Source of the DNA: Streptomyces antimycoticus
GTDB taxonomy: Bacteria; Actinomycetota; Actinomycetes; Streptomycetales; Streptomycetaceae
Length of the DNA stretch: 64,000 bases
Direction: 5' to 3'
Assembly: GCF_005405925.1 (NCBI RefSeq)
Contig: NZ_BJHV01000001.1
Location: 1,240,001 to 1,304,000 of the forward strand
Of this stretch, positions 1 through 64,000 are shown one piece after another (within the stretch, counting starts at the first letter, position 1; every line of letters starts with the position of its first letter). The position numbers were made by a program, and so were the translations under genes. Under the pieces are notes generated by a model, which did not search any database, had not been told where the DNA came from, and worked only from the letters and a program-made list of their open reading frames with translations.

Positions 1-1
1 C

Positions 2-1168
<1,167 letters not shown>

Positions 1169-1192
1169 GTCTTCGCTCCACCGCGCACGACA

Positions 1193-1229
1193 ACGGCCAG
1201 GGCACCCCTCGACGGGGCGTCCTGGCCGT
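1193..1229 (+). terminator. Intrinsic terminator of argG
   Basis: ACGGCCAGG (1193-1201) pairs perfectly with CCTGGCCGT (1221-1229) around a 19-base loop that itself holds a CCCCTCGACGGGG mini-stem. It begins 24 bases after the argG stop. There is no U tract, which is usual for Streptomyces terminators. Confidence 0.75.
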
Positions 1230-1446
1230 CCGCTTTCCCTGGTGGCACGCGAGGTATTGACACCCCGAGTCCTCTATCGTCCAGGATGTCCGAAAGGCCG
1301 GGCGGCATTCGACATATCGAACGCACGCCGTACGCGCCGAGCACGACAGCACCCGCACCCCGCACCCCGCACCATCCATTCCGGTGAGGCCCTCCCCACG
1401 CGCCACCGTGCCGGATCCACGAAGGCGCCCGCGGTGCTCGACCGAC

Positions 1447-1605
1447 TGGTCGCAGGCGGGCTCGGCCCCGCCGACCTATCCGGACACCAACCCCAACATC
1501 GGCACGCAATTCCTCTACCAGGGCATGAACCCCTCGGCCGGCGGTGACTACTCGCAACTCCCCTGGCGGCTGGGACCGCTCACCCAGACCAACACCACCT
1601 GCTGA
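1447..1605 (+). pseudogene. C-terminal remnant of a secreted protein
   Basis: The 518 bases between argG and the cellulase hold no complete gene. The frame ending at TGA 1605 shows marked third-position G/C and a protein-like composition rich in N, Y, G and Q (for example NIGTQFLYQGMNPSAGGDYS, then LPWRLGPLTQTN), ending in a cysteine. Upstream of about 1447 the same frame turns into arginine/proline-rich nonsense and there is no start codon with a ribosome-binding site. I read this as the last 50 or so codons of a lost gene. The style recalls the C-terminus of secreted carbohydrate-active enzymes, possibly an arabinofuranosidase, but that is only an impression. Confidence 0.35.
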
Positions 1606-1628
1606 CCACTCCTCCGCACACGCCAAAC

Positions 1629-1660
1629 GGCGCGACACCCCCGCTCGGGGGTGCCGCGCC
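1629..1660. terminator. Bidirectional hairpin 3' of the cellulase gene
   Basis: A GGCGCG-ACACCCCC arm pairs with GGGGGTG-CCGCGCC around a GCTC loop, with one mismatch. It lies between the convergent remnant and the GH9 gene and would serve the GH9 gene on the minus strand. Confidence 0.7.
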
Positions 1661-1686
1661 GCCGGAGGGGCCGGGCGCGGGCCGGG

Positions 1687-3609
1687 TCAGCTCACGGGCT
1701 TGCCCGCCGCACCGCCGCCCAGGCCATCGACGTACGAGGCGATCCAGGCCAGCGGGGCATTCCAGTTGATGGTGATCTCGTTGGTGGAGTACGCCATCAG
1801 GCTGTCGGTGTAGCACATCGCCGGGGCGCAGCCCTTCAGCTTCTTCTTGGCGACCACGTCCTGCAGCCCGGAGTTCGGGCCACCGGCCAGCGAACCGGGC
1901 GCCGGATGCGGCAGCTTGTGGTCACGCTGGTGCGCCCAGAAGCGGTGGTGCTGGTTGTGCGAGTTCCGCTCGCCGTAGCCGGTGACATAGGACTGGTTGA
2001 GCGGATTTCCGCCCAGCACGTAGTCCATGCCACGGAGCACCGCGTCGAGATAGCGGGGCTTGCCCGTCAGGTCGTGTGCGGTGGCGAGCACGATCATGTT
2101 GTTCAGCACCTGGCTGTTGGAGCCCCACTCGTATTTGCCGTCCTTGGGCGCGTACGGAACGCCGTAGGCCGACTTCGCGGAGTCCGCGGCGTAGCGATCG
2201 GCGGCCTTCGTCACCATCGTGCGCACCTCGGCGCGCTGCTTCGCGGTGAGCTTGTTGGGCACGGTGGCCAGGTCGAGCGCGCCGAGGCCCGCGGTCGAGG
2301 CCCACGACATGCCGCCGCCGCGCGGGAAGAGCGCCTCGACGTCGCGGTGCAGCGGCGAGCCGAGCACCGCCTTGGCGTAGGTGTGATCGCCGGTGCTCAG
2401 GAACAGCTCGGCCGCTGCCCAGTAGAACTCGTCGCCCACGTTCCGGTCGCCGTAGGCGCCGCCGCCCGTGGAGTCCTTGTCGCTGGCGAAGATCTTCGGA
2501 TGTGCCTTGGCCGCGTCCCACGCGGTCCGGGCCGCGTGCAGGCAGCGGGCGGCGAACTCCGGGTCGTAGGACTTGAAGACGCGGGCGCTCTGCGCGGCGG
2601 AGGCCGCCAGGTTGAGCGTGGCCGCGGTGGACGGCTTGTGCAGCTCACGCTGCTGCTTGTCCTGGTCGGGCCGGGTCGGGAACCCGGTCCACTGCTTGTC
2701 GTGCACCTTGTGGAACGCCATCCCGGCGAGCGGCTTGCCCTGGGGCACCTGCATGCGCAGCAGGAATTCCATCTCCCAGCGGGCCTCGTCCAGGATGTCC
2801 GGGACGCCGTTGCCGCGCTCGGGCACCCGGAGCCGGCCGTCGCCGAGCGGCGCGGCGTCGACACCCTTGGTGGTGTGGGTGCGCTCGTACGCGGACATCA
2901 GCTGGGCCACCGAGATACCGCCGTTGACGATGTACTTGCCCTGGTCACCGGCGTCGTACCAGCCACCGGAGACATTCCGGCGGTAGTCGCACTCGCCCTT
3001 CTGGCACGGGACGTCGGTGTCGCCCCGGTGTGGGGCGGCCTTGTCATGGCCCGCGGGACGGGCATACTTCGAGCCCACGAGGTCCGCGTCGATCTTGATG
3101 CCGCTGCGGTTGTGGTAGAAGTACGCCAGCGCGTCGCTGCGCAGCGAGCGGTAGAGGTGGTCACCGATGGTGAACGGCTCGCTCTTCTTCCCGTCGATGG
3201 TGACGGTGTACCCCTCGCCCGCGTCGGTGACCTTGCTGAAGTCGAAGGTCTGGACGTTCTGCCGGGAGCTCGGGTCGACGCCCGCGGGGTGGGTGGTCCC
3301 GCTCGCCCGCTGGGTGCCGTCGGCGGCCCGGAGCGTCCAGGTCAGTGGCTTGGTGGCAGTCGTGACGACGGTGCCCTTCTTGGGGCCGTGGGTCAGATAG
3401 CCGACCTGGTTCACCCGCACCGGCGAGCCGGTGTCGGCCTTGGGAGCGGCCGTCCCGGCGCCGTGCCGTGCGTGGTGGTCCACGGCGCCGGCCGCGGGTG
3501 CGGCCAGGGCGCCGAGGGCGAGGCCGGCCGCGATCGCCGCGCCCAGCGTGCGCCGGCGGCGGCGATCGGTCCGATCAGGGGCGGTACGTACGCGAGGAGC
3601 AGAAGACAA
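1687..3609 (-). CDS. Secreted glycoside hydrolase family 9 (cellulase/endoglucanase)
   Basis: 640 residues. Family 9 enzymes hydrolyse beta-1,4-glucan with inversion. Residues 1-42 form a signal peptide with an RRRRR n-region, a hydrophobic core and AAG before the mature part. Residues about 60-150 form the immunoglobulin-like CelD_N domain (VRVNQVGYLTHGPKKG). The catalytic (alpha/alpha)6 barrel follows, with the GWYDAGD motif giving the base/nucleophile-water aspartates D219 and D222, the HHRFWAH region, and the C-terminal TNEITINWNAPLAW motif with the catalytic acid E611. No carbohydrate-binding module is attached, so this is the compact CelD_N-GH9 architecture. The gene stands alone; I do not see a CebR-type 14-bp palindrome in the roughly 180 bases upstream. 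The activity could also be exo-glucosaminidase-like, as some GH9 members are, but cellulase is the default. Confidence 0.92.
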   Translation of the reverse strand: MSSAPRVRTAPDRTDRRRRRTLGAAIAAGLALGALAAPAAGAVDHHARHGAGTAAPKADTGSPVRVNQVGYLTHGPKKGTVVTTATKPLTWTLRAADGTQRASGTTHPAGVDPSSRQNVQTFDFSKVTDAGEGYTVTIDGKKSEPFTIGDHLYRSLRSDALAYFYHNRSGIKIDADLVGSKYARPAGHDKAAPHRGDTDVPCQKGECDYRRNVSGGWYDAGDQGKYIVNGGISVAQLMSAYERTHTTKGVDAAPLGDGRLRVPERGNGVPDILDEARWEMEFLLRMQVPQGKPLAGMAFHKVHDKQWTGFPTRPDQDKQQRELHKPSTAATLNLAASAAQSARVFKSYDPEFAARCLHAARTAWDAAKAHPKIFASDKDSTGGGAYGDRNVGDEFYWAAAELFLSTGDHTYAKAVLGSPLHRDVEALFPRGGGMSWASTAGLGALDLATVPNKLTAKQRAEVRTMVTKAADRYAADSAKSAYGVPYAPKDGKYEWGSNSQVLNNMIVLATAHDLTGKPRYLDAVLRGMDYVLGGNPLNQSYVTGYGERNSHNQHHRFWAHQRDHKLPHPAPGSLAGGPNSGLQDVVAKKKLKGCAPAMCYTDSLMAYSTNEITINWNAPLAWIASYVDGLGGGAAGKPVS

Positions 3610-3791
3610 GTCTCAGCACTTCCGAGGGTTTCGGCGTCTTTTCCGTCCCTCAGAGGCTAAGAAAACGTCCTGGCCTGCAGCTTCGTACGCTTAGCCGAAA
3701 TCCGGGTACACCAGGTGACCGAGCACGGCCTCCTTCAATCGAGGTATTCCGGCAGGTGAGCCCGGGTGGCGGCGGGCTACCAGCGGGGGGC

Positions 3792-5065
3792 CTACCAGCG
3801 GGCGAGGTCGGCCTGGAAGGTCGGGTCGAAGCGCCGCATGTACCCGGTGTCATCGCGGTTGCGCTGTCCGCAGTGGACGTACTGCTCATGCAGCCGCGCC
3901 AGGGCGTCGGGGTCCAGCTCCACACCGAGGCCGGGGGCGGTCGGCACGGGCACCGAGCCATCGGTGAACGTCAGCGCGCCGTCCACGATCACGTCCTCGG
4001 TCTTCCAGGGCCAGTGGGTGTCGCAGGCGTAGGTGAGGTTCGGGGTGGCCGCGGCCAGGTGGGTCATCGCGGCCAGGCTGATCCCCAGATGCGAGTTCGA
4101 GTGCATGGACAGGCCCATGCCGAAGGTGTCGCAGATACCGGAGAGCAGCTTGGACCGGCGCAGTCCGCCCCAGTAGTGGTGATCGGAGAGGACGACCTGG
4201 ACGGCGTCGGCGGCCACCGCGGGGGCCAGCTCGTCGAAGGCGACCACGCACATATTGGTGGCCAGTGGCATGGGGACCTCGCGGGCGACCGCGGCCATGC
4301 CCTCGATCCCGGGGGTGGGGTCCTCCAGATACTCCAGCACGCCGTCGAGCGCGCGCCCGGCCTTCACCGACGTCTCGGTCGTCCAGACGGCATTGGGGTC
4401 CAGGCGCAGCGGATGGTCGGGGAAGGCGCGGCGCAACGCCCGTATCGCCTCGATCTCCTCCTCGGGGGCCTGACGCCGCCCTTCAGCTTGATCGCGGTGA
4501 AGCCGTAGTCGTCCACCATCCGCCGGGCCTGCGCCACGATGGCGTCGGGGTCGAGGGCCTCGCCCCAGGAGTCGGGCTCCTGGCCGGGGTGGGCGGCCCA
4601 CTTGTAGAAGAGGTAGGCGCTGAACGGGACCGCGGAGCGCACGGCGCCGCCGAGCAGGTCGCTGACCGGGCGCCCGACGGCCTTGCCCTGGATGTCCAGG
4701 AGCGCCACCTCGAACGGGGAGGCGACCCGGTCGACGGTGCTGCTGGTGGTGATCATGCCGGTAAGCCCGGAGCCACCGGCGCCGCCCACGCGCTCGATGA
4801 CCCGCTGGACGCGCTGGTGCAGTTCCTCGGTGGCGAAGGCGTCGAGCCCGACGATCTCGTGCCCGACGGCCGCGAGGCGCTCCAGGTGGAGCTCGTCCGC
4901 GTAGGACTCGCCGAGTCCGGTCAGGCCCGCGTCGGTGTGGATCTGCACGATCGAGCGGAGCGCGAAGGGCTCGTGGACGCCGACGGAGTTGAGCAGGGCC
5001 GGGTCGCGGAAGGCGACGGGGGTGATGGTGACATCCGTGATGCGCAGAGGTGCTCCGTCAGACAT
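3792..5065 (-). CDS. gudD: Glucarate dehydratase (enolase superfamily), frameshifted
   Basis: Mandelate-racemase/enolase superfamily enzyme that dehydrates D-glucarate to 5-keto-4-deoxyglucarate. The N-terminal half (from ATG at 5065, MSDGAPLRITDVTITPVAF) and the C-terminal half lie in different frames. One extra G in the G5 run at 4464-4468 restores a continuous 424-residue protein reading TAIKLKGGVRPPEEEIEA. The barrel motifs are present: the KLKGG lysine, RLDPNAVW (metal aspartate), EDPTPG, and HSNSHLG near the C-terminus, which is typical of glucarate rather than muconate enzymes. The ATG at 5065 was chosen because the family N-terminus begins right there; the upstream extension to 5155 has no family character. 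The neighbour is a decayed transporter of the anion:cation symporter type, which may once have imported the sugar acid. Confidence 0.85.
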
Positions 5066-5276
5066 CGACGTCCATTCATATGGTTGAACAGATGATAGGT
5101 GCGTGAACCCTACCAAGGGCATGCCCGGGCGCGGAGGAGACAAACCATCGGCCACAACTCATGCGTCTTCCTGCGGAATTGTTGCTTCCGGGGTCATCGA
5201 CCCGCAGGTACGGCTGATCGTAAAGTCTGCGCACACTTCATGGGTGTTCTTGTACGTGAACGCCGCGAGAGCCGGT

Positions 5277-5900
5277 ATGGTGAATCCCCCCGCCCCCGAC
5301 CCTGATCCGGCCGCCTCCTCGGAGCTCGTCGAACGGGCCTCCGCCCGCCGCCGGGCCGGCGCCCTCTTCCTCGGCGGCTCCGCGACCGCCTACATCGTCA
5401 CCGGCCCCATCAGCGGCGCGCTGCTGGAAATGTACGGCCTGGGCGCATTCGCCGGCTGGCGCTGGATGTTCGCACTGGAAGGCGCCATCTCGATCACCGT
5501 GGGCCTCGTCGCCGCCTTCTTCCTCGTCTCACGGATCCAGAACGCCCGCTGGCTGACCGGGGAGGAGATGGCCGCCCTCGGCGCGGCGGTCGGCCGGGAC
5601 CGCGAGGCGCGTAGCCGCGAACCGCAGGTGTCCAGGCTGCGCCTGGTGGTCCACCCCCAAGGGCCGCTGGCCCAGTCCACGCTCGACCTCAGGGTCACGG
5701 CCGCGGGGCTCGCCGTCGTCAACTCCCTCGGCAACCTCGGCGGCTTCGTCTCCCCGACACTCTTCGGCTACCTGGAGGAGACGACGGGCAGCACCAACGG
5801 CGGCCTCTACGCGCTCTCCGCGGCCTCGCTGCTCGCCACCGTCGGCGTGTACTTCCTGCGTCGCGGCAGCGGCCGGGGCGGCGCCGAAGCCGCGCCCCGT
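5277..5900 (+). pseudogene. MFS transporter remnant (ACS/glucarate-permease type)
   Basis: The frame encodes recognisable pieces of an anion:cation symporter family MFS protein. There is one helix pair around residues 25-80 (ALFLGGSATAYIVTGPISGA, then GWRWMFALEGAISITVGLVA) and the typical loop ARWLTGEEMAAL. The sequence then jumps directly to the last two helices (GLAVVNSLGNLGGFVSPTLF, then GLYALSAASLLATVGVYFL). The first four helices and the block normally between the central loop and helix 11 are absent, so at least two segments were lost. After about 5900 the frame loses protein character although it stays open to 6146. Divergent from the glucarate dehydratase gene. Unlike the single-base frameshifts elsewhere, this cannot be explained by a base-calling error. 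Confidence 0.7.
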
Positions 5901-6031
5901 CCCCGCCCGGACCGTCTCCGGGTGACCCCGGCGCGCCCGCCCGGAACCGTGTGTTCCGGGCGGGACGGGACCGTCGAGCCTCAGCGACGGACGGCCGTGG
6001 CCGTCAGCACGCGCTCATCGGCAGGACTCGG

Positions 6032-6352
6032 TCAGCGAAGCCCTGAGGCAGGCGTGGGCACGGCACGCGTGACCTGGATCTTCTCCCGGAACATCAGTTC
6101 CTCGACCCGGGGGGCGATCTCCTGCTGCCACCGCTCGCTTTCGTAGACCGCCGCGTAGAGCCGCTCCCGCTCCGCCTCGTCGGCGAACCGCCGCATCCAC
6201 ACGTAGCCGTCGGGGTCCTCCTCGTCGATGAACGAGGCGATGACGTTCATCCCCTTCGACTCCTGGAAGGGGATGATCACCTCCTCGATGAAGGCGACCC
6301 ATTCCTCCCGGCGGCCGGGCCTGATCTGGTAGCGGCGGATCTCGTAGAACAT
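6032..6352 (-). CDS. NIPSNAP family protein
   Basis: 106 residues that cover the whole NIPSNAP ferredoxin-like fold: MFYEIRRYQIRPGRREEWV at the start, then FIDEEDPDGYVWMRRFADEA and a C-terminal strand FREKIQVTRAV. Bacterial members are small dimeric alpha/beta-barrel proteins of unknown role, often beside oxidoreductases. An AAGGAG ribosome-binding site sits about 5 bases before the ATG. It lies 72 bases downstream of the quinone-reductase-like gene on the same strand and is probably co-transcribed with it. Confidence 0.85.
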   Translation of the reverse strand: MFYEIRRYQIRPGRREEWVAFIEEVIIPFQESKGMNVIASFIDEEDPDGYVWMRRFADEAERERLYAAVYESERWQQEIAPRVEELMFREKIQVTRAVPTPASGLR

Positions 6353-6424
6353 GCGCGTCTCCTTCGGGCTGATCTGATGGGTGGTGCGAGAGGGTCTCGG
6401 GCGTCCGCCGTCGCGCGGAGCGGG

Positions 6425-7393
6425 TCAGGCGCCGACCCGGAGGACCAGCTTGCCGCGGGTGTGGCCGTCCTCCCCCTGGCGGTGGGCGCGAGCGGCCTCC
6501 TCCAGCGGGAAGACCTCCTCGACCTCGACCGCGACCTCACCCTTGTCGATGAGTCCGGCGATCGTGGTGAGGGCGGCGCCGTCCGGCTCGACGAGGTAGG
6601 CGCTGGTGCGGATCCCACGGGCGTCCGCGGCCTGCCGCACCTCGGGGGCGACTCCACCGGGGACGGCCACCAGCAGTCCCCCCTTCCTGAGCACCTTCAG
6701 GGAACGGGTGCTGGTGGCGTCGTGGTCCTCGCCCAGAAGGTCGATCACCACATCGACGTCCTCGACCGCGTCCTCGAAGCGCTGCTCGGTGTAGTCGACC
6801 AGCTCCGCCGCTCCGAGCCGGCCGAGCCATGCGTGCCGGCTCTCCCGGGCGGTCCCCACCACTCGGGCCCCCAGGTGCCGTGCGAACTGGACGGCGAAGT
6901 GCCCGACGCCACCGGCGGCGGCGTGCACCAGGACCCGCTGCCCGGCCGTCACGTGCGCGGTGTCCACCAGGATCTGCCAGGCCGTCAGCGCCGCCAGCGG
7001 CACGGCGGCCGCCTCCTCATGGCTCAAGGTGGCCGGCTTACGGGCGAACTGGCGGGCCGGAGCCGTGACGTACTCGGCGTAGCCACCGGCCTGTCGGGGG
7101 AACCACGGCATGCCGTACACCTCGTCGCCGGGGGCCAGCGTGGTCACCCCGAATCCGACTTCCTCGACCACACCGGAGACATCCCAGCCCAGGGTGAACG
7201 GCGGCTCGCCGAGCACACCCGCCATACCGCCGCCCTGACGGGTCTTCCAGTCGACCGGGTTGATACCGGCGGCGTGCACCCGCACCAGCACCTCGGTGGG
7301 CAGCGGCTCCGGCCGCGGGACCTCCGCGACGCGCAGCACCTCCGGGCCGCCGAGCGCGTCCTGTACCACCGCACGCATCATGGACCTGGCCAC
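6425..7393 (-). CDS. NADP-dependent medium-chain dehydrogenase/reductase (quinone-reductase type)
   Basis: 322 residues. N-terminal GroES-like domain (VRVHAAGINPVDWKTRQGG) and a Rossmann domain with VLVHAAAGGVGHFAVQFARH around residues 145-165. No structural-zinc cysteine cluster or catalytic-zinc ligands are present, as in zinc-independent quinone oxidoreductases. C-terminal EVFPLEEAARAHRQGEDGHT and GKLVLRV are family hallmarks. Expected reaction: NADPH-dependent reduction of quinones or activated alkenes. Divergent from an HxlR regulator gene with palindromic sequence between the two, an arrangement known for aldehyde- or quinone-responsive HxlR/oxidoreductase pairs. Translation could start at the first Met or at Met5/6 (MMRAVVQ). 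Confidence 0.88.
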   Translation of the reverse strand: MARSMMRAVVQDALGGPEVLRVAEVPRPEPLPTEVLVRVHAAGINPVDWKTRQGGGMAGVLGEPPFTLGWDVSGVVEEVGFGVTTLAPGDEVYGMPWFPRQAGGYAEYVTAPARQFARKPATLSHEEAAAVPLAALTAWQILVDTAHVTAGQRVLVHAAAGGVGHFAVQFARHLGARVVGTARESRHAWLGRLGAAELVDYTEQRFEDAVEDVDVVIDLLGEDHDATSTRSLKVLRKGGLLVAVPGGVAPEVRQAADARGIRTSAYLVEPDGAALTTIAGLIDKGEVAVEVEEVFPLEEAARAHRQGEDGHTRGKLVLRVGA

Positions 7394-7466
7394 GTGTGCC
7401 TCCTGAACTCATCGTTCTCCTCACGCCCGCTCTCCGGGCGCGCTCGCACGCTATCCGCGGGGGCCT

Positions 7467-7502
7467 GGTTACCCACAAGGGACACTGCTACCTTTTGGGT
7501 AG
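7467..7502. promoter_or_regulatory. Candidate HxlR operator in divergent promoter
   Basis: Two related elements lie between the divergent genes: GGTTACCCACAAGGG (7467-7481) and the palindrome CTACCTTTTGGGTAG (7488-7502). Both carry a TACC...GG half-site pattern about one helical turn apart, as expected for a dimeric winged-helix repressor. Binding by the adjacent HxlR protein is inferred. Confidence 0.55.
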
Positions 7503-7526
7503 TACCAGCATCCGGAAGGTCCCTCC

Positions 7527-7901
7527 ATGAGCACGCAATGTCACACAGGCCAGCACGACCATCATGATGTGTACGAGGCCCAATGCCCGTGCCGCGCCAT
7601 GCTGGATCTGCTCGCGAACAAGTGGTCGGCGCTCGCCATCGGGGCTCTGGAGGACGGGCCTCTCCGGTTCGGCGCCCTGCAGCGCCGTCTTCAGGGGATC
7701 AGCCCCAAGGTGCTCACGCAGACGCTGCGCCGTCTCGAAGACGCCGGGCTCATCGAGCGGACGGTCTACCCCGCCGTCCCGCTCCACGTGGAGTACGAAC
7801 TCTCTCCCCTGGGCCACAGCGCGTCCGTCCCGCTCAGGAACCTGCGCCTGTGGGTCGAGGACAACCTGGATCTCACCACCGCGCCCGCCAAGCCCATGTG
7901 A
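7527..7901 (+). CDS. HxlR family transcriptional regulator
   Basis: 124 residues, mostly one winged-helix domain: CPCRAMLDLLANKWSALAIG, LRFGALQRRLQGISPKVLTQ, LRRLEDAGLIERTVYPAVP, YELSPLGHS. N-terminal extension with a histidine cluster (HTGQHDHHD) and cysteines at 5, 20 and 22. Cys22 lies at the position used as redox or electrophile sensor in HypR/YodB-type members (family knowledge), which fits control of the divergent quinone-reductase-like gene. A hairpin terminator follows immediately. Inducer unknown. Confidence 0.9.
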   Translation: MSTQCHTGQHDHHDVYEAQCPCRAMLDLLANKWSALAIGALEDGPLRFGALQRRLQGISPKVLTQTLRRLEDAGLIERTVYPAVPLHVEYELSPLGHSASVPLRNLRLWVEDNLDLTTAPAKPM

Positions 7902-7902
7902 C

Positions 7903-7924
7903 GGCGCCGGTCCCCTCCGGCGCC
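7903..7924. terminator. Terminator between convergent genes
   Basis: GGCGCCGG (7903-7910) pairs perfectly with CCGGCGCC (7917-7924) around a TCCCCT loop, directly after the HxlR stop and before the convergent YceI gene. Confidence 0.75.
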
Positions 7925-7986
7925 GCCCGCCCCCCCTCAGCACCCTCCTCGCAGCCGGAGGGCACCCTTTCCGGCTCCGGGGCTCC

Positions 7987-8643
7987 TCAGGCGGCGGGGA
8001 CGGTGCGGATGGCGGCGATGTCGAACTGGAGGCGGACCTTCTCACTCACCAGCGCGCCGCCCTCGGCCAGTCGGGCGTTGTAGGTCAGGCCCCATTCGGA
8101 GCGGTTGATGGTGGTGGTGCCGTCGAAGCCCGCCCGCTGGTAGCCGAAGGGGTCCGTGACATACCCGATGTAGGTGAGTTCCAGGACGACGGGGCGGGTG
8201 ATGTCTCTGATCGTGAGGTCCCCGATCATCCGGTAGACGTCCGGGCCCGCGAGTTCCACGGCGGTACTCGCGAACCGGATGTGGGGGTAGGTTCTGGCGT
8301 CCAGGAAGTCCCGGCCCATCAGGTGGTCGTCGCGCTGCTCGACACCGGTCTGGACACTGGCGGTGGACAGCAGGACCTCGGCCCGGGAACGGCGCGGGTC
8401 GCGGCCGTCGAAGTAGAGGCGGCTTTCGAATTCCGTGAAGGCGCCACGTACCGTGCTCACCATGGCGTGGCGGACGGAGAAACCGATCCGGCTGTGGGCC
8501 GGATCGACGATCCACTCTCCGGTGAGCGCCGCGAGGCCGGTATCCGGCACAGCGACGGCGCCGGACGTCGCCCGGGCAGGGGGTACCGCCGGTGCGGCGT
8601 TCGTGACCGCGCGACGGGAGGTACTGCGGCTGAACAGGTTCAT
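7987..8643 (-). CDS. YceI family lipid/isoprenoid-binding protein
   Basis: 218 residues from the ATG at 8643 (MNLFSRSTSRR). Contains a complete YceI lipocalin-like domain: WIVDPAHSRIGFSVRHAMVS, LSTASVQTGVEQRDDHLMGR, DFLDARTYPHIRFAS, GDLTIRDITRPVVLE and the closing WGLTYNARLAEGG-VSEKVRLQFDI. There is no signal peptide, only a short charged and Ala/Pro-rich N-terminal extension. Members bind polyprenyl or long-chain lipids in a beta-barrel. The promoter carries strong palindromes matching the style of MarR-type operators, but no MarR gene is adjacent here. The alternative start at 8664 adds seven residues and has no better ribosome-binding site. Confidence 0.88.
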   Translation of the reverse strand: MNLFSRSTSRRAVTNAAPAVPPARATSGAVAVPDTGLAALTGEWIVDPAHSRIGFSVRHAMVSTVRGAFTEFESRLYFDGRDPRRSRAEVLLSTASVQTGVEQRDDHLMGRDFLDARTYPHIRFASTAVELAGPDVYRMIGDLTIRDITRPVVLELTYIGYVTDPFGYQRAGFDGTTTINRSEWGLTYNARLAEGGALVSEKVRLQFDIAAIRTVPAA

Positions 8644-8683
8644 GCCACCTGTTGTTACTTTCAACTTAGGGGGTGACGCAACC

Positions 8684-8721
8684 CTTGATCAAGAGCAGTT
8701 ACTCAAGGATCTTGAGTAACT
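8684..8721. promoter_or_regulatory. Double palindromic operator upstream of the YceI gene
   Basis: A perfect 10-base palindrome CTTGATCAAG (8684-8693) is followed by AGTTACTCAAG-GAT-CTTGAGTAACT (8697-8721), an 11-base perfect inverted repeat. CTTGA half-sites recur in both. It lies 40-80 bases before the YceI start and about 150 bases before the divergent thioesterase-like gene. Confidence 0.6.
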
Positions 8722-8869
8722 ACGGCCGGGTACCCTCCGAGCGCGCTCACCAGTGGCCCGCACGAGGACACCCGTGCTCGACGCGGGGCGGCGTCCACAC
8801 GGCTGTATACGTCATCCTGGTCAACGCCCTCTGATCACCACCAAGTTCCCGCCCGAGGAGAAGTCCCCG

Positions 8870-9661
8870 TTGACCACCGACAGCTACTACGAGCCGATCG
8901 ATGAGCACCGCTACAAGCCCACCGCACACGTCAGTGGCGCCTGGAGCACCGACGAACAGCACTTCAGCCCGCTCGGCGGGCTGATCGTCCACGCCATCGA
9001 CCGCCACCTCGCCGCCCGGCCGCACACCGGGCTGCTCCTCAGCCGCATCAGCTTCGACATCCTCGGGCGCCTGGCCCTCGACGAGTGCGAGATCCGGGTG
9101 GAGACCGTCCGGCCCGGCCGCACCATCGAACTCATCGAGGCCGTCGTGCTCATCGCCGACCGCCCCGTGGTCCGGGCCCGCGCGTGGCTCCTCGCCACTG
9201 TGGACACCGCAGCCGTCGCCGGTGGCGCCGGGGACCGGCTGACCCCTCCCGAGAAGCTCGCCCCCTGGTCGATGGCCTCCCTGTGGCCCGGCGGATACAT
9301 CGCCTCCCTGGACTCCCGTCCGCTCGCGCCGCCCCAGCCGGGCCGCGCGACCGTCTGGGTCTCCACCCCGCTCGCCCTCGTGGCCGGGCAGACCAGCACC
9401 CCCCTGGCCTCGTACATCACGCTCGTCGACACCGCCAACGGGATCGCCGTACGACAGCCGCCCACCGCCTGGATGTTCCCCAACGTCGACCTGACCCTCC
9501 ACCTCCACCGCCAGCCCGAGGGCGGCTGGGCCGGGCTGGACACCACGGTCACCTTCGGTCCCACCGGCCAGGGCATCACCAGCACCGTGCTGCACGACCT
9601 GCGCGGCCCGATCGGACACGCCCAGCAGATCCTCACCGTCCGCCCCCTGCCCGGCGCCTGA
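8870..9661 (+). CDS. Thioesterase-like (double hot-dog, TesB-type) protein
   Basis: 263 residues from TTG 8870, chosen because GAGGAG lies 9 bases upstream and LTTDSYYEPIDEHRYKPTAH starts the conserved region. The protein resembles acyl-CoA thioesterase-like proteins made of two hot-dog folds: first fold around FSPLGGLIVHAIDRHLAARP, LLLSRISFDILGRLALDECE and RPGRTIELIEAVVLI; second fold around TPLASYITLVDTANGIAVRQ, WMFPNVDLTLHLHRQPEGGW and TTVTFGPTGQGITSTVLHDL. The substrate is not evident. Single gene with its own terminator. The upstream in-frame extension to 8753 is Arg/Pro-rich and not family-like. Confidence 0.75.
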   Translation: MTTDSYYEPIDEHRYKPTAHVSGAWSTDEQHFSPLGGLIVHAIDRHLAARPHTGLLLSRISFDILGRLALDECEIRVETVRPGRTIELIEAVVLIADRPVVRARAWLLATVDTAAVAGGAGDRLTPPEKLAPWSMASLWPGGYIASLDSRPLAPPQPGRATVWVSTPLALVAGQTSTPLASYITLVDTANGIAVRQPPTAWMFPNVDLTLHLHRQPEGGWAGLDTTVTFGPTGQGITSTVLHDLRGPIGHAQQILTVRPLPGA

Positions 9662-9676
9662 CCTCGTACGAGACCT

Positions 9677-9699
9677 GCCGCCACCGGCGAGGTGGCGGC
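9677..9699 (+). terminator. Terminator of the thioesterase-like gene
   Basis: GCCGCCACC (9677-9685) and GGTGGCGGC (9691-9699) form a perfect 9-bp stem with a GGCGA loop, 15 bases past the stop codon. The rest of 9700-9899 holds no recognisable element. Confidence 0.75.
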
Positions 9700-9899
9700 C
9701 TGCCTGTAGGATGACGCGGCAAGCAATGAACCACTCTGCCTGACGCAGAGCTGGCGCGACCGCTCGGCGGCCGCGGTCCTTCTGCCCCCTCATCGGCGCG
9801 GACCCGGTATCTACCCCGGTCCAGCGCGAGAGGACAGCTCTCGGCGCACTCCGCCATGCCGGCCCGGGTGCGCTACCAGGCGGCGGAAAGGCGTCGGCC

Positions 9900-11257
9900 G
9901 TGGCATCCGCGGTCTCCAGCACCACCCCTCCTCCCGCACAGCGCGCCGGCTACCGGCACCTGCTGCGCACACCGGGCGCATGGACCTTCCTGCTGCCCGG
10001 CTTCGCCGCCCGGCAGCCGTTCGCGATGCTGACGATCAGCATCGTGCTCCTGCTGCGCCACACCACCGGGTCGTACGGGCTCGCCGGGGCGGTCGCGGCC
10101 GTCACCGGCGTGTCCATGGCACTGTTCGCGCCCCAGAGCGGCAAGCTGGCCGACCGCCACGGGCAGAGCGCCGTTCTGGTGCCGGGTGTGCTGCTCCACG
10201 CGGCGGCCGCCGCCCTGCTGACGGCGCTGGCCCTGGCCCACGCGCCACTGTGGGCGCTGATCGCCGCCGCGGTGCCGACGGGCGCTTCCGTCCCGCAGGT
10301 CGGGCCCATGGTGCGGGCCCGCTGGGCGGCCGCCCTCGGGGACGGCGCTGCCGGGGACGGCGCCCCGGGCGGATCCGGGCCGCGTTCGGGACGCCATCCG
10401 CTGCTGGCGACCGCGGCCGCGTTCGAGTCCGTGACGGACGAGCTGACGTTCGTCATCGGCCCCGTGCTCGCGACCGGTTTGAGCACCGGTGTGCACCCGG
10501 CGTCCGGCCTGGTCGCTGAGGCGGTGCTGACGCTGGTGGGCGGACTGCTCTTCGCGGCCCAGCGCCGTACCGCGCCGCCGCTGGGCGCGGCGCGGGCGGA
10601 CACCCGGGAGCGGCCCGCCTCGGCCCTGTCCATACCGGGCGTGCGGGTCCTGGCCGTGGCCTTCCTGGGCGTCGGCTCGGTGTTCGGCGGGATGCAGGTG
10701 GCCCTGACGGCCTTCGCGCAGGAACACGGTCAACCGGGCCTGAACGGTGTGCTGTACGGCGTCTTCGCGGCGGGCAACATGCTCGCGGGCGTGGCCTGTG
10801 GCGCCATCGCCTGGCGCACCTCCCCCGGCGGCGGCTGCTGACTTCCTACGCCGCGCTGACGCTGGTCTGCTCAACGCTGTGGGCGGTGCCCGCGCCGCTG
10901 CCGCTGGGCGGGCTGGGGCTGCTGGCGGGCCTGTGCATAGCACCGGCGCTGATCACCGGATACACCCTGGTGGAAGCCCTGGTCCCGGCCACGTCCCGGA
11001 CGGAGGCGTTCACCTGGCTGACCGGTTCGGTCGCACTGGGGCAGGCCGCGGCGGTGACGGCGGCCGGACAGGTGGCGGACGGTTTCGGCGCGAGCGCCGC
11101 CTTCACGGTGCCGCTCGTCGGCACGACGCTGGCCCTGCTGACCGTGGTGTCCCTGCGCGCCCGGATCGCACCGCGCGGCGTCTCCACGGCGATACGCCAT
11201 GAGCGGCGCACCGCCGAAGCGCACAACGGATCGCTCCAGACGGTGGACACCGCCTGA
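9900..11257 (+). CDS. MFS transporter, frameshifted
   Basis: Integral membrane transporter of the major facilitator superfamily, probably an exporter. GTG start at 9900 after GGAAAG. The first 313 residues give about nine membrane spans, with the cytoplasmic-loop motif APQSGKLADRHGQSAVLVPG after helix 2 and AAAFESVTDELTFVIGPVLA, which marks the YcaD/EmrD-like actinobacterial subgroup. The last three spans (YAALTLVCSTLWAVPAPLPL, then LVEALVPATSRTEAFTWLTG) are in the -1 frame. One added C in the C5 run 10822-10826 joins them into a 452-residue protein. Single gene, convergent with the next operon. Substrate unknown. Confidence 0.82.
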
Positions 11258-11289
11258 GCGACGCCCCGGCCGTACGGTCCCGGCACGCG

Positions 11290-12162
11290 CTATGCGAACG
11301 TCACCTCCGCCGTGGCGTGCCGGGCCTCCCGGTGGGTCGCGATGCGCAGGTCGGCGCCGCCGCCGGAGGGTGTGCCGGAGGCCACGAGGCGTTCCCCGGC
11401 GAACAGCGGCCGCCGCAGTCGGTAGGACAGCGAGGCCACCCGCCGCGCCGGGGCATGGCGGCGGACGAGTTCGAGCATGAGCAGGGCCAGCAGCGGACCG
11501 TGGACGACGGGGCCCGGGTAGCCCTCCTCCCCTTGCGCGTACGGCGTGTCGTAGTGGATGCGGTGGGCGTTGGCGGTGAGCGCGCTGAACCGGAACAGCA
11601 GGGTCGGATCCGGGTGCAGCGGGAGCCGCCACGTCCCTTCGGGGTCGGGGGCGGCGGACTCGTCGAGGGCGGCCGGGTGGTGGCGCACGGAGCCGCGCCC
11701 CGACCGGTAGACGATGTCCTGTTCCTCGACGAGGCAGGTCCGGCCGCGCTGGCGGAGTTCCCGGCGCTCGGTGACGAACAGCAGCTCCCCCGTGCTCCCG
11801 TGTTTGGCCGTCACCGTGCCCAGGCTGCTGATGCGCTCGGCCGGCTCGCCGAGGTGCAGCGGTTCGGCGATCTCGCATCGTCCTCCGGCGATCATCCGCT
11901 GCCGGTGCGGGATGGGCGGCAGGAAGTGTCCGTTGCGGAGGTGTCCGTCGGCTCCGAGCTCCCGCTGGGCGGGCCAGTGCAGGAAGTAGAGCCAGTGCCA
12001 CAGCGGTGGCAGGGGCTCACCGTCCTTCGCCACGGCCTCGGGCAGGTCGAGGACGGCCGACAGGGCCGCGACGGGGCCGACGGGCAGCACGTCCTCGGCC
12101 TGGACCGGTCCCGGCGCCCATGACGCGACGTACGAGCTGAGCGGGGGCGGGGTGGGTTGCAT
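11290..12162 (-). CDS. MaoC-like/HTD2-type acyl dehydratase
   Basis: 290 residues from ATG 12162, preceded by GAGGAGG. Two hot-dog regions: an N-terminal FAS1-like part (LPPLWHWLYFLHWPAQRELG, NGHFLPPIPHRQRMIAGGRC) and a C-terminal MaoC half with the hydratase motif FSALTANAHRIHYDTPYA (Asn-Ala-His-x-Ile-His-Tyr-Asp), then GYPGPVVHGPLLALLMLELV. This pattern is that of mesaconyl-C4-CoA hydratase or mitochondrial HTD2-like 3-hydroxyacyl-thioester dehydratases. Same strand as the alpha/beta hydrolase and LysR gene upstream, and divergent across the LysR gene from an acyl-CoA dehydrogenase, suggesting a small acyl-CoA catabolic unit. Confidence 0.82.
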   Translation of the reverse strand: MQPTPPPLSSYVASWAPGPVQAEDVLPVGPVAALSAVLDLPEAVAKDGEPLPPLWHWLYFLHWPAQRELGADGHLRNGHFLPPIPHRQRMIAGGRCEIAEPLHLGEPAERISSLGTVTAKHGSTGELLFVTERRELRQRGRTCLVEEQDIVYRSGRGSVRHHPAALDESAAPDPEGTWRLPLHPDPTLLFRFSALTANAHRIHYDTPYAQGEEGYPGPVVHGPLLALLMLELVRRHAPARRVASLSYRLRRPLFAGERLVASGTPSGGGADLRIATHREARHATAEVTFA

Positions 12163-12197
12163 GGTTCTTCTGTCCCTCCTCATGCGTGAGTAGGTGG

Positions 12198-13022
12198 TCA
12201 GACCAGGAAGGGCTCCTCCGCCAGGAACGACGACACGATCGTCGCGGCCGCCGGGCGGCACTCCTGGAAATAGCCATGCCGCGCGCCCTCGAAGATGTGC
12301 GTACGCGCCTGGGGGATGCGCGAGGCGAGCAGCGGTGCGTTGGCCGCCGGGGTGAGCCGGTCGTCCGCGCCGTGCAGGATCAGGGTGGGCACGGTGATCA
12401 GCGGGAGGACGTCCCAGGCGTCGTGTCGATTGCTGGCCACCAGGTGGCCTCGCCGGGCGTGCGGAGGCATACCGGGGGCGCCGAGGGTCGTATAGGGCCC
12501 GGGGTATGCGGCCCGCCAGACCGGGGTGTACATCAGGTCGATCAGCGCTTCGTTCGCCGCCCGCGCGTCGGCCTGGGCCAGGGAGCGCCGCACCGCCATG
12601 TCGCGCTCCGTCGCATGGGGCCCGCCGGGCGAGGTGCAGCCGAGGACGAGCCGGCGGATCCGGTGCGGATGGCGAGCGGCGACCCACTGGGCGACCCGTC
12701 CGCCCATGGAGGTCCCGTACAGATCGGCGCGCTCGATGCCCAGATGGTCGAGGACGGCGATCACATCGTCGGCGAAGCCCGGCGTCGAGTAGGGCTGGTC
12801 GGGCTTTCCGCTCTCCCCCGTGCCACGCCAGTCCATGGTGAGGGTGGTGTGGGTGGCATGGAAGTCCGCCCGTATGCCGTCCCACCAGTGGTGGTTGTTG
12901 GCCTGGCCCGCCAGGAGCACCAGCGGGGGCCGTCCGGTGCCGTGGTGCTGATAGGCGAGAAGGGTGCCGTCCGGCGCGCGGGCGTGACCGCTGACCTGCT
13001 GATGGACGTCGGTGCTTGCCAT
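12198..13022 (-). CDS. Alpha/beta hydrolase
   Basis: 274 residues. Nucleophile elbow GTSMGG with Ser105, oxyanion region LLAGQANNHHWWDG, acid in LHGADDRLTP and catalytic His in ARHGYFQE. MDWRGTGESGKPDQPYSTPG is typical of the 3-oxoadipate-enol-lactonase/haloperoxidase-like subgroup. AAAGGCGAG precedes the ATG. It is 35 bases upstream of the MaoC-like gene, so the two are likely co-transcribed, perhaps acting as thioesterase or C-C hydrolase on the same acyl substrate (inference). No signal peptide. Confidence 0.85.
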   Translation of the reverse strand: MASTDVHQQVSGHARAPDGTLLAYQHHGTGRPPLVLLAGQANNHHWWDGIRADFHATHTTLTMDWRGTGESGKPDQPYSTPGFADDVIAVLDHLGIERADLYGTSMGGRVAQWVAARHPHRIRRLVLGCTSPGGPHATERDMAVRRSLAQADARAANEALIDLMYTPVWRAAYPGPYTTLGAPGMPPHARRGHLVASNRHDAWDVLPLITVPTLILHGADDRLTPAANAPLLASRIPQARTHIFEGARHGYFQECRPAAATIVSSFLAEEPFLV

Positions 13023-13036
13023 GGGTGTTTCTCGCC

Positions 13037-13110
13037 TTTCGGGCCTCAGATATCGCTTTTCGGGTTCCGGCTTCAGGTGTCGTTTTTCGGGTTTCGGGCT
13101 TCAGGTGTCG
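13037..13110. repeat. Imperfect tandem repeat across the LysR stop codon
   Basis: Three imperfect units of about 21, 26 and 28 bases (13037-13056, 13057-13082, 13083-13110). Each reads on the plus strand as a T-rich run, CGGG, then a CTTCAGGTGTCG-like end. On the minus strand each contains ACACCTGA or ATATCTGA, and the last unit holds the true stop codon of the LysR gene (13101-13103). It fills the spacer between the LysR and hydrolase genes. Confidence 0.7.
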
Positions 13111-14053
13111 TCGGTGGGTGCCGCCCGCGTGTGCAGCTGGGCGGAAGGCCACCGCTCCTGGTCCACGGCCGAGGTGATCTGGTGGAGCAGCTCCCGGGCG
13201 ACGGCCTCCACCGCCGGGGGTGTCCGCCCGGCTCTCGACATCCCAAGGACGATCGAGCGCCATACGTCGGGTTCGCACAGCGGTGCCGCGCCGAGTGTGC
13301 CATCGGCCACGTCCTCGGCGATGCCCAGCCCCGGCAGGATGGTCCAGCCGTGCCCGGCCCGGACGAGTTGCTTCTGCACCCGCATGGAGTTGGTCTGCAC
13401 GGCGATGTCCATCTCGACCGCGGCCCGTCCGGCGGCCCCGTCGATCAGGCTGCGCAGGGCGTGCCCGGCCGCGGGCATGACCAGCGGATGCTCGGCGGCC
13501 CGCGCGAAGGGGACGGGCTGATCGCCACGCAGCCCCGCGGACGGCGGCGCGACCACCCACAGCCGCTCGCGCACCAGGGGCGGAGGTTCAGCGACGGTGT
13601 GTCGGCCAAGTTGTAGAGCAGCGTGAGATCCAGGTCGCCGTCGTCCAGCCATTGCTGGAGGTGCCCGGAGTACGCCGTCATCAGGCGCAGCTCGATCCCG
13701 GGGTGGTCCCGGGCCAGAGCGGACACCAGCGGCTCCGCCAGCAGATCGGTGGTGCTCTCCAGCAGGCCCACGGTGACGATGCCGGTCACCACGCCCGGGG
13801 TCGGCTGGACCTCGGCACGGGCGCGCTCCAGCTCGTTCAGGGCGCGGCGAGCGCGGTCGGCCATGATCGCGCCGGCCTCGGTGGGCCGCATGCCCTGCCG
13901 GGTCCGCTCGAAGAGGGGGACGCCCAGCTCCTCCTCCAGGGTGCGGATCTGCCGGGTGACCGCGGGCTGGACCAGATGCAGCAACTCCGCGGCCCGGGTG
14001 ACGCTGCCGACCTCGGCGACCGTGACGAGTGCCTTGAGTTGTTTGACGTCCAA
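13101..14053 (-). CDS. LysR family transcriptional regulator, frameshifted
   Basis: N-terminal winged helix (LKALVTVAEVGSVTRAAELL, VQPAVTRQIRTLEEELGVPL, FERTRQGMRPTEAG) and effector-binding domain (VGLLESTTDLLAEPLVSALA, AGHGWTILPGLGIAED). The domain switches frame near residue 160; one extra base in the four-base run 13577-13580 reads SLNLRPLVRERLWVVAPPSA and restores 317 residues. TTG 14053 (MDVKQLKALV) is preferred because GGAGAG lies 6 bases upstream; ATG 14071 has no such site. Divergent from an acyl-CoA dehydrogenase and heading two acyl-metabolism genes, so it likely controls both. Effector unknown. Confidence 0.85.
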
Positions 14054-14198
14054 CGCTCGCTCTCCAGCCATCCGCGCCCGGCATGGATGTATCACGCATT
14101 GCTATTTCACTGAGACCTCCATGAGTATCCATGATGACACTGAGCTCGGAAGGCAATCCCGCCTCCCCCGTCTTCCCGTCTCACAGGAGCGTCAGAGC

Positions 14199-15361
14199 AT
14201 GAGCACCCTCGACATCGTGTCCGAGGACGAGCGGTTCATCGTCAGGACGGTGCGCGACTTCGTGGACAACGACGTCAAACCGGTCGTCCGGGAGCTGGAG
14301 CACAGCAACACCTACCCCGAGGCCCTGATCGAGAGGATGAAACAGCTCGGTGTCTTCGGGCTCGCCATCCCGGAGGAGTACGGCGGCACCCCCGTCTCCA
14401 CCCCGTGTTATGTCCTGATCACCGAGGAACTGGCCCGTGGCTGGATGAGCCTGGCCGGGGCGATGGGCGGCCATACCGTGGTCTCCACTCTCCTGCTGCG
14501 CTTCGGCACCGAGGAGCAGAAGCGCCGCTATCTGCCGAAGATGGCCACCGGCGAGATCCGGGCCACCATGGCGCTGACCGAACCGGGCGGCGGCTCCGAC
14601 CTCCAGGCGATGCGCACGGTCGCCCGTAGGGACGAGGACGGCTATGTGGTGGACGGCTCCAAGACCTGGATCACCAACTCCCGCCGCTCCCGGCTGATCG
14701 CCCTGCTCTGCAAGACCGACCCCGACGCCACCCCGCGCACCGGGGCATCTCCATCCTGCTGGTCGAGCACGGGCCCGGTCTGACGGTCTCCCGCGATCTG
14801 CCCAAGCTGGGCTACAAGGGCGTCGAGAGCTGCGAGTTGTCGTTCGACGGCTACCGGGCCCCGGCCGACGCCGTGCTGGGCGGGGTGGAGGGCAAGGGGT
14901 TCGCCCAGATGATGAAGGGGCTGGAGACCGGACGGCTGCAGGTCGCCTCCCGTGCGCTCGGCGTCGGCCGGGCGGCGCTGGAGGACGCGCTGGCCTACGC
15001 CCAGGAACGCGAGTCGTTCGGCAAGCCGATCTGGAAACACCAGTCGATCGGCAACTACCTCGCCAACATGGCCACCTCGCTGACCGCGGCCCGTCAGCTC
15101 ACCCTGTACGCCGCGCGGGAGGCCGACGCGGGGCGGCGCGTGGACATGGAGGCGGGCATGGCGAAGCTCTTCGCCTCCGAGACCGCCATGGAGATCACGC
15201 TCAACGCCGTGCGCATCCACGGTGGTTACGGCTACTCCACCGAGTTCGACGTGGAGCGCTACTTCCGCGACGCGCCCCTGATGATCGTCGGTGAGGGCAC
15301 CAACGAGATCCAGCGCAATGTGATCACGGCTCAGCTCGTGAAGCGCGGCGGACTGGAGTGA
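14199..15361 (+). CDS. Acyl-CoA dehydrogenase, frameshifted
   Basis: FAD enzyme oxidising acyl-CoA to 2-enoyl-CoA. ATG 14199 follows ACAGGAG. Motifs: QLGVFGLAIPEEYGG, MALTEPGGGSDLQAMRTVAR (flavin/substrate loop) and the C-terminal RIHGGYGYSTEFDVERYFRD, then GEGTNEIQRNVI carrying the usual C-terminal catalytic-region signature. The frame changes around 14735; one extra C in the C4 run 14731-14734 gives DATPAHRGISILLVEHGPG and a 387-residue protein of normal length. Divergent from the LysR gene. It probably forms a short acyl degradation route with the MaoC-like dehydratase and hydrolase (inference). Confidence 0.88.
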
Positions 15362-15407
15362 TGCCCGACGGGAGTGAGACGGGTTGGAGTGAGACGGGCT
15401 GGAGCGA
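15355..15407. repeat. 15-16 bp tandem repeat starting at the acyl-CoA dehydrogenase stop codon
   Basis: GGAGTGA occurs at 15355-15361 (the last two bases of Leu plus Glu and TGA of the gene), 15371-15377 and 15386-15392, and as GGAGCGA at 15401-15407. Periods are 16, 15 and 15 bases; the second and third units differ at one base. Confidence 0.8.
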
Positions 15408-15428
15408 CGTCCGCTCGCCCGCGCGCGC

Positions 15429-16802
15429 TCAGCCGCCTGCGATGACCTTGCCCGGGTTGAGAATCCCGTGCGGGTCGAGGGCCGCCTTGACGGCACGGTG
15501 CATCTCCAGAACGGCCGGTGTGAGCTCCCGCTCCAGACCGTCCCGCTTCAGCAGGCCCACCCCGTGTTCGCCGGTGACCGTGCCGCCGAGGTCGATGGCG
15601 TCCGCGATGATGTCGTGGAAGGCGGCCTGGGCCCGCTCCTGGGCCGCCGTGTCGCCGGGCTGGGTGATCAGCAGCGGGTGGAGGTTGCCGTCACCGGCGT
15701 GGGCGATGTTGGCGATGAGCGTGTCATGGCGGGTGGCGGCGCGTTCGATCCGCGCCAGCATCTCCGGTACGGCCGCCTTGGGCACGCAGACGTCCTCGGT
15801 GAGCACCGGGCCCAGCCGCTCCAGCGCCGGATAGGCGAGCCGCCTGGCCGAGAACAGCGCGTCCGCCTCCTCCTGGTCCGTGGACTGCGCGGCCCAGGTC
15901 GCCCCCGCCTCCTCGAAACAGGCGAGCATGCGCTCGGCCTCCTGCGCCCCGGCCGGGCCCGGGGCGTCCGTACGGCCGAGGAGCACCACGTCCGCGTCGA
16001 CGGACAGGCCCATGTTCTTCCACTTGTCGACCGCCGCCAGGCAGTGCCGGTCGATCAGCTCCAGCGCGGACGGGGTGAGCCCCGCGGCCCCGATCGCGGC
16101 GACCGCCCGTCCCGCCGCCACGACCGAGGAGAAGTATCCGGCCACCGTGCGCTCGGCCTCACGCCGCGGCCGCAGCCGCACCGTGATCTCGGTGATCACT
16201 CCCAAGGTGCCTTCGGAGCCGACCATCAGTCCCGCCAGGTCGTATCCGGCGACCCCCTTGGCGGTCCTGCGGCCGAGCCGCACGAGCTCACCGGTGCCGG
16301 TCACCATCTCCAGACCGAGCACATAGTCGCGGGTGACGCCGTACTTCACACAGCACAGGCCGCCCGCGTTGGTCGCCACATTGCCGCCGATGGTGGACCA
16401 GGGCGCGCTCGCCGGGTCCGGCGGGTACCACAGGCCCTGTTCGGCGCAGGCGGCCCGCAGATCGTCGTTGACCACACCCGGTCCGACGACCGCGAGGCGC
16501 TCCACGGGGTCGATCTCGTGGATGGTGTCCATGGCCTCGGTGGAGAGCACCACACAGCCCTCGACGGCGTTGGCACCACCGGAGAGACCGGTGCCCGCGC
16601 CCCGGGTGACCAGCGGAACGCCGTGCCGCACACAGGCCCGCACCACGGCACGCACTTCCAGCGCAGTACGTGGCCGCACCACCACGAGGGGCGTGCCGTA
16701 CGGCGCCCACTCCGCCTCGTCGTGGACGAAACCGGTGGCGACGCCAGGGTCCTCGACCATGCGGCCGTCCGGCAGCTCCTGCCGCAGATCATCGATCAAC
16801 AC
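15429..16802 (-). CDS. FAD-linked oxidase, GlcD/D-lactate dehydrogenase type
   Basis: 457 residues from GTG 16802 (AGGGGA about 7 bases before). FAD_binding_4 domain around residues 40-180 (PLVVVRPRTALEVRAVVRAC, VTRGAGTGLSGGANAVEG, STIGGNVATNAGGLCCVKYG) and FAD-oxidase C domain with NIAHAGDGNLHPLL, GGTVTGEHGVGLLKRD and the terminal HGILNPGKV. These are hallmarks of glycolate oxidase GlcD and D-2-hydroxyacid dehydrogenases. No GlcE or GlcF partner is adjacent, so a self-sufficient D-2-hydroxyacid dehydrogenase is more likely than glycolate oxidase. Divergent from the NTF2-like gene. Confidence 0.88.
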   Translation of the reverse strand: MLIDDLRQELPDGRMVEDPGVATGFVHDEAEWAPYGTPLVVVRPRTALEVRAVVRACVRHGVPLVTRGAGTGLSGGANAVEGCVVLSTEAMDTIHEIDPVERLAVVGPGVVNDDLRAACAEQGLWYPPDPASAPWSTIGGNVATNAGGLCCVKYGVTRDYVLGLEMVTGTGELVRLGRRTAKGVAGYDLAGLMVGSEGTLGVITEITVRLRPRREAERTVAGYFSSVVAAGRAVAAIGAAGLTPSALELIDRHCLAAVDKWKNMGLSVDADVVLLGRTDAPGPAGAQEAERMLACFEEAGATWAAQSTDQEEADALFSARRLAYPALERLGPVLTEDVCVPKAAVPEMLARIERAATRHDTLIANIAHAGDGNLHPLLITQPGDTAAQERAQAAFHDIIADAIDLGGTVTGEHGVGLLKRDGLERELTPAVLEMHRAVKAALDPHGILNPGKVIAGG

Positions 16803-16919
16803 GCCCGGTCCCCTGCCTTGTCGTCGAGCACGGTGCTTCCACTCGCACGGTACCCACCACCCCGAGAATGCCTGATCACCACCCCCGCCACCAGGAAGGC
16901 CGCAGGCCGGTCCTTGCGT

Positions 16920-16973
16920 GAGAACCATCGTTCTCCTAGGCTCGCACCCGAAGGGGAGAATGTTCGTTCTCCC
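16920..16973. promoter_or_regulatory. Two inverted repeats, probable TetR operator
   Basis: GAGAACCATCGTTCTC (16920-16935) and GGGAGAATGTTCGTTCTCCC (16954-16973) are both perfect inverted repeats sharing GAGAA(C)/(G)TTCTC half-sites. Their centres lie about 36 bases apart, between the divergent FAD-oxidase and NTF2-like genes. The TetR encoded two genes downstream is the obvious candidate ligand. Confidence 0.65.
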
Positions 16974-17011
16974 TTCCCCCGCCCCGCTCCAACGGCCCAC
17001 AAGGAGACGCT

Positions 17012-17467
17012 GTGACCGACGCCCCACGTCCTCCGTTCCCCCCGTTCACCCGGGAGACCGCCATCCAGAAGGTCCGTCTGGCCGAAGACGGCTGGAACTC
17101 CCGCGACCCCCAGAAGGTCGCCCTGGCCTACACCGTCGACTCGCGCTGGCGGAACCGCGCGGAGTTCGTCACCGGGCGCGACGAGATCGTCGCCTTCCTC
17201 ACCCGCAAATGGGCGCGCGAGCTGGACTACCGGCTCATCAAGGAGCTGTGGGCCCATGACGGCAACCGCATCGCCGTGCGCTTCGCCTACGAATGCCACG
17301 ACGACTCCGGCAACTGGTTCCGCTCCTACGGCAACGAGAACTGGGAATTCGACGACGCCGGTCTGATGCGGCTGCGCTACGCGTGCATCAACGACCTCCC
17401 GATCAAGGAGTCGGAGCGTCTCTACCACTGGCCGCTCGGACGCCGCCCGACGACCACCCCGGGCTGA
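17012..17467 (+). CDS. NTF2-like protein, DUF1348 family
   Basis: 151 residues from GTG 17012 with AAGGAGA 7 bases upstream. Whole-length match to the DUF1348/nuclear-transport-factor-2 fold: [90 protein letters not shown]. The members are small cone-shaped proteins of unknown activity, commonly next to TetR regulators, as here (59 bases to the downstream TetR start). Confidence 0.9.
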
Positions 17468-17478
17468 GCGACCTCGGC

Positions 17479-17510
17479 CTCTGACCGACCGGCACTCTGA
17501 CCGACCGGCA
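17479..17510. repeat. 16 bp perfect tandem duplication
   Basis: CTCTGACCGACCGGCA is present at 17479-17494 and again at 17495-17510, between the NTF2-like stop and the AGGAGAG ribosome-binding site of the TetR gene. Each copy carries a TGA. Confidence 0.85.
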
Positions 17511-17526
17511 CCAGGAGAGCGGCGAA

Positions 17527-18081
17527 ATGATCAGTCCCGAGACCGCGGAGCTCCGGATCCTCGACGCGGCCGAGACCCTGTTCTACGGACGGGGGCTCCA
17601 GGCCGTGGGCATGGACGAGATCCGTTCCGCCTCCGGCGTCTCCCTCAAACGGCTGTACCAACTCTTCCCGTCCAAAGGGGAGCTCATACAGGCGTATCTG
17701 CGGCGGCGCGACATCCGCTGGCGTCAGAGGCTGGCCGCGTACGCCGATGCCCAGGACACACCTGAGGAACGCATCCTCGCGGTCTTCGACTGGCTCCACG
17801 AGTGGTTCGGCGAGCCGGACTTCCGGGGTTGCGCCTTCAGCAACTCCTTCGGGGAGCTCGGCGCCACCTCCTCGCCCGTGGCCGAGACGGCACGCGCCCA
17901 CAAGGAGGCGTTCTTCGGCTACCTCGCCGAGCTGACGGCGGCCGCGGACAAACCGGCCTCGCTCTCCGGCCACTTGGCACTCCTCGCCGAAGGCGCCATC
18001 ACCACCGCGGCCATCACCGGCAGCCCCGAACCCGCGCACCAGGCGAAGGCAGCAGCACGCGTCCTGCTGGCGGCGGCCTGA
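17527..18081 (+). CDS. TetR family regulator
   Basis: 184 residues. N-terminal helix-turn-helix: RILDAAETLFYGRGLQAVGM, DEIRSASGVSLKRLYQLFPS, KGELIQAYL. The C-terminal ligand domain contains FRGCAFSNSFGELGATSSPV, a pattern shared by TetR proteins that control NTF2/oxidoreductase genes. AGGAGAG lies 8 bases before the ATG. Likely autoregulates the NTF2-TetR pair through the inverted repeats at 16920-16973. Only 11 bases separate it from the convergent photolyase gene, with no hairpin in between. Confidence 0.9.
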   Translation: MISPETAELRILDAAETLFYGRGLQAVGMDEIRSASGVSLKRLYQLFPSKGELIQAYLRRRDIRWRQRLAAYADAQDTPEERILAVFDWLHEWFGEPDFRGCAFSNSFGELGATSSPVAETARAHKEAFFGYLAELTAAADKPASLSGHLALLAEGAITTAAITGSPEPAHQAKAAARVLLAAA

Positions 18082-18092
18082 CGCCACCCCCC

Positions 18093-19601
18093 TCATGGCG
18101 GTGCGGCGCCCCGCGCCTGTGCCGTCGCGAGCACCTCGGGCAGATCGGCCAGCCGGTCCAGGCCCCGAACCGCCCTGGCCATCCGGTGGTTGCCGGAGAG
18201 CGGGCCGCGATGGCGGTGCAGAAAGGACCAGTAGCCGGTGGTGTAGGGGCAGGCGCGCTCGCCGGTGCGGTCCCTGGGGCGGTAGGCGCAGGGGCCGCAC
18301 AGGTCGCTCATCCGGTCGATGTACGCTCCGCCGGAGGTGTACGGCTTGGTGGTCATCAGGCCGCCGTCGGCGTACTGGGACATCCCCACGACGTTCGGCA
18401 GCATCACCCAGTCATAACCATCGACGAAGCAGCGGTGGAACCAGTCCGTGACCGCCGCCGGGTCCCAGCCGTCCTGGAGCGCGCGGCTGCCGAGCACCAT
18501 CAGCCGGGGGATGTGATGGGTCCATCCGGTGTCCCGGACCTGTTTCAGTGCGTGGCGCAGGCAGCGGGCGGTGACCGCGTCGGCGTCGAGGTCGAGGAAC
18601 CAGCGGGGCAGCGGCTGGGTGTGGCCGAGGGCGTTGTGACCACGGTAGTCGGGGCCGAACCACCAGTAGACGTGCCAGATGTACTCGCGCCATCCGGCGA
18701 TCTGCCGGATGAACCCCTCGACGCTGTTCAGGGGCGCGTCGCCGGCGCGCCACGCCCGCTCGGCCCGGTCCACGCACTCGGCCGGGTGCAGCAGCCCGAG
18801 GTTCAACGGTGCCGAGAGCAGGCTGTGGCTCAGCACGGGATCCGCCGCGAGCATCGCGTCCTCGTACGGGCCGAACCACGGCAGCCGGTGTGCGATGAAG
18901 TGGCGCAGGGATGCCAATGCCTCCCGGCGGGTGGCGGGGAAGCACCGTGGGCCGTCGCGTCCGACGAAGGACACCCGGCCCTCGCGCTCCCAGCGGTCCA
19001 GATCGTGCCGGACCTCGTCGTCGATCTCGTCCTCCTCGGGGCGCCACGGGTCGGGTGCTCCGAGGGTGCGGGCGCCGCGGGGCGGGGGCTCCCGGTTCTC
19101 CCGGTCCAGGTTCCAGCGACCGCCGGCGGGCTGGTCGCCGTCCATAAGCAGCTCGTGTTCACGGCGCACCCACCGGTAGAAGTCCTCCATCCGCATCCGC
19201 CCCGGGGCGCGCTCCTCGGCCCATCTGGCAAAGGCGTCCCCCGGCGTCAGAAAGCCCCTGGCGGGCAACACATGGACCTGGGCGAGCGACTCGACCAGGC
19301 CCAGCGCGGCGCGGGACGTCGGCCGGCAGACGGTCACCGGCTCGCGCCCGGCGGCCTCGGCCAGCCCCTCGCGGTACGTCCGCGCCCGTACGTACCGCAC
19401 GCGGTCGCCGAGTTCGGCCGCGCGGTGCCGCATCGCGGACAGCAGGAGATGGGCCTTGGCGCGGTGGAAGCGACGACGGCGCAGCACCGCCCAGGACTCG
19501 ATCATGATGAGCGGGGCCCGTGGATCGGGGCCGTGGTGGCGGTGGTCGATGAAGTGCGGGCCGAGTTGATCGCCGAAGAGCCAGTGCGGGCGTACGGCCA
19601 T
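18093..19601 (-). CDS. FeS-type bacterial cryptochrome/photolyase (PhrB-like)
   Basis: 502 residues, the usual length of the FeS-BCP class, which repairs (6-4) photoproducts using FAD and a lumazine antenna. N-terminal antenna domain (WLFGDQLGPHF, RFHRAKAHLLLSAMRHRA) and C-terminal FAD domain (SVEGFIRQIAGWREYIWHVY, MLPNVVGMSQYADGGLMTTK). The four 4Fe-4S ligands are all present: Cys347, Cys435, Cys438 and Cys451. Their spacing of 88, 3 and 13 equals that of Agrobacterium PhrB (350, 438, 441, 454). AGGAG precedes the ATG. Single gene. Confidence 0.95.
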   Translation of the reverse strand: MAVRPHWLFGDQLGPHFIDHRHHGPDPRAPLIMIESWAVLRRRRFHRAKAHLLLSAMRHRAAELGDRVRYVRARTYREGLAEAAGREPVTVCRPTSRAALGLVESLAQVHVLPARGFLTPGDAFARWAEERAPGRMRMEDFYRWVRREHELLMDGDQPAGGRWNLDRENREPPPRGARTLGAPDPWRPEEDEIDDEVRHDLDRWEREGRVSFVGRDGPRCFPATRREALASLRHFIAHRLPWFGPYEDAMLAADPVLSHSLLSAPLNLGLLHPAECVDRAERAWRAGDAPLNSVEGFIRQIAGWREYIWHVYWWFGPDYRGHNALGHTQPLPRWFLDLDADAVTARCLRHALKQVRDTGWTHHIPRLMVLGSRALQDGWDPAAVTDWFHRCFVDGYDWVMLPNVVGMSQYADGGLMTTKPYTSGGAYIDRMSDLCGPCAYRPRDRTGERACPYTTGYWSFLHRHRGPLSGNHRMARAVRGLDRLADLPEVLATAQARGAAPP

Positions 19602-19743
19602 CGTGCGAACTCCTGGGAGGCGGCGGAAGGACGGGCTCCTGGCGGCGGGAGAATGGCGCCCGCCGCGGGCGGCCCGGCGGACCGGGCGCGGCGGACGGCC
19701 TCAGGCTATGCGCCACTCCCGCCCGATCCGCCCGCGACGCGCC

Positions 19744-20072
19744 TCAGTCCGCCCTGAGGGCCGTGAGGACGTTCAGCCGGGCCGCGCGACGGGCGGGCCA
19801 GAGTCCCGCCACGACGCGGACGAGCGCGGCGCCTGCGGGGGCCATGGCGATGCGGCCCCGGAGGATGACCATCTCGTACCCCTGGATGCTGTCGGAGGCG
19901 AGCCTTCCGCAACTGGGCGAGGGGGTTCTGGGCGAGGGCGCGCTGGAGGGACCACCGTACCGTTTCGCCGTCACCGTCCCTGGTGGGCACCAGGACCGAG
20001 GTGTCCTCGATCTCCTTCAGATGGGGCTGGAGAGTGGCCGGCGGCATCATGGTGGCCGGGAGGAATTCGCCA
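19744..20072 (-). pseudogene. Partial, internally deleted copy of the FtsX/MacB-type ABC permease
   Basis: The segment is a second copy of the 3' end of the permease gene at 23357-25887, same orientation. The last 48 or so codons (DSIQGYEMVI...NVLTALRAD) and an upstream block (MMPPATLQPHLKEIEDTSVL, then RALAQNPLAQLRK) match the intact gene closely. They are joined near 19905 with loss of about 290 bases corresponding to 23517-23803, which encode the last transmembrane block. Homology stops abruptly at about 20072. No start codon, no usable frame across the junction. The copy sits just before the two-component system at 20115, which in the intact locus lies on the other side of the transporter. 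Confidence 0.85.
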
Positions 20073-20114
20073 CGCGTCCTGCGGGCGGCGGCATAACGGA
20101 TACCATCCTGTTTT

Positions 20115-21260
20115 GTGCGGGGGTGGTGGGAGCGGGGCCGGTCGCTGGGAGCAGCCCATCCTCAGGCCGTTGACCTGGGGATCGCGCTCCTGGTCCAGGC
20201 GGCCATGACGATGCCGTTCGTGGTGCCGCGGCCACCCGATGTGGAGCCGGCGACCTGGCCCGCCTACGGGCTGACCACGCTCACCGTCGTCCCCCTGATC
20301 TGGCGTCGGCGCGCTCCCCTCGCCGTGCTGATCGCCATCATCGCGACGAGCGCGCTGTACAAGCTGGCCGTGGAAGGCCCCGGACAGCCGCTGCCCTACA
20401 CCGGGCTCGTCATCGTCTATACGGTCGCCGTTGTTTCACCGCCGTGGAAGCGGCTGGTCACCGCGGGGCTGCTGGCGGTTGCCGTGCCGGTGTCGGTGTG
20501 GCTGAACACCCGGACGGCGCGCGAGCTCACCTTCTCCCTCTTCGTGTTCGCGGCGGCCTATGTCTTCGGTCGGCTGACCGATGCCCGGCAGCGGGCGAAC
20601 CGGATCGAGGCGGAGCGGGCCGCCGCCCGCGAACGGGCCAGGATCGCACGGGAGATGCACGACATCCTCTCCCATGCGGTGAGCCTGATGATCGTGCAGG
20701 CGGAGGCCGGTCCGGTGGCCGTGCGGACGGCTCCGGAGCGGGCCGAGGCAGCCTTCGACGCCATCTCCACGACGGGCCGGGAGGCGATGGTCCAGCTACG
20801 CCGGATGCTGGGAGTGCTGCGCACGGGCGACGAGCCGGGCCGCGCCCCGCGTGAGCCGCAGCCGGGCCTGGCCGGTCTGTCCAATCTTCTCGACCGGGTA
20901 CGGGCGAGTGGCCTCGAAGTCGCGTACGAGTCGGCGGGGGCCGTACGGCCGCTGCCGGACGCCACCGGGGCGGCCGTCTTCCGGGTCGTCCAGGAAGCAC
21001 TGACCAACGTGGTCAAGCACGCGGGAGCCCGTACCGTCTGCGTTCACCTCACCTACGGTGAGGGCGTCGTGGACATCCGGGTGCTGGACGACGGACGTGG
21101 ACCACAGCCCGGTTCCGGTGGCGGCCACGGTCTGATCGGGGTCCGCGAGCGGGCCGCGGCGCACGGCGGCACGGCGGTCACCGGGCCGGGCCCGGACGGC
21201 CGGGGCTTCGAGGTACGGGTCCGCCTCCCCGTACTCTCCTCGGCGGAGGTGGCGCGTTGA
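20115..21260 (+). CDS. Sensor histidine kinase, NarL/DesK type
   Basis: 381 residues from GTG 20115. N-terminal four or five membrane helices (residues about 18-155), dimerisation/phosphoacceptor helix AARERARIAREMHDILSHAV with His182, then HATPase_c with VVQEALTNVVKHAG (N box), DDGRGPQPGSGGGHGLIGVR (G1/G2) and a C-terminal GRGFEVRVRLP. No Shine-Dalgarno sequence is apparent, so the mRNA may be leaderless or the start may differ slightly. The stop overlaps the response-regulator start by 4 bases, giving translational coupling. Signal unknown; the following serine hydrolase may be its target. Confidence 0.9.
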   Translation: MRGWWERGRSLGAAHPQAVDLGIALLVQAAMTMPFVVPRPPDVEPATWPAYGLTTLTVVPLIWRRRAPLAVLIAIIATSALYKLAVEGPGQPLPYTGLVIVYTVAVVSPPWKRLVTAGLLAVAVPVSVWLNTRTARELTFSLFVFAAAYVFGRLTDARQRANRIEAERAAARERARIAREMHDILSHAVSLMIVQAEAGPVAVRTAPERAEAAFDAISTTGREAMVQLRRMLGVLRTGDEPGRAPREPQPGLAGLSNLLDRVRASGLEVAYESAGAVRPLPDATGAAVFRVVQEALTNVVKHAGARTVCVHLTYGEGVVDIRVLDDGRGPQPGSGGGHGLIGVRERAAAHGGTAVTGPGPDGRGFEVRVRLPVLSSAEVAR

Positions 21261-21967
21261 CGATCCGTGTGGTGGTGGCCGACGACCAGGAGCTGGTGCG
21301 CAGCGGCTTCTCCATGATCCTTGACGCCCAGCCGGACATCGAGGTGATCGCGGAGGCGGGCGACGGGGCCGAGGCCGTCGAGGCGGTACGGCGGCACGCA
21401 CCCGATGTGGCGCTGCTCGACATCCGGATGCCGGGTATGGACGGCATCGAGGCATGCCGCGAGATCGGCGCGGACGGCGCCTGCCGGACGGTGATGCTGA
21501 CGACCTTCGACTCCGACGAGTATGTGTACGAAGCGCTGCACGCGGGCGCGAGCGGCTTCCTGCTGAAGGATGTGCGCAGGGACGATCTGGTGCACGCGGT
21601 ACGGGTGGTGGCGCGGGGCGACTCACTGCTCGCGCCGTCGGTGGCCCGGCGTCTGGTGGAGCAGTACACCCGGGCGACCGCCCGGCCACGGCGGCCCGAT
21701 CCCGGCCTGGACATGCTGACCGCACGGGAGCGGGAGACACTGCTGCTGCTCGCGCGCGGCCTGTCGAACGCCGAGATCGCGGCTGAGCTGGTCGTCAGCG
21801 ATCACACGGTCAAGACGCATGTCGGCAATGTGCTCGCCAAGCTGGGGCTGCGGGACCGGATCCAGGCGGTGATCTGCGCATACGAGACGGGCCTGATCAC
21901 GGCCGGGGCTCCCCCGCCCGGGGGAGCGTCCCGGCCCGGTTCCTCCCCCGTGTCGGCGAGGGACTGA
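21257..21967 (+). CDS. NarL/LuxR-type response regulator
   Basis: 236 residues, TTG start overlapping the kinase stop (TTGA). Receiver domain 1-120 with acidic pocket D9/D10, phospho-acceptor Asp55 (VALLDIRMPGMDG), Thr in MLTTFDSDEYVYEAL and Lys in FLLKDVRRDDL. GerE/LuxR helix-turn-helix around residues 150-210 (LTARERETLLLLARGLSNAE, VVSDHTVKTHVGNVLAKLGL). A Pro/Gly/Ser-rich tail follows. Partner of the kinase just upstream. Confidence 0.95.
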   Translation: MTIRVVVADDQELVRSGFSMILDAQPDIEVIAEAGDGAEAVEAVRRHAPDVALLDIRMPGMDGIEACREIGADGACRTVMLTTFDSDEYVYEALHAGASGFLLKDVRRDDLVHAVRVVARGDSLLAPSVARRLVEQYTRATARPRRPDPGLDMLTARERETLLLLARGLSNAEIAAELVVSDHTVKTHVGNVLAKLGLRDRIQAVICAYETGLITAGAPPPGGASRPGSSPVSARD

Positions 21968-22084
21968 CACCCGGAACACGCTCGCGCGGGCGATCCGCGA
22001 CAGACCGCCGGTCACCAGGATGGAGCCATCGGGAGCAACGGCTCATACGGCGCTCATATCGCGCCCCTGTCACTGGAGTTGACC

Positions 22085-23248
22085 ATGCAGAGCACCAGAC
22101 GCACGCTGCTGGCCGCAGCGCTTGTCCTGGGCGTCGTGGCGGGCCCGGCGGTGCCGCCGGCCCTCGCGGCCATCTCGTCCGCGGCGGACCCCACGCGGTC
22201 CGGGATCCCGGCGCTGGAAGCCGCCATCGCGGGTCTGCCGACACCGGACGCGACGGCCGCGCTGGTACGGGTCGGGGGCTCCGAGGGCGTCTGGAGAGGC
22301 AGTTCGGGTGCGCATGACCTGAGGACCAACCGGCCGGCCGATCCGGCGGGCCGCTTCCGCGCCGGTTCCGTGACCAAGGTCTTCACGGCCGCGGTCGCCC
22401 TGCAGCTGGCCACCGAGGGCACGCTCGACCTGGACCGCAGCGCCCGTTCATATCTGCCGGAGCTGATCCCGGCGTCGTGCGGGAAGGTCACCGTCCGGCA
22501 GTTGCTCAATCACACGCACGGCATCCCGGCCCCTGACTTCCCCGGGGACACGGTCGAGGAGTGGTACGCCGACCGCTTCCGGATCCATGACCCCGAGGAC
22601 ATGGTCCGCTCGGCGACCTCGAAGAACCGCGAGTTCCGGCCCGGCGAGAAGCAGCACTATCTGAACATCGGCTACACCATCGCCGCTCTGGTCATCGAGC
22701 GGGGTTCGGGCGACTCGTACGAACACCAGGTGGCCCGCCGGATCCTGAAGCCGCTGGGGCTGCGCGACACCTATCTCCCGGGGGCCGATCCGCGCATCCT
22801 CGGCCCGCACAACCACGGCTACCAGACGATGCGGCTGGACGACGGCACGACCGGTCTGCGCGATGTGTCGGTGTGGGGGCCGACGGACGGCTGGGCGGCC
22901 GGTGACATCATCTCGACCACGGCGGACCTGGAGCGGTTCACCAAGGCCCTGTTCCGGGGACACGTGGTGCGCGGCCCGCTGCTGCGCGAGATGTTCACCC
23001 TGCCGAACGTGGCGGACTGGGGAACCGGCGACCCCGCCGCGTACTCGGCCGGCCTCTCGATGAAGAAGCTGGGCGGCCGTGAGGTGTGGGGAAAGACGGG
23101 CGGCCGCTGGGGCTACAACGCCGGCATCGCCTCCACCCGCGACGGCTCGCGCACCCTCGTCTACAGCGTCAACTCCACGGACGCCAAAGGCCAGGAGATG
23201 AACGAGGTGGCGCGGAACATCATGGTGGCCGCCTACGGCAGCCCCTGA
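22085..23248 (+). CDS. Secreted class-C-type serine hydrolase (D-Ala-D-Ala carboxypeptidase/beta-lactamase family)
   Basis: 387 residues from ATG 22085. Signal peptide 1-30 (TRRTLLAAALVLGVVAGPAV). Penicillin-binding-like motifs: SVTK with nucleophile Ser95 and Lys98, YLN (Tyr192-Asn194) and a KTGG-type third motif (WGKTGGRWGYNAG). The sequence around LNHTHGIPAPDF and ISTTADLERFTKALF is typical of Streptomyces R61-like D,D-carboxypeptidases and related esterases. TTG 22079 two codons upstream is possible, but the ATG gives the cleaner signal peptide. It follows the two-component genes by 117 bases in the same direction. Confidence 0.9.
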   Translation: MQSTRRTLLAAALVLGVVAGPAVPPALAAISSAADPTRSGIPALEAAIAGLPTPDATAALVRVGGSEGVWRGSSGAHDLRTNRPADPAGRFRAGSVTKVFTAAVALQLATEGTLDLDRSARSYLPELIPASCGKVTVRQLLNHTHGIPAPDFPGDTVEEWYADRFRIHDPEDMVRSATSKNREFRPGEKQHYLNIGYTIAALVIERGSGDSYEHQVARRILKPLGLRDTYLPGADPRILGPHNHGYQTMRLDDGTTGLRDVSVWGPTDGWAAGDIISTTADLERFTKALFRGHVVRGPLLREMFTLPNVADWGTGDPAAYSAGLSMKKLGGREVWGKTGGRWGYNAGIASTRDGSRTLVYSVNSTDAKGQEMNEVARNIMVAAYGSP

Positions 23249-23356
23249 GCATCGGGCGGGCAACCGCCGAGCGCTCGGGGGAATGCGCCGGATGGCACCC
23301 GTGGCGGCGGTGACACCGGTCCGACCGCCGCCCGGGTCCAGGCCGTCCCGCGCGCC

Positions 23357-25887
23357 TCAGTCCGCCTTGAGGGCCGTGAGGACGTTCAGCCGGGCCGCCC
23401 GGCGGGCGGGCCAGAGTCCCGCCACGACGCCGACGAACGCGGCGCCCGCGAGGGCCACGGCGATGCGACCCCAGGGGATGACCATCTCGTACCCCTGGAT
23501 GCTGTCGGAGACGAGCCGGCCCGCGGCCCAGCCCAGGAAGATGCCCGCGCCGATGCCCAGAAGAGCCCCGAACAGCGAGATGAGGACGGACTCCAGGTGG
23601 ATCATCCGCTTGGTCTGCTCGGGCTGGAGCCCTACCGCACGCAGCATCCCGATCTCACGGGTGCGCTCGAACACGGACATCGCGAGAGTGTTGACGACGC
23701 CCAGGACGGCGATCACCACGGCCATGGTCAGCAGCCCGTACAGGACGTTGAGGAGCAGGGTGATGGCCTCGCCGCCGGCGGACTCGGCCAGGTCGTCGGT
23801 GTTCCGCAGCTGGATGAGGGGGTTCTGGTCGAGGGCGCGCTGGAGGGACCGACGTACCGTCTCGCCGTCGCCGTCCTTGGTGTGCACCAGGACCGAGGTG
23901 TCCTCGATCTCCTTCAGATGGGGCTGGAGGGTGGTCAGCGGCATCATGGTGGCCGGGAGGAATTCGTCGTCGCGGTAGATGCCACCGATCCGCAGGGTGC
24001 CCCGGCTGCCGTCGCCGTAGACCACCGGCACCCGCTGTCCCATGGTCCATCCGTAGATGTCGGCCGTGGAGGTGTCGATCAGCAGGTTCTTGCCGCCGTC
24101 CGCGCCCAGTGCCGCGAGCGACCCCGACGCGAAGCTCGGGTCGAGGAGGTCGCCGATGCTCCGGGGGTCCACACCGGTCAGGTTCACCTCGTCGCCGCTG
24201 ATCCGGACGGCGCTCTGGCGCTGTGGGCTGGAGGAGGTCACGGCCGTGGACTTCGCCAGGGTGTCATGGACCGACGCGGGCAGGTGGCCGCTGTTCCTCG
24301 ACGAAATCTCGAAGTCGGCCGTGACGGTGTTCTCCGCCCGCTGGCGCAGCGATGTCGTGGCGGACACCGCGACCACCGTAAGGCCGGTGACCATGGACAG
24401 CCCGATCATCAGGGCCGAGGCCGTGGAGGCGGTGCGCCGGGGATTGCGCCGGGCGTTGCGCGGGGCCAGCGTGCCCGGGACACCGAAGCGGCGCACCAGG
24501 GGCCCGGCCAGGGCGATGGCCGGGCCGGAGAGCGCCGGGGTCACCACGATGATGCCGATGAGCAGCAGAACGGCCGGGAAGAGGACGGTGGTCCGGCCCT
24601 GCTCACCGCTGGACGCGGTGTACAGCACGCCGAGCACACCGATCACGATCAGGGCGACACCGATGGCGTTGCGCCTGCGGAGGCCGCGGATCGGCGGGGG
24701 TGTGTGGAGCGCGGACATGGCGGCCACGGGAGGCACGGCGGCGGCGCTGCGGGCGGGCAGATAGGCGGCGAGCATGGTGACGACGACGCCCACCAGGAAC
24801 GAGACCAGTACGGTGCCCGGGGCGATGACCAGCGGCCCGTCGGGGAAACCGGATCCGGTGGACGCGAAGAGCTGCCGGAGGCCCATGGCCACGCCGATGC
24901 CGAGGAGGAATCCCGCGGCCCCCGCGCACAGCCCCAGCAGGGCGGCCTCGATGAGGACGGAGCGGGTCACCTGGCGGCGGTCGGCGCCGACGGCCCGCAT
25001 CAGGGCCATCTCCTGCGAGCGCTGGGTGACCAGCATGGTGAAGGTGTTGCCGATGACGAAAATGCCGACGAACAGGGCGATGGCCGCGAAGACGAGCAGC
25101 ACCTGGCTGAGCCCCTCCGCCCCCTCGGCGGCCTCGGCCTGCTGCTGCGCGCGCAGTTGGGCCCCCGTGCTGACCTCGGAGTCATCGGGCAGCAGGTCGC
25201 GTGCCTCGGCCGCGAGCCGTTCCTCGGAGGTGCCGCGCTCGGCCTCGAGGGAGACTCCGTCGTACTGGCCGGGCTTCAGCAACAGCTTCTGCGCGGTCGC
25301 GTCGTCGAAGAACACCGAGGTGCCGCCGGAGCCGGAGGTGTCGTCGGTGCGGACGATGCCGACGAGTTTCCTGTGCAGCACCGGCCCGTCGACGGCCAGC
25401 CGGACGGTGTCGCCGACCTGGTAGCCGCCCTGGTCGGCGGTGCTGGTGTCCATCAGCACCTCGTCGGGCCCGGCGGGAGCGCGTCCGGCGGTCAGCGGGT
25501 GGCGGTTGTCCTCGCCGTCGGCCTGGGGGAAGTAGTTGCCCGCCATGGTCACGTCGTCCTCGCCGAGGGGGTGGCCGTCCTTCGCGGCCACGGCGGCGAA
25601 CCCTTCGACGGAGCCGGTCACGGACGCCACGCCGGGCAGCCGTTGCAGACGCCGCAGCGTGTCCTCCCCACCGTTCCGGGCTCACCGGCCTTCTCGTCGA
25701 ACGGCGGTGTGGCCTGCACCGAGACATTGCGCAGAGTGGTGAGGTAGCGCTCCTTGTAGGCGTTGCCGACGGTGTCGGTGAAGACGAGGGTGCCCACGAC
25801 GAAGGCGACACCGAGCAGAACGGCGAGCATGGTCATCAGCAGGCGGGCTTTGTGCGCGAGGACGTTGCGCAAGGCGGTGCGGAACAC
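23357..25887 (-). CDS. ABC transporter permease, FtsX/MacB type, frameshifted
   Basis: Membrane subunit that couples ATP hydrolysis by the adjacent ATPase to extrusion of a substrate or mechanotransmission. ATG 25887 (MFRTALRNVLAHKARLLMTM) gives helix 1. The frame breaks at the C4 run 25666-25669; one added base restores EDTLRRLQRLPGVASVTGSV and an 843-residue protein. Order: helix 1, large extracytoplasmic MacB-PCD domain, helices around LLVFAAIALFVGIFVIGNTF and LLGLCAGAAGFLLGIGVAMG, a central helix pair, a second extracytoplasmic domain, and a final FtsX block (LLNVLYGLLTMAVVIAVLGV to WPARRAARLNVLTALKAD). This duplicated-FtsX layout is common in Streptomyces. The ATPase gene lies upstream, separated by a 20-bp repeat array. 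A decayed copy of its 3' end occurs at 19744-20072. Confidence 0.9.
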
Positions 25888-25940
25888 GGGCGGCCTTCCG
25901 GGAGGGTGCCGGGTGAGGGGTGCTCGGGGAGCGGGGCGCG

Positions 25941-26090
25941 CGTCAGGCGCGGGGCGTCTGCGTCAGACGCGGTGCGCGGACGTCAGGCGTGACGCGTCTG
26001 TGTCAGTCGCGGTGCGTCTGTGACAGTCGCGGTGCGTCTGTGTCAGTCGCGGGGCGCGGACGTCAGACCTGGTGCGCCGGCGTCAGGCGG
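25941..26090. repeat. 20-bp tandem repeat array, 7.5 units
   Basis: Seven consecutive 20-base units start at 25941, 25961, 25981, 26001, 26021, 26041 and 26061, plus a half unit to 26090. Every unit begins with (C/T)G(T/A)CAG and most continue with CGCGG and end in CGTCTG or GCGCGGA. The array fills the spacer between the ABC permease and ATPase genes and continues into the ATPase 3' end, so the last codons and the stop (26063-26065) are inside it. 20 is not a multiple of three. CGTCTG/CAGACG parts allow local hairpins. Confidence 0.9.
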
Positions 26091-26830
26091 CCCATGCGCT
26101 CCAGGACGGCCTCGGCGGTGGGCGCGTGGAGTTCGTCGACGATGCGCCCGTCGGCCAGGAAGACAACGCGGTCCGCGTAGGAGGCGGCGGCGGGGTCGTG
26201 GGTGACCATGACGACGGTCTGGCCCAGCGCGCTCGTGGAGCCGCGCAGGAACTCGAGGATCTCCGCGCCACTACGGGAGTCCAGGTTGCCCGTGGGCTCG
26301 TCGGCGAAGACGATGTCAGGCCGCCCGGCCAGCGCGCGGGCGACGGCGACGCGCTGCTGCTGGCCGCCGGAGAGCTGGCCGGGCCGGTGGTCGAGCCGGT
26401 CGGCCAGGCCGACGGTCTGGATGATGCTCTCCAGCCAGGCCCGTTCCGGCTTACGGCCGGCGATGTCCATGGGGAGGGTGATGTTCTCCACGGCGCTCAG
26501 GGTGGGCAGCAGGTTGAACGCCTGGAAGACGAAGCCGATGCGGTCGCGGCGCAGCCGGGTGAGCTGACGGTCGTTCAGGGAGCCGATCTCCGTGTCGCCG
26601 AGGCGGACCGACCCGAAGGACAGCGAGTCCAGACCGGCCATGCAGTGCATCAGGGTGGACTTCCCCGACCCGGACGGACCCATGATCGCGGTGAACTGGC
26701 TCCGGACGAAGCCGACCGTGACCCCGTCGAGGGCCACCACACGGGTGTCCCCCGTGCCGTAGACCTTGGTCAGGTCGGTGGCGTGGGCCGCGTAGCTCTC
26801 CGGGGCGGAAGGGGGCAGGTTTGCGTGCAT
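26063..26830 (-). CDS. ABC transporter ATP-binding protein, MacB/LolD type
   Basis: 255 residues from ATG 26830 (MHANLPPSAPESYAAHATDL). Walker A GPSGSGKST (51-59), Q-loop FQAFNLLP, signature LSGGQQQR (153-160), Walker B IVFADEPTGNLDS (173 on) and H-loop VTHDPA. These match the ATPases that pair with FtsX-type permeases for lipoprotein or peptide export and bacitracin-like resistance. A longer frame reaches 27031, but the conserved region starts near 26830. C-terminal codons are encoded within the 20-bp tandem repeat array. Operon order on the minus strand: protease, small protein, kinase, regulator, ATPase, permease; a 190-base gap separates it from the response-regulator stop and may hold the target promoter. 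Confidence 0.93.
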   Translation of the reverse strand: MHANLPPSAPESYAAHATDLTKVYGTGDTRVVALDGVTVGFVRSQFTAIMGPSGSGKSTLMHCMAGLDSLSFGSVRLGDTEIGSLNDRQLTRLRRDRIGFVFQAFNLLPTLSAVENITLPMDIAGRKPERAWLESIIQTVGLADRLDHRPGQLSGGQQQRVAVARALAGRPDIVFADEPTGNLDSRSGAEILEFLRGSTSALGQTVVMVTHDPAAASYADRVVFLADGRIVDELHAPTAEAVLERMGRLTPAHQV

Positions 26831-27020
26831 GCCGATCCTCGGTGGACGCTCGATGGATTGCCCCTCGTGGCCGAGGGTGCCGCCGCTGATGGCGACGTCC
26901 ATGAGCCTCCCGCCCGGCCGCCCTCGTGCGGATCCCCGAACATCCGGCGCCGCATCCACCGATCGGGGGAGATCGCCGCGGGACCGCCCTTCCGGCCGGA
27001 CCACTCCTACGGCGGGACCG

Positions 27021-27671
27021 CTATTCGGCACGCCCCGTGCGGAACGCCCAGGCCGCGACCTCGACCCTGTTGCGCAGGCCCAGCTTCGCCTGGACCGACC
27101 CCAGATGGGTCTTGACCGTGCTGGGCGCGATGTACAGCTCGGCGGCGATCTCCGGGTTGGTCAGTCCGCGGGCGATGCCCTGGATGACCTCCTCCTCGCG
27201 GTCGGTCAGCGGATCGGCCGGCTCGGATGCGCCACGTCGCCGCGCCTTGGTGAAGTGCTGCAGCAGACGGAGGGTGATCTGCGGGGCGACCATGGCGTCC
27301 CCGCGGACGGCCGCGCGGACCGCCTCGGTCAGCAGTGCCGGACCGGCGTCCTTGAGGAGGAAGCCCGACGCTCCGTTCGACAGCGCGGTATACACATATT
27401 CGTCGAGGTCGAAGGTGGTGACCACGACCACTTTCGGCGCTCCGGGATGACCACCGCCGGCCAGTCGGCGGGTGACCTCCAGACCGTCGGGCGGGGGCAT
27501 CCGGATGTCCACGAGGCACACGTCCGGCCGTGTCTCACGGGCCAGTGACAGGGCCGAGGCCCCGTCGGCGGCCTCGGCCACCACCTCCATGTCGGACTCG
27601 GCCGACAGCACCATGCGGAACCCGGCCCGCACCAGGTGCTGATCGTCCGCGACCAGGATGCGTATGGTCAT
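27021..27671 (-). CDS. NarL/LuxR-type response regulator
   Basis: 216 residues from ATG 27671. Receiver domain with D9/D10, phospho-acceptor Asp55 (VCLVDIRMPPPDG), VVVTTFDLDEYVYTALSNGA and LLKDAGPALLTEAV; LuxR-type HTH in LTDREEEVIQGIARGLTNPE and APSTVKTHLGSVQAKLGLRN. ATGA overlap with the kinase gene upstream. Positioned to control the ABC transporter genes directly downstream. Confidence 0.95.
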   Translation of the reverse strand: MTIRILVADDQHLVRAGFRMVLSAESDMEVVAEAADGASALSLARETRPDVCLVDIRMPPPDGLEVTRRLAGGGHPGAPKVVVVTTFDLDEYVYTALSNGASGFLLKDAGPALLTEAVRAAVRGDAMVAPQITLRLLQHFTKARRRGASEPADPLTDREEEVIQGIARGLTNPEIAAELYIAPSTVKTHLGSVQAKLGLRNRVEVAAWAFRTGRAE

Positions 27672-28981
27672 GCCGTCCTGCCCTCCCGTAGCCGCAACCC
27701 GGATCGTACGGCGTGCCGCCCGCGCGCACGGGCGTTCCGTGAAGCCTCGTCGGGGTGCAGCGGTACGGAAGCGTGGACACGCCACCCGCCCTCGGGGCGG
27801 TGCCCTGCCTCGAAGGCGCCGCCGAGCAGCTCGATCCGCTCCCGCATGCCCATGATGCCGAAGCCGCCACCGAGCCGGCCGAGGCTGCCGCGGTGTCCGG
27901 ACGGTGAGCCCTGTCCGTCGTCCTCGACGACCAGTTCGGCGTGGCGTGCCGCGACCCGGGCGGACACGTCCACCGACCGCGCCCCGCGCGCATAGCGCTG
28001 GGCGTTGGTCAGGGCTTCCTGCAGGACGCGGCTCAGTCCGCCGGTGACCTCCGCGGGGACGTCCTCCGGCAGGTCACGGCCGAGGTCCAGCCGGATCGGC
28101 AGTCCCGTCGTCCGTGCCTCGTCGACGATGCGGGTCAGGACCTCGCCGAGGTTCTCCGGATGCCGCGGCGTCTCGTCACCGCGCATCGAACCGACCAGAC
28201 GCCGCATCGACGTCAGCGCCTCGCCGCCCGCGTGCTCGACGGCCTCGAGCATCTCGTTCAGCATCCGCGGGTCGGGGGTGCCCCGGCCGGTGACATGGCG
28301 CACCGCCTGCAGCTGCACCACGATCGCGGTCACCTGATGGGCCACGGTGTCGTGCAGGTCCCGGGCGAGCGCCAGCCGTTCCTCCTGTCGCACCAGCTGT
28401 CCGGTGCGTTCCTGCTGGGCGTCGTAGAGGCGCAGCACCAGCCCGCAGACGAAGGCCAGGGCGAGCACCAGCAGGGTGTTGTCGGAGAAGTCGCCGGGAT
28501 TCGAGTCCCGCAGCACCGGGACGGAATACACGCTGACGCTCACCGCCGCCACGGCCACCAGGGCCCACCGGGGCGTGCAGCGGCGCACCGCCACGGCGAG
28601 GAGGAACAGCAGGCCCATGAGTTCGCTGCCGCTGCTCTCGCTGGTCACCATGTTCACCGGCAGCAGGTGATAGGCCACGGTGGCCACGAAGGTGCCGGCG
28701 CAGGCCACCAGCACGGCCCGCGGGACCCATCGGACATCGCGCACCACGGCCAGCACGGCCATCGCCCCGGCCAGGGCTCCGGAGCAGACCGGCACCCAGT
28801 CCCCGACGAAGGACTCCGTGTCGAAGGTCGGGTTGAAGACGATCCGTTCCCGCATGTCCTCATAGACGGAGAAGAGGAACAACAGCGCCAGCGCCAATTT
28901 CGGGATCCGCCCCGGCCAACGTCGGTAACCGGCGCGCCGGCCGGTGGACACAGCTATTCGCACTCGCGCCACCCTACGCAC
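27668..28981 (-). CDS. Sensor histidine kinase, NarL/DesK type
   Basis: 437 residues. About six membrane spans in residues 28-185 (KLALALLFLFSVYEDM, SGALAGAMAVLAVV, AVLVACAGTFVATVAYHLLP, MGLLFLLAVAV, LLVLALAFVCGLVLRL). Phosphoacceptor helix EERLALARDLHDTVAHQVTA with His210; HATPase_c with LQEALTNAQRYARG and DDGQGSPSGHRGS-GGGFGIMGMRERIELLGG. Start is GTG 28981, directly abutting the stop of the 80-residue secreted protein gene, or GTG 28963. The 4-base overlap with the regulator shows a translationally coupled pair. The long periplasmic-facing loop NPTFDTESFVGDW could sense an exported peptide (inference). Confidence 0.92.
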   Translation of the reverse strand: MRRVARVRIAVSTGRRAGYRRWPGRIPKLALALLFLFSVYEDMRERIVFNPTFDTESFVGDWVPVCSGALAGAMAVLAVVRDVRWVPRAVLVACAGTFVATVAYHLLPVNMVTSESSGSELMGLLFLLAVAVRRCTPRWALVAVAAVSVSVYSVPVLRDSNPGDFSDNTLLVLALAFVCGLVLRLYDAQQERTGQLVRQEERLALARDLHDTVAHQVTAIVVQLQAVRHVTGRGTPDPRMLNEMLEAVEHAGGEALTSMRRLVGSMRGDETPRHPENLGEVLTRIVDEARTTGLPIRLDLGRDLPEDVPAEVTGGLSRVLQEALTNAQRYARGARSVDVSARVAARHAELVVEDDGQGSPSGHRGSLGRLGGGFGIMGMRERIELLGGAFEAGHRPEGGWRVHASVPLHPDEASRNARARGRHAVRSGLRLREGRTA

Positions 28982-29224
28982 CTACGGCGGCGATTGCCGC
29001 CCGCCCGCCGCGCGCGGGTCGGTGGGCATGGGCGCGGGCCGGGCGTCGCGCACCCGCTCCGGTGTCCAGTACGAGGGGTCCGGCGGATCGGCCCGGTGGG
29101 TCCGCGGGGTGTCCGGGGCGGAGGGATCACCGGCGTCCTGGCCCCGGGCGGTGACGGCGAGGGCCGCGACGATGCCGGTTGCCGCGATCGCCGCGGTGAG
29201 GATGGCTGCAGTGAGCGGGCGCAT
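28982..29224 (-). CDS. Small exported protein with protease-propeptide-like YWTPERVR motif
   Basis: 80 residues: hydrophobic N-terminal segment (residues 4-24, LTAAILTAAIAATGIVAALA), then a Pro/Asp/Arg-rich exported part ending with SYWTPERVRDARPAPMPTDP (51-70). This motif closely resembles the propeptide of the serine protease encoded just upstream (NYWTPQRMRRAVEADTPADA). It has no catalytic domain, so it looks like a free-standing propeptide-like protein. 70 bases downstream of the protease gene and with zero spacing to the kinase gene, so it could couple their expression. No family recognised. Confidence 0.7.
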   Translation of the reverse strand: MRPLTAAILTAAIAATGIVAALAVTARGQDAGDPSAPDTPRTHRADPPDPSYWTPERVRDARPAPMPTDPRAAGGRQSPP

Positions 29225-29294
29225 GGCGTTCTCTCCCGATGCCGGAGGCCGGGACCCCTGGGTGCGAGGGCCCCGGCCGAGTGCGGTGTGATGC

Positions 29295-30275
29295 TCAGCC
29301 GTTGGCGGTGTTGTTGTAGATCGTCTGGATCTTGTTGTCGAAGTAGGGGCTGTCGATATAGGCGGGCGGATCGGTCCGGGTGCTGGTGACCCCGATCTCG
29401 GTCCCCAGGCCCGTGGTCTCGTTGTAGTCCCGCAGCCAGGGGCCGCCGCTGGCGCCCTCGACCATGGTGCACCCGTTCTGCACCCGGGAGCCGTCCTGCC
29501 AGGTGCCGATGTTCTGGCACACGTAGGGCACCTCGCCGTCGTAGCCGAAGGCGGCCGGGTAGCCCCAGACGGTCACGGTGTTGACGTACCCGTAGTTGTA
29601 GCCGAGCCCCATGCCGCCGACGGTGTTGACCAGCTTGCTGGAGCCGTTGTCCCAGACGTTGGCCACGCCGATGTCGTAGTTCAGGTCACTGCTGTTGATC
29701 CAGCCGTTGAACGAGGTGAGCGTCTTGGCGGACCAGGTTCCGTACGGCCGGGAGCCGTTGTAATAGGCGGGAACGAACACCCAGTTGGTCGCCCAGGTGC
29801 CGCCGGCGCCACCGTGGACGCAGTGCCCGGCGGTGAACACCATGTTCTTCGTGGGATTGTTGACCGCCGCGGCGGAGCAGGCGTAGTCGCCGCCGTTGGT
29901 CGGGTTGTGGAAGAAGACCTTCCCCTGCACGATCGAGGTCGCGATACGGATTCCGCGGGCCTTCTTCGACGTGGTCGCCTTCTGCGGCTTGGCGAGCTGA
30001 GAGGGTTTGGCCGCCGCGTCGACGGCCGCCTTCCGGGACGCCTTGGCGTCGGCGGGCGTATCGGCCTCGACGGCTCTGCGCATGCGCTGCGGAGTCCAGT
30101 AATTCTCGGCGGACTCAGCGGATGAGCGGGACGCCGCACTCTTGTGTGTGGACACCGCGGTATCCGCGGTACGTGTGACGGTGCTGTGCGAGTCGGCGGA
30201 CGCGGCCGCCGGAATCGTCAGGGCGAACGCGAAAACCACTCCGCTCGCCGCTAAAACGACCTTGCGTATCTGCAC
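29295..30275 (-). CDS. Secreted trypsin-like serine endopeptidase (S1/glutamyl-endopeptidase-like)
   Basis: 326 residues from GTG 30275 (GGGGGA ribosome-binding site). Signal peptide 1-27 (VVLAASGVVFAFALTIPAAA), propeptide to about residue 105 with NYWTPQRMRRAVEADTPADA, and a chymotrypsin-fold domain with catalytic His151 (FTAGHCV), Asp201 (LNYDIGVANV) and Ser276 (EGASGGPW). Disulfide-capable cysteines at 133/152 and 253/269. The DXXNYDIG and GCTMVEGASGGPWL context matches the actinobacterial V8/Glu-C-like subgroup. The reading frame extends to 30401, but the signal peptide fixes the start. It is the first gene of a same-strand series ending in an ABC transporter. Confidence 0.9.
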   Translation of the reverse strand: MQIRKVVLAASGVVFAFALTIPAAASADSHSTVTRTADTAVSTHKSAASRSSAESAENYWTPQRMRRAVEADTPADAKASRKAAVDAAAKPSQLAKPQKATTSKKARGIRIATSIVQGKVFFHNPTNGGDYACSAAAVNNPTKNMVFTAGHCVHGGAGGTWATNWVFVPAYYNGSRPYGTWSAKTLTSFNGWINSSDLNYDIGVANVWDNGSSKLVNTVGGMGLGYNYGYVNTVTVWGYPAAFGYDGEVPYVCQNIGTWQDGSRVQNGCTMVEGASGGPWLRDYNETTGLGTEIGVTSTRTDPPAYIDSPYFDNKIQTIYNNTANG

Positions 30276-30631
30276 CAGTCCCCCAAATTCTGATCGGGAC
30301 AGGGAGCGGATGCCCCGGTGAATCCCGGCCGCACCGTATCGCGCGCTGAAGTGCGCACGCCAAGGACCTAGGGGTGGCGAGAACGGTATCCGGCCAGGCA
30401 TTACAGCCCGGGGCGGGACGGAAAATCACTTCGCGGCTCCTGGGCTGCCCTCCCCGGCAAAAGCGGAATGGGTCTTGTACCGCATTGAACGAGGAATTCC
30501 GATGCGTCGACGCGCGTCAACGCACGACACGTCCCACCACCGCCTCTGTGGCGACGGCCGCCCCACTCCCACAGTGTCCGGAATTCGCATTCGCATTTAT
30601 CCGGCTGAATTCATGGAGGGGGCATTCATAT
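30276..30631. other. Intergenic region between divergent protease and P450 genes
   Basis: The full gap to the P450 gene is about 570 bases. It is noticeably richer in A/T than its surroundings (for example around 30560-30635) and must hold the protease promoter. No convincing gene, hairpin or palindrome was found in this part; open frames here lack codon bias. Confidence 0.5.
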
Positions 30632-30784
30632 ATGCACAGCAGCCCCGCACAGCGCGATATGCACCGCCTACCGCAGCGGATACGGCAGCACGACGGACCG
30701 CCCGCCACCCCACCTCGTCCACGAGCGGCCCGGCGCACCACGGGGAGCCGCCGAGGAATCGTCACCGCAGGGAAGTTGGCCTGA
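30632..30784 (+). CDS. Possible 50-residue basic peptide
   Basis: ATG 30632 follows an unusually good GGAGGGGG (30615-30622) at a 9-base spacing. The frame encodes a basic peptide with many Arg, Pro and His residues and no recognisable domain, ending 64 bases before the P450 start. No homologue comes to mind, and Arg/Pro-rich frames are common by chance in G+C-rich DNA. Could be a leader peptide for the P450 gene or nothing at all. Confidence 0.25.
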   Translation: MHSSPAQRDMHRLPQRIRQHDGPPATPPRPRAARRTTGSRRGIVTAGKLA

Positions 30785-30848
30785 CGCGATCACTTCGTTA
30801 GCCTCCCGGCAGCCCCGCAGATCCGCCGCTCCCGAGGAAGACAATGCA

Positions 30849-32134
30849 GTGACGAACCCCCAGGACGACCAGGACACGCAGGCCCCGCACCCCACACCGG
30901 ACGCACCGCCCCCGGGCTGCCCCGCCCACGCCGCACGGCTGTACGGGCCGGACTTCCGGCGCCGGCCGGCCGAGACCTACCAGCGGATACGGCACGAGAG
31001 CGGACAGGTCGCCCCCGTCCTGCTCGAAGGCGACATCGACGCCTGGTTCGTCCTCGGCTACCGCGAGACGCGCCAGGTGCTGTCCGATGTCGAGACCTTC
31101 GGCCGGGACCCGCGCCGCTGGAACGGCTGGGACAGCGTGCCACCGGACTGGCCACTCCTGCCATGGGTGGCGTACAGCCCGATGATGACCTTCACGGAGG
31201 GCGAGGAGCACCGGCAGCGCGCGACGGCCGCCGGCGAGGCCCTCGCCACGATCGACCCCTTCGTGCTGCGCGGGCACTGCGAGCGCTTCGCCGACCAGCT
31301 GATCGACAAGTTCGCCGCGAGCGGCAAGGCGGACCTGGTGTACGACTACATCTACTCGGTGCCCACCCTCGCCACGGCCGAGCTGTTCGGCCTGTCCGAC
31401 GACGAGGCCGGGCTGGAGGCCCTGGCGGGAGGGCTGACCATCTCGTTCCTCTCCAACGAGGAAGCCATCGCCGGCCAGCAGCAGGTCGCCGCGTACGTGG
31501 CGGAGCTGGTGAAGGCCAAGCGCGAGGCGCCGGGCCCCGACCTCACCTCGCAGTTCATCCTGAACACCCCGGACCTCACCGAGGAGCAGCAGACCGCCGA
31601 CCTGATGGTGCTGATGGCGGCCGCGCTGCCGCTCACCTCGTACTGGATCGGCAACACCCTGCGGCTGATGCTCACCGACGAGCGCTTCGCCATGACCCTC
31701 TCGGGCAACCGCCGCAGCATCGGCGAGGCCATGAACGAGGTGCTGTGGGCGGACTCCCCGCTGCAGAACCTCATCGGGCGGTACGCCACCCGCGACACCG
31801 CCCTCGGGGCCGGCGCATCCGCACCGGCGACCTCGTCGTCCTTGGCCTGGCCGCCGCCAACGCCGATCCGCTGCTGTGGCCCGACACCCCCGTCGGCCAG
31901 GGCGGGAACCACGCGCATGTCAGCTTCAGCGGCGGTGACTACGGCTGCCCGGTGGGCGGTCCCGAGACGGCCAGGATCATCGCGGAGACGGCGATCGAGG
32001 TGCTGCTGGACCGCGTTCCGGACCTGACGCTGGCGGTCGCGCCCGATGAGCTGAGGTGGGCGGACTCCTTCTGGTACCGCTGCCTGGAATCGCTGCCCGT
32101 CACGTTCAGCCCCACAGCGGTCAACGCGGGCTAG
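30849..32134 (+). CDS. Cytochrome P450, conservon-associated (CYP156/157) type, frameshifted
   Basis: GTG start after GAGGAAG. One added G in the G4 run 31806-31809 reads TALGGRRIRTGDLVVLGLAA and gives 428 residues. Heme loop VSFSGGDYGCPVGG supplies the Cys ligand. The K-helix reads NEVLWADSP, so the usual E-x-x-R has Trp instead of Arg, as described for the CYP157 family. The I-helix (MVLMAAALPLTSYWIGNTLR) also lacks the normal acid-Thr pair. These traits and GLAAANADP match the P450s that accompany conservon G-protein operons, yet no cvnA-D genes are adjacent. Substrate and activity are unknown; regulatory or catalytically unusual roles are possible. Confidence 0.85.
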
Positions 32135-32145
32135 CACCCGGGACT

Positions 32146-32171
32146 CCCCCGGCGCCGAGCGGCGCCGGGGG
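32146..32171. terminator. Bidirectional terminator
   Basis: CCCCCGGCGCC (32146-32156) pairs perfectly with GGCGCCGGGGG (32161-32171) around a GAGC loop, between the convergent P450 and tautomerase genes. Confidence 0.85.
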
Positions 32172-32190
32172 CCGTGGGTGTCCGCCGGTG

Positions 32191-32406
32191 TCAGTGGCCG
32201 GGCGGCTGCTGGAGCATGGCGAGGGTCAGGACGTTGCCGCCGATGCCCCAGCCACCGTCGGTGACCTCCTCGACCACGACCAGGGTGTTGGCACGGGCGC
32301 GCTCGCCGTAGAGCTCGACGTACAGCTCGGTGGTACGGGTGACGATCTCCTGCTTCTGCTTCTCGTCGAGGGATCCGGCGGGGACCTTGAAGTTCGCGAA
32401 GGGCAT
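32191..32406 (-). CDS. 4-oxalocrotonate tautomerase family protein
   Basis: 71 residues with the catalytic N-terminal proline exposed after Met removal (MPFANFKVPAGSL). KQKQEIVTRTTELYVELYGE and NTLVVVEEVTDGGWGIGGN complete the small beta-alpha-beta subunit, which acts as a hexamer or larger. AGGAGA precedes the ATG. Lies 62 bases downstream of an SDR gene on the same strand and is probably co-transcribed. Confidence 0.92.
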   Translation of the reverse strand: MPFANFKVPAGSLDEKQKQEIVTRTTELYVELYGERARANTLVVVEEVTDGGWGIGGNVLTLAMLQQPPGH

Positions 32407-32468
32407 GGTCGTTCTCTCTCCTGGCGGGGAAACGGGGTGGAAAGCGGTCGTGCGGTGCGCCGTGGCGG

Positions 32469-33236
32469 TCAGACGATGCCGCCGTTGGCGCGGATGACCT
32501 GGCCGTTGACCCAGTGGCCGGCCGGGGAGGCGAGGAAGGCGACGACCTCGGCGATGTCGGCGGGGGTGCCGAGGCGCTCCAGCGGGGGCTGGGCCGCCAT
32601 CCGGGCGATGGTCTCCTCGTCCTTGCCCTCGAGGAACAGATCAGTGGCGGTGGGGCCGGGGGCGACGGTGTTGGCGGTGACGTCCCGGCCGCGCAGCTCG
32701 CGGGCCAGGATCATCGTGAGCGCCTCGGTCGCTCCCTTGCTGGCGCTGTAGGCGCCGTAGGTGGGGAGGGCCAGGCCCACGATGGACGTGGAGAAGGTGA
32801 TGAGCGTCCCGCCGCCGCGGATCCTGCGGGCGGCCTGCTGGGCGACCACGAAGGTTCCGCGGATGTTGGTGCGGTGCAGCGCGTCCAGCTCCGCCAGGTC
32901 CAGCTCGGCGATGGGGGCCAGGTACATCCGGCCGGCCGCGTGGACGACGACGTCGACCCCGCCGAACTCGGACTCCGCGGTGTCGAAGAGCGCGGCCACC
33001 TGCTGCTCGTCGGCCACATCGGCACGGACGGCGACGGCCCGGCCACCGGCGGCGGCGATGTCCTGGGCGGCGGCTTCGGCCGGCTCCCGGTGGCCCGCGT
33101 ATCCGACCACGACGGCGTATCCGTCGGCGGCCAGCCGCTTCACCGCCTCGTGGCCGATACCGCGGGAGCCGCCGGTGACGATGGCGACGCGGGGCCGGTC
33201 GGTGGGGTGCTGGGGTGCGGTTGCCTGGGGTGACAT
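32469..33236 (-). CDS. SDR family oxidoreductase
   Basis: 255 residues from ATG 33236 (AGGAG 8 bases before). TGGSRGIG cofactor motif (21-28), NNAG position replaced by HAAG, catalytic Ser150, Tyr163 and Lys167 (YSASK), C-terminal WVNGQVIRANGGIV. Basic residues after the first strand (GYAGHR) suggest NADP. Divergent from an MmyB-like regulator with a palindromic operator between them, an arrangement that recurs at 55-56.7 kb. Confidence 0.9.
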   Translation of the reverse strand: MSPQATAPQHPTDRPRVAIVTGGSRGIGHEAVKRLAADGYAVVVGYAGHREPAEAAAQDIAAAGGRAVAVRADVADEQQVAALFDTAESEFGGVDVVVHAAGRMYLAPIAELDLAELDALHRTNIRGTFVVAQQAARRIRGGGTLITFSTSIVGLALPTYGAYSASKGATEALTMILARELRGRDVTANTVAPGPTATDLFLEGKDEETIARMAAQPPLERLGTPADIAEVVAFLASPAGHWVNGQVIRANGGIV

Positions 33237-33378
33237 GGAGACTCCTGGAACGGGGTGCTGGCGAGCGGATGCCACATGGTGTGGCCGTGGCCCGGGGCGT
33301 CGGCGGTGTCGCCGCCGGCGCCCCGTCGGTGTCTCCACTCTGGGCCCGGGTCTCCGGGTCAGCCAGGGCTGTCCCCAC

Positions 33379-33399
33379 CCAGGGGTTGTCAGCCCCTGG
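33379..33399. promoter_or_regulatory. Candidate operator of the XRE/MmyB regulator
   Basis: CCAGGGG-TTGTCAG-CCCCTGG is a perfect 7-base inverted repeat 25 bases before the regulator start and about 140 bases before the divergent SDR. A related GGTTGTC-centred palindrome lies in the second XRE/SDR promoter at 55891. Confidence 0.6.
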
Positions 33400-33423
33400 C
33401 TCGGGCCACCGGCACAAGCGACC

Positions 33424-34296
33424 ATGGGGGGCGTGAACCACTCCGAATTCGCCGCGTTCCTCAAGTCCCGGCGCGACCGCATCCGCCCGGCCGACGTCGG
33501 CCTGCCCACCGGGCCGCGGCGGCGGGTGCCCGGATTGCGCCGCGAGGAGGTCGCCCAGCTGGCCGGGCTGTCCGCGGACTACTACACCGAGCTGGAGCGC
33601 GGACGCGGCGCTCAGCCCTCGGCCCAGGTGCTGACCGCCCTCGCCCGGGCGCTGCGGCTGAACGGCGACGAGCGCGACCATCTGTTCCACCTCGCCGACC
33701 GCCGCGTTCCCCCGGTGACACACGGCCCGGCCGCACAGGTCCAGCCGGCCCTGCTCGGCCTGCTGGACCGGCTGGCCACCACCCCCGCCCAGGTCATCAC
33801 CGACCTGCACCAGACCCTGGTGCAGAACGAGCTGGCCGCTGCGCTGGTCGGCCGTCCCCCGGCGGTCCGCGGGCCCGCGGCGAGCTTCGTCCACCGCTGG
33901 TTCACCGATCCGGACGCCCGTGCGCTCTACCCGCCCGAGGACCACCCCCACCACTCCCGGGTCTTCGTCGCCGACCTGCAGGCCGTCGCGGCCCGGCGTG
34001 GCGCCGACACCGAGGTACGGCGGATGGTGGCCGCGCTGCGACGCCACAGCGAGGAGTTCGCCACCCTCTGGGACACTCACGACGTCGCCCTCCGGCGGAC
34101 CGACCACAAGCGCATCGTCCACCCCGCACTGGGCGTCATCGAGCTGGACTGCCACTCCCTGTTCAGCGAGGACGGCTGCCAGCGCCTGCTGTGGTTCAGC
34201 GCCCCGCCCGGCACCGAGGGCGCCGCCCAGCTGGAACTTCTCTCGGTCATCGGCACACAGGACATGACGGCCGACGAGAACAGCACATCACCGTGA
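33424..34296 (+). CDS. XRE family regulator with MmyB-like ligand domain
   Basis: 290 residues. N-terminal helix-turn-helix (FLKSRRDRIRPADVGLPTGP, RVPGLRREEVAQLAGLSADY, YTELERGRGAQPSAQVLTAL), then a PAS-like MmyB domain (QVITDLHQTLVQNELAAALV, VHRWFTDPDARALYPPED, GADTEVRRMVAALRRHSEEF, LWDTHDVALR), which in relatives binds fatty-acid-like ligands. ATG 33424 or GTG 33433 could start translation. Usually represses the divergent oxidoreductase gene. Confidence 0.93.
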   Translation: MGGVNHSEFAAFLKSRRDRIRPADVGLPTGPRRRVPGLRREEVAQLAGLSADYYTELERGRGAQPSAQVLTALARALRLNGDERDHLFHLADRRVPPVTHGPAAQVQPALLGLLDRLATTPAQVITDLHQTLVQNELAAALVGRPPAVRGPAASFVHRWFTDPDARALYPPEDHPHHSRVFVADLQAVAARRGADTEVRRMVAALRRHSEEFATLWDTHDVALRRTDHKRIVHPALGVIELDCHSLFSEDGCQRLLWFSAPPGTEGAAQLELLSVIGTQDMTADENSTSP

Positions 34297-34499
34297 TCCC
34301 CTGTCCTACGGCGCCGGGGCGGCGGCCTCCGGGGCCGGGCACGGCGCTCTGATCGCGCCAACGTGGTGACGTTCGGGGTGCGGAGCGAGCACACGGCCCA
34401 TCATCGGGAACCCCTGTCGCAGTACGAGCGGGCTTCACCCCGTGCCGGGGTACGGCACCGGGCGGGCCCGCCGGTCTCCGACGCACACAAGGATCCCGT

Positions 34500-35381
34500 A
34501 TGACTGGACCAGCCCCTCTTCTGACCCTGAACAACGGCGTGCGGATGCCCACCCTGGGCCTCGGCGTGTACCAGAGCCCGCCCGACGAGACCATCCCGGC
34601 GGTGACGACCGCGATCGAGAACGGCTATCGCCTCATCGACACCGCGGCCGCCTACGGCAACGAGAAGGAGGTCGGTGAGGGCATCGCCCGCTCGGGCATC
34701 GGCCGCGAGGACATCTTCGTCATCACGAAGGTATGGATGACCGACTACGGCTACGACGCCACCCTCCGTGCCTTCGACACCAGCCTCACCAAGCTGGGCC
34801 TGGACCATCTCGACCTGTATCTGCTGCACTGGCCGGCCCCGTCCGCGTTCGACACCACGGTGGCCTCGTACAAGGCGGCCGAGAAGCTGCTGGCCGACGG
34901 CCGGGTGCGGGCCATCGGCGTGTGCAACCACACGCCCGCACACCTGACCGATCTCATGGCGCGCACCGACGTCGTGCCCGCGGTGAACCAGGTCGAACTG
35001 CATCCGTTCTTCAGCCAGCCCGAGCTGCGCGCCTTCGACGTCCGCCAGGGCATCCACACCCAGTCCTGGTCGCCCATCGGCGGCGTGAACCGCTACGGGG
35101 GCGAGAGCCCGGACAAGGTCAGGGACCCGCTCCAGGAACCCACCATCACCGGCCTGGCCGAGAAATACGGCAAGAGCCCGGCCCAGATCATCCTCCGCTG
35201 GCAGGTCGAACACGACCTGTGCGCGATCCCGAAGTCCGTCAAACCACACCGCATCGCGGAGAACATCGCGATCTTCGACTTCTCCCTCACCCCCCACGAG
35301 GTGGCCGCCATCGACGCGCTCGACACCGGAGCGCGCGGCGGTCCCGACCCCGACCATGTCGGGCCCGACACCTTCTCCTGA
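34500..35381 (+). CDS. Aldo/keto reductase
   Basis: 293 residues, (beta/alpha)8 NADPH-dependent reductase. Catalytic tetrad Asp47, Tyr52, Lys77 and His110 (LIDTAAAYGNE, VITKVW, LYLLHWP); NADPH-site IPKSVKPHRIAENIAIFDF near the C-terminus. Matches the AKR5-like prokaryotic group (2,5-diketo-gluconate reductase type) that reduces aldehydes and ketones. Single gene, 203 bases after the regulator gene, followed by its own hairpin. Confidence 0.93.
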   Translation: MTGPAPLLTLNNGVRMPTLGLGVYQSPPDETIPAVTTAIENGYRLIDTAAAYGNEKEVGEGIARSGIGREDIFVITKVWMTDYGYDATLRAFDTSLTKLGLDHLDLYLLHWPAPSAFDTTVASYKAAEKLLADGRVRAIGVCNHTPAHLTDLMARTDVVPAVNQVELHPFFSQPELRAFDVRQGIHTQSWSPIGGVNRYGGESPDKVRDPLQEPTITGLAEKYGKSPAQIILRWQVEHDLCAIPKSVKPHRIAENIAIFDFSLTPHEVAAIDALDTGARGGPDPDHVGPDTFS

Positions 35382-35410
35382 GACACCGCTTCTCCCGAGC
35401 ACACCGCGCG

Positions 35411-35430
35411 GGGCGGCCACCGGGCCGCCC
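35411..35430. terminator. Terminator of the aldo/keto reductase gene
   Basis: GGGCGGCC (35411-35418) pairs with GGCCGCCC (35423-35430) around a 4-base loop, between convergent genes. Confidence 0.7.
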
Positions 35431-35461
35431 GCACAGCTCACGGGACACCCCCCGGGCGGGG

Positions 35462-36127
35462 TCAGAGCTCCAGGTCGTCGGCGAAGTGCCGGAAGCCGTG
35501 GCGATCCTGGTGCAGGGTCCACAGGGTGTCCGCCAGCACGGCCGGGTCCTTCTTGTCGTGCCCGGGAACGATCGCACCCGGGATGATCAGCTGCGCCACA
35601 TGGATGCCCTCGGCGGCGAGGGTGTCGTGCAGCAGCCGGCCGTACGCGCTCTCGGCGGCGAAGGCGATGGAGGTGCCCGCGCGCTCGGGGTGCGGCACCA
35701 CGGCGGTGCCTCCGTTGACGAAGAGCACCGTGCCGCGGCCCAGGGCGCGCATACCGGGGAGCACCTGCCGTACGGCGGTGACGGGGCCGTATACGGAGAA
35801 CTCCAGCGGGCCCGCGAGGTCGTCGGCGGTGGTGTCCAGGACCGGCAGCATGAATTCCCGCTGCGGCACCGGGCTGTACTGCAGGACCTCGATCGGCCCC
35901 AGGGCCGTGGCCGCGGCGTCCAGGGCGGCGGCGAGGGCCTTCGGATCGCGTACGTCGGCGGCGAAGCCGCGCGCCGTCACGCCCTCGCCGGTGAGGCCGG
36001 CGGTCAGGGCGTCGAGCCGGCCCTGCTCGCGGGAGATGAGGGCGATGTCGTAGCCCTCACGGCCGAACCGGCGCGCGACGGCGGCGCCGAGACCGGGGCC
36101 GGCTCCGATGATGGCAAGGGTGGTCAT
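35462..36127 (-). CDS. Atypical SDR-fold protein lacking the catalytic Tyr-x-x-x-Lys
   Basis: 221 residues. Rossmann cofactor motif at the N-terminus (MTTLAIIGAGPGLGAAVARR) and SDR strand order, with SREQGRLDALTAGL suggesting NADP. Where the catalytic YxxxK is expected, the sequence reads AFAAESAYGRLLHDTLA with no lysine four residues after the tyrosine, and the NNAG motif is replaced by QYSPV. Family relatives are annotated as SDRs; activity is doubtful. Upstream of it on the same strand lie a DUF2255 gene and a TetR gene. Confidence 0.85.
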   Translation of the reverse strand: MTTLAIIGAGPGLGAAVARRFGREGYDIALISREQGRLDALTAGLTGEGVTARGFAADVRDPKALAAALDAAATALGPIEVLQYSPVPQREFMLPVLDTTADDLAGPLEFSVYGPVTAVRQVLPGMRALGRGTVLFVNGGTAVVPHPERAGTSIAFAAESAYGRLLHDTLAAEGIHVAQLIIPGAIVPGHDKKDPAVLADTLWTLHQDRHGFRHFADDLEL

Positions 36128-36227
36128 GGGTTCTCCGGGTGCTCGGGCGCCTCAGGGGCCGGGGTCTCGCGGTGACGGGGTGGCGGGGTGGGGTGAAGGC
36201 GGTTGTCGGTGGCCGGTTCGCTCACCG

Positions 36228-36605
36228 TCACCGGGGCAGGAGCCTGAGCGTGGTGGCGCGCGCCGTGTCCGCGACCATGGGCTCCACGTAGGTTCCGCTG
36301 TAGCGGCTGTACTTGGAGCGGTACGCGTCGTCGACCCGGTCATTGACACCGGGGTCGCCCTCCTCGATCAAGGTGACGTCCCGGTCCACGCCGCCGGAGC
36401 GGATGTGGCCCTCGTGGCTCCCATGGGCGGTGCGCCACCAGACGCCGTCGGTGCCCCGGTAGGAGCGGACGTAGAGGTCGTCGCCGTCACGGACGACCCA
36501 GATCGGCACCGCCGTACGCGGTGTGCCGTCGCCCCGCAGCGGCGCCATTTCCAGCTCGTCCGTCGTCGCGATCCGGTTGAGTTCGTCGCTCGTCCATGTC
36601 GTCAT
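36228..36605 (-). CDS. DUF2255 family protein
   Basis: 125 residues of the DUF2255 fold, related to flavin-reductase-like split barrels: MTTWTSDELNRIATTDELEM, TPRTAVPIWVVRDGDDLYVR, SYRGTDGVWWRTAHGSHEGH, DDAYRSKYSRYSGTYVEPMV. GGAGG precedes the ATG. Frequently clustered with SDR and TetR genes as here (100 bases before the SDR). Function unknown, possibly a cofactor-binding accessory enzyme. Confidence 0.9.
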   Translation of the reverse strand: MTTWTSDELNRIATTDELEMAPLRGDGTPRTAVPIWVVRDGDDLYVRSYRGTDGVWWRTAHGSHEGHIRSGGVDRDVTLIEEGDPGVNDRVDDAYRSKYSRYSGTYVEPMVADTARATTLRLLPR

Positions 36606-36733
36606 CGTCTGCCTCCTTCACGAGTAACCGAAAGGGGAGAATTCCATCTCGGGAGGAAAGCAACCAGGGAGAGAACCTTCCCCCTGGGCGGCCGGCGAAC
36701 GATGCCCCACCGACCAGTATGCCGAGCGGGAGG

Positions 36734-37327
36734 TCACCCGGCGAGGGCGGCGAACGCCTCGTCCAGGAGGGCGGTGAGGTCGGGGCGGCCGTCGGAGGCC
36801 GACCAGTGGTCGAGGGCGATGTTCAGGCAGCCCAGAGCGGCGGCGGCCTTCACCGACAGGGCCAGGGCCGTGGCACGCGGAGCGTCGCCGGGCCGCTCGG
36901 CGAGGGCCCGGGCCAGCATGGGCCGCCAGCCGTTCTGCTTCTCCAGCAGCCGGGCGCACAGGGCGGGGGTGTTCCGGACCAGGCGGGTCGTCGCGAGGGC
37001 GCTGACCGGGTCCCGGCGGTGGTACGCGATGACGACGTCCAGTGCGCGCCGCAGCGCCGTCCAGTCGTCCTCGTCGGCGGGTCTCGCCCGCAGGGCGTCG
37101 GCGGCCTGCTCGCCGTAGGCGTCGAAGGCGCTCAGGACGGCCTCTTCCTTGCTGCCGACGTAGCGCAGGAAGGTGCTGCGCGAGACACCGGCGGCCGCGG
37201 CCAGGTCGTTGATGGTGACCTGCTCGAAGCCCTTGCTCCGGAACAGGCCGGACGCCACCTCGGCGAGTTCGGCCCGGATGGCCGCTCGCGCGATGTCTCT
37301 CGTGCTCGTACGCGCCGCTCCGTTCAC
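36734..37327 (-). CDS. TetR family regulator
   Basis: 197 residues from GTG 37327. HTH in VASGLFRSKGFEQVTINDLA and AAAGVSRSTFLRYVGSKEEA; C-terminal ligand domain unassigned, of the MftR-like type (RPADEDDWTALRRALDVVIA). It precedes the DUF2255 and SDR genes and is divergent from another SDR gene, so either or both could be its target. Confidence 0.9.
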   Translation of the reverse strand: MNGAARTSTRDIARAAIRAELAEVASGLFRSKGFEQVTINDLAAAAGVSRSTFLRYVGSKEEAVLSAFDAYGEQAADALRARPADEDDWTALRRALDVVIAYHRRDPVSALATTRLVRNTPALCARLLEKQNGWRPMLARALAERPGDAPRATALALSVKAAAALGCLNIALDHWSASDGRPDLTALLDEAFAALAG

Positions 37328-37463
37328 CCCGCGATCCTATCGCCGAGCTGAACCACGATCGCAGTGATGAGATCCGAACCCTGTTGTGACACCGAGTTCC
37401 ATGCTAGGAATGCTGCTTCACGGCGATCCTTCGGTTCCAGACCTCGGTGAGCGGGAGAGCGGC

Positions 37464-38234
37464 ATGCGGGGACTTCAGGGCAAGAGGATCGTCGTCGCGG
37501 GCGGCGCCACCGGGATCGGCGCCGCCACGGCGGAACGGCTCGCCGAGGAGGGCGCCTCGCTCGTCGTCGGCGACATCAACCTCGTGGGCGCGAAGGCCAC
37601 CTCCCAGCGCATCGGCGAGGCCGGCGGCACCGCGGTCGCCGTCGCGTTCGACCTCGCCGACGAGGAGTCGATCGGTGCGCTGGTCGACCGGGCCACCGCC
37701 GAGTTCGGCGGGATCGACGGGCTCTACAACGTTGGCGCCGACCTCTCGGACGACCACCTGGGCCGGGACACCGACCTGCTGGAGATGGACCCGGCGGTGT
37801 GGCGGCGCGCCCACGAGGTGAATCTGCTCGGCTACGCCCTCACCTGCCGTGCGGTCATCCCCCGACTCCTGGCCCAGGGCGGCGGCGTCATCGTCAACAC
37901 CTCCTCCGGCGCGGCCTGGGGAGGGGAGCCCCGGCGTCCCGCGTATGCCGCCTCCAAGGCCGGGATCAACGCACTGACCCGCCATATCGCCTCCCGCTGG
38001 GGCAAGGAGGGCATCCGCTGCAACGCCGTGGCGCCCGGGCTGGTCATGGGCGACACCCAGAAGCAGCGGGACGACCAGCGGCTGCAGGCCATGGCGCTGA
38101 AGATCGCCCGCAGCCCGCGGCTGGGCGAGCCCGCGGACGTGGCCGGCACCGTGGCCTTTCTCCTCTCGGACGACGCCGAGTGGGTCAACGGCCAGGTGTG
38201 GTCGGTCTGTGGCGGCATGAGCCTGCGCGACTGA
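37464..38234 (+). CDS. SDR family oxidoreductase
   Basis: 256 residues from ATG 37464 (GGGAGA upstream). GGATGIG cofactor motif (13-19), Asp37 after strand 2 (GDINL) predicts NAD preference, catalytic Ser147/148, Tyr161 and Lys165 (YAASK), and C-terminal WVNGQVWSVCGGMSLRD. Resembles 3-oxoacyl-ACP or steroid-type dehydrogenases. Divergent from the TetR gene. Confidence 0.9.
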   Translation: MRGLQGKRIVVAGGATGIGAATAERLAEEGASLVVGDINLVGAKATSQRIGEAGGTAVAVAFDLADEESIGALVDRATAEFGGIDGLYNVGADLSDDHLGRDTDLLEMDPAVWRRAHEVNLLGYALTCRAVIPRLLAQGGGVIVNTSSGAAWGGEPRRPAYAASKAGINALTRHIASRWGKEGIRCNAVAPGLVMGDTQKQRDDQRLQAMALKIARSPRLGEPADVAGTVAFLLSDDAEWVNGQVWSVCGGMSLRD

Positions 38235-38556
38235 GACTCCCCCGGGAGCCGGTCCCGGCCAGGGGCACTCCGCGGCGACCTACGGCGTCCAGGGCGCGGA
38301 CACCCGCCAACGCACGTCATCGGCCCACGACGTGGCGCGTCGAAGGCGTTGGATCCTCCGTGGACGCGATTCCGCACCGCCTCGTCACCCGGCGTTCGGA
38401 CGCCGTTGGGCGGCGATCCCGCCGCCGTCCTCGGCCTCGACATCGCTCAGCGGCCCACCGGGATCCCGGACCGGGAAAGGCATTCGGAGAGGAGTAGTCT
38501 CCTGCGCAGCGGCTCCTGCGGTTCGTTCGCCCCATACCCATACGAGGAGAGACCGG
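38235..38556. other. Intergenic region before the exonuclease gene
   Basis: About 320 bases without a convincing gene. The only element noted is a small perfect inverted repeat AGGAG-TAGT-CTCCT at 38490-38503, 54 bases before the exonuclease start, which may be a regulatory site. Confidence 0.4.
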
Positions 38557-39165
38557 TTGTCGACGTTTGTCGTGTTCGACCTTGAGTTCACCTCATGGTC
38601 GGGATCGCTCGAGCAGGATTGGTCGGAGCCGGGGCAGCTTCGCGAAATCGTCCAGATCGGCGCGTTGCGCATCAGCACCGGTAATTCCGCTGACGACCAC
38701 TCCGTTGTCGAGGAATACGAGGCGCTGGTCAGGCCGGTGGTCAATCCGCGGCTGTCCCCGTTCTTCACCGGCCTCACGGGCATCGACCAGGAAACCGTGG
38801 ACCGCGAGGGAGTCGCCCCCGCCGAGGCGCTCAGTGACTTCCTGGCGTTCTGCCGGGGGCAGTCCGTGCTCTCCTACGGCAACGACATGGTCGTCCTCGG
38901 GGAGAACGTGGGGTGGGCCCGGGCGCGCGGGGAGGAGATCAAGAACGGCTTTCTCAGCGCCGGCTTCCTGAATATCCGCCCATGGCTGAATACCATCGCC
39001 CCGATCACGGCATCGGCCAACTCCGGTCGGCTATGGGAAGCGCTCGGCCTGCCCAAACCCGTGGCCGGCAGGGAGCATTCAGCGCTCTTCGACTGTTATT
39101 CGATCGCCGCGGCGATCAGACACCTCTGCGCCGGTGGGGCCGCCCTGCCCGAGGGCTGCCTCTAG
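38557..39165 (+). CDS. DEDDh-type 3'-5' exonuclease (ERI-1/KapD-like)
   Basis: 202 residues from TTG 38557 with GAGGAGA 6 bases upstream. DEDD motifs: Exo I FVVFDLEFTS (Asp/Glu), Exo II in VLSYGNDMVVL, Exo III EHSALFDC (His and Asp). GLTGIDQETVDREGVAPAEA is the typical substrate-loop segment. Members trim 3' ends of RNA or DNA. No polymerase or helicase domain is attached. The open frame extends to 38332 without family character. Confidence 0.88.
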   Translation: MSTFVVFDLEFTSWSGSLEQDWSEPGQLREIVQIGALRISTGNSADDHSVVEEYEALVRPVVNPRLSPFFTGLTGIDQETVDREGVAPAEALSDFLAFCRGQSVLSYGNDMVVLGENVGWARARGEEIKNGFLSAGFLNIRPWLNTIAPITASANSGRLWEALGLPKPVAGREHSALFDCYSIAAAIRHLCAGGAALPEGCL

Positions 39166-39292
39166 CGATGGGGCGAATCGGCCATCGCGAGCGCGTCGTC
39201 CGACGCGCCGCCGGTGAGTGGCACGATGGCCCGGAGATCTTGGTCGGCGGCGCTCCTGCGCGTCGTCCGGTAGGCACGAAAGGAACCCCCTT

Positions 39293-40048
39293 ATGACCGC
39301 AGTGCGCGGAACAGCCGTCGACATCCCCACCCGGGACGGCATCGCCGATGCCTATCTGGTCCATCCCGACGACACCGACCGCCACCCGGCCGTTCTGCTG
39401 TACACGGACGCCTTCGGCCTCCGACCCCACCTGCGGGGGATGGCCGACCGTTTGGCCGCGGCCGGTTACACCGTGCTGGTGCCCAACGTGTTCTACCGCC
39501 ACGGGCGTGCTCCCGTGGTGGAGTTGCCCGACTTCCTCGACTCGGCGGCGCGTCCGGCGATCTTCGAGCACATCGCCCCGATCGCGCAGGAGCTCACTCC
39601 CGAGCGCGCGATGAGCGACGCCGGCACCTATCTCGACTGGCTGGCCTCCTGCCCGCAGGCCACCGACGGACCCGTGGGCCTCACCGGCTACTGCTTGGGC
39701 GCCGGGCTGGCCCTGCGGACCGCCGGAACGCATCCCGATCGCGTCGCCGCGGCAGCCGGTTTCCACGGTGCCTACCTGGCCACGGAGGCGCCGGACAGCC
39801 CGCACACGGTGGCCGGGCAGGTCACCGCCGAGCTGTACTTCGGACACGCGGACCAGGATCAGGCCCTTCCACCCGAGCAGATCGAGCGCCTGGACAAGGC
39901 CCTCAACGAGGCCGGTGTCCGCCACCGCACCGAGGTCTACACGGGCGCTCAGCACGGCTACACCCAGGCCGACACCTCCGCCTACAACGCCGAGGCCGCC
40001 GAACGCCACTGGGAGGCCCTGCTCGACCTCTTCGGCCGCACCCTCTGA
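39293..40048 (+). CDS. Dienelactone hydrolase family protein
   Basis: 251 residues from ATG 39293 (AAAGGAA upstream). Cysteine nucleophile Cys134 in GLTGYCLGAGLAL, Asp187 in YFGHADQDQ and His221 in GAQHGYT form the triad of carboxymethylenebutenolidase-type enzymes. FYRHGRAPVVELPDFLDSAA is the subgroup loop. Substrate is probably a lactone or ester; physiological role unknown. 127 bases after the exonuclease gene, followed by a hairpin. Confidence 0.92.
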   Translation: MTAVRGTAVDIPTRDGIADAYLVHPDDTDRHPAVLLYTDAFGLRPHLRGMADRLAAAGYTVLVPNVFYRHGRAPVVELPDFLDSAARPAIFEHIAPIAQELTPERAMSDAGTYLDWLASCPQATDGPVGLTGYCLGAGLALRTAGTHPDRVAAAAGFHGAYLATEAPDSPHTVAGQVTAELYFGHADQDQALPPEQIERLDKALNEAGVRHRTEVYTGAQHGYTQADTSAYNAEAAERHWEALLDLFGRTL

Positions 40049-40056
40049 CCATGGCT

Positions 40057-40084
40057 GGTGACCAGCGGCCTCGGGCTGGTCACC
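40057..40084. terminator. Bidirectional terminator
   Basis: GGTGACCAGC (40057-40066) pairs perfectly with GCTGGTCACC (40075-40084) around GGCCTCGG, between convergent genes. Confidence 0.85.
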
Positions 40085-40102
40085 ACCCTCCGGCGACCGG
40101 GC

Positions 40103-41005
40103 CTAGAGCTGCCGGAGATGGTCACGCAAGGTGCGGGCCACCTGCGCCATGAGGGCGTCGGCTCCGGGCTGGGTGCTCGCGGGCACGAGTGACTCGGTGA
40201 GCACGGCGATGGCGAACGCCTGGCCGTCGGAGTGCTCGACGATGCCGACCTCATGGCGGAGGTTGAGGAGAGTGCCGGTCTTGGAGGACCAGGTGGTGGC
40301 GTCGGAGCTGAAGTCCGGGGCGAGCCGGTGCCGCAGCACGTTGTGGGCCATGAGGTCGCGCACGTGCGACGCCACGTCGGGGTGGATTTTCGACGGTGTC
40401 CACAGGGCCTGGAGCAGGTCCACCCAGGCGCGTGCGCTGCCGGTGTTGGCGCGGGTGGTGTCGAGTTGCGGCACCCGGTGGCCGCGGCCGCTGGTGCCGG
40501 CGTCGATGGCCAGCGCGTGGGCGAGATGCACCTGCTCGGCGTCGAAGCGCTCCACGGGGGTTTCGGTCAGTTCGCGCATGCCGTGCCGGACGGTGACGCC
40601 ACGCAGCCCGAGTTCCTGGAGAATCTCGGCCACCTGGGCGGGCGGGGTGAGGTCGAACAGCGCGTCGGCCGCCGTTCCATCACTCACACATGTGCTCAGG
40701 TAGAGCAGGTCCTCGATCGCGATCCGGGCGGGGTGGCGGAACCGGCTCAGCCCGGTGGGGCCGGGCGTGGTGATCCGCCCCGGGGGTACGTCGAGCAGCG
40801 TCGCTGGGTCGAGTTCGCCGCGCCGGATGCGCTCCGCCGTCGCCAGCGCGAGCGGGACCTTGACCAGGGAGGCGGATGGCAGCTGGGTGTCCGGGTCGAT
40901 GCCCAGCTCGTCCCCGGTGTGGAGATCCCGTACGAGCAGGCAGCCGTGCAGTCCGCCGTCGCGCAACTGCTCGCGCAGATCGCGCAGCAGTGTCTCGGTG
41001 CTCAC
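40103..41005 (-). CDS. blaB: Penicillin-recognising serine hydrolase, BlaB-like
   Basis: 300 residues from GTG 41005, overlapping the LysR stop by 4 bases (GTGA). Class-A beta-lactamase-like motifs: SASLVK with Ser46/Lys49, SDG (108-110) in place of SDN, and KTG at 242-244 (SSKTGTLLN). There is no signal peptide and no Glu166 motif, so it is unlikely to be an active beta-lactamase. Gene order, strand and motifs match blaB of the Streptomyces cacaoi blaL-blaA-blaB locus, where BlaB helps the LysR protein BlaA induce the divergent beta-lactamase gene (literature knowledge). Likely a cytoplasmic co-regulator or sensor. Confidence 0.82.
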   Translation of the reverse strand: MSTETLLRDLREQLRDGGLHGCLLVRDLHTGDELGIDPDTQLPSASLVKVPLALATAERIRRGELDPATLLDVPPGRITTPGPTGLSRFRHPARIAIEDLLYLSTCVSDGTAADALFDLTPPAQVAEILQELGLRGVTVRHGMRELTETPVERFDAEQVHLAHALAIDAGTSGRGHRVPQLDTTRANTGSARAWVDLLQALWTPSKIHPDVASHVRDLMAHNVLRHRLAPDFSSDATTWSSKTGTLLNLRHEVGIVEHSDGQAFAIAVLTESLVPASTQPGADALMAQVARTLRDHLRQL

Positions 41006-41904
41006 GCTTCCGTTCCTTCCTCGGTGTCCGCCCGGGTGTCCGCGCCGAGGCAGCGGGCGATGGCGCCGCCCAGGCGCCCTTCGATGGGCTGTGGATTGCC
41101 GTCCGCGGCGGCGGCGAGAGCGAACCCCCGGCCGAGCGTGATCTCGCCGATGGGCCGCCACTTCAGGGCGAGTTCCGCGGCCTGCGCGGGAGAGCACAGC
41201 AACAGGTCGCGGGTGCACAGGACTTCGGCGGCCGCGGCCGTCAGGTCGGTGGCGGCCACGAGCTGGGCGGGCCGCAGACCGACCGCGTCGCGCAGCCGGG
41301 TCAGCGGGTCGCGGATATGCGGCACATCGTCCTCCGGCTGGATCCAGATTCGGCGGGCCGGACCCGGAGCGGCCCGGCCGACCCGCAGCGTTTCGAGATA
41401 GACCCGCCGCACACCGGGATCCTGTACTCCGGCGAGCCCGAGCGGCACGGACCATGTGGCCTCGTCCGCGGGCACCGCGAGCAGGGCGGCCCGCACCTGC
41501 TGGGCGTGGATGAGCTCCAGGCGCTGCGCCGGCGCCGCGACGCGGAGATCGAGCGTGATCCCGTGCCCACGTGCCTCGGCGACGAGGCGGGCCAGACCGG
41601 CCGTTGAGCAGATGCCGGGCACCGCGAGCCGCCACGGCTTGCGCTTGGCGGCCTCGGCCTCGTGCAGCAGCACATCGGCCGCCTGTACGAGTTGTCTGGC
41701 CACCGGCAGCATCTCCCGCCCGAAGGGGGTGAGTACGGCCCGCCGTGAGGTGCGTTCGAAGAGCTGCTCACCGAAGCGCTCCTCCAGAGCGGCCACGCGG
41801 CGGCTGGCCACCGACTGGGACATCCGGGCCGCGGCCGCACCGACGGTGAAGCTCCCACGCTCACTCACGCTGACGAACGCGCGGCACGCTCCCACCAGAT
41901 CCAC
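41002..41904 (-). CDS. blaA: LysR-type regulator of beta-lactamase, BlaA-like
   Basis: 300 residues from GTG 41904. HTH FVSVSERGSFTVGAAAARMS, QSVASRRVAALEERFGEQLF, ERTSRRAVLTPFGREMLP; the effector domain includes LRVAAPAQRLELIHAQQVRA and CSPAQAAELALKWRPIGEIT. Translationally coupled to the BlaB-like gene and divergent from the beta-lactamase gene, as in the S. cacaoi blaL system. Expected to activate bla and its own operon from the intergenic region when beta-lactams or cell-wall fragments are present. Confidence 0.85.
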   Translation of the reverse strand: MDLVGACRAFVSVSERGSFTVGAAAARMSQSVASRRVAALEERFGEQLFERTSRRAVLTPFGREMLPVARQLVQAADVLLHEAEAAKRKPWRLAVPGICSTAGLARLVAEARGHGITLDLRVAAPAQRLELIHAQQVRAALLAVPADEATWSVPLGLAGVQDPGVRRVYLETLRVGRAAPGPARRIWIQPEDDVPHIRDPLTRLRDAVGLRPAQLVAATDLTAAAAEVLCTRDLLLCSPAQAAELALKWRPIGEITLGRGFALAAAADGNPQPIEGRLGGAIARCLGADTRADTEEGTEA

Positions 41905-41915
41905 CCCCGCACTCT

Positions 41916-41930
41916 ATGCCAGATCAGCAT
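41916..41930. promoter_or_regulatory. Candidate LysR/BlaA binding region
   Basis: ATGC-CAGATCA-GCAT (41916-41930) is a small inverted repeat 12 bases from the LysR start, and further ATGC/GCAT half-sites follow to about 41960. BlaA-type proteins recognise T-N11-A motifs; this is the best candidate seen, not a firm site. Confidence 0.35.
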
Positions 41931-42075
41931 GAAGAAGCGCATGAGCGTATTGGACCGCATAGCCGCCCGGCAGCGAAGGTAATCCCGATGCCCACGGCCG
42001 CGCCCCGGTAAGGGGCCCGGTCGTTCCATCCCCTGCGCCCCCTGCGTGACAGGGGCCCAACCGGAGGTCAGGATC

Positions 42076-43035
42076 ATGCGATTCCCCCGTGCCCGGCACA
42101 CCGCCCTCGGCGCGCTCACCGCGCTCACGCTTCTCGTCCCGCTGACGGCCTGCGGCCAGGACGGATCCTCGGACTCGTCGGGGTCGTCGAGCGCATCGAG
42201 TTCGCCGTCCGCGTCCACGGATCTGGCGGCGAAGGCGGGCAAGGACGCGGCGTCGTCCACCGGCGCGTTCAAGAAGCTGGAGCGCTCCTACGACGCCCGG
42301 CTGGGTGTCTACGCCATCGACACCGGCACCGGACACGAGGTGGCCTATCGCGACGGCGAGCGGTTCGGTTACGCCTCCACGTTCAAGGCGCTGGAGGCCG
42401 GCGCCGTGCTGCAGAAGGTCAAGCTGGGCGGGCTGGACCGGGTGATCACGTACTCCAAGGACGATCTCATCGACAACTCCCCCGTGACCGAGAAGCACGT
42501 CGACACCGGGATGAGCCTGGGCGCGCTGTGTGACGCCGCCGTCCGCTACAGCGACAACACCGCGGCCAACCTGCTCTTCGATCAGCTCGGCGGGCCCAAG
42601 GGCCTCGACGCCATGCTCGAGAAGATGGGCGACGACGTCATCCGGATGGAGCGCCGCGAGCCGGAGTTGAGCCGATGGGTCCCCGGTTCCACACGGGACA
42701 CGAGCACCCCGCGGGCGATGGCCAAGGATCTGCGCGCGTTCGTGCTCGGCGATGTCCTCGGCGACGGAGAGCGCACACAGCTCACGAAGTGGCTGCGGAC
42801 CAACACCACCGGGGATGCGCTCATCAGGGCCGGGGTGCCCAAGGACTGGCAGGTCGGCGACAAGACCGGAAGCGGCAGCTACTACGGTGGCCGCAATGAC
42901 ATCGCCGTGGTGTGGCCGCCCGACTCCGCTCCCATCGTCATGGCGATCATGTCGAACCGCGGTGACAAGGACGCCACGTCCGACGACAAGCTGATCGCGG
43001 ACGCGGCACATGTCGTGGCCGACCAGCTTTCGTAG
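42076..43035 (+). CDS. bla: Class A beta-lactamase, lipoprotein form
   Basis: 319 residues from ATG 42076 (GGAGG upstream). Signal peptide with lipobox LTAC (Cys26), then a Ser-rich linker to about residue 60. Active-site motifs: STFK (Ser101, Lys104), SDN (159-161), the omega-loop EPELS with Glu195 equivalent to Ambler Glu166, and KTG (263-265). The residue equivalent to Asn170 is Ser199, unusual for class A. The C-terminal part ([20 protein letters not shown]) fits other Streptomyces enzymes. Divergent from the BlaA/BlaB-like genes that probably control it. Likely anchored to the outer face of the membrane. Confidence 0.95.
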
Positions 43036-43082
43036 CACCCCTCCCCTGCCCATCCGCTCTTCCGCGGGGCTGCGCCACCCGC

Positions 43083-43844
43083 TCAGCCCCGGAGGAAGTA
43101 CAGGACGGTCATGGTGACGGCGGTGGTCAGCACGACGCTCCGCAGCAGCCACGCGGGGAGACGACGGGCGACATGCGCTCCGGCCACCCCGCCGGCCACC
43201 GCGCCGACCAGCATGGTGATGAGCACAGACGGTGCGCTCAGCGCGTCCGAGGCGATGAGGAACAGCCCGGTCGCGCTGAGATAGATGGCGGCGATCTGGG
43301 CGACCCGCATCGGGTTGCCGGCCGAGGTGTCGAGGCCGAGGCCGATGCTCCACACGGCCAGCATCATGATGCCTACGGCACCGCCGAAGTAGCCGCCGTA
43401 CACGGCGAGGAGGAACTGGCCGATCAGGACGGTCCGGGGGCTGATGCCGACCGCATGGCCCTTGGCGTCGCTCAGCACACGGGAGACGTGGCGCCCGAAG
43501 GCGAGGATCACCGTGGCGAAGGCGAGCAGCCAGGGCAGCGCGGCGTCGAACGACACCGCGGGCAGCGTCAGCAGCAGGCCGGCGCCGAGCCCGCCGCCGA
43601 TCACACTGACCACGGTCAGCGCCCGCGTGGACGTGCCCCCGACCGGGGCGAGATCGCGCCGGTACACCCAGGCGCTCGCCACGGTCCCGGGTACGAGGGC
43701 CACGGTCGAGGACGCGTTCGCCGTCACGGGGGACAGACCGGCCGCGACCAGGGCGGGGAGCGCCACGAACGTGCCCCCGCCGCCGACGGCGTTCAACGCC
43801 CCGGCGGCCACGCCCGCCAGCAGAACAATCACCATCTCCGACAC
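43083..43844 (-). CDS. TauE/SafE family permease
   Basis: About 253 residues from GTG 43844 (or ATG 43835), eight membrane spans. N-terminal GVAAGALNAVGGGGTFVALP and the second repeat QFLLAVYGGYFGGAVGIMML are the duplicated family signature. Members export sulfite, sulfoacetate or other organosulfur anions. The upstream extension to 43904 is not family-like. Divergent from a decayed LysR gene that was probably its regulator. Confidence 0.9.
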   Translation of the reverse strand: MSEMVIVLLAGVAAGALNAVGGGGTFVALPALVAAGLSPVTANASSTVALVPGTVASAWVYRRDLAPVGGTSTRALTVVSVIGGGLGAGLLLTLPAVSFDAALPWLLAFATVILAFGRHVSRVLSDAKGHAVGISPRTVLIGQFLLAVYGGYFGGAVGIMMLAVWSIGLGLDTSAGNPMRVAQIAAIYLSATGLFLIASDALSAPSVLITMLVGAVAGGVAGAHVARRLPAWLLRSVVLTTAVTMTVLYFLRG

Positions 43845-43928
43845 CCGCCGAGCATCGCCCACGGCCCGTGGGCGCACAATGCGTGATCCACATAGCCTGC
43901 GCAAGGCTGTGCCATAGGCTCGACAGGG

Positions 43929-44492
43929 TGCGTTATGTGACCTGGACGACCTGCGGCTCTTCCTTCACATCGTGGCGGAGGGCTCGATCACGGCGGGCGC
44001 CCGCAGGATGCATCTGAGCCTCCCGTCGGCCGGCGCCAGGGTGCGCTCGCTCGAGCACCACGCGGGCGTGGCCCTGCTGATCCGTGGCCGGCGGGGGGGT
44101 GCGCCCCACCCCGGCGGGGACGGCGCCGGCCCGCCACACACGGGATGTGCTCGCCCAGACGGCGCGCCTCGAAAGCGCCGTGACAAGCTACGCCCGGCCG
44201 CCGACCGCGCCACTGACCCTGCTGGGCGGCGGCTCCGCGATGCATCACCTCGTACCGCGGGCCCTGGTCTCGTTCCTCCGCGCGCACCCGGACGTCGTGT
44301 GACGCGCCATCGCCCCCCGGCCGGCCACTCGATGTGTGCGCGCTCCAGGATCCCTGGTCGCGCCGCACCCATCTGCTGGCCTGGGGCGAGAAGGCGCGGG
44401 CTTCGTCCACCGCCACCGCGGCACTCGCCGAGCACCTGCGCCGGGCGGCCGTGTCCGAGCCGGAAGGGGGCACGGGCGTTCCGGCGATGTGA
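43929..44492 (+). pseudogene. LysR family regulator pseudogene
   Basis: The HTH domain is recognisable (DLDDLRLFLHIVAEGSITAG, RRMHLSLPSAGARVRSLEHH, VALLIRGRRG) but has no proper start codon. It changes frame in the G7 run near 44094, resumes as VRPTPAGTAPARHTRDVLAQ and LLGGGSAMHHLVPRALVSFL, and stops at 44302. A third frame then gives only the last 50 codons (PWSRRTHLLAWGEKARASST ... AALAEHLRRA) to 44492. Most of the effector domain, around 150 codons, is missing. Multiple lesions mark a genuine pseudogene. Confidence 0.85.
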
Positions 44493-44513
44493 ACGCGGGA
44501 CCCGGGGGCCGGA

Positions 44514-44972
44514 TCAGCGCTGGCGCGCGTGTCCCGCATCGAGGCGGCGCAGTTCCAGCACACTGTCCGCGAGCGTGCGGTCGCCCAGCGATTCGAGCAC
44601 CGCTTCCTCGGCCTCCGCGGTGAGCGTGGCGAAGTACTCACCGGCGTGTGCGGTCACCTGGCACACCGGCTCCACCCCGGGCGAGCAGGCCCACAGGGGC
44701 TTGTCGCCGACGGCGCAGCGGTAGATCTCCGCCAGGGTGATCCGGTCGGTCGGCCGCCCCAGCCTGGCCCCACCGGTGCGGCCCTTGACGCAGACGACCA
44801 ACCCCTCCTCCGTCAGCGGGACGAGGAGCTTGCGGACCAGGCTCGGGTTGGTGTTCAGCACGCGGGCCAACTCGGCGGAGCTCAGCGGCGCGGAGTCGTC
44901 CTCGGCGGCGACCGCGAGGAAGAGCATCAGCTGCAGCGCACGGGAGAACCGGATGTCCAACAAGGTCTCCAC
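44514..44972 (-). CDS. Rrf2 family regulator
   Basis: 152 residues from GTG 44972. Winged helix: DIRFSRALQLMLFLAVAAED, SSAELARVLNTNPSLVRKLL, GLVVCVKGRTGGARLGRPTD. Cysteines at 61, 86, 96 and 104 do not match the C-x5-C-x7-C cluster of IscR/NsrR, so it may be a thiol-based or YwnA-like sensor and not an FeS protein. Divergent from an old-yellow-enzyme gene with palindromic sequence in between, suggesting electrophile-responsive control. Confidence 0.9.
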   Translation of the reverse strand: METLLDIRFSRALQLMLFLAVAAEDDSAPLSSAELARVLNTNPSLVRKLLVPLTEEGLVVCVKGRTGGARLGRPTDRITLAEIYRCAVGDKPLWACSPGVEPVCQVTAHAGEYFATLTAEAEEAVLESLGDRTLADSVLELRRLDAGHARQR

Positions 44973-45032
44973 CTCCGCGCGCAGATCGTGACACAGCCTA
45001 CTCGACCGTGCCGTTTCGCCGTTCCCCTAAAG

Positions 45033-45072
45033 TGCAATCGATACAGTTGCAGTTTACGGCATGAAAACTGTA
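45033..45072. promoter_or_regulatory. Candidate Rrf2 operators
   Basis: TGCAA-N9-TTGCA (45033-45051) and TACAGTT-N17-AACTGTA (45042-45072) overlap in an A/T-rich stretch of the divergent Rrf2/OYE promoter region. Confidence 0.5.
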
Positions 45073-45140
45073 CCTTTCAGATTCACACTTTCAGGCTCCG
45101 AGGAAGCCACCCCGGAACGACACGACAGGAGAGCGACACG

Positions 45141-46259
45141 GTGAACACCCGCGCGGCCACGGCACTGTCCCGCCCCTTCGCACTGGGCTCCGCCAAGCTG
45201 CCGAACAGGATCGTCATGGCACCCATGACCCGCGGACACTCCCCCGATGGCATTCCCGGTGAGGACGTCGCCGCCTACTACGCGCGCCGGGCCGCGGCGG
45301 GGACCGGCCTGATCATCACCGAGGGCACCACCGTCGACCACCGGTCCGCCGGTTATCTCGACGGCGTCCCGCGGTTCCACGGCGAGGCGCAGCTCGCCGG
45401 ATGGCAGAAGGTCGTTGACGCCGTACACACCCACGGTGGCGCGATCATGCCCCAGCTCTGGCACGTGGGAATACAGCGGCCCGCGGGAGCGCCGCCATTC
45501 CCCGACGCCCCGTCCGTGGGCCCGTCCGGGATCGCGCTGGACGGCACGCCCGGAGCGGGCGGGACGATGACCCTCGCCGACATCGACGACGTCATCGGCG
45601 CCTTCGCCAAGGCGGCGCGGGAGGCCGAGCGGATCGGCTTCGACGGCGTGGAACTACATGGCGCGCACGGCTATCTCATCGACCAGTTCCTCTGGGAGCG
45701 CACCAATCGGCGCACCGACGGCTACGGCGGCGACCTGGCCTCGCGCACCACGTTCGCCGCCGACCTGGTGGCCGCCATCCGCGAACAGGTCGCGCCCGAC
45801 TTCCCCATCGTGCTCCGGTTCTCCCAGTGGAAGTCCGAAAACTACGACGTCCGGCTCGCCGAGAACCCCAAGGAACTGGAAGCCGTGCTCACCCCGCTGG
45901 CGGAGGCCGGGGTTGACGCGTTCCACGCGTCCGGACGCCGCCACTGGCAGGCCGAGTTCCCCGACACGGGATCGGAGCTGAACATCGCCGGGTGGGCGAA
46001 GAAGGTCACCGGTAAGCCGGTCATCACCGTCGGCTCGGTCGGTCTGGACACCGTCTTCCAGCCCGGCTCCCTCTCCGGTGCGAACGCGGCCGTGGACACC
46101 ATCGAGGGTCTCCTCGACCGCCTGGAGCGGGACGAGTTCGACCTCGTGGCCGTCGGACGCGCACTGCTCGCCGACCCCCAGTGGGCCGAGAAGGTCCTGA
46201 ACGACCGGATGAGCGAGCTCATTCCGTTCAGCCAGGACTCGGTGGCGTCCCTGCACTGA
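45141..46259 (+). CDS. Old yellow enzyme family NADH:flavin oxidoreductase
   Basis: 372 residues from GTG 45141 with AGGAGAG upstream. FMN barrel: NRIVMAPMTRGHSPDGIPGE, IITEGTTVDHRSAGY, MPQLWHVGIQ, VELHGAHGYLIDQFLWERTN, RTDGYGGDLASRTTFAADLV, VITVGSVGL, VAVGRALLADPQWAEKV. Reduces activated C=C bonds such as enones or nitrate esters using NAD(P)H. The divergent Rrf2 regulator and terminator mark it as a single-gene stress-response unit. The lengthened loop near residues 325-335 (FQPGSLSGANAAVDTIEG) is an insertion seen in some members. Confidence 0.93.
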   Translation: MNTRAATALSRPFALGSAKLPNRIVMAPMTRGHSPDGIPGEDVAAYYARRAAAGTGLIITEGTTVDHRSAGYLDGVPRFHGEAQLAGWQKVVDAVHTHGGAIMPQLWHVGIQRPAGAPPFPDAPSVGPSGIALDGTPGAGGTMTLADIDDVIGAFAKAAREAERIGFDGVELHGAHGYLIDQFLWERTNRRTDGYGGDLASRTTFAADLVAAIREQVAPDFPIVLRFSQWKSENYDVRLAENPKELEAVLTPLAEAGVDAFHASGRRHWQAEFPDTGSELNIAGWAKKVTGKPVITVGSVGLDTVFQPGSLSGANAAVDTIEGLLDRLERDEFDLVAVGRALLADPQWAEKVLNDRMSELIPFSQDSVASLH

Positions 46260-46296
46260 GCCGAGTCCCCGTTCGGGAGACGCGGCGGGAAGGGGA

Positions 46297-46335
46297 TCGG
46301 CGCCGACCGACACGGGGGAATCCGGTCGGCGCCGA
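46297..46335 (+). terminator. Strong terminator of the OYE gene
   Basis: TCGGCGCCGACCG (46297-46309) pairs perfectly over 13 bases with CGGTCGGCGCCGA (46323-46335), 38 bases past the stop. The stretch 46336-46521 contains an A/T-rich GTAGTTTAACATTTC element but nothing definable. Confidence 0.85.
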
Positions 46336-46521
46336 GCATGGGGTGCGGCAGGTAGTTTAACATTTCACGACCGCCTCGCATCGGGCCGGGTCGGCATGGG
46401 CGGTCCGAGCGAGTCCGGCGACCCCGAGGAGAGCGCTCCCGTCCATGGCGTCGCACACCGGGGACGCCAAGACTTCCGATGCGAACCGGAATGCGGACGG
46501 GGGCTCCGAGGTTATGACGGC

Positions 46522-46911
46522 ATGAGCGATTCACCCCGTGATGGCGCTCTGTCTCCGGCCGAGCGCGCGTCCATCCGTGAACAGCTGGTGGCCGAGCATG
46601 CCGGCACCAGGGAGCAGATCTCGGCCCTGAACCGTGAATTCGAGGGGATCGTCGCGTCGAACGCCCTGGTGGCGGTCGACGACGAGCACGACCCGGAGGG
46701 GTCGAGCACCGCCTTCGAGCGGGCCCATGTCGCCGCCTTGCTGGCCCAGGCACGCGATCATCTGACCGCCCTGGACGAGGCGCTGGAGCGGCTGGACCGC
46801 GACGACTACGGGCGGTGCGCGGTGTGCGGCGAGCCGATCCCGGCGGAGCGCCTGGAGGTGCGCCCGGCGGCGGACACCTGCGTACGCTGCGCGGCCGCCC
46901 GCCCCCGCTGA
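46522..46911 (+). CDS. TraR/DksA-type zinc-finger protein
   Basis: 129 residues from ATG 46522. An N-terminal coiled-coil region (ERASIREQLVAEHAGTREQI, ALLAQARDHLTALDEALERL) precedes a zinc finger with Cys99, Cys102, Cys120 and Cys123 (CAVC...CVRC). In DksA relatives the coiled coil enters the RNA polymerase secondary channel; Streptomyces paralogues often bear DPEG/AxxALA acidic tips, here DDEHDPEGSS. Single gene. Confidence 0.9.
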   Translation: MSDSPRDGALSPAERASIREQLVAEHAGTREQISALNREFEGIVASNALVAVDDEHDPEGSSTAFERAHVAALLAQARDHLTALDEALERLDRDDYGRCAVCGEPIPAERLEVRPAADTCVRCAAARPR

Positions 46912-47113
46912 CCGACCCGGCGCCAAGCGGTACCGAGCGGCTCCGGCGATCGGACGGTGGCTTCGCGGGCGCCCGCCCCGGCCGATGGGCTCAGACCACC
47001 GACGCGCGATACGCCGAAGGATGTATGGGCGGTTTCATCAGCGGCTACGACCTTCGTGGCGATGTGGGACGTGAGGATGGCGGGAGTCACCGCGCCTCCC
47101 GGAGGACCTCCCC

Positions 47114-48063
47114 ATGACCGAGCCGCACACCGGTATGCCCGCCCCTCGACCGCCGCCGCCCTGCTCCGGGCGCTGACCGGCGGTCTGGTGATGGCCACGG
47201 CACTCGGTGTCGGCACGGCCGTGGGTCCGGTCGGCGCCGATGCCCTCGGCCTCACCGGCTTCGCGGCCCGGGTGCTCCCGGGCGCGCTGGTCACGGCGCC
47301 GGCCGTGCCACTTGTACTCCTCCTCGTACGCCGGGGGCGCCGCTCCCCGGCGTGGCTCGGGTTGGGCGGGGCGGGCGCGAGCCTGCGTGCGCTGCTGACC
47401 GGAGTGGGGGTGACGGCGGCCGCGGCCGCCCTCGTCCTCGGTGCGGGTACCGCCGCGGGCATGCTGCGCTGGTCGCGTATCGAGCCCGCCACCCTCGCCG
47501 GGTTCATCCTCTCGAACGGGGTGGTCGCCCTTCTGCTCGAAGCCCTGCCGGAGGAGACGACCCTGCGCGGCTACGCCTGGACGTCGTTGCGCACCCGGTT
47601 CGGCGCTACCGTGTCGGCCCTCGGTACGACGGCGGTGTTCCTGCTGGTGCCGGGGGCCTCGACCGTCATCGGGGCCGCGACCGCGCATCTGGCCGGCGGC
47701 GATCCGGAACCGATCGGGTTCGCTCCGGACGGGCAGAATCCCGCCGACTATCTGATCCTCCTGACCGTGTTCGGACTGACGCTCGTGGCGGCCCGGACGG
47801 CCGTGAGCCGGGCTCCGCTGTGGGCCGCCATCGGCACCCATCTGACCTTCCTGACCGTCAACCGGATCGTGCTGGAGGGCGACCGGCGCGGCGCGGGCTG
47901 GCACACCGAGCAGACGACACCGGACGCGGTGCTGCTCGTCCCCGCCTATCTGTTGCTGGCCACCGCCGGTTTCGCGGTGTGCCGACGGGCCGCGCGACGG
48001 CGTGGCGCCGAGTCGCCGCCGGCGGTGGCAGAGCGGGCAGAACACCCGGCGCCACACGCGTGA
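47114..48063 (+). CDS. CPBP family membrane protease, frameshifted at N-terminus
   Basis: Main frame encodes a multi-span protein with the CPBP/Abi motif EALPEETTLRGYAWTSLR (the Glu-Glu and Arg of EExxxR), then a second motif around AAIGTHLTFLTVNR with the conserved His. ATG 47114 has an ideal GGAGG 8 bases upstream but runs into a stop. Adding one C to the C4 run 47142-47145 gives MTEPHTGMPAPSTAAALLRA and joins the main frame for 316 residues. Expected role: type II CAAX-like intramembrane protease or bacteriocin-immunity-like protein. Ends exactly where the truncated SDR begins on the other strand. Confidence 0.8.
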
Positions 48064-48687
48064 CGCCCCGTACGGCGCCAGTTCGTGGCCCTGAGAGAAG
48101 GCCAGCCGGTTCACCGCGGTCTTCACCAGGTCGTAGAAGACCGAGATGTGATACCGGTCGGCGTTGTACGCGGCGGTGCCGTCGGTCATCTCGACGAGCA
48201 GGCCACCCGGCTTGCCGATCAGCAGCGGCAGCAGGTGGTGCGAGGTGATCAGGTGGGTGTCCAGACCGAGCCGGAGAATGCGCAGCCCGTCGTCGAGGCC
48301 GTGTTCCCAGATCGGGGTGTTCCAGTCGGCGGGCCCGCCCTTGAGCCGCTCGGCGCCCCAGATGTCGTTGACCAGGACGTCGATCCCGCCGTGATCGTGG
48401 CGGATGCGCTGGGCCAGCCGCCCGACCTGCGCGGAGTCGAGATGGTCGGTGCGGATGGCGATGCCGGTGCCACCGAGCCGCGTGACGAGTTCGGCCGTCT
48501 CCTCGATCGTCTCGGGCCGGTCGTAGTTGGACCCGCCCCTGCCCGATACGCTGCTGCGGCCGGTGCAGATGACGGTGGCGCCGGCCTCGCCCAGCGCGGC
48601 CGCGATCCCGCGCCCGGCGCCGCGGGTCGCCCCGGCGACGACGGCGACACGTCCGTGCAGTGCATCGTGATCGAGTGTCCGGCTCAC
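48064..48687 (-). pseudogene. SDR family protein truncated at C-terminus
   Basis: From GTG 48687 an SDR is encoded: VAVVAGATRGAGRGIAAALG, RSDNYDRPE-like cofactor loop (SNYDRPETIEETAELV), DVLVNDIWGAERLKG, EMTDGTAAYNADRYHISVFY and DLVKTAVNRLAFSQGHELAP, with the catalytic Tyr/Lys in YHISVFYDLVK. After ELAPYGA the family sequence should continue with a C-terminal substrate domain of some 90 residues, but the homology stops at 48064, exactly at the stop codon of the convergent CPBP gene. The frame stays open beyond only because of G+C bias. Interpreted as a gene cut by a deletion. Confidence 0.7.
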
Positions 48688-48874
48688 CCGATGAGTGTCG
48701 CAGAACAACGGGTACGCACACCGGACCGCACGGCCGTGCCGGATCAACCGTGCCGGCCCGGGGAGTAGTTGTTCCCCCGATGCCATCGCTCGGCCGATAC
48801 CCCGAAGCGTGGGCGCGTTTCACCCGGTGAGACGATGCGGTCGCCCAATCTTCAACAATCGAAAAGGAGCGCGA

Positions 48875-49809
48875 ATGCATAAACGTCGTGGAATCGTGAC
48901 CCCCGCTGGAGAGTCGCGGCGGTCGCGTCCACGGTGGCCGTAGCGATCGCGGTTCCGGTGGCGATGGCCCAGGCTTCGGCCGAGCCGCCGCCGGAGGTCA
49001 GCGCCCAGGGGGCGTACCTGCTCGACACCGGTTCCAACAAGGAGCTGATGGCCAAGGACGCCAACACCAAGCGTCCGATGGCGAGCACCACCAAGATCAT
49101 GACTGCCCTCGTGGTGCTCGAGACCCGAGGTCTGGACCTCAACCAGCAGGTCACCGTCAAGCAGGAATACCGCGACTATGTCACCAAGGCGGGCGCCAGC
49201 ACGGCGGACCTGCAGACCGGTGACAAGCTCACCGTCAACCAGTTGCTGTACGCGCTGATGCTGCCGTCCGGCTGTGACGCGGCGATGGCGCTGGCCGACA
49301 CCTTCGGCACCGGCGACACCACCGCCGAGCGCACCAAGTCCTTCATCTCCAAGATGAACGCGAAGGCGAAGGACCTGGGGCTGGCCAACACCAACTACGA
49401 CTCGTTCGACGGTGTCTCGGCCGACAGCGACAACTACTCGACGCCCCATGATCTGGCGCAGCTGACCCGCCGCGCCATGGACAACGCGACGTTCGACACG
49501 GTCGTCAAGTCGGTGTCCACCGAGCAGGAGGCACCGGCGGCCAACGGCCACACCCGGTACTACTCCTGGGACAACACCAACCAGTTGCTGGGCTCGTACC
49601 AGGGCGCCATCGGCGTCAAGACCGGGACCACCACCCCCGCCGGACCCTGTCTGGTGTTCGCCGCCAAGCGCGGTGACAAGGAGGTCGTGGGAGTCGTGCT
49701 CAACGACGCGGACCGCTACCCGGACGCGAAGAAGATGCTCGACTGGACGTACGACACCACCACCGAGGTGAAGTGGCGCCAGCTTCCCAAGGGCGCCCAG
49801 CGGGACTGA
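48875..49809 (+). CDS. D-alanyl-D-alanine carboxypeptidase (PBP5/DacA type), frameshifted in signal peptide
   Basis: Low-molecular-mass penicillin-binding protein trimming peptidoglycan stem peptides. ATG 48875 follows AAAAGGAG, but its frame ends at 48943. One extra C in the C5 run 48900-48904 gives MHKRRGIVTPRWRVAAVAST and a normal signal peptide ending at AMAQA, for 311 residues. Motifs: STTKIMT (SxxK), SGCDAAM (SxN position with Cys) and KTGTT. There is no C-terminal PBP5 beta-domain or membrane anchor, so the protein appears secreted. A strong terminator follows. Confidence 0.88.
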
Positions 49810-49837
49810 TCCACAAGCCCCGCAAAGGCGACAGCAC

Positions 49838-49872
49838 GGTGCCCCGGCCGGACTCGTTCCGACCGGGGCACC
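49838..49872 (+). terminator. Terminator of the carboxypeptidase gene
   Basis: GGTGCCCCGG (49838-49847) pairs perfectly with CCGGGGCACC (49863-49872), loop of 15 bases, 28 bases after the stop. Confidence 0.85.
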
Positions 49873-50159
49873 GGTGCTCGGGCGCCCTCGTCCTCGGGTT
49901 CCGTGGAGTACGGGAGCGGACGCGGGGAAGGCGCCGGTCGGGAGAGCCGAGGGTCAGGGGCGGGCGCACCGAAGGGAAGGGGCGCCCGCCCCGGGGGCTC
50001 CCGCCGTGCCACGGGCGTCTTTCCGCGGCCGCCCCGGACTGCGGCCACGCTGGGCTTCCGCGGCCGCCGCCGAGCTTCTGTACCGGCTCTCAAGCGCAAC
50101 TCAGCGGCGTTTGAGGACAGTTGGGATAGCCACCCCGCAGTCCTCGAACGGAGTCGACC
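49873..50159. other. Intergenic region before the esterase gene
   Basis: About 290 bases with no gene. A weak interrupted inverted repeat (CTCAA at 50089-50093 and TTGAG at 50111-50115, with GCGC/GCG between) lies 45-70 bases upstream of the esterase start and could be an operator. Confidence 0.35.
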
Positions 50160-51122
50160 ATGGCCTTCACCCTCGACCCTGAGCTCGCCGCGGTGCTGCA
50201 GGCCCTCGCCGAGCAGGGTGGCCCCGCTCCCCCGCCCGCACGCGACGACTGGCGGACGCTGCGCGCCAGGGGCACGGCCTCGATGCGGTGGCTGGCCTCC
50301 CTGCTCCCGGCCTACCCCTCCGGCTTTCCCCTGGTGAAGGCGGACTCGCACAAGGTGCGGTCCGCGGACGGGGCGGAGATCCTCGTCCGCTGGTACGAGA
50401 AGGCCGACTCCGCGCCGGGTTCCGCGGTCGTCTACGCCCATGGCGGAGGGATGATCGCCGGCAGCGTCGACCTCTACGACTCCGTCGTCGCCGGATACGT
50501 CCAGGCGACCGGGGTGCCGTTCCTGTCCGTCGACTACCGCCTGGCTCCCGACGCGGCCACCGGCACCGGCCCCGTGGAGGACGTCTTCGCCGCGCTGACC
50601 TGGTTGGGCGGCCAGGCGGCCGAGCTGAGGGTCGACCCCCGCCGCATCGCCGTCATGGGTGACAGCGCCGGGGGCGGGCTCGCCGCGGGCACGGCGATCC
50701 TCGCCCGTGAGCGGGGAGTTCCCCTCGCCCGTCAGGCGCTGCTGTATCCCATGCTGGACGACCGCACTCTCACCCCGGACCCACGGCTGACCCCGTATGT
50801 CGCCTGGACCTGGGACGACAACTGGACCGGCTGGCACGCCCTGCTGGGCACGGCATTCGGCACCGACGCCGTGCCGCCGGAGGCGGCGCCCGCGCGCGTC
50901 GCCACCGTCGCGGGCCTGGCACCCGCCTATGTCGAGGTCGGAGAGCTCGACATCTTCCGCGCCGAGGCCGTCACCTACGCACAGCGGCTCGCCGAGGCCG
51001 ATGTCTCCACCGAACTGCATGTCCACAGCGGGGCCATCCACGAGTACGACCGCCTCGCCCCCGCCTCCCGGCTCGCCCGCCGGGCCATGGAGGACCGCAG
51101 GCGGGTGATCTCCGCACTGTGA
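50160..51122 (+). CDS. Alpha/beta hydrolase, hormone-sensitive-lipase family
   Basis: 320 residues. HGGG oxyanion motif (94-97, VVYAHGGGMIAGS), nucleophile Ser169 in MGDSAGGGLA, VDYRLAPDAA, acid in EVGELDIFRAEA and His in GAIHEYDRLAP. Typical class IV esterase acting on small acyl esters. No signal peptide. Single gene with a hairpin about 130 bases downstream. Confidence 0.92.
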   Translation: MAFTLDPELAAVLQALAEQGGPAPPPARDDWRTLRARGTASMRWLASLLPAYPSGFPLVKADSHKVRSADGAEILVRWYEKADSAPGSAVVYAHGGGMIAGSVDLYDSVVAGYVQATGVPFLSVDYRLAPDAATGTGPVEDVFAALTWLGGQAAELRVDPRRIAVMGDSAGGGLAAGTAILARERGVPLARQALLYPMLDDRTLTPDPRLTPYVAWTWDDNWTGWHALLGTAFGTDAVPPEAAPARVATVAGLAPAYVEVGELDIFRAEAVTYAQRLAEADVSTELHVHSGAIHEYDRLAPASRLARRAMEDRRRVISAL

Positions 51123-51253
51123 GGGCCCGTATGAGCCGGAGCCGAGATCGGGCCCCACTGGCCCGCCCGCGTCGATCGCGCCGGTCGAGCAGGATGCGTC
51201 CCGCGAACCCGTCCCCGCCATCAGCCGGCCCCACCGCCACGTGGCGATCCGCC

Positions 51254-51279
51254 CGGGCCGAAGCATGCGCTTCGGCCCG
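51254..51279. terminator. Terminator hairpin
   Basis: CGGGCCGAAGC (51254-51264) pairs perfectly with GCTTCGGCCCG (51269-51279) around ATGC. It lies in the 318-base gap after the esterase gene; nothing else is recognisable there. Confidence 0.8.
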
Positions 51280-51440
51280 GCGTGTGCTCGACGGCCCCGC
51301 CGCCTTCCCTTGCACGCGGGTAACACCAGCAGTGCCGGATGTGCAATTGCCGTTCATGGATGAGGTTGCCTACCGTCGAGGCGCAGACGGCGAAGCGCGC
51401 GCCAAGCCTCCCCTCTCTTCACCATGCGCGGGAGCACCTC

Positions 51441-52264
51441 ATGTCCATTGCCACCGGCACCACCCCGACAACGGCCTCGACGCCACCTTGCTCAACCGGG
51501 TCACCGAAGCCGTTCGCACCGCCGGCGAACTGCTGCGGAAGCGCCACACCCCACAGGCCTGCGGCGTGTCCCTGGACGAGATCGTCACGGAGATCCATGC
51601 CAATGACGACGCCGTACTCGACGTCCTGAAGGCGCCGCTGATGGCCGCGAGGCCCGGCGCTCGCTGGGCCGAGGACGAGTTGGAGGGCGGTGCGCTGCCT
51701 CCGGGCGAGTGGTGGATCGTCGACCCGGCCGAGGGCAACATCAACCATGTGCACGGCATGGACGACTGGGCCGTGACGGCCACCCTCGTCCGCGACAACC
51801 ACCCGGTCCTCACCGTCGTCCACCTGCCGCTGACCGGCGACTGGTACACCGCGGTGGCCGGTCACGGCGCCCAGCTGAACGGCGCGCCGCTGCGGGTGTC
51901 GGCCAAGACGGACCTGGGCGCGGCCCTGGTCGGCACGGGCCAGGCCCGGCCCGGGGAGGACGAGCACACGTTCCACCGGATCGGCGCCTCGGTCACCCAG
52001 ATGCTGATCCACGGCCTGGTCGTCCGGGTCTCGGTGCCCGCCACCCTGCAGCTGATCCATGTCGCCGCCGGACGCATGGACGCGTTCTGGCAGTTCTCCG
52101 ATGTGCGCTCGGGTCTGGTGGCCGGCGCCCTGCTGGTCGCCGAGGCCGGAGGCACGGTCACCGACACCCGGGGCAATCCATGGGACCTGGCCGGCCGTGA
52201 CTTCCTGGCCACCGCCCCCGGTCTCCACGCCGCGGCCGTCTCCGTCCTGTCGCCCCGCGCCTGA
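51441..52264 (+). CDS. Inositol-monophosphatase-family protein, frameshifted near N-terminus
   Basis: ATG 51441 with GGGAG upstream reads MSIATGTTP, then leaves frame; one extra C in the C4 run 51473-51476 gives MSIATGTTPDNGLDATLLNR and 274 residues. The fold is that of IMPase-like phosphatases (TAGELLRKRHTP, ARWAEDELEGG, WWIVDPAEGNINHVHGMDDW, VPATLQLIHVAAGRMDAFWQ, ALLVAEAGGTVTDTRGNPWD). The metal motif DP-x-D-G-T is changed to DPAEGN, so one metal ligand is Glu and the following Thr is Asn; the substrate is probably not inositol phosphate. Its stop codon begins a 38-bp tandem repeat leading to the next gene. Confidence 0.85.
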
Positions 52265-52395
52265 CCACCCGCTTCCGGCAGGTTTTGTCGCGCATTGCCT
52301 GACCACCCGCACGCAGCAGGTCCTGTCGCGCACCGTCTGACCACCCGCACCCAGCAGGTCCTGTCGCGCATTGCCTGACCACCCGCACCCAGCAA
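52262..52395. repeat. 38-bp tandem repeat from the stop codon to the next ribosome-binding site
   Basis: Units at 52262-52299, 52300-52337 and 52338-52375, and a partial at 52376-52395. Each starts TGACCACCCGC and ends TGTCGCGCA-(TTGCC/CCGTC). The first TGA is the stop codon of the IMPase-like gene. The truncated last unit runs into AAGGAG (52394-52399), the ribosome-binding site of the following gene. Confidence 0.95.
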
Positions 52396-52408
52396 GGAGC
52401 ACACCCGC

Positions 52409-53055
52409 ATGACCAGCATCGGCATCCTCGGCACCGGACGCGTCGGCAGCGGTCTCGCCCGCGCACTGGCCACCGCCGGCCACCAGATCACCCTCGGCCA
52501 CCGGCAGCCGCCCCAGGAGGCCGCGGCCGACGAGACCGGCGCCGTCCCGGCGATCCGCCACGCCGACCAGCGCACCACCGCCGCCACCACCGAGGTCGTC
52601 ATCAACGCCACCCCGGGTGACACCGCCCTGGAACGTCTCTCCGCCCTGCACACCGAGCTGGCGGGCAAGATCCTCATCGATGTCTCCAACGCCACCCGGC
52701 ACACCTCCGACGGGCTTCCCGCGGACCTGTGCTATCCCGGCAGCAGCCTGGCCGAGCGGCTTCAGCGGGCGCTGCCCGCGACCCGGGTGGTCAAGACCCT
52801 CAACACCATGCTCTTCCCGGTCATGACCGCCCCGCCGACCTGTCCACCCCGCCCACCGCCTACCTCTCCGGAGACGACGCGGACGCCAAGGCCCTCACCA
52901 CGGACCTCCTCGCCGACCTCGGCTGGAAGCCCGAGTGGATCGAGGACCTCGGCGACATCACCACCGCCCGCGCGACCGAAGCCCTCGTCCTGCTCGTGCC
53001 CCATGTGCTGCGCCGCCACGGACTCCGGCCGTTCGCCGTCTCCCTGGCCCGCTGA
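52409..53055 (+). CDS. NADP-binding F420/ketol-acid-reductoisomerase-like protein, frameshifted
   Basis: N-terminal Rossmann motif SIGILGTGRVGSGLARALAT with NADP-type GHRQPP after strand 2, then VVINATPGDTALERLSAL, KILIDVSNATRH and VVKTLNTMLFPVM. After residue 140 the frame changes; one extra C in the C4 run 52830-52833 gives TAPADLSTPPTAYLSGDDAD and 215 residues, ending VLLVPHVLRRHGLRPFAVSL. This is the fold of NADPH-dependent F420 reductase-like proteins. Forms a pair with the IMPase-like gene across the 38-bp repeat. Confidence 0.82.
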
Positions 53056-53135
53056 ACCTCCGCGCACCAACCGCAGAACCTCAAGCCAACATCGTTCGTC
53101 TTCTCCTTCGAACAGCCGCCGGACGAAGGACGCGC

Positions 53136-54661
53136 ATGACAGGCAGAGACGGGGAGACGACGGGGAGCCCCACCACGGGGCCGGCCGACCCGGGCGGGCA
53201 GCGCAAGGGGCGCCGCCCGCTGCGGATCGCTCTGCTGATCGTGGTGTCGTTCCTGGTGCTGCTCGGCGGCGGGGCCGGCTGGCTCTACTTCAAGCTGAAC
53301 GGCAACATCACCACCTTCGGGGCGGACGGGCTCTCGGACAATCGGCCCGAGGGCAACGCCGCCGGCGAGAACGTGCTGGTCATCGGATCGGACACCCGGT
53401 CGGGCGACAACAGCAAGCTGGGCGGCGGCACCGGAGACGTGGGCCGTTCGGACACCGCCCTCCTGCTGCATGTCTACTCCGATGGCAAGCACGCCGTAGG
53501 GGTGTCGATACCCCGCGACACCCTGGTCGACATCCCGCCGTGCCGGCTGCCCGACGGCAAATGGACCAGGACGCAGCGGAACACCATGTTCAACTCGGCG
53601 TTCTCCGTGGGCGAGACCGCGCAGGGCAACCCGGCCTGCACCCAGAACACCGTCGAGAAGCTGACCGGCCTGCGCATGGACCACACCGTCGTCATCGACT
53701 TCGAGGGCTTCGCGCGGATGACCTCGGCGGTCGGCGGGGTGCAGGTGTGTGTGCCCCAGGACGTCTACGAACGCGATCTGAGCCCCAACCGCGGCACCCG
53801 CGGCAAGCGCATCTTCAGCAAGGGGGTGCAGACGGTCTCCGGGCAGAAGGCGCTGGACTACGTCCGCATCCGCCACGGCATCGGCGACGGCTCGGACATC
53901 GGACGCATACAGCGGCAGCAGGCCTTCATCTCCAGTCTCTTCAAGAAGGTGAAGGGCCAGGGATTCGACCCGACCACGCTGTATCCGCTGGCGGACGCGG
54001 CCACCAAGTCGATGACCGTGGACCCGGGGCTCGGATCGGCCAAGAAGCTGATGTCCTTCGCCATGTCGCTGAAGGACATCGATCTGCACAACACCAAGTT
54101 CCTCACCATCCCCTGGCGCTACCAGGGCGAACGCGTGGCCGTGGTCCAGCCGGACGCCGATGCGCTATGGGCCGACATCAGGGCCGACCGCACCATCGAC
54201 GGGAAGGCGGCCGGTGGCAAGAAGGACGGGCATCGGCCCTCCGCCACCCGAGCGGCACCCCGAGCGCCACGTCCACCGTGGCGGGCGCGGGCATCAGCGT
54301 CACCGTGTACAACGGCACCACCACCCCGGGGCTCGCCGCACGCGCCGCGGACACCCTCAGGACACATGGCTTCACCGTGGCCGGCGCCACGAACGCCGAC
54401 AGCCAAGACCATGCCACCACGGTGGTCGGCTACGGCCCCGGCGAGCGGGACAAGGCCCAGACCGTGGCCCGGTTCTTCCCCGGCGCCGGACTGCGGCCCG
54501 CCACCACCGCGGGCATCAGCCTCACCCTGGGACGGACGTACCTCACCGCGCCCTCTCCCGGCGCCTCCACGCCCTCCACGCCCTCCGCGCTGCCCTCGAA
54601 GGTGGCCGAGGACGCCCGCTCCGCCGACGACGACCCCTGCTCCAATCTGTCCTACGGCTGA
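53136..54661 (+). CDS. LytR-CpsA-Psr (LCP) family protein with LytR_C domain, frameshifted
   Basis: Cell-wall enzyme that ligates anionic glycopolymers to peptidoglycan. ATG 53136; single transmembrane helix at about 30-50 (IALLIVVSFLVLLGGGAGWL); LCP domain with ENVLVIGSDTRSGD, GRSDTALLLHV, VSIPRDTLVDIPPC (active-site Arg/Asp) and ALDYVRIRHG. The frame breaks at the C3 run 54247-54249. With one extra C the linker reads PSATPSGTPSATST and continues into the LytR_C domain (AGISVTVYNGTTTPGLAARA), total 508 residues. Normal architecture for Streptomyces LCP proteins. Confidence 0.92.
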
Positions 54662-54778
54662 CCGGCGTTCTTCACGCACTGTTCAGGCATGGCGCACGCT
54701 CTCCCGGGCATCCGGAGATCAAGCCGCTCACCCCGGCACGGCACGACCGCACCAGAGCACAACGAAGGGGACGACAAC

Positions 54779-55045
54779 GTGGGCATCGTCAGCTGGATCA
54801 TCCTCGGCCTGCTGGCCGGAGTCATCGCCAAGATCCTTCTCCCCGGGCGTGACCCCGGCGGGCTGGTCGGCACCACGATCATCGGCATCGCGGGGGCCTT
54901 CGTGGGCGGCTGGATCTCCGCGCAGTTCTTCGACCGGGAGGTCCAGAAGGAGTTCTTCGACCCCGCCACCTGGGGCGCGGCGATCGGCGGCTCGTTCGTC
55001 CTCCTCGTCCTGTACCGCCTGCTGTTCGGCAATTCACGGGACTGA
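54779..55045 (+). CDS. GlsB/YeaQ/YmgE family small membrane protein
   Basis: 88 residues from GTG 54779 with AAGGGGA upstream. Three membrane segments: GIVSWIILGLLAGVIAKILL, GLVGTTIIGIAGAFVGGWIS and AAIGGSFVLLVLYRLLFG, with the family motif LAGVIAKILLPGRDPGG. Transglycosylase-associated/stress protein family, function unclear. Confidence 0.93.
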   Translation: MGIVSWIILGLLAGVIAKILLPGRDPGGLVGTTIIGIAGAFVGGWISAQFFDREVQKEFFDPATWGAAIGGSFVLLVLYRLLFGNSRD

Positions 55046-55062
55046 CGGCGTGCGGGCCCCGC

Positions 55063-55875
55063 TCAGGAAGCCGCCGTGCCCGCGAGCCGGCGGATCGTGC
55101 GGGCGGAGGGCGACCCGGGGTCGGCCGTGATCAGGACCACCTCCTGGTCGTCCTCGGGTACCAGCAGGACGTCGCAGTTCACCTGGAGCGCTCCGGCCGT
55201 GGGGTGGTCGATGGTCTTGGTCCGGTGACCGGGCGCATGGACCGGTCGCTCGTCCCAGATCTGCCGGAACTCCTCGCTGCCGGTGCGCAGTTCGCCCAGC
55301 AGCGCGGTGAGCGCCGTGTCATGGGGGTAGCGGTCGGCGGCCCGGCGCAGCCGTGCGACCACGATGTGGCCGAACTCCTCGGCGCTGGAGCTCTCGTACG
55401 CGTGGCCCCGGGCCAGGAAACGGCGGCGGGCGAGGTTGCCGTGCCGGCCGAGGTCGTCGCCGAGCAGGGCCTGTGCCAGCGGGTTCCAGGCGACCACGTC
55501 GTAGGCCGCGTCGGTGACGATCGCCCCGGTGTCGGGCAGCCGCCGCAGCATCTGGGCGATATGCGGGCGGACCCGCCGCACCGCCCGCACCCCCGGGGGC
55601 GCGCTCGTCCCCGCGAGCCGGAACAGATGGCTGCGCTCGGCGGGCGCGAGCCGCAGCGCCCCCGCCAGCCCGTCCAGGATGCGCGGCGAGGGCCGAGGGC
55701 CCCGGGCCTGTTCGAGGCGGGTGTAGTAGTCGACCGACATATGGGCCAGCTCCGCCACCTCCTCCCGCCGCAGACCCGGCGTACGGCGGTGCGGGTCGGC
55801 GGGCAGACCGATGTCCTGGGGGCGCAGCCCCTCGCGGCGGTCCCGCAGGAAGCGGGCCAGTTCGTGCCTCGCCAT
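55063..55875 (-). CDS. XRE family regulator with MmyB-like ligand domain
   Basis: 270 residues. HTH region LARFLRDRREGLRPQDIGLP, TPGLRREEVAELAHMSVDYY, TRLEQARGPRPSPRILDGLA; MmyB domain with AIVTDAAYDVVAWNPLAQAL, FLARGHAYESSSAEEFGHIV, LRTGSEEFRQIWDERPV. Divergent from an SDR gene with a shared palindromic region. Paralogue of the regulator at 33424-34296, which is also divergent from an SDR. Confidence 0.93.
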   Translation of the reverse strand: MARHELARFLRDRREGLRPQDIGLPADPHRRTPGLRREEVAELAHMSVDYYTRLEQARGPRPSPRILDGLAGALRLAPAERSHLFRLAGTSAPPGVRAVRRVRPHIAQMLRRLPDTGAIVTDAAYDVVAWNPLAQALLGDDLGRHGNLARRRFLARGHAYESSSAEEFGHIVVARLRRAADRYPHDTALTALLGELRTGSEEFRQIWDERPVHAPGHRTKTIDHPTAGALQVNCDVLLVPEDDQEVVLITADPGSPSARTIRRLAGTAAS

Positions 55876-55890
55876 GCTGCCTCCTTCGGC

Positions 55891-55917
55891 TGCCTGGTAC
55901 AGGTTGTCCCTGGCAGG
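55891..55917. promoter_or_regulatory. Candidate operator of the XRE regulator
   Basis: TGCCTGGTACAGGTTGTCCC followed by TGGCAGG forms an imperfect inverted repeat (TGCCTGG...CCTGGCA) 16 bases before the regulator start. It contains GGTTGTC as does the perfect palindrome at 33379-33399. Confidence 0.5.
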
Positions 55918-55946
55918 ATGGCCGTGGCCGGGGAACCCTTGATGTC

Positions 55947-56663
55947 ATGAACGATCGCACAGCACTGGTCACCGGTGCCAACAAGGGCATCGGCAAGGAC
56001 ATCGCACGTCAGCTCGGAGCCGAGGGGCTCACCGTCTACGTGGGCTCGCGCGACGCCGAGCGGGGGCGCCGGGCCGTCGAGGAGATCGGCGGCGGCGCCC
56101 GGCTGATGGTGCTCGACGTGACCGACCCCGAAAGCATCGCCTCGGCCGCCGCGCGGCTGGACCGGCTGGACATCCTGGTCAACAACGCGGGGATCATGGT
56201 GGACGGCGCCACGGCGCCCGAGGCGGACCTCAAGGGTTTCCGCCGGACCTATGAGACCAACGTCTTCGGTGTTCTCGCCGTCACCAACGCCTTTCTTCCG
56301 GCCCTGCGCCGCTCGCCCGCGCCCCGGATCGTCAATGTCTCCAGCGGCACCGGTTCGCTGACCTGGAGCGCGGACCCGGAGCAGCAGTTCGTCGTCTCCG
56401 CCGGATCGGGTGCGGCCTATCGCTCCTCCAAGACGGCCCTGAACGCCCTGACCCTCTACACCGCACAGGCTCTGGCCTCCGAAGGCTTCAAGGTCAACGC
56501 GCTGGCCCCCGGGCTGCGCCGGACCGATCTGAACGCCCGCGCCGCCGAGAGCGACGGGGATCCGGCCGAGGCCGCGGCGGGCGCGGTCCGGCTCGCCCTC
56601 CTGCCGGACACCGGGCCCACCGGCGGGTTCTTCTCCTGGGACGGCACGCCGGTGCCCTGGTAG
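55947..56663 (+). CDS. SDR family oxidoreductase (carbonyl-reductase-like)
   Basis: 238 residues. TGANKGIG cofactor motif (9-16), SRDAERGRRA (NADP), LVNNAGIM, catalytic Ser132/133, Tyr158 and Lys162 (YRSSK). C-terminus GFFSWDGTPVPW is typical of the carbonyl-reductase-like group that reduces aldehydes and ketones. Divergent from the XRE gene. The stop codon lies at the start of a 25-bp tandem duplication. Confidence 0.93.
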   Translation: MNDRTALVTGANKGIGKDIARQLGAEGLTVYVGSRDAERGRRAVEEIGGGARLMVLDVTDPESIASAAARLDRLDILVNNAGIMVDGATAPEADLKGFRRTYETNVFGVLAVTNAFLPALRRSPAPRIVNVSSGTGSLTWSADPEQQFVVSAGSGAAYRSSKTALNALTLYTAQALASEGFKVNALAPGLRRTDLNARAAESDGDPAEAAAGAVRLALLPDTGPTGGFFSWDGTPVPW

Positions 56664-56708
56664 GCCCCGGTTCGCACGGGCCCGGTAGGCCCCGGTTCGC
56701 ACGGGCCG
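56659..56708. repeat. 25-bp tandem duplication across the SDR stop codon
   Basis: GGTAGGCCCCGGTTCGCACG plus GGCCC (56659-56683) is repeated at 56684-56708 with a single final-base difference. The TAG stop (56661-56663) is in the first copy. Confidence 0.95.
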
Positions 56709-56762
56709 TACGGTGGCGGCTCCCGCCCGCCGCCTCGGTGTCCGCCCGCTCCCGCCGACCGA

Positions 56763-58406
56763 TCAGTCGGCGGAGAGCTGGGTGTTCGGCACCCGCCAGG
56801 CGGCGATCATGAAGGCGATCAGGCCCACGGCGGCCCCGGTGAGGAACACCACGCGCAGGGCGCTCACATAGCCCTCCAGGAACGGCTGCGCCACGCCCGG
56901 ATCGAGGTGGCGGAGGAAGGCCGAGTCCTCCAGGTTCACCCCGCCGTCGGGCCGCAGCACGCCCTTCAGCGCCTCCGCGTTCGCCGGTTCCCCGGCGAGC
57001 CGGCGGAACGACGCGTCCTGGGAGGCCACGGCCAGGCGCTCGCCGATCCGCGAACCGGCCAGGGAGAAGAGGATGGACAGGAAGGCGGCGGCGCCCACCG
57101 TGCCGCCGTTGGAGCGGAAGAAGTTCACCGACGCGGTGGCCGCTCCCATGTCCCGTCCGGGCACCTCGGACTGGGCGAGCGTGGTGATCGTCTGCATCGC
57201 CGCGCCCAGGCCCGCCCCCATGAACACCATGCCGATGGCGACGTACCACAGCGGGCTGTCGTCCCTCAGCGTGGCGAACACCAGCATCGAGACGGTGAGG
57301 GAGCCGACTCCCGCCACCAGATGGACCTTGAACCGGCCCGTCCGTGACATCAGCCGGCCCACCACCAGGGTCACCGCCACATTCGCCGCCATGGTGGGCA
57401 GCGTGGCCAGGCCCGCCTTCATCGGGCTCATGCCCTTGGCGAGCTGCAGATACAGCGGAAGGGTGGTCATGGCACCGAACATGGTGATGCCCACGGTGAA
57501 GTGCAGCACGGTGCCCAGCCGGAAGGCGCGGATGCGGAACAGCTTGACCGGCAGCAGCGCGGCGTCCGCCATCCGCCGCTCCAGCAGTACGAAGGAGACC
57601 AGCCCGACCACTCCCACCGCGTACATCACCAGCGCCCGGGGAGAGCCCCAGCCCCAGCTCCGCCCCTGTTCGGCGACGATGAGCAGGGGCACGATCCCGA
57701 CCGCCAGCGTCAGCGCCCCGCCGTAGTCAAGGCGGTGTCGTACGGGCTGGTGGGGCACGTGCAGCACCCGCAGGATCACCACGATGGCGAGCGCCGCCAG
57801 CGGTATGTTGACCAGGAAGATCCAGCGCCATCCGTCGAGCCCCAGCAGAGTGGCGCGCCCGGCGAACACCCCGCCCACCAGCGGGCCGACGACACTGGAG
57901 CCGGCGAACACCGCCGTGATGTAGCCCTGGTAGCGGCCGCGCTCCCGTGGCGAGGTGATGTCGGCGATGATCGTCATGGCGAGGGACATCAGTCCGCCAC
58001 CGCCGAGGCCCTGGACCGCCCGGAAGGCCGCGAGCTGGTGGATGGACGTGGCGAAACCGCACAGCAGCGACCCGAAGGTGAACAGCACGATGGCGGTCAG
58101 ATAGACCGGCCGGCGGCCGTAGATGTCCGAGAGCTTCCCGTACAGCGGGGTGACGATGGTGCCGGTGACGAGATAGGCGGTGGTCACCCACGCCTGGGCG
58201 GTGAGGCCGTGCAGATCGTCGGCGATGGTGCGCAGCGCCGAGGAGACCACGGTCTGGTCGAGCGCGGCGAGGAACATGCCGAGCATCAGTCCTGACAGCA
58301 CGGTGATGACCTGGCCGTGGGTCAGCCGGGCGTGGCTCTGGGGCTCGGTGGGCTCGGTGGGCTCGGTGGGCTCGGTGGGCTCGGTGGTGGTGGATGAGGA
58401 CGACAT
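56763..58406 (-). CDS. DHA2 family (EmrB/QacA) MFS drug exporter
   Basis: 547 residues, 14 membrane spans. Motifs: GMFLAALDQTVVSSALRTIA in helix 1, LYGKLSDIYGRRP (motif A), FRAVQGLGGGGLMSLAMTII and RERGRYQGYITAVFAGSSVV-GPLVGGVF (motif C, antiporter). Residues 8-22 are five Thr-Glu-Pro repeats encoded by a 9-bp microsatellite. Proton-driven efflux of hydrophobic compounds. Third gene of the set ugd - glycosyltransferase - exporter, 134 bases downstream of the glycosyltransferase gene. Confidence 0.93.
   Translation of the reverse strand: MSSSSTTTEPTEPTEPTEPTEPQSHARLTHGQVITVLSGLMLGMFLAALDQTVVSSALRTIADDLHGLTAQAWVTTAYLVTGTIVTPLYGKLSDIYGRRPVYLTAIVLFTFGSLLCGFATSIHQLAAFRAVQGLGGGGLMSLAMTIIADITSPRERGRYQGYITAVFAGSSVVGPLVGGVFAGRATLLGLDGWRWIFLVNIPLAALAIVVILRVLHVPHQPVRHRLDYGGALTLAVGIVPLLIVAEQGRSWGWGSPRALVMYAVGVVGLVSFVLLERRMADAALLPVKLFRIRAFRLGTVLHFTVGITMFGAMTTLPLYLQLAKGMSPMKAGLATLPTMAANVAVTLVVGRLMSRTGRFKVHLVAGVGSLTVSMLVFATLRDDSPLWYVAIGMVFMGAGLGAAMQTITTLAQSEVPGRDMGAATASVNFFRSNGGTVGAAAFLSILFSLAGSRIGERLAVASQDASFRRLAGEPANAEALKGVLRPDGGVNLEDSAFLRHLDPGVAQPFLEGYVSALRVVFLTGAAVGLIAFMIAAWRVPNTQLSAD
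58341..58388. repeat. 9-bp microsatellite in the exporter N-terminus
   Basis: GGGCTCGGT is repeated in tandem about five times, encoding (Thr-Glu-Pro)5 on the minus strand. The unit keeps frame, so copy-number change would only alter tail length. Confidence 0.9.
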
Positions 58407-58540
58407 ACGTACCTGCGAACCTTCTCTGCCGCGCGTGGGGCCGGGGAAAGCCGGGGCTCGAAGCCCGGAGCGGGGAGTCGAAGCCGGAGGCCGGGAAGAG
58501 CGGAGCCCGGGCGCGGGGCCCGGGCTCCGGGAGCCGGGTG

Positions 58541-59764
58541 TTATCCGGCCATCTTCTCCAGATCGGCTACGGCACTGTCGATCTCCGGCAGCGCCAGCAT
58601 CTCCAGCCGCGCCCGGCGGGCCAGGGCGCGGCAGTCGTCGTCGGCCAGCAGCTCACGGCAGACGGTGGTGATGCCGTCCGGCGTGGGGTCGGTGATGTGC
58701 CGGCCGAGGCCGAGTTCCTCGACCCGCTGTGCGTTCCCGGGCTGATCGCCGAACTGGGGCAGCACCGCCATCGGCGTGGCCGTGCGCAGCGATTCGCGGA
58801 TGCTGTTGAAGCCGCCGTGGGTGAGGAAGAGGTCCACGGATTCCAGCAGCAGGGGCTGTGGCAGCCGCTTGGTGAGGTGCACATGCGGCGGCACCCCGTC
58901 GGTGTCCACGGGGAGGCCGGCGGTGGCGAGGACGACGGTGCACTCCTCCAGCCGCGACACCCCCTGGATCATGGCGCGCAGGGTGTCCACCGGGTCCGGC
59001 AACGGCATGGGTGACGCGGGGATGTCCGCCTGGCTGTTGCCGTGGAACATGGGGATCGCGGTGCCGATGGCGGCGAACATCAGGGGCCGGTCGGTGGGCA
59101 GTTCGGCGACCCAGCGCGGCAGCACGGCGCCGCGGTCCACGTCCACCGTCTGCCGGTAGGACCAGGAGGCCGGCAGATGCCGGGCGAAGGAGAAGGCCGG
59201 TGGCACGTAGTCGATGCGCCCGTGCGGGATGAGCGACAGCGGGTCCTCGGCGGTGGCCAGCCCCCGCCGTTTCCGCAGGGCGTTGAGGCCCGGCAGGATG
59301 TCGGCCGGGTCGAGGGCGTTGGAGGCCCCTGAGGGGGTGGACAGCTGGGGTATGCCGAGCGCCTCGGCGATGACGCAGGAGGCGAGGTCCATGCCGTCGC
59401 GCAGGATCAGGTCGGGGCGGAAGTCGTGTGCCACGGGGAGCAGGGTGTCCAGCAGCATCGTGGCCATGGGGCCGGACACCGCCTTGGTCATGAGGCGCAG
59501 TATGCGCGCCTGCGGCGGCTCGCCGCCCGTCTCCGGCGGACCGCCCTGGGCGTTCTCCTCGGCCAGTACGGTGCCGAGGAAGGCGGACGGGCTGAAGTCG
59601 CCGATGGCACTCGTCACCCGCACCTCCTCCCGCTCGAACACGAAGGCGAGGGCAGGAGTGGTGACGACCAGCACCTCATGGCCGGCGGCCGCGAGGGACC
59701 GGGCCAGGGGAAGCTGGGCCCGGCCGTGGGAGGGGCTGCCGAGCGTGGTGAACATAACCCGCAA
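58541..59764 (-). CDS. GT1-family glycosyltransferase (macrolide/erythromycin CIII-like)
   Basis: 407 residues from TTG 59764 (AAAGG upstream; MRVMFTTLGSPSHGRAQLPL is the family start). N-terminal acceptor domain with GHEVLVVTTPALAFVFEREE and PDLILRDGMDLASCVIAEAL; C-terminal nucleotide-sugar domain with VVLATAGLPVDTDGVPPHVH, then LTHGGFNSIRESLRTATPMA and VLPQFGDQPGNAQRVEELGL. This is the GT-B fold of natural-product and detoxifying glycosyltransferases. It lies 54 bases behind ugd, so UDP-glucuronate is a plausible donor. Acceptor unknown. Confidence 0.9.
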   Translation of the reverse strand: MRVMFTTLGSPSHGRAQLPLARSLAAAGHEVLVVTTPALAFVFEREEVRVTSAIGDFSPSAFLGTVLAEENAQGGPPETGGEPPQARILRLMTKAVSGPMATMLLDTLLPVAHDFRPDLILRDGMDLASCVIAEALGIPQLSTPSGASNALDPADILPGLNALRKRRGLATAEDPLSLIPHGRIDYVPPAFSFARHLPASWSYRQTVDVDRGAVLPRWVAELPTDRPLMFAAIGTAIPMFHGNSQADIPASPMPLPDPVDTLRAMIQGVSRLEECTVVLATAGLPVDTDGVPPHVHLTKRLPQPLLLESVDLFLTHGGFNSIRESLRTATPMAVLPQFGDQPGNAQRVEELGLGRHITDPTPDGITTVCRELLADDDCRALARRARLEMLALPEIDSAVADLEKMAG

Positions 59765-59818
59765 CGCAGGGGCCTTTCTGTGGGAAGGGTCTCGTACGGC
59801 GAGAGAGGGCCGGGGCGC

Positions 59819-61132
59819 TCAGCCCGCCATCGCGAGCGTGCGGCCGATGCCCTCGCAGGTCAGCCCGGCGCGGCGGAGCCGGTCCGGGTCCAGGAGGTTG
59901 CGGAAGTCGTAGACGTGCGGGGATCCGAGCAGTCCGGCGATGTGCTCCCAGTCGAGGTCGCGGAACTCCGGCCACTCGGTGAGCACGAGGCAGGCGCGCG
60001 CTCCCCTCAGAGCCTCCTCGGGGGTGTCGGCGAGGGTGAGCAGATCACTGAGGTCGGGGCGGGTCTCGCTGAGGGCGGGGTCGTAGGCGTGGAGCTCGGC
60101 GCCCCGCTCCTTGAGCAGCCGGGCGATGGCCAGGGCCGGTGAGTCGCGCAGGTCGGAGGTGCCCGCCTTGAAGGCCAGGCCCAGCACGGCCAGCCGTACG
60201 CCGCGCAGCGAGCCGTCGCCCGGTGTGCACCCGGCCACCACCCGCTCGACGAGCCGCCGCTGGTGCTCGACGTTGGTCTCGATGGTGGCGCCCAGCAGCG
60301 GGAAGTCCACGCCCGACTCCTGGCAGATGGTCAGCAGCGCGTGGGTGTCCTTGGGCAGGCAGGAGCCGCCCCAGCCGGGGCCCGGCCGCAGGAACGCCGA
60401 GCCGATGCGGGGGTCGTGGCCGATGCCCGCGAGCACATCGTCCACATCGGCGCCGAAGTGCTCGCACAGCGTGGCGAGGTTGTTGGCGAAGGAGAGCTTC
60501 ATGGCCAGGAAGAAGTTGGCCGCGTACTTGGCGAGTTCGGCGCCCGCGGCGTCGGTGAGCACCAGCGGGGCGTCGAGTCCGGCGTACAGGCCCGCCACCC
60601 GCCGCGCCGCGTCCTGGTCCGCGGCGCCGACCACGATGCGGTCGGGGTGGAGGAAGTCACGCACCGCGTAACCCTCGCGGAGGAACTCCGGGTTGCTCAC
60701 CACGGCCACGTCCGGACGGTTCAGCAGCGCGGCGACGCGCTCGGCGGTGCCGACGGGCACGGTGGACTTGTTGACCACCACGCTGCCGTGCGGCAGCTCG
60801 TCGCGGATCTGGTCCGCCACGGCCTCGACGGCGGCCAGGTCGGCGGCGCCGCCGACACCCATCGGGGTCGGCAGGCACAGGAACACCACATCGGCGTCGG
60901 CGACCGCGGCCCGGGTGTCCCGGATGAACTCCAGCCGCCCCGAGTCCAGTCCCTCGCGGACGAGTTCGGGTAGGCGGGGCTCGAGGATGTCGACCTCTCC
61001 CCGCCCGAGCCGCTCGACCTTGTGACGGTCGGTGTCCGCGCACACCACTCGATGGCCGAGGGCGGCCAGACAGGCGCCGGTGGTCAGTCCGACGTATCCG
61101 GTGCCCACCACGGCAACGCGTCGTATCTGCAC
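59819..61132 (-). CDS. ugd: UDP-glucose 6-dehydrogenase
   Basis: 437 residues from GTG 61132. Oxidises UDP-glucose to UDP-glucuronate with 2 NAD. Rossmann motif VAVVGTGYVGLTTGACLA, VVNKSTVPVGTAERV, SNPEFLREGYAVRDFLHPDR, catalytic Lys212 (FLAMKLSFANN) and Cys258 (WGGSCLPKDTHAL), and the C-terminal UDP-binding domain AVLGLAFKAGTSDLRDSPAL. First gene of the set with a glycosyltransferase and exporter; divergent from a TetR gene with several palindromes between. Confidence 0.95.
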   Translation of the reverse strand: MQIRRVAVVGTGYVGLTTGACLAALGHRVVCADTDRHKVERLGRGEVDILEPRLPELVREGLDSGRLEFIRDTRAAVADADVVFLCLPTPMGVGGAADLAAVEAVADQIRDELPHGSVVVNKSTVPVGTAERVAALLNRPDVAVVSNPEFLREGYAVRDFLHPDRIVVGAADQDAARRVAGLYAGLDAPLVLTDAAGAELAKYAANFFLAMKLSFANNLATLCEHFGADVDDVLAGIGHDPRIGSAFLRPGPGWGGSCLPKDTHALLTICQESGVDFPLLGATIETNVEHQRRLVERVVAGCTPGDGSLRGVRLAVLGLAFKAGTSDLRDSPALAIARLLKERGAELHAYDPALSETRPDLSDLLTLADTPEEALRGARACLVLTEWPEFRDLDWEHIAGLLGSPHVYDFRNLLDPDRLRRAGLTCEGIGRTLAMAG

Positions 61133-61267
61133 AGGGGTTCACCACTTCTGCTGGGGGTCAGATGCGGGCACGTGGCAAGAGCCGGCCCGGCGGCCGCCCA
61201 GTCACAGACGAGCGGGCCGGACACTCTCGTCCGGCCGGGACCGCGCGAGCCGGCGACCAAAGTCACC

Positions 61268-61311
61268 ACGCGTTGACAAAACATAACGCGTTGACCCCGA
61301 TCTTGGTCAAC
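61268..61311. promoter_or_regulatory. Operator/promoter region of the ugd operon
   Basis: ACGCGTTGAC occurs at 61268-61277 and again at 61286-61295 (18-base spacing). GTTGACC (61290-61296) pairs perfectly with GGTCAAC (61305-61311). On the minus strand TTGACC (61310-61305) can be a -35 box with TTATGT about 18 bases on as -10, so the repeats overlap the ugd promoter. Confidence 0.6.
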
Positions 61312-61396
61312 AAGTGATGACAACGGTGGATGACTTCTGGACATGCGAGGCTGAACCGGCAGCATGTACGGCACGGTCCAGGCGGAGGTACGACAA

Positions 61397-62025
61397 GTGA
61401 ACCGGGCAAGCGACCCGCGAGGGTGCGACGATCTCCCCCGCGCGCCCGCAGATACGACGCGGCGGGCACGCGCAGCGCACTGCTGGGGGCCGCCGCGCTG
61501 CGTTTCGCCAGGTACGGCTACGACCGCTGCAGCGTGCGCGACATCGCCAAGGACGCGGGGGTGGACGCCGCTCTGGTCTACCGCTATTTCGGCTCAAAGG
61601 AGGCGCTGTTCGACGCCGTCTCGACCAGCACCGGCCTGTTCGAACCGCTGCGCCATCTGCCACTGGACGGGGTGTCGGCGTGGATCTGCGATGTGGTCTC
61701 GATGGGGCCCACCGAGGAAGAGGCCCCGCATCCGCTGCTGACCAAGCTCCGCTCCTCCAGCCGGGAGGAGACCGTGGGGCGGCTGCGCGAGGAGGTCACC
61801 GAGGTGTTCTCGCAAGGGTTCGCGCGGCGTCTGGAGGGCGAGGACGCCGAGCTGCGGGCCGAGTTGCTGGCCGCGTGGCTGATGGGCATCACCCTGCTAC
61901 GGCTGGCCATCCGCTCACCGGCGCTGGCCGCCACGCCGGACGACACGCTGCTGCGCTTCCTGCGGGCCGGTATCGATCCGCTGCTGGACGCGGACTGCCC
62001 CGGGCGCGGAAGCGAGGACCGCTGA
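61397..62025 (+). CDS. TetR family regulator, frameshifted near N-terminus
   Basis: GTG 61397 has a perfect GGAGG 8 bases upstream. One extra C in the C5 run 61435-61439 gives VNRASDPRGCDDLPPRARRY and leads into the HTH (RSALLGAAALRFARYGYDRC, SVRDIAKDAGVDAALVYRYF, GSKEALFDAV), 209 residues in all. The C-terminal TetR_C domain (LLTKLRSSSREETVGRLREE, LAAWLMGITLLRLAIRS) belongs to the group controlling drug exporters. Divergent from ugd and likely repressor of the ugd-glycosyltransferase-exporter set. Confidence 0.87.
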
Positions 62026-62071
62026 TCCTCTCCTCGCTCCGCCCCCGGGGCAGGGGAAAACCGCGCCGCGG

Positions 62072-62944
62072 CTAGACGTTCGGCACGCGCAGCTTGTCCC
62101 AGCTGGTCTTGCCGGGGATGCCGTCCGCGTCATCGCCGGAGTAGCCCAGTTTGCGCTGCCAGGCCGCGTAGGACTTGCGGTCCGCCTCGGTCCAGTCGGG
62201 GCTCGGGCCCTCCTCGTAGCGTCCGCAGCCCTCGGCCACCAGCCGCTTGCCCATCGCCGTGATGATCTTGCTTACCCGGCCGGAGCGGAAGAAGTCGGCG
62301 CCCGGGAACGGCTCATAGGTCGCCGGCGGCTTGGGGGCCGGGCCGTCCGGTTTGGCACCGAGCCGCTTGGCGATGCGGCCGCGCATGGAGTCCATCGTGA
62401 AGCCACGCGGGTCGATCTTGCCCGGCTGCCACTCCAGATGGCCGATCACCGACCGCTGGGTCCAGCCGTGGGCGCGGCAGATGGCCGCGGACACCTTCTC
62501 GATGGCCAGCTTCTGCGCCTCCGGCCACGGGTCCTCGCCATCGCCGAGGTTGATGCACTCGAAGCCGTAGAAGTGGCGGTTGCCGTCGGTGTCCGCCTCG
62601 TTGTCCGGCGGCAGCGCGGATTCGTCGACGACGGCTCTGAGCACGTCGCTGTCGCCGAGCCCCGCGTGGTTGGCGCGGCCGTGGCCGACCATGTGGACCG
62701 CGCCGGCCTTGTCGATGACGCCGTGGCACAGCGGCCCCGGCAGCGCGGAGTGTCCCTCGTAGCACAGCTCCACGGAGGAGTCCGTGCCCTTGGTGACGGT
62801 GTGGTGGATCATCACCCCGTTGACCGGGCCCCAGGGGCCCTTGGAGTTGCGGTTGTGAGTGCGCCAGTCGCGGTACTCATGGACTTCCAGTCCCTCGTCG
62901 CGAAGCGCCTTGAGCAGACGGTCGGCGGTGAGCGGCGTGGCCAT
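62072..62944 (-). CDS. Phage-type N-acetylmuramoyl-L-alanine amidase with peptidoglycan-binding tail
   Basis: 290 residues from ATG 62944 (AAGGAG upstream). Amidase_2 domain residues about 40-175: NGVMIHHTVTKG (zinc His), CHGVIDKAGAVHMVGHGRAN, FYGFECINLGDGEDPWPEAQ, SVIGHLEWQPGKIDPRGFTM (second zinc His). A Pro-rich linker follows, then a C-terminal domain SPDWTEADRKSYAAWQRKLG and DGIPGKTSWDKLRVP, as in endolysins of Streptomyces phages. No signal peptide. It follows a DUF6519 gene on the same strand, which suggests a lysin belonging to a phage-tail-like particle. Confidence 0.9.
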   Translation of the reverse strand: MATPLTADRLLKALRDEGLEVHEYRDWRTHNRNSKGPWGPVNGVMIHHTVTKGTDSSVELCYEGHSALPGPLCHGVIDKAGAVHMVGHGRANHAGLGDSDVLRAVVDESALPPDNEADTDGNRHFYGFECINLGDGEDPWPEAQKLAIEKVSAAICRAHGWTQRSVIGHLEWQPGKIDPRGFTMDSMRGRIAKRLGAKPDGPAPKPPATYEPFPGADFFRSGRVSKIITAMGKRLVAEGCGRYEEGPSPDWTEADRKSYAAWQRKLGYSGDDADGIPGKTSWDKLRVPNV

Positions 62945-63021
62945 GGATGTGCTCCTTAGGGATTCGGCATGGTGATGTACGGATGCCACGGTCACGGAAC
63001 TCAATGGGCTCCGGACCGGGC

Positions 63022-64000
63022 CTACGCTTCCGGTTCGGCGCCCTTCCCGGCCCTGGTCTCGGCATCCGCCGCGGCCTCCGCCGCGAGCGCCTGCGCGTCC
63101 GCGGCCGGGGCGGGCGTGGCCAGCGGCCCGAACACCATCCGCAGATCCAGCTCCGCCTGTTCGGCCGTCACCCACGCCAGCGGGGCGTAGTGCACCTGGA
63201 TCCCGGCCGGGGCCTGGAGCAGCGGGGTGCGGGCCGCGTTCACCGGCCACTCCACGGTGCCGGTGGCGGTGCGGGCCGGAATCAGCCAGTGGTCCCCGGA
63301 GCGGTAGGCGCCGTCGGGGGCGAAGTACACCTCGACGCCGTCCTCCAGGGGCAGCCAGCGGCCCTCCTCGACCTTGAGCGCTCCGTGCTTCAGCCGCGCG
63401 GCCGCGCCCTTGCGCGGGCGCCGGGCGCTCTCCAGGTGGTCCCAGCGGCGCAGGAACGGCCGCAGCTCCGGGCGGCGTCCGACGCCCGGCTCCGGCTCAC
63501 CGGACAGCCGCACCCGCCGCCCCGGCAGGTCGACCTCCTCCACCCGCAGCAGCGGCAGCGGCTCACCCCGGCTGGTGTAGGCGGTGTCCACGAACTCCAC
63601 CAGGTCCCCGACGCCCAGATCCAGCTTGTCGTCGCCGCCCAGTGACGCCAACTCCACCCAGGTGCCGTCGAGTTCATCGACCGGGAAGACCACCGAACCG
63701 TTCTCCCGGGACCATTTGAAGGTCGCCTCCTTCGCCGTACCGCCGTCGTGGATCTCCACCCGGTACAGCTGGTTCTCCGGGCCCCGGTAACGGGCGTCCG
63801 GCCGCACCAGGCAGGGGTCCTCATCCGCGTGTTCCGGCCGCTCGCCGCGGGCCGCCAGCCGGGACCCGGGCGCCGACGCCTTCCGCGCCCACGCCTCGAA
63901 CGCCTTGCCGACCTGGTCCTTGTTCGCCCCTTCCGGGTTCTCCAGCTCCAGGGCCGAGCCCTCCAGCGGCAGCACCTGCCAGACCACCTTGACCCGCGCC
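63022..64000 (-). CDS. DUF6519 domain protein, 5' end outside window
   Basis: Only the last 325 or so codons are visible; the frame is open through the right edge. DUF6519-like features: NQLYRVEIHDGGTAKEATFK and WSRENGSVVFPVDELDGTWV, then beta-rich repeats (DLVEFVDTAYTSRGEPLPLL, GVEVYFAPDGAYRSGDHWLI) and an Ala/Glu-rich tail. Such proteins occur in clusters for contractile or phage-tail-like particles (family knowledge), with a presumed structural or adhesin role. 77 bases upstream of the amidase gene on the same strand. Confidence 0.75.
   Translation of the reverse strand, partial: ARVKVVWQVLPLEGSALELENPEGANKDQVGKAFEAWARKASAPGSRLAARGERPEHADEDPCLVRPDARYRGPENQLYRVEIHDGGTAKEATFKWSRENGSVVFPVDELDGTWVELASLGGDDKLDLGVGDLVEFVDTAYTSRGEPLPLLRVEEVDLPGRRVRLSGEPEPGVGRRPELRPFLRRWDHLESARRPRKGAAARLKHGALKVEEGRWLPLEDGVEVYFAPDGAYRSGDHWLIPARTATGTVEWPVNAARTPLLQAPAGIQVHYAPLAWVTAEQAELDLRMVFGPLATPAPAADAQALAAEAAADAETRAGKGAEPEA

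Follow-up and report, generated by a model that had tools for sequence, protein, structure and literature searches.

We describe a four-gene block of Streptomyces antimycoticus in which genes for a UDP-glucose 6-dehydrogenase-type enzyme (UGD), a glycosyltransferase (GT) and a major facilitator (MFS) exporter lie behind a divergent TetR-family regulator (Table 1). We hold, with moderate confidence, that this is a TetR-repressed operon for conjugating and exporting polyketide- or phenol-like small molecules. In the mechanism that we propose, TetR would be released by a small molecule that is probably polyketide- or phenol-like; UGD would oxidize UDP-glucose to UDP-glucuronate, the GT would move the glucuronate onto a hydroxyl of the acceptor and the exporter would pump out the conjugate, whose extra charge would hamper its re-entry. 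The operon more likely serves protection than synthesis, because the loci share no biosynthetic neighbour to a distance of about 10 kb.

Table 1. Features of the block, numbered along the window (the whole 64,000-nucleotide stretch of DNA that was analysed)
Feature	Position	Strand	Remarks
DHA2 (EmrB-type) MFS exporter, 547 aa	56763..58406	-	PTE repeat at N-terminus
GT1-fold glycosyltransferase, 407 aa	58541..59764	-	TTG start
ugd, UDP-glucose 6-dehydrogenase-type enzyme, 437 aa	59819..61132	-	First operon gene
Two other inverted repeats, GTTGACCAAGATCGGGGTCAAC and ACGCGTTATGTTTTGTCAACGCGT	61268..61311	-	
Predicted ugd promoter	61280..61310	-	-35 TTGACC (within operator), 19-base spacer, -10 TATGTT
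Predicted TetR operator, GTCATCCACCGTTGTCATCACTTGTTGAC	61306..61334	-	Conserved core at -35
TetR-family regulator, divergent	61330..62025	+	Start as listed, 61330; PF00440, PF17920

The genes and their surroundings

The original prediction placed ugd, a GT1-type gene and a DHA2 antiporter gene in one row with a divergent tetR, and both the coordinates and the Pfam families bear this out. The gaps are 54 bp between ugd and gt and 134 bp between gt and mfs, and the MRV that follows from the TTG start of the GT (59764) also opens the proteins of its relatives.

The UGD has the three-domain architecture of its family (PF03721, PF00984 and PF03720; 189, 119 and 107 bits, above the Pfam cut-offs) together with the catalytic Cys/Lys/Asp set. 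C258, K202, N206, E149, T124 and D262, whose catalytic roles we take as given, are present in 32/32 aligned rows, and on these residues the active site is intact. The closest solved structures are the UDP-glucose dehydrogenases 4a7p and 2y0e. The protein passes the cut-off of TIGR03026 (423 bits), which is a broad model, and falls below those of the TuaD (NF047673; 412.5 of 700 bits) and AglM (NF041297; 342.9 of 670 bits) equivalogs; since TIGR03026 alone is passed, we file it as neither.

The exporter scores above the Pfam cut-off for MFS_1 (194 bits) and, with 250 bits against a cut-off of 230.2, belongs to the DHA2 EmrB-type efflux family TIGR00711, in agreement with the antiporter type first proposed. 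Its best-scoring NCBIfam models are OtrB (471 bits, cut-off 999) and Tcr3 (438 bits, cut-off 1000), to which it is not assigned because these curated cut-offs are not reached. Across the operon relatives the exporter and the UGD average 79 and 80% identity, and the GT 64%.

Within the stretch examined the neighbours form no biosynthetic cluster, as had been claimed: the block is flanked by an SDR and an MLTR-type regulator on one side and, on the other, by an amidase together with genes of phage-baseplate-like type. We rejected a known defence system, as 0/4 operon proteins gave a PADLOC match.

Regulation

The regulator carries a TetR_N domain (57 bits, above the Pfam cut-off), and its helix-turn-helix is accompanied by a conserved palindrome-like site between the divergent genes, as is expected of a TetR protein with its own operator. 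The operator core TGTCAnCnnnnnTTGAC occurs at 30/38 loci, with 32 sites against 0.2 expected, a count made in the same loci from which the pattern was derived. This predicted site at the -35 supports the proposed control of the operon by TetR. Hexamers similar to those of the ugd promoter are found in many relatives, though not all, and the inverted repeat ACGCGTTATGTTTTGTCAACGCGT is wholly or mostly present in several near relatives.

The listed tetR start (61330) falls within the predicted operator, and in the TetR relatives at L008 and L014 residues 1-37 align in a different frame from the remainder. The true start therefore probably lies downstream, e.g. at the GTG at 61423, giving 200 aa.

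We also searched the host genome with the 29-base operator pattern, allowing up to three mismatches. The operator itself is the single match, with 0 mismatches, and the backward control likewise gave one match; a remote regulon was therefore set aside for the host genome as far as this long pattern reaches.

Conservation of the block

Whether the gene order would recur in other genomes was a check put forward with the original prediction. The whole block, tetR< ugd> gt> mfs>, is present in 26/37 loci holding a GT relative, and at L080 besides. Among 199 Streptomyces genomes, a set that overlaps the locus set and shares several of the positive genomes with it, UGD at 77% or more and the exporter at 73% or more occur in the same 11 genomes, each adjoining the GT. 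As a background, 136 GT1 (PF00201) matches in 41 genomes include 2 within 5 kb of a UGD-family match, counted by eye among the UGD matches listed; both are this operon, and in the next-closest pair 7 kb separate the two genes. These gene-order comparisons support the operon as one inherited unit and bear out the gene-order part of that check; the original prediction as a whole is partly supported. The proposed spread of the block between genomes is judged from the flank contexts, which fall into about 12 groups among 27 operons.

Spread outside Streptomyces was rejected for the genomes compared. In a set of 394 genomes from 137 genera of the class, Streptomyces among them, UGD above 62% is found in the operon's own genome only; six other UGD places, at 49-62%, are distributed over four genomes. 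Five of these six, outside Streptomyces, were inspected. One (L146, from another actinobacterial family of the class; UGD 60%, GT 43%) adjoins a GT of the family, with none near the other four, which counts against our reading.

Related pairs also occur without the rest of the block. At L079 a UGD (58%) and a GT (45%) sit inside a type I PKS cluster, in the company of DegT aminotransferase, pyranose-oxidase-like and ThiO-like genes, and L135 holds a similar sub-cluster (UGD 58%, GT 40%); kin of the operon TetR or MFS were found at neither. At L150, in a type II PKS-like cluster, an OtrB-like MFS (45%) adjoins a distant GT1.

The PKS setting of the L079 pair invites the alternative that the operon handles a product of its host, glycosylating and exporting a metabolite or signal made by a distant cluster for self-protection or as remote tailoring. 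The exporter's likeness to OtrB and Tcr3, which are self-resistance pumps of producers, points the same way. However, the occurrence is patchy (11/199 genomes), the 12 flank groups have no partner cluster in common over about 10 kb, and the long operator pattern matches the host genome once, so that nothing there points to a distant cluster controlled by this TetR. We consider this alternative unlikely.

The glycosyltransferase and its sugar donor

The GT is an EryCIII-like GT1 enzyme with a GT-B fold; the EryCIII-like N (40 bits) and C (55 bits) domains and UDPGT (38 bits) all exceed their Pfam cut-offs. The fold is of the natural-product glycosyltransferase kind, with CalG1 as best match and OleD among the nearest, and is not specifically that of a glucuronosyltransferase; the nearest solved transferases use sugars other than glucuronate. 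The GT remains below the cut-offs of NCBIfam Mgt (55.9 of 700 bits), OleI (52.2 of 700) and TIGR04516 (86.3 of 440). The last model describes activator-dependent GTs, for which a P450-like activator partner is expected in the operon, and none is found among the operon genes.

In plant glucuronosyltransferases of the UBGAT type, position 22 of the PSPG box is an Arg, which binds glucuronate. At what we take to be the equivalent position, the operon family has Phe (F319) and aligned distant kin have Tyr, so we rejected the plant type, and that type alone. R15, R122, R323 and R327 are present in 11/11 UGD-paired rows compared, against 0/6 of the host's other GT1 proteins for the first three and 1/6 for R327, by a rough alignment. 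A donor call from residues was abandoned, since the family-invariant positions differ in no consistent manner between GTs with and without ugd and thus offer no contrast. Nor do we claim an arms race in the acceptor domain, since mean conservation over 28 operons is only a little lower in the N half (61.4%) than in the C half (66.5%).

The donor is likely UDP-glucuronate, because UGD-GT pairs recur at L079, L135 and L146. The competing idea is that the GT, like the macrolide-inactivating Mgt and OleD, takes its sugar from UDP-glucose, or else from another NDP-sugar, and that UGD tunes the pool or serves otherwise. The natural-product folds nearest to the GT, OleD included, would fit this, as would the dispensability of ugd in some lineages. 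Against UDP-glucuronate count three operons (L019, L032 and L039) that have gt and mfs without an adjoining ugd, and six loci (L016, L017, L027, L038, L043 and L044) at which the GT has neither partner gene next to it, as far as contig ends downstream of L038 and upstream of L043 allow the search. These ugd-less members are scattered among the ugd-bearing ones in a tree that omits L043 (cut GT) and L044 (score below cut-off). At L039 the loss is secondary, as a 47-residue ugd remnant remains behind the operator. Another UGD-like gene (42-45%) is present in all seven genomes searched of the nine without ugd, two of the matches crossing one stop, so UDP-glucuronate would come from there or the GT needs none. 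Against a UDP-glucose donor stand the recurrence of the pairing in separate settings, with a dedicated UGD clade, and the fact that UGD would use up the GT's own donor; we rate it as decidedly unlikely.

That the operon builds and exports a glycolipid or surface compound bearing glucuronate seems highly improbable: UGD commonly feeds polymers and an MFS could export a lipid, but the single GT is of a natural-product family, polymerase and flippase are absent among the operon genes and the layout is that of TetR and a drug pump.

Significance

Tentatively, the conjugate-and-export operon may be a bacterial system dedicated to phase II/III, and perhaps the first inducible gene set for glucuronidation and export to be described in bacteria, in which an arginine signature of the GT would offer a separate means of holding glucuronate. 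If so, the four genes would move between Streptomyces together, as one block. Bacteria that inactivate antibiotics through glycosylation are known mainly to use glucose, and an operon that is conserved and makes its own UDP-glucuronate would, if true, be a new variant of this as well as a source of glucuronosyltransferase for the production of drug metabolites.

According to PMC9728256, Streptomyces M52104 glucuronidates quercetin; Marvalin and Azerad 2011 is cited there for M52104, and PMC3504127 for S. rimosus. The operon may be the genetic basis of the glucuronidation of phenols known from Streptomyces and, if our reading is true, a candidate for the activity reported for M52104. Novelty is provisional; a limited literature search brought up no publication on glucuronosyltransferase genes from Streptomyces.

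Comparison with known systems

Macrolide self-protection by OleI/OleD with the OleB pump, and by Mgt, pairs a GT1-fold transferase with an exporter, as does the operon. Transferases of the Mgt/OleD type inactivate macrolides with UDP-glucose and are not known to have a dedicated ugd, whereas the operon has its own. CalG1, the calicheamicin glycosyltransferase, is the GT's best match in both fold and sequence, yet the two share 29% identity over 378 residues, and CalG1 is biosynthetic and uses a dTDP-sugar. The tetracycline exporters OtrB and Tcr3 likewise give the best models for the MFS without their curated cut-offs being reached. The L079 and L135 pairs resemble the operon in having UGD directly 5' of a GT of the same family, and differ in their lack of recognizable TetR and MFS kin and, at L079, in the biosynthetic setting. 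Finally, the proposed chemistry of UGD, GT1 transferase and pump is that of animal UGT glucuronidation and efflux. The kinship of the GT to animal UGTs is remote (C-terminal part of UGT2B7, E 4.2e-5), and here the parts are gathered in a single operon under predicted TetR control.

Conservation of the operon

A ugd–gt–mfs operon under TetR control had been predicted from the sequence of the window. All four genes lie at the predicted positions, and their named families are confirmed: a UDP-glucose dehydrogenase-type enzyme (UGD), a GT1-fold glycosyltransferase (GT), a DHA2 exporter (MFS) and a TetR regulator. The host genome comprises 11.17 Mb in 3 contigs. Beyond the exporter side of the operon are an SDR gene and an MLTR-type regulator, and beyond tetR are amidase and DUF6519/baseplate-like genes that continue outside the window. 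As the original prediction held, no biosynthetic cluster is found among the neighbours seen on either side.

Coordinates of the operon, its predicted operator and related features
Feature	Sequence	Positions (strand)	Observation
mfs	Window	56763-58406 (-)	Third gene in order
Exporter start	Window	58340-58400	Repeated PTE stretch; alignment of several relatives starts at about residue 26
gt	Window	58541-59764 (-)	Second gene
ugd	Window	59819-61132 (-)	First gene
Predicted operator	Window	61306-61334 (-)	Overlaps predicted ugd -35
tetR	Window	61330-62025 (+)	Divergent
Listed tetR start	Window	61330-61423	Inside predicted operator; true start probably downstream
Amidase, DUF6519 and Phage_base_V genes	Window; L138	62072-64000; 1-12000	Phage-tail/contractile-injection-like cluster adjoining operon, extending past window
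Split GT	L080	8359-9563	Two frames, break near residue 290; operon otherwise complete
Shared sub-cluster	L079; L135	8493-17585; 3804-12845	GT, methyltransferase, DegT aminotransferase, ThiO-like, pyranose-oxidase-like, UGD, GT
Type II PKS-like cluster	L150	6343-14152	OtrB-like exporter beside distant GT1

Scanning genome contigs with the GT as query yielded 37 loci, 36 from Streptomyces and one from Actinopolyspora, the nearest being in Streptomyces (e.g. S. niphimycinicus, S. samsunensis and S. violaceusniger). The predicted gene order, with tetR, recurs in 26 of these. Adjacency was scored over 38 loci, with L080 added, and the full tetR< ugd> gt> mfs> arrangement is present in 27. One locus, L020, has tetR< ugd> gt> on a contig that stops after gt, another (L023) has ugd> gt> mfs> without tetR, and three (L019, L032 and L039) have gt> mfs> without ugd, with tetR retained in L032. 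No partner adjoins the GT in the remaining six (L016, L017, L027, L038, L043 and L044), of which L038 and L043 are truncated by contig ends. Based on simple custom gene calls, the flanks of 27 operons (including the window and excluding L080) fall into 12 groups with fewer than two flanking gene families in common between groups; the unit is therefore preserved amid changing surroundings.

A draw of 199 Streptomyces genomes overlaps this set, with several genomes evidently common to both (e.g. G150 and L008, judging by coordinates). Here the GT (E<=1e-80) is found in 19 genomes, the UGD (E<=1e-115) in 12 and the MFS (E<=1e-150) in 24. Close UGDs (at least 77%) and close MFSs (at least 73%) occur in the identical 11 genomes at coordinates adjoining the GT, which is frameshifted in one of them (G009, the source of L080). 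Identity is lower, 47-53%, at the remaining 15 MFS places, and no UGD was found adjoining any of them within the stretches examined.

Across 28 operons, mean pairwise identity is 80% for UGD, 79% for MFS and 64% for both GT and TetR; these identities covary, with correlations to UGD of 0.89-0.93. Probably the complete operon came first and some lines then lost ugd. This is suggested by the GT tree (47 rows, several inner branches weak), where ugd-less and lone members are dispersed among ugd-bearing ones, and by a 47-residue ugd remnant behind the operator of L039.

Predicted operator and promoter

The predicted operator core, TGTCAnCnnnnnTTGAC, occurs once or twice in all 27 full operons and in L023, L032 and L039. 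In total, 30 of the 38 loci hold 32 sites, where first-order resampling predicts 0.2; this enrichment is partly built in because the pattern was derived from the same loci. The exact core is absent from L020, despite its tetR. In full operons a site lies between tetR and ugd, and in L032 it lies directly before gt. TTGAC is compatible with a -35 element, and a plausible -10 follows in many loci, not all. A longer operator pattern has one match in the host genome (0 mismatches, up to 3 allowed); the backward control likewise has one.

Enzymes and sugar donor

The catalytic residues of UGD are intact in 32 of 32 rows, and the closest solved structures are UDP-glucose dehydrogenases. Since the host has other UGD-family genes, and a UGD-like gene at 41-45% is present in all 12 genomes tested (7 without the operon copy), the operon UGD is an additional copy.

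The GT, modelled by AlphaFold (pLDDT 87, pTM 0.85), best matches natural-product transferases, with CalG1 on top. Arg15, Arg122, Arg323 and Arg327 are present in all 11 UGD-paired GT rows compared (operon, L079/L135 and L146) and in the three lone relatives that were compared. Among six other host GT1 proteins, none has arginine at the first three positions and one has it at 327; L077, a relative without UGD, lacks R323 and R327. We infer that these four residues are candidates for holding a carboxylate.

Similar pairs exist outside this operon. A second UGD group, at 58-59%, is found in G180 and G063, directly 5′ of a GT of the operon GT family (45% and 40%, respectively). The G180 pair (L079, S. 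himastatinicus) is in a type I PKS cluster, its PKS genes beside a sub-cluster that encodes a DegT aminotransferase, a GMC enzyme resembling pyranose oxidase, and a ThiO-like oxidase. This sub-cluster is recognizable by eye in G063 (L135), gene families having been tested in L079 only; no PKS gene was seen on the short L135 contig. The shared sub-cluster is possibly an unusual sugar pathway. In L146, from another family of the class, a UGD (60%) is followed by a GT (43%) about 20 bp after its reading frame. No GT of this family was found at four other examined places with UGD kin outside Streptomyces. For comparison, 41 genomes contain 136 PF00201 matches. Read by eye against the PF03721 matches listed, a table that ends short of its weakest rows, at least two of them have such a match no more than 5 kb away, each time in this operon, and G021 holds a further pair 7 kb apart.

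UDP-glucuronate is the likeliest donor for the GT, as this kind of UGD is repeatedly paired with this GT family. Some lines do without ugd, which would be compatible with a different donor or with supply of UDP-glucuronate by a second UGD.

Role and comparison with known systems

Protection is the favoured role for the operon, given its drug-pump/TetR layout and the fact that no biosynthetic neighbour accompanies it constantly. Glucuronidation of quercetin has been reported for Streptomyces M52104 (PMC9728256); a partial literature search found no paper on a gene responsible for it. The exporter is of the DHA2 type, and its top-scoring models are OtrB and Tcr3, both below the cut-off. An MFS relative at 45% adjoins a distant GT1 in the L150 cluster, which also encodes two ketosynthases, an ACP and a polyketide cyclase; this hints at aromatic polyketides.
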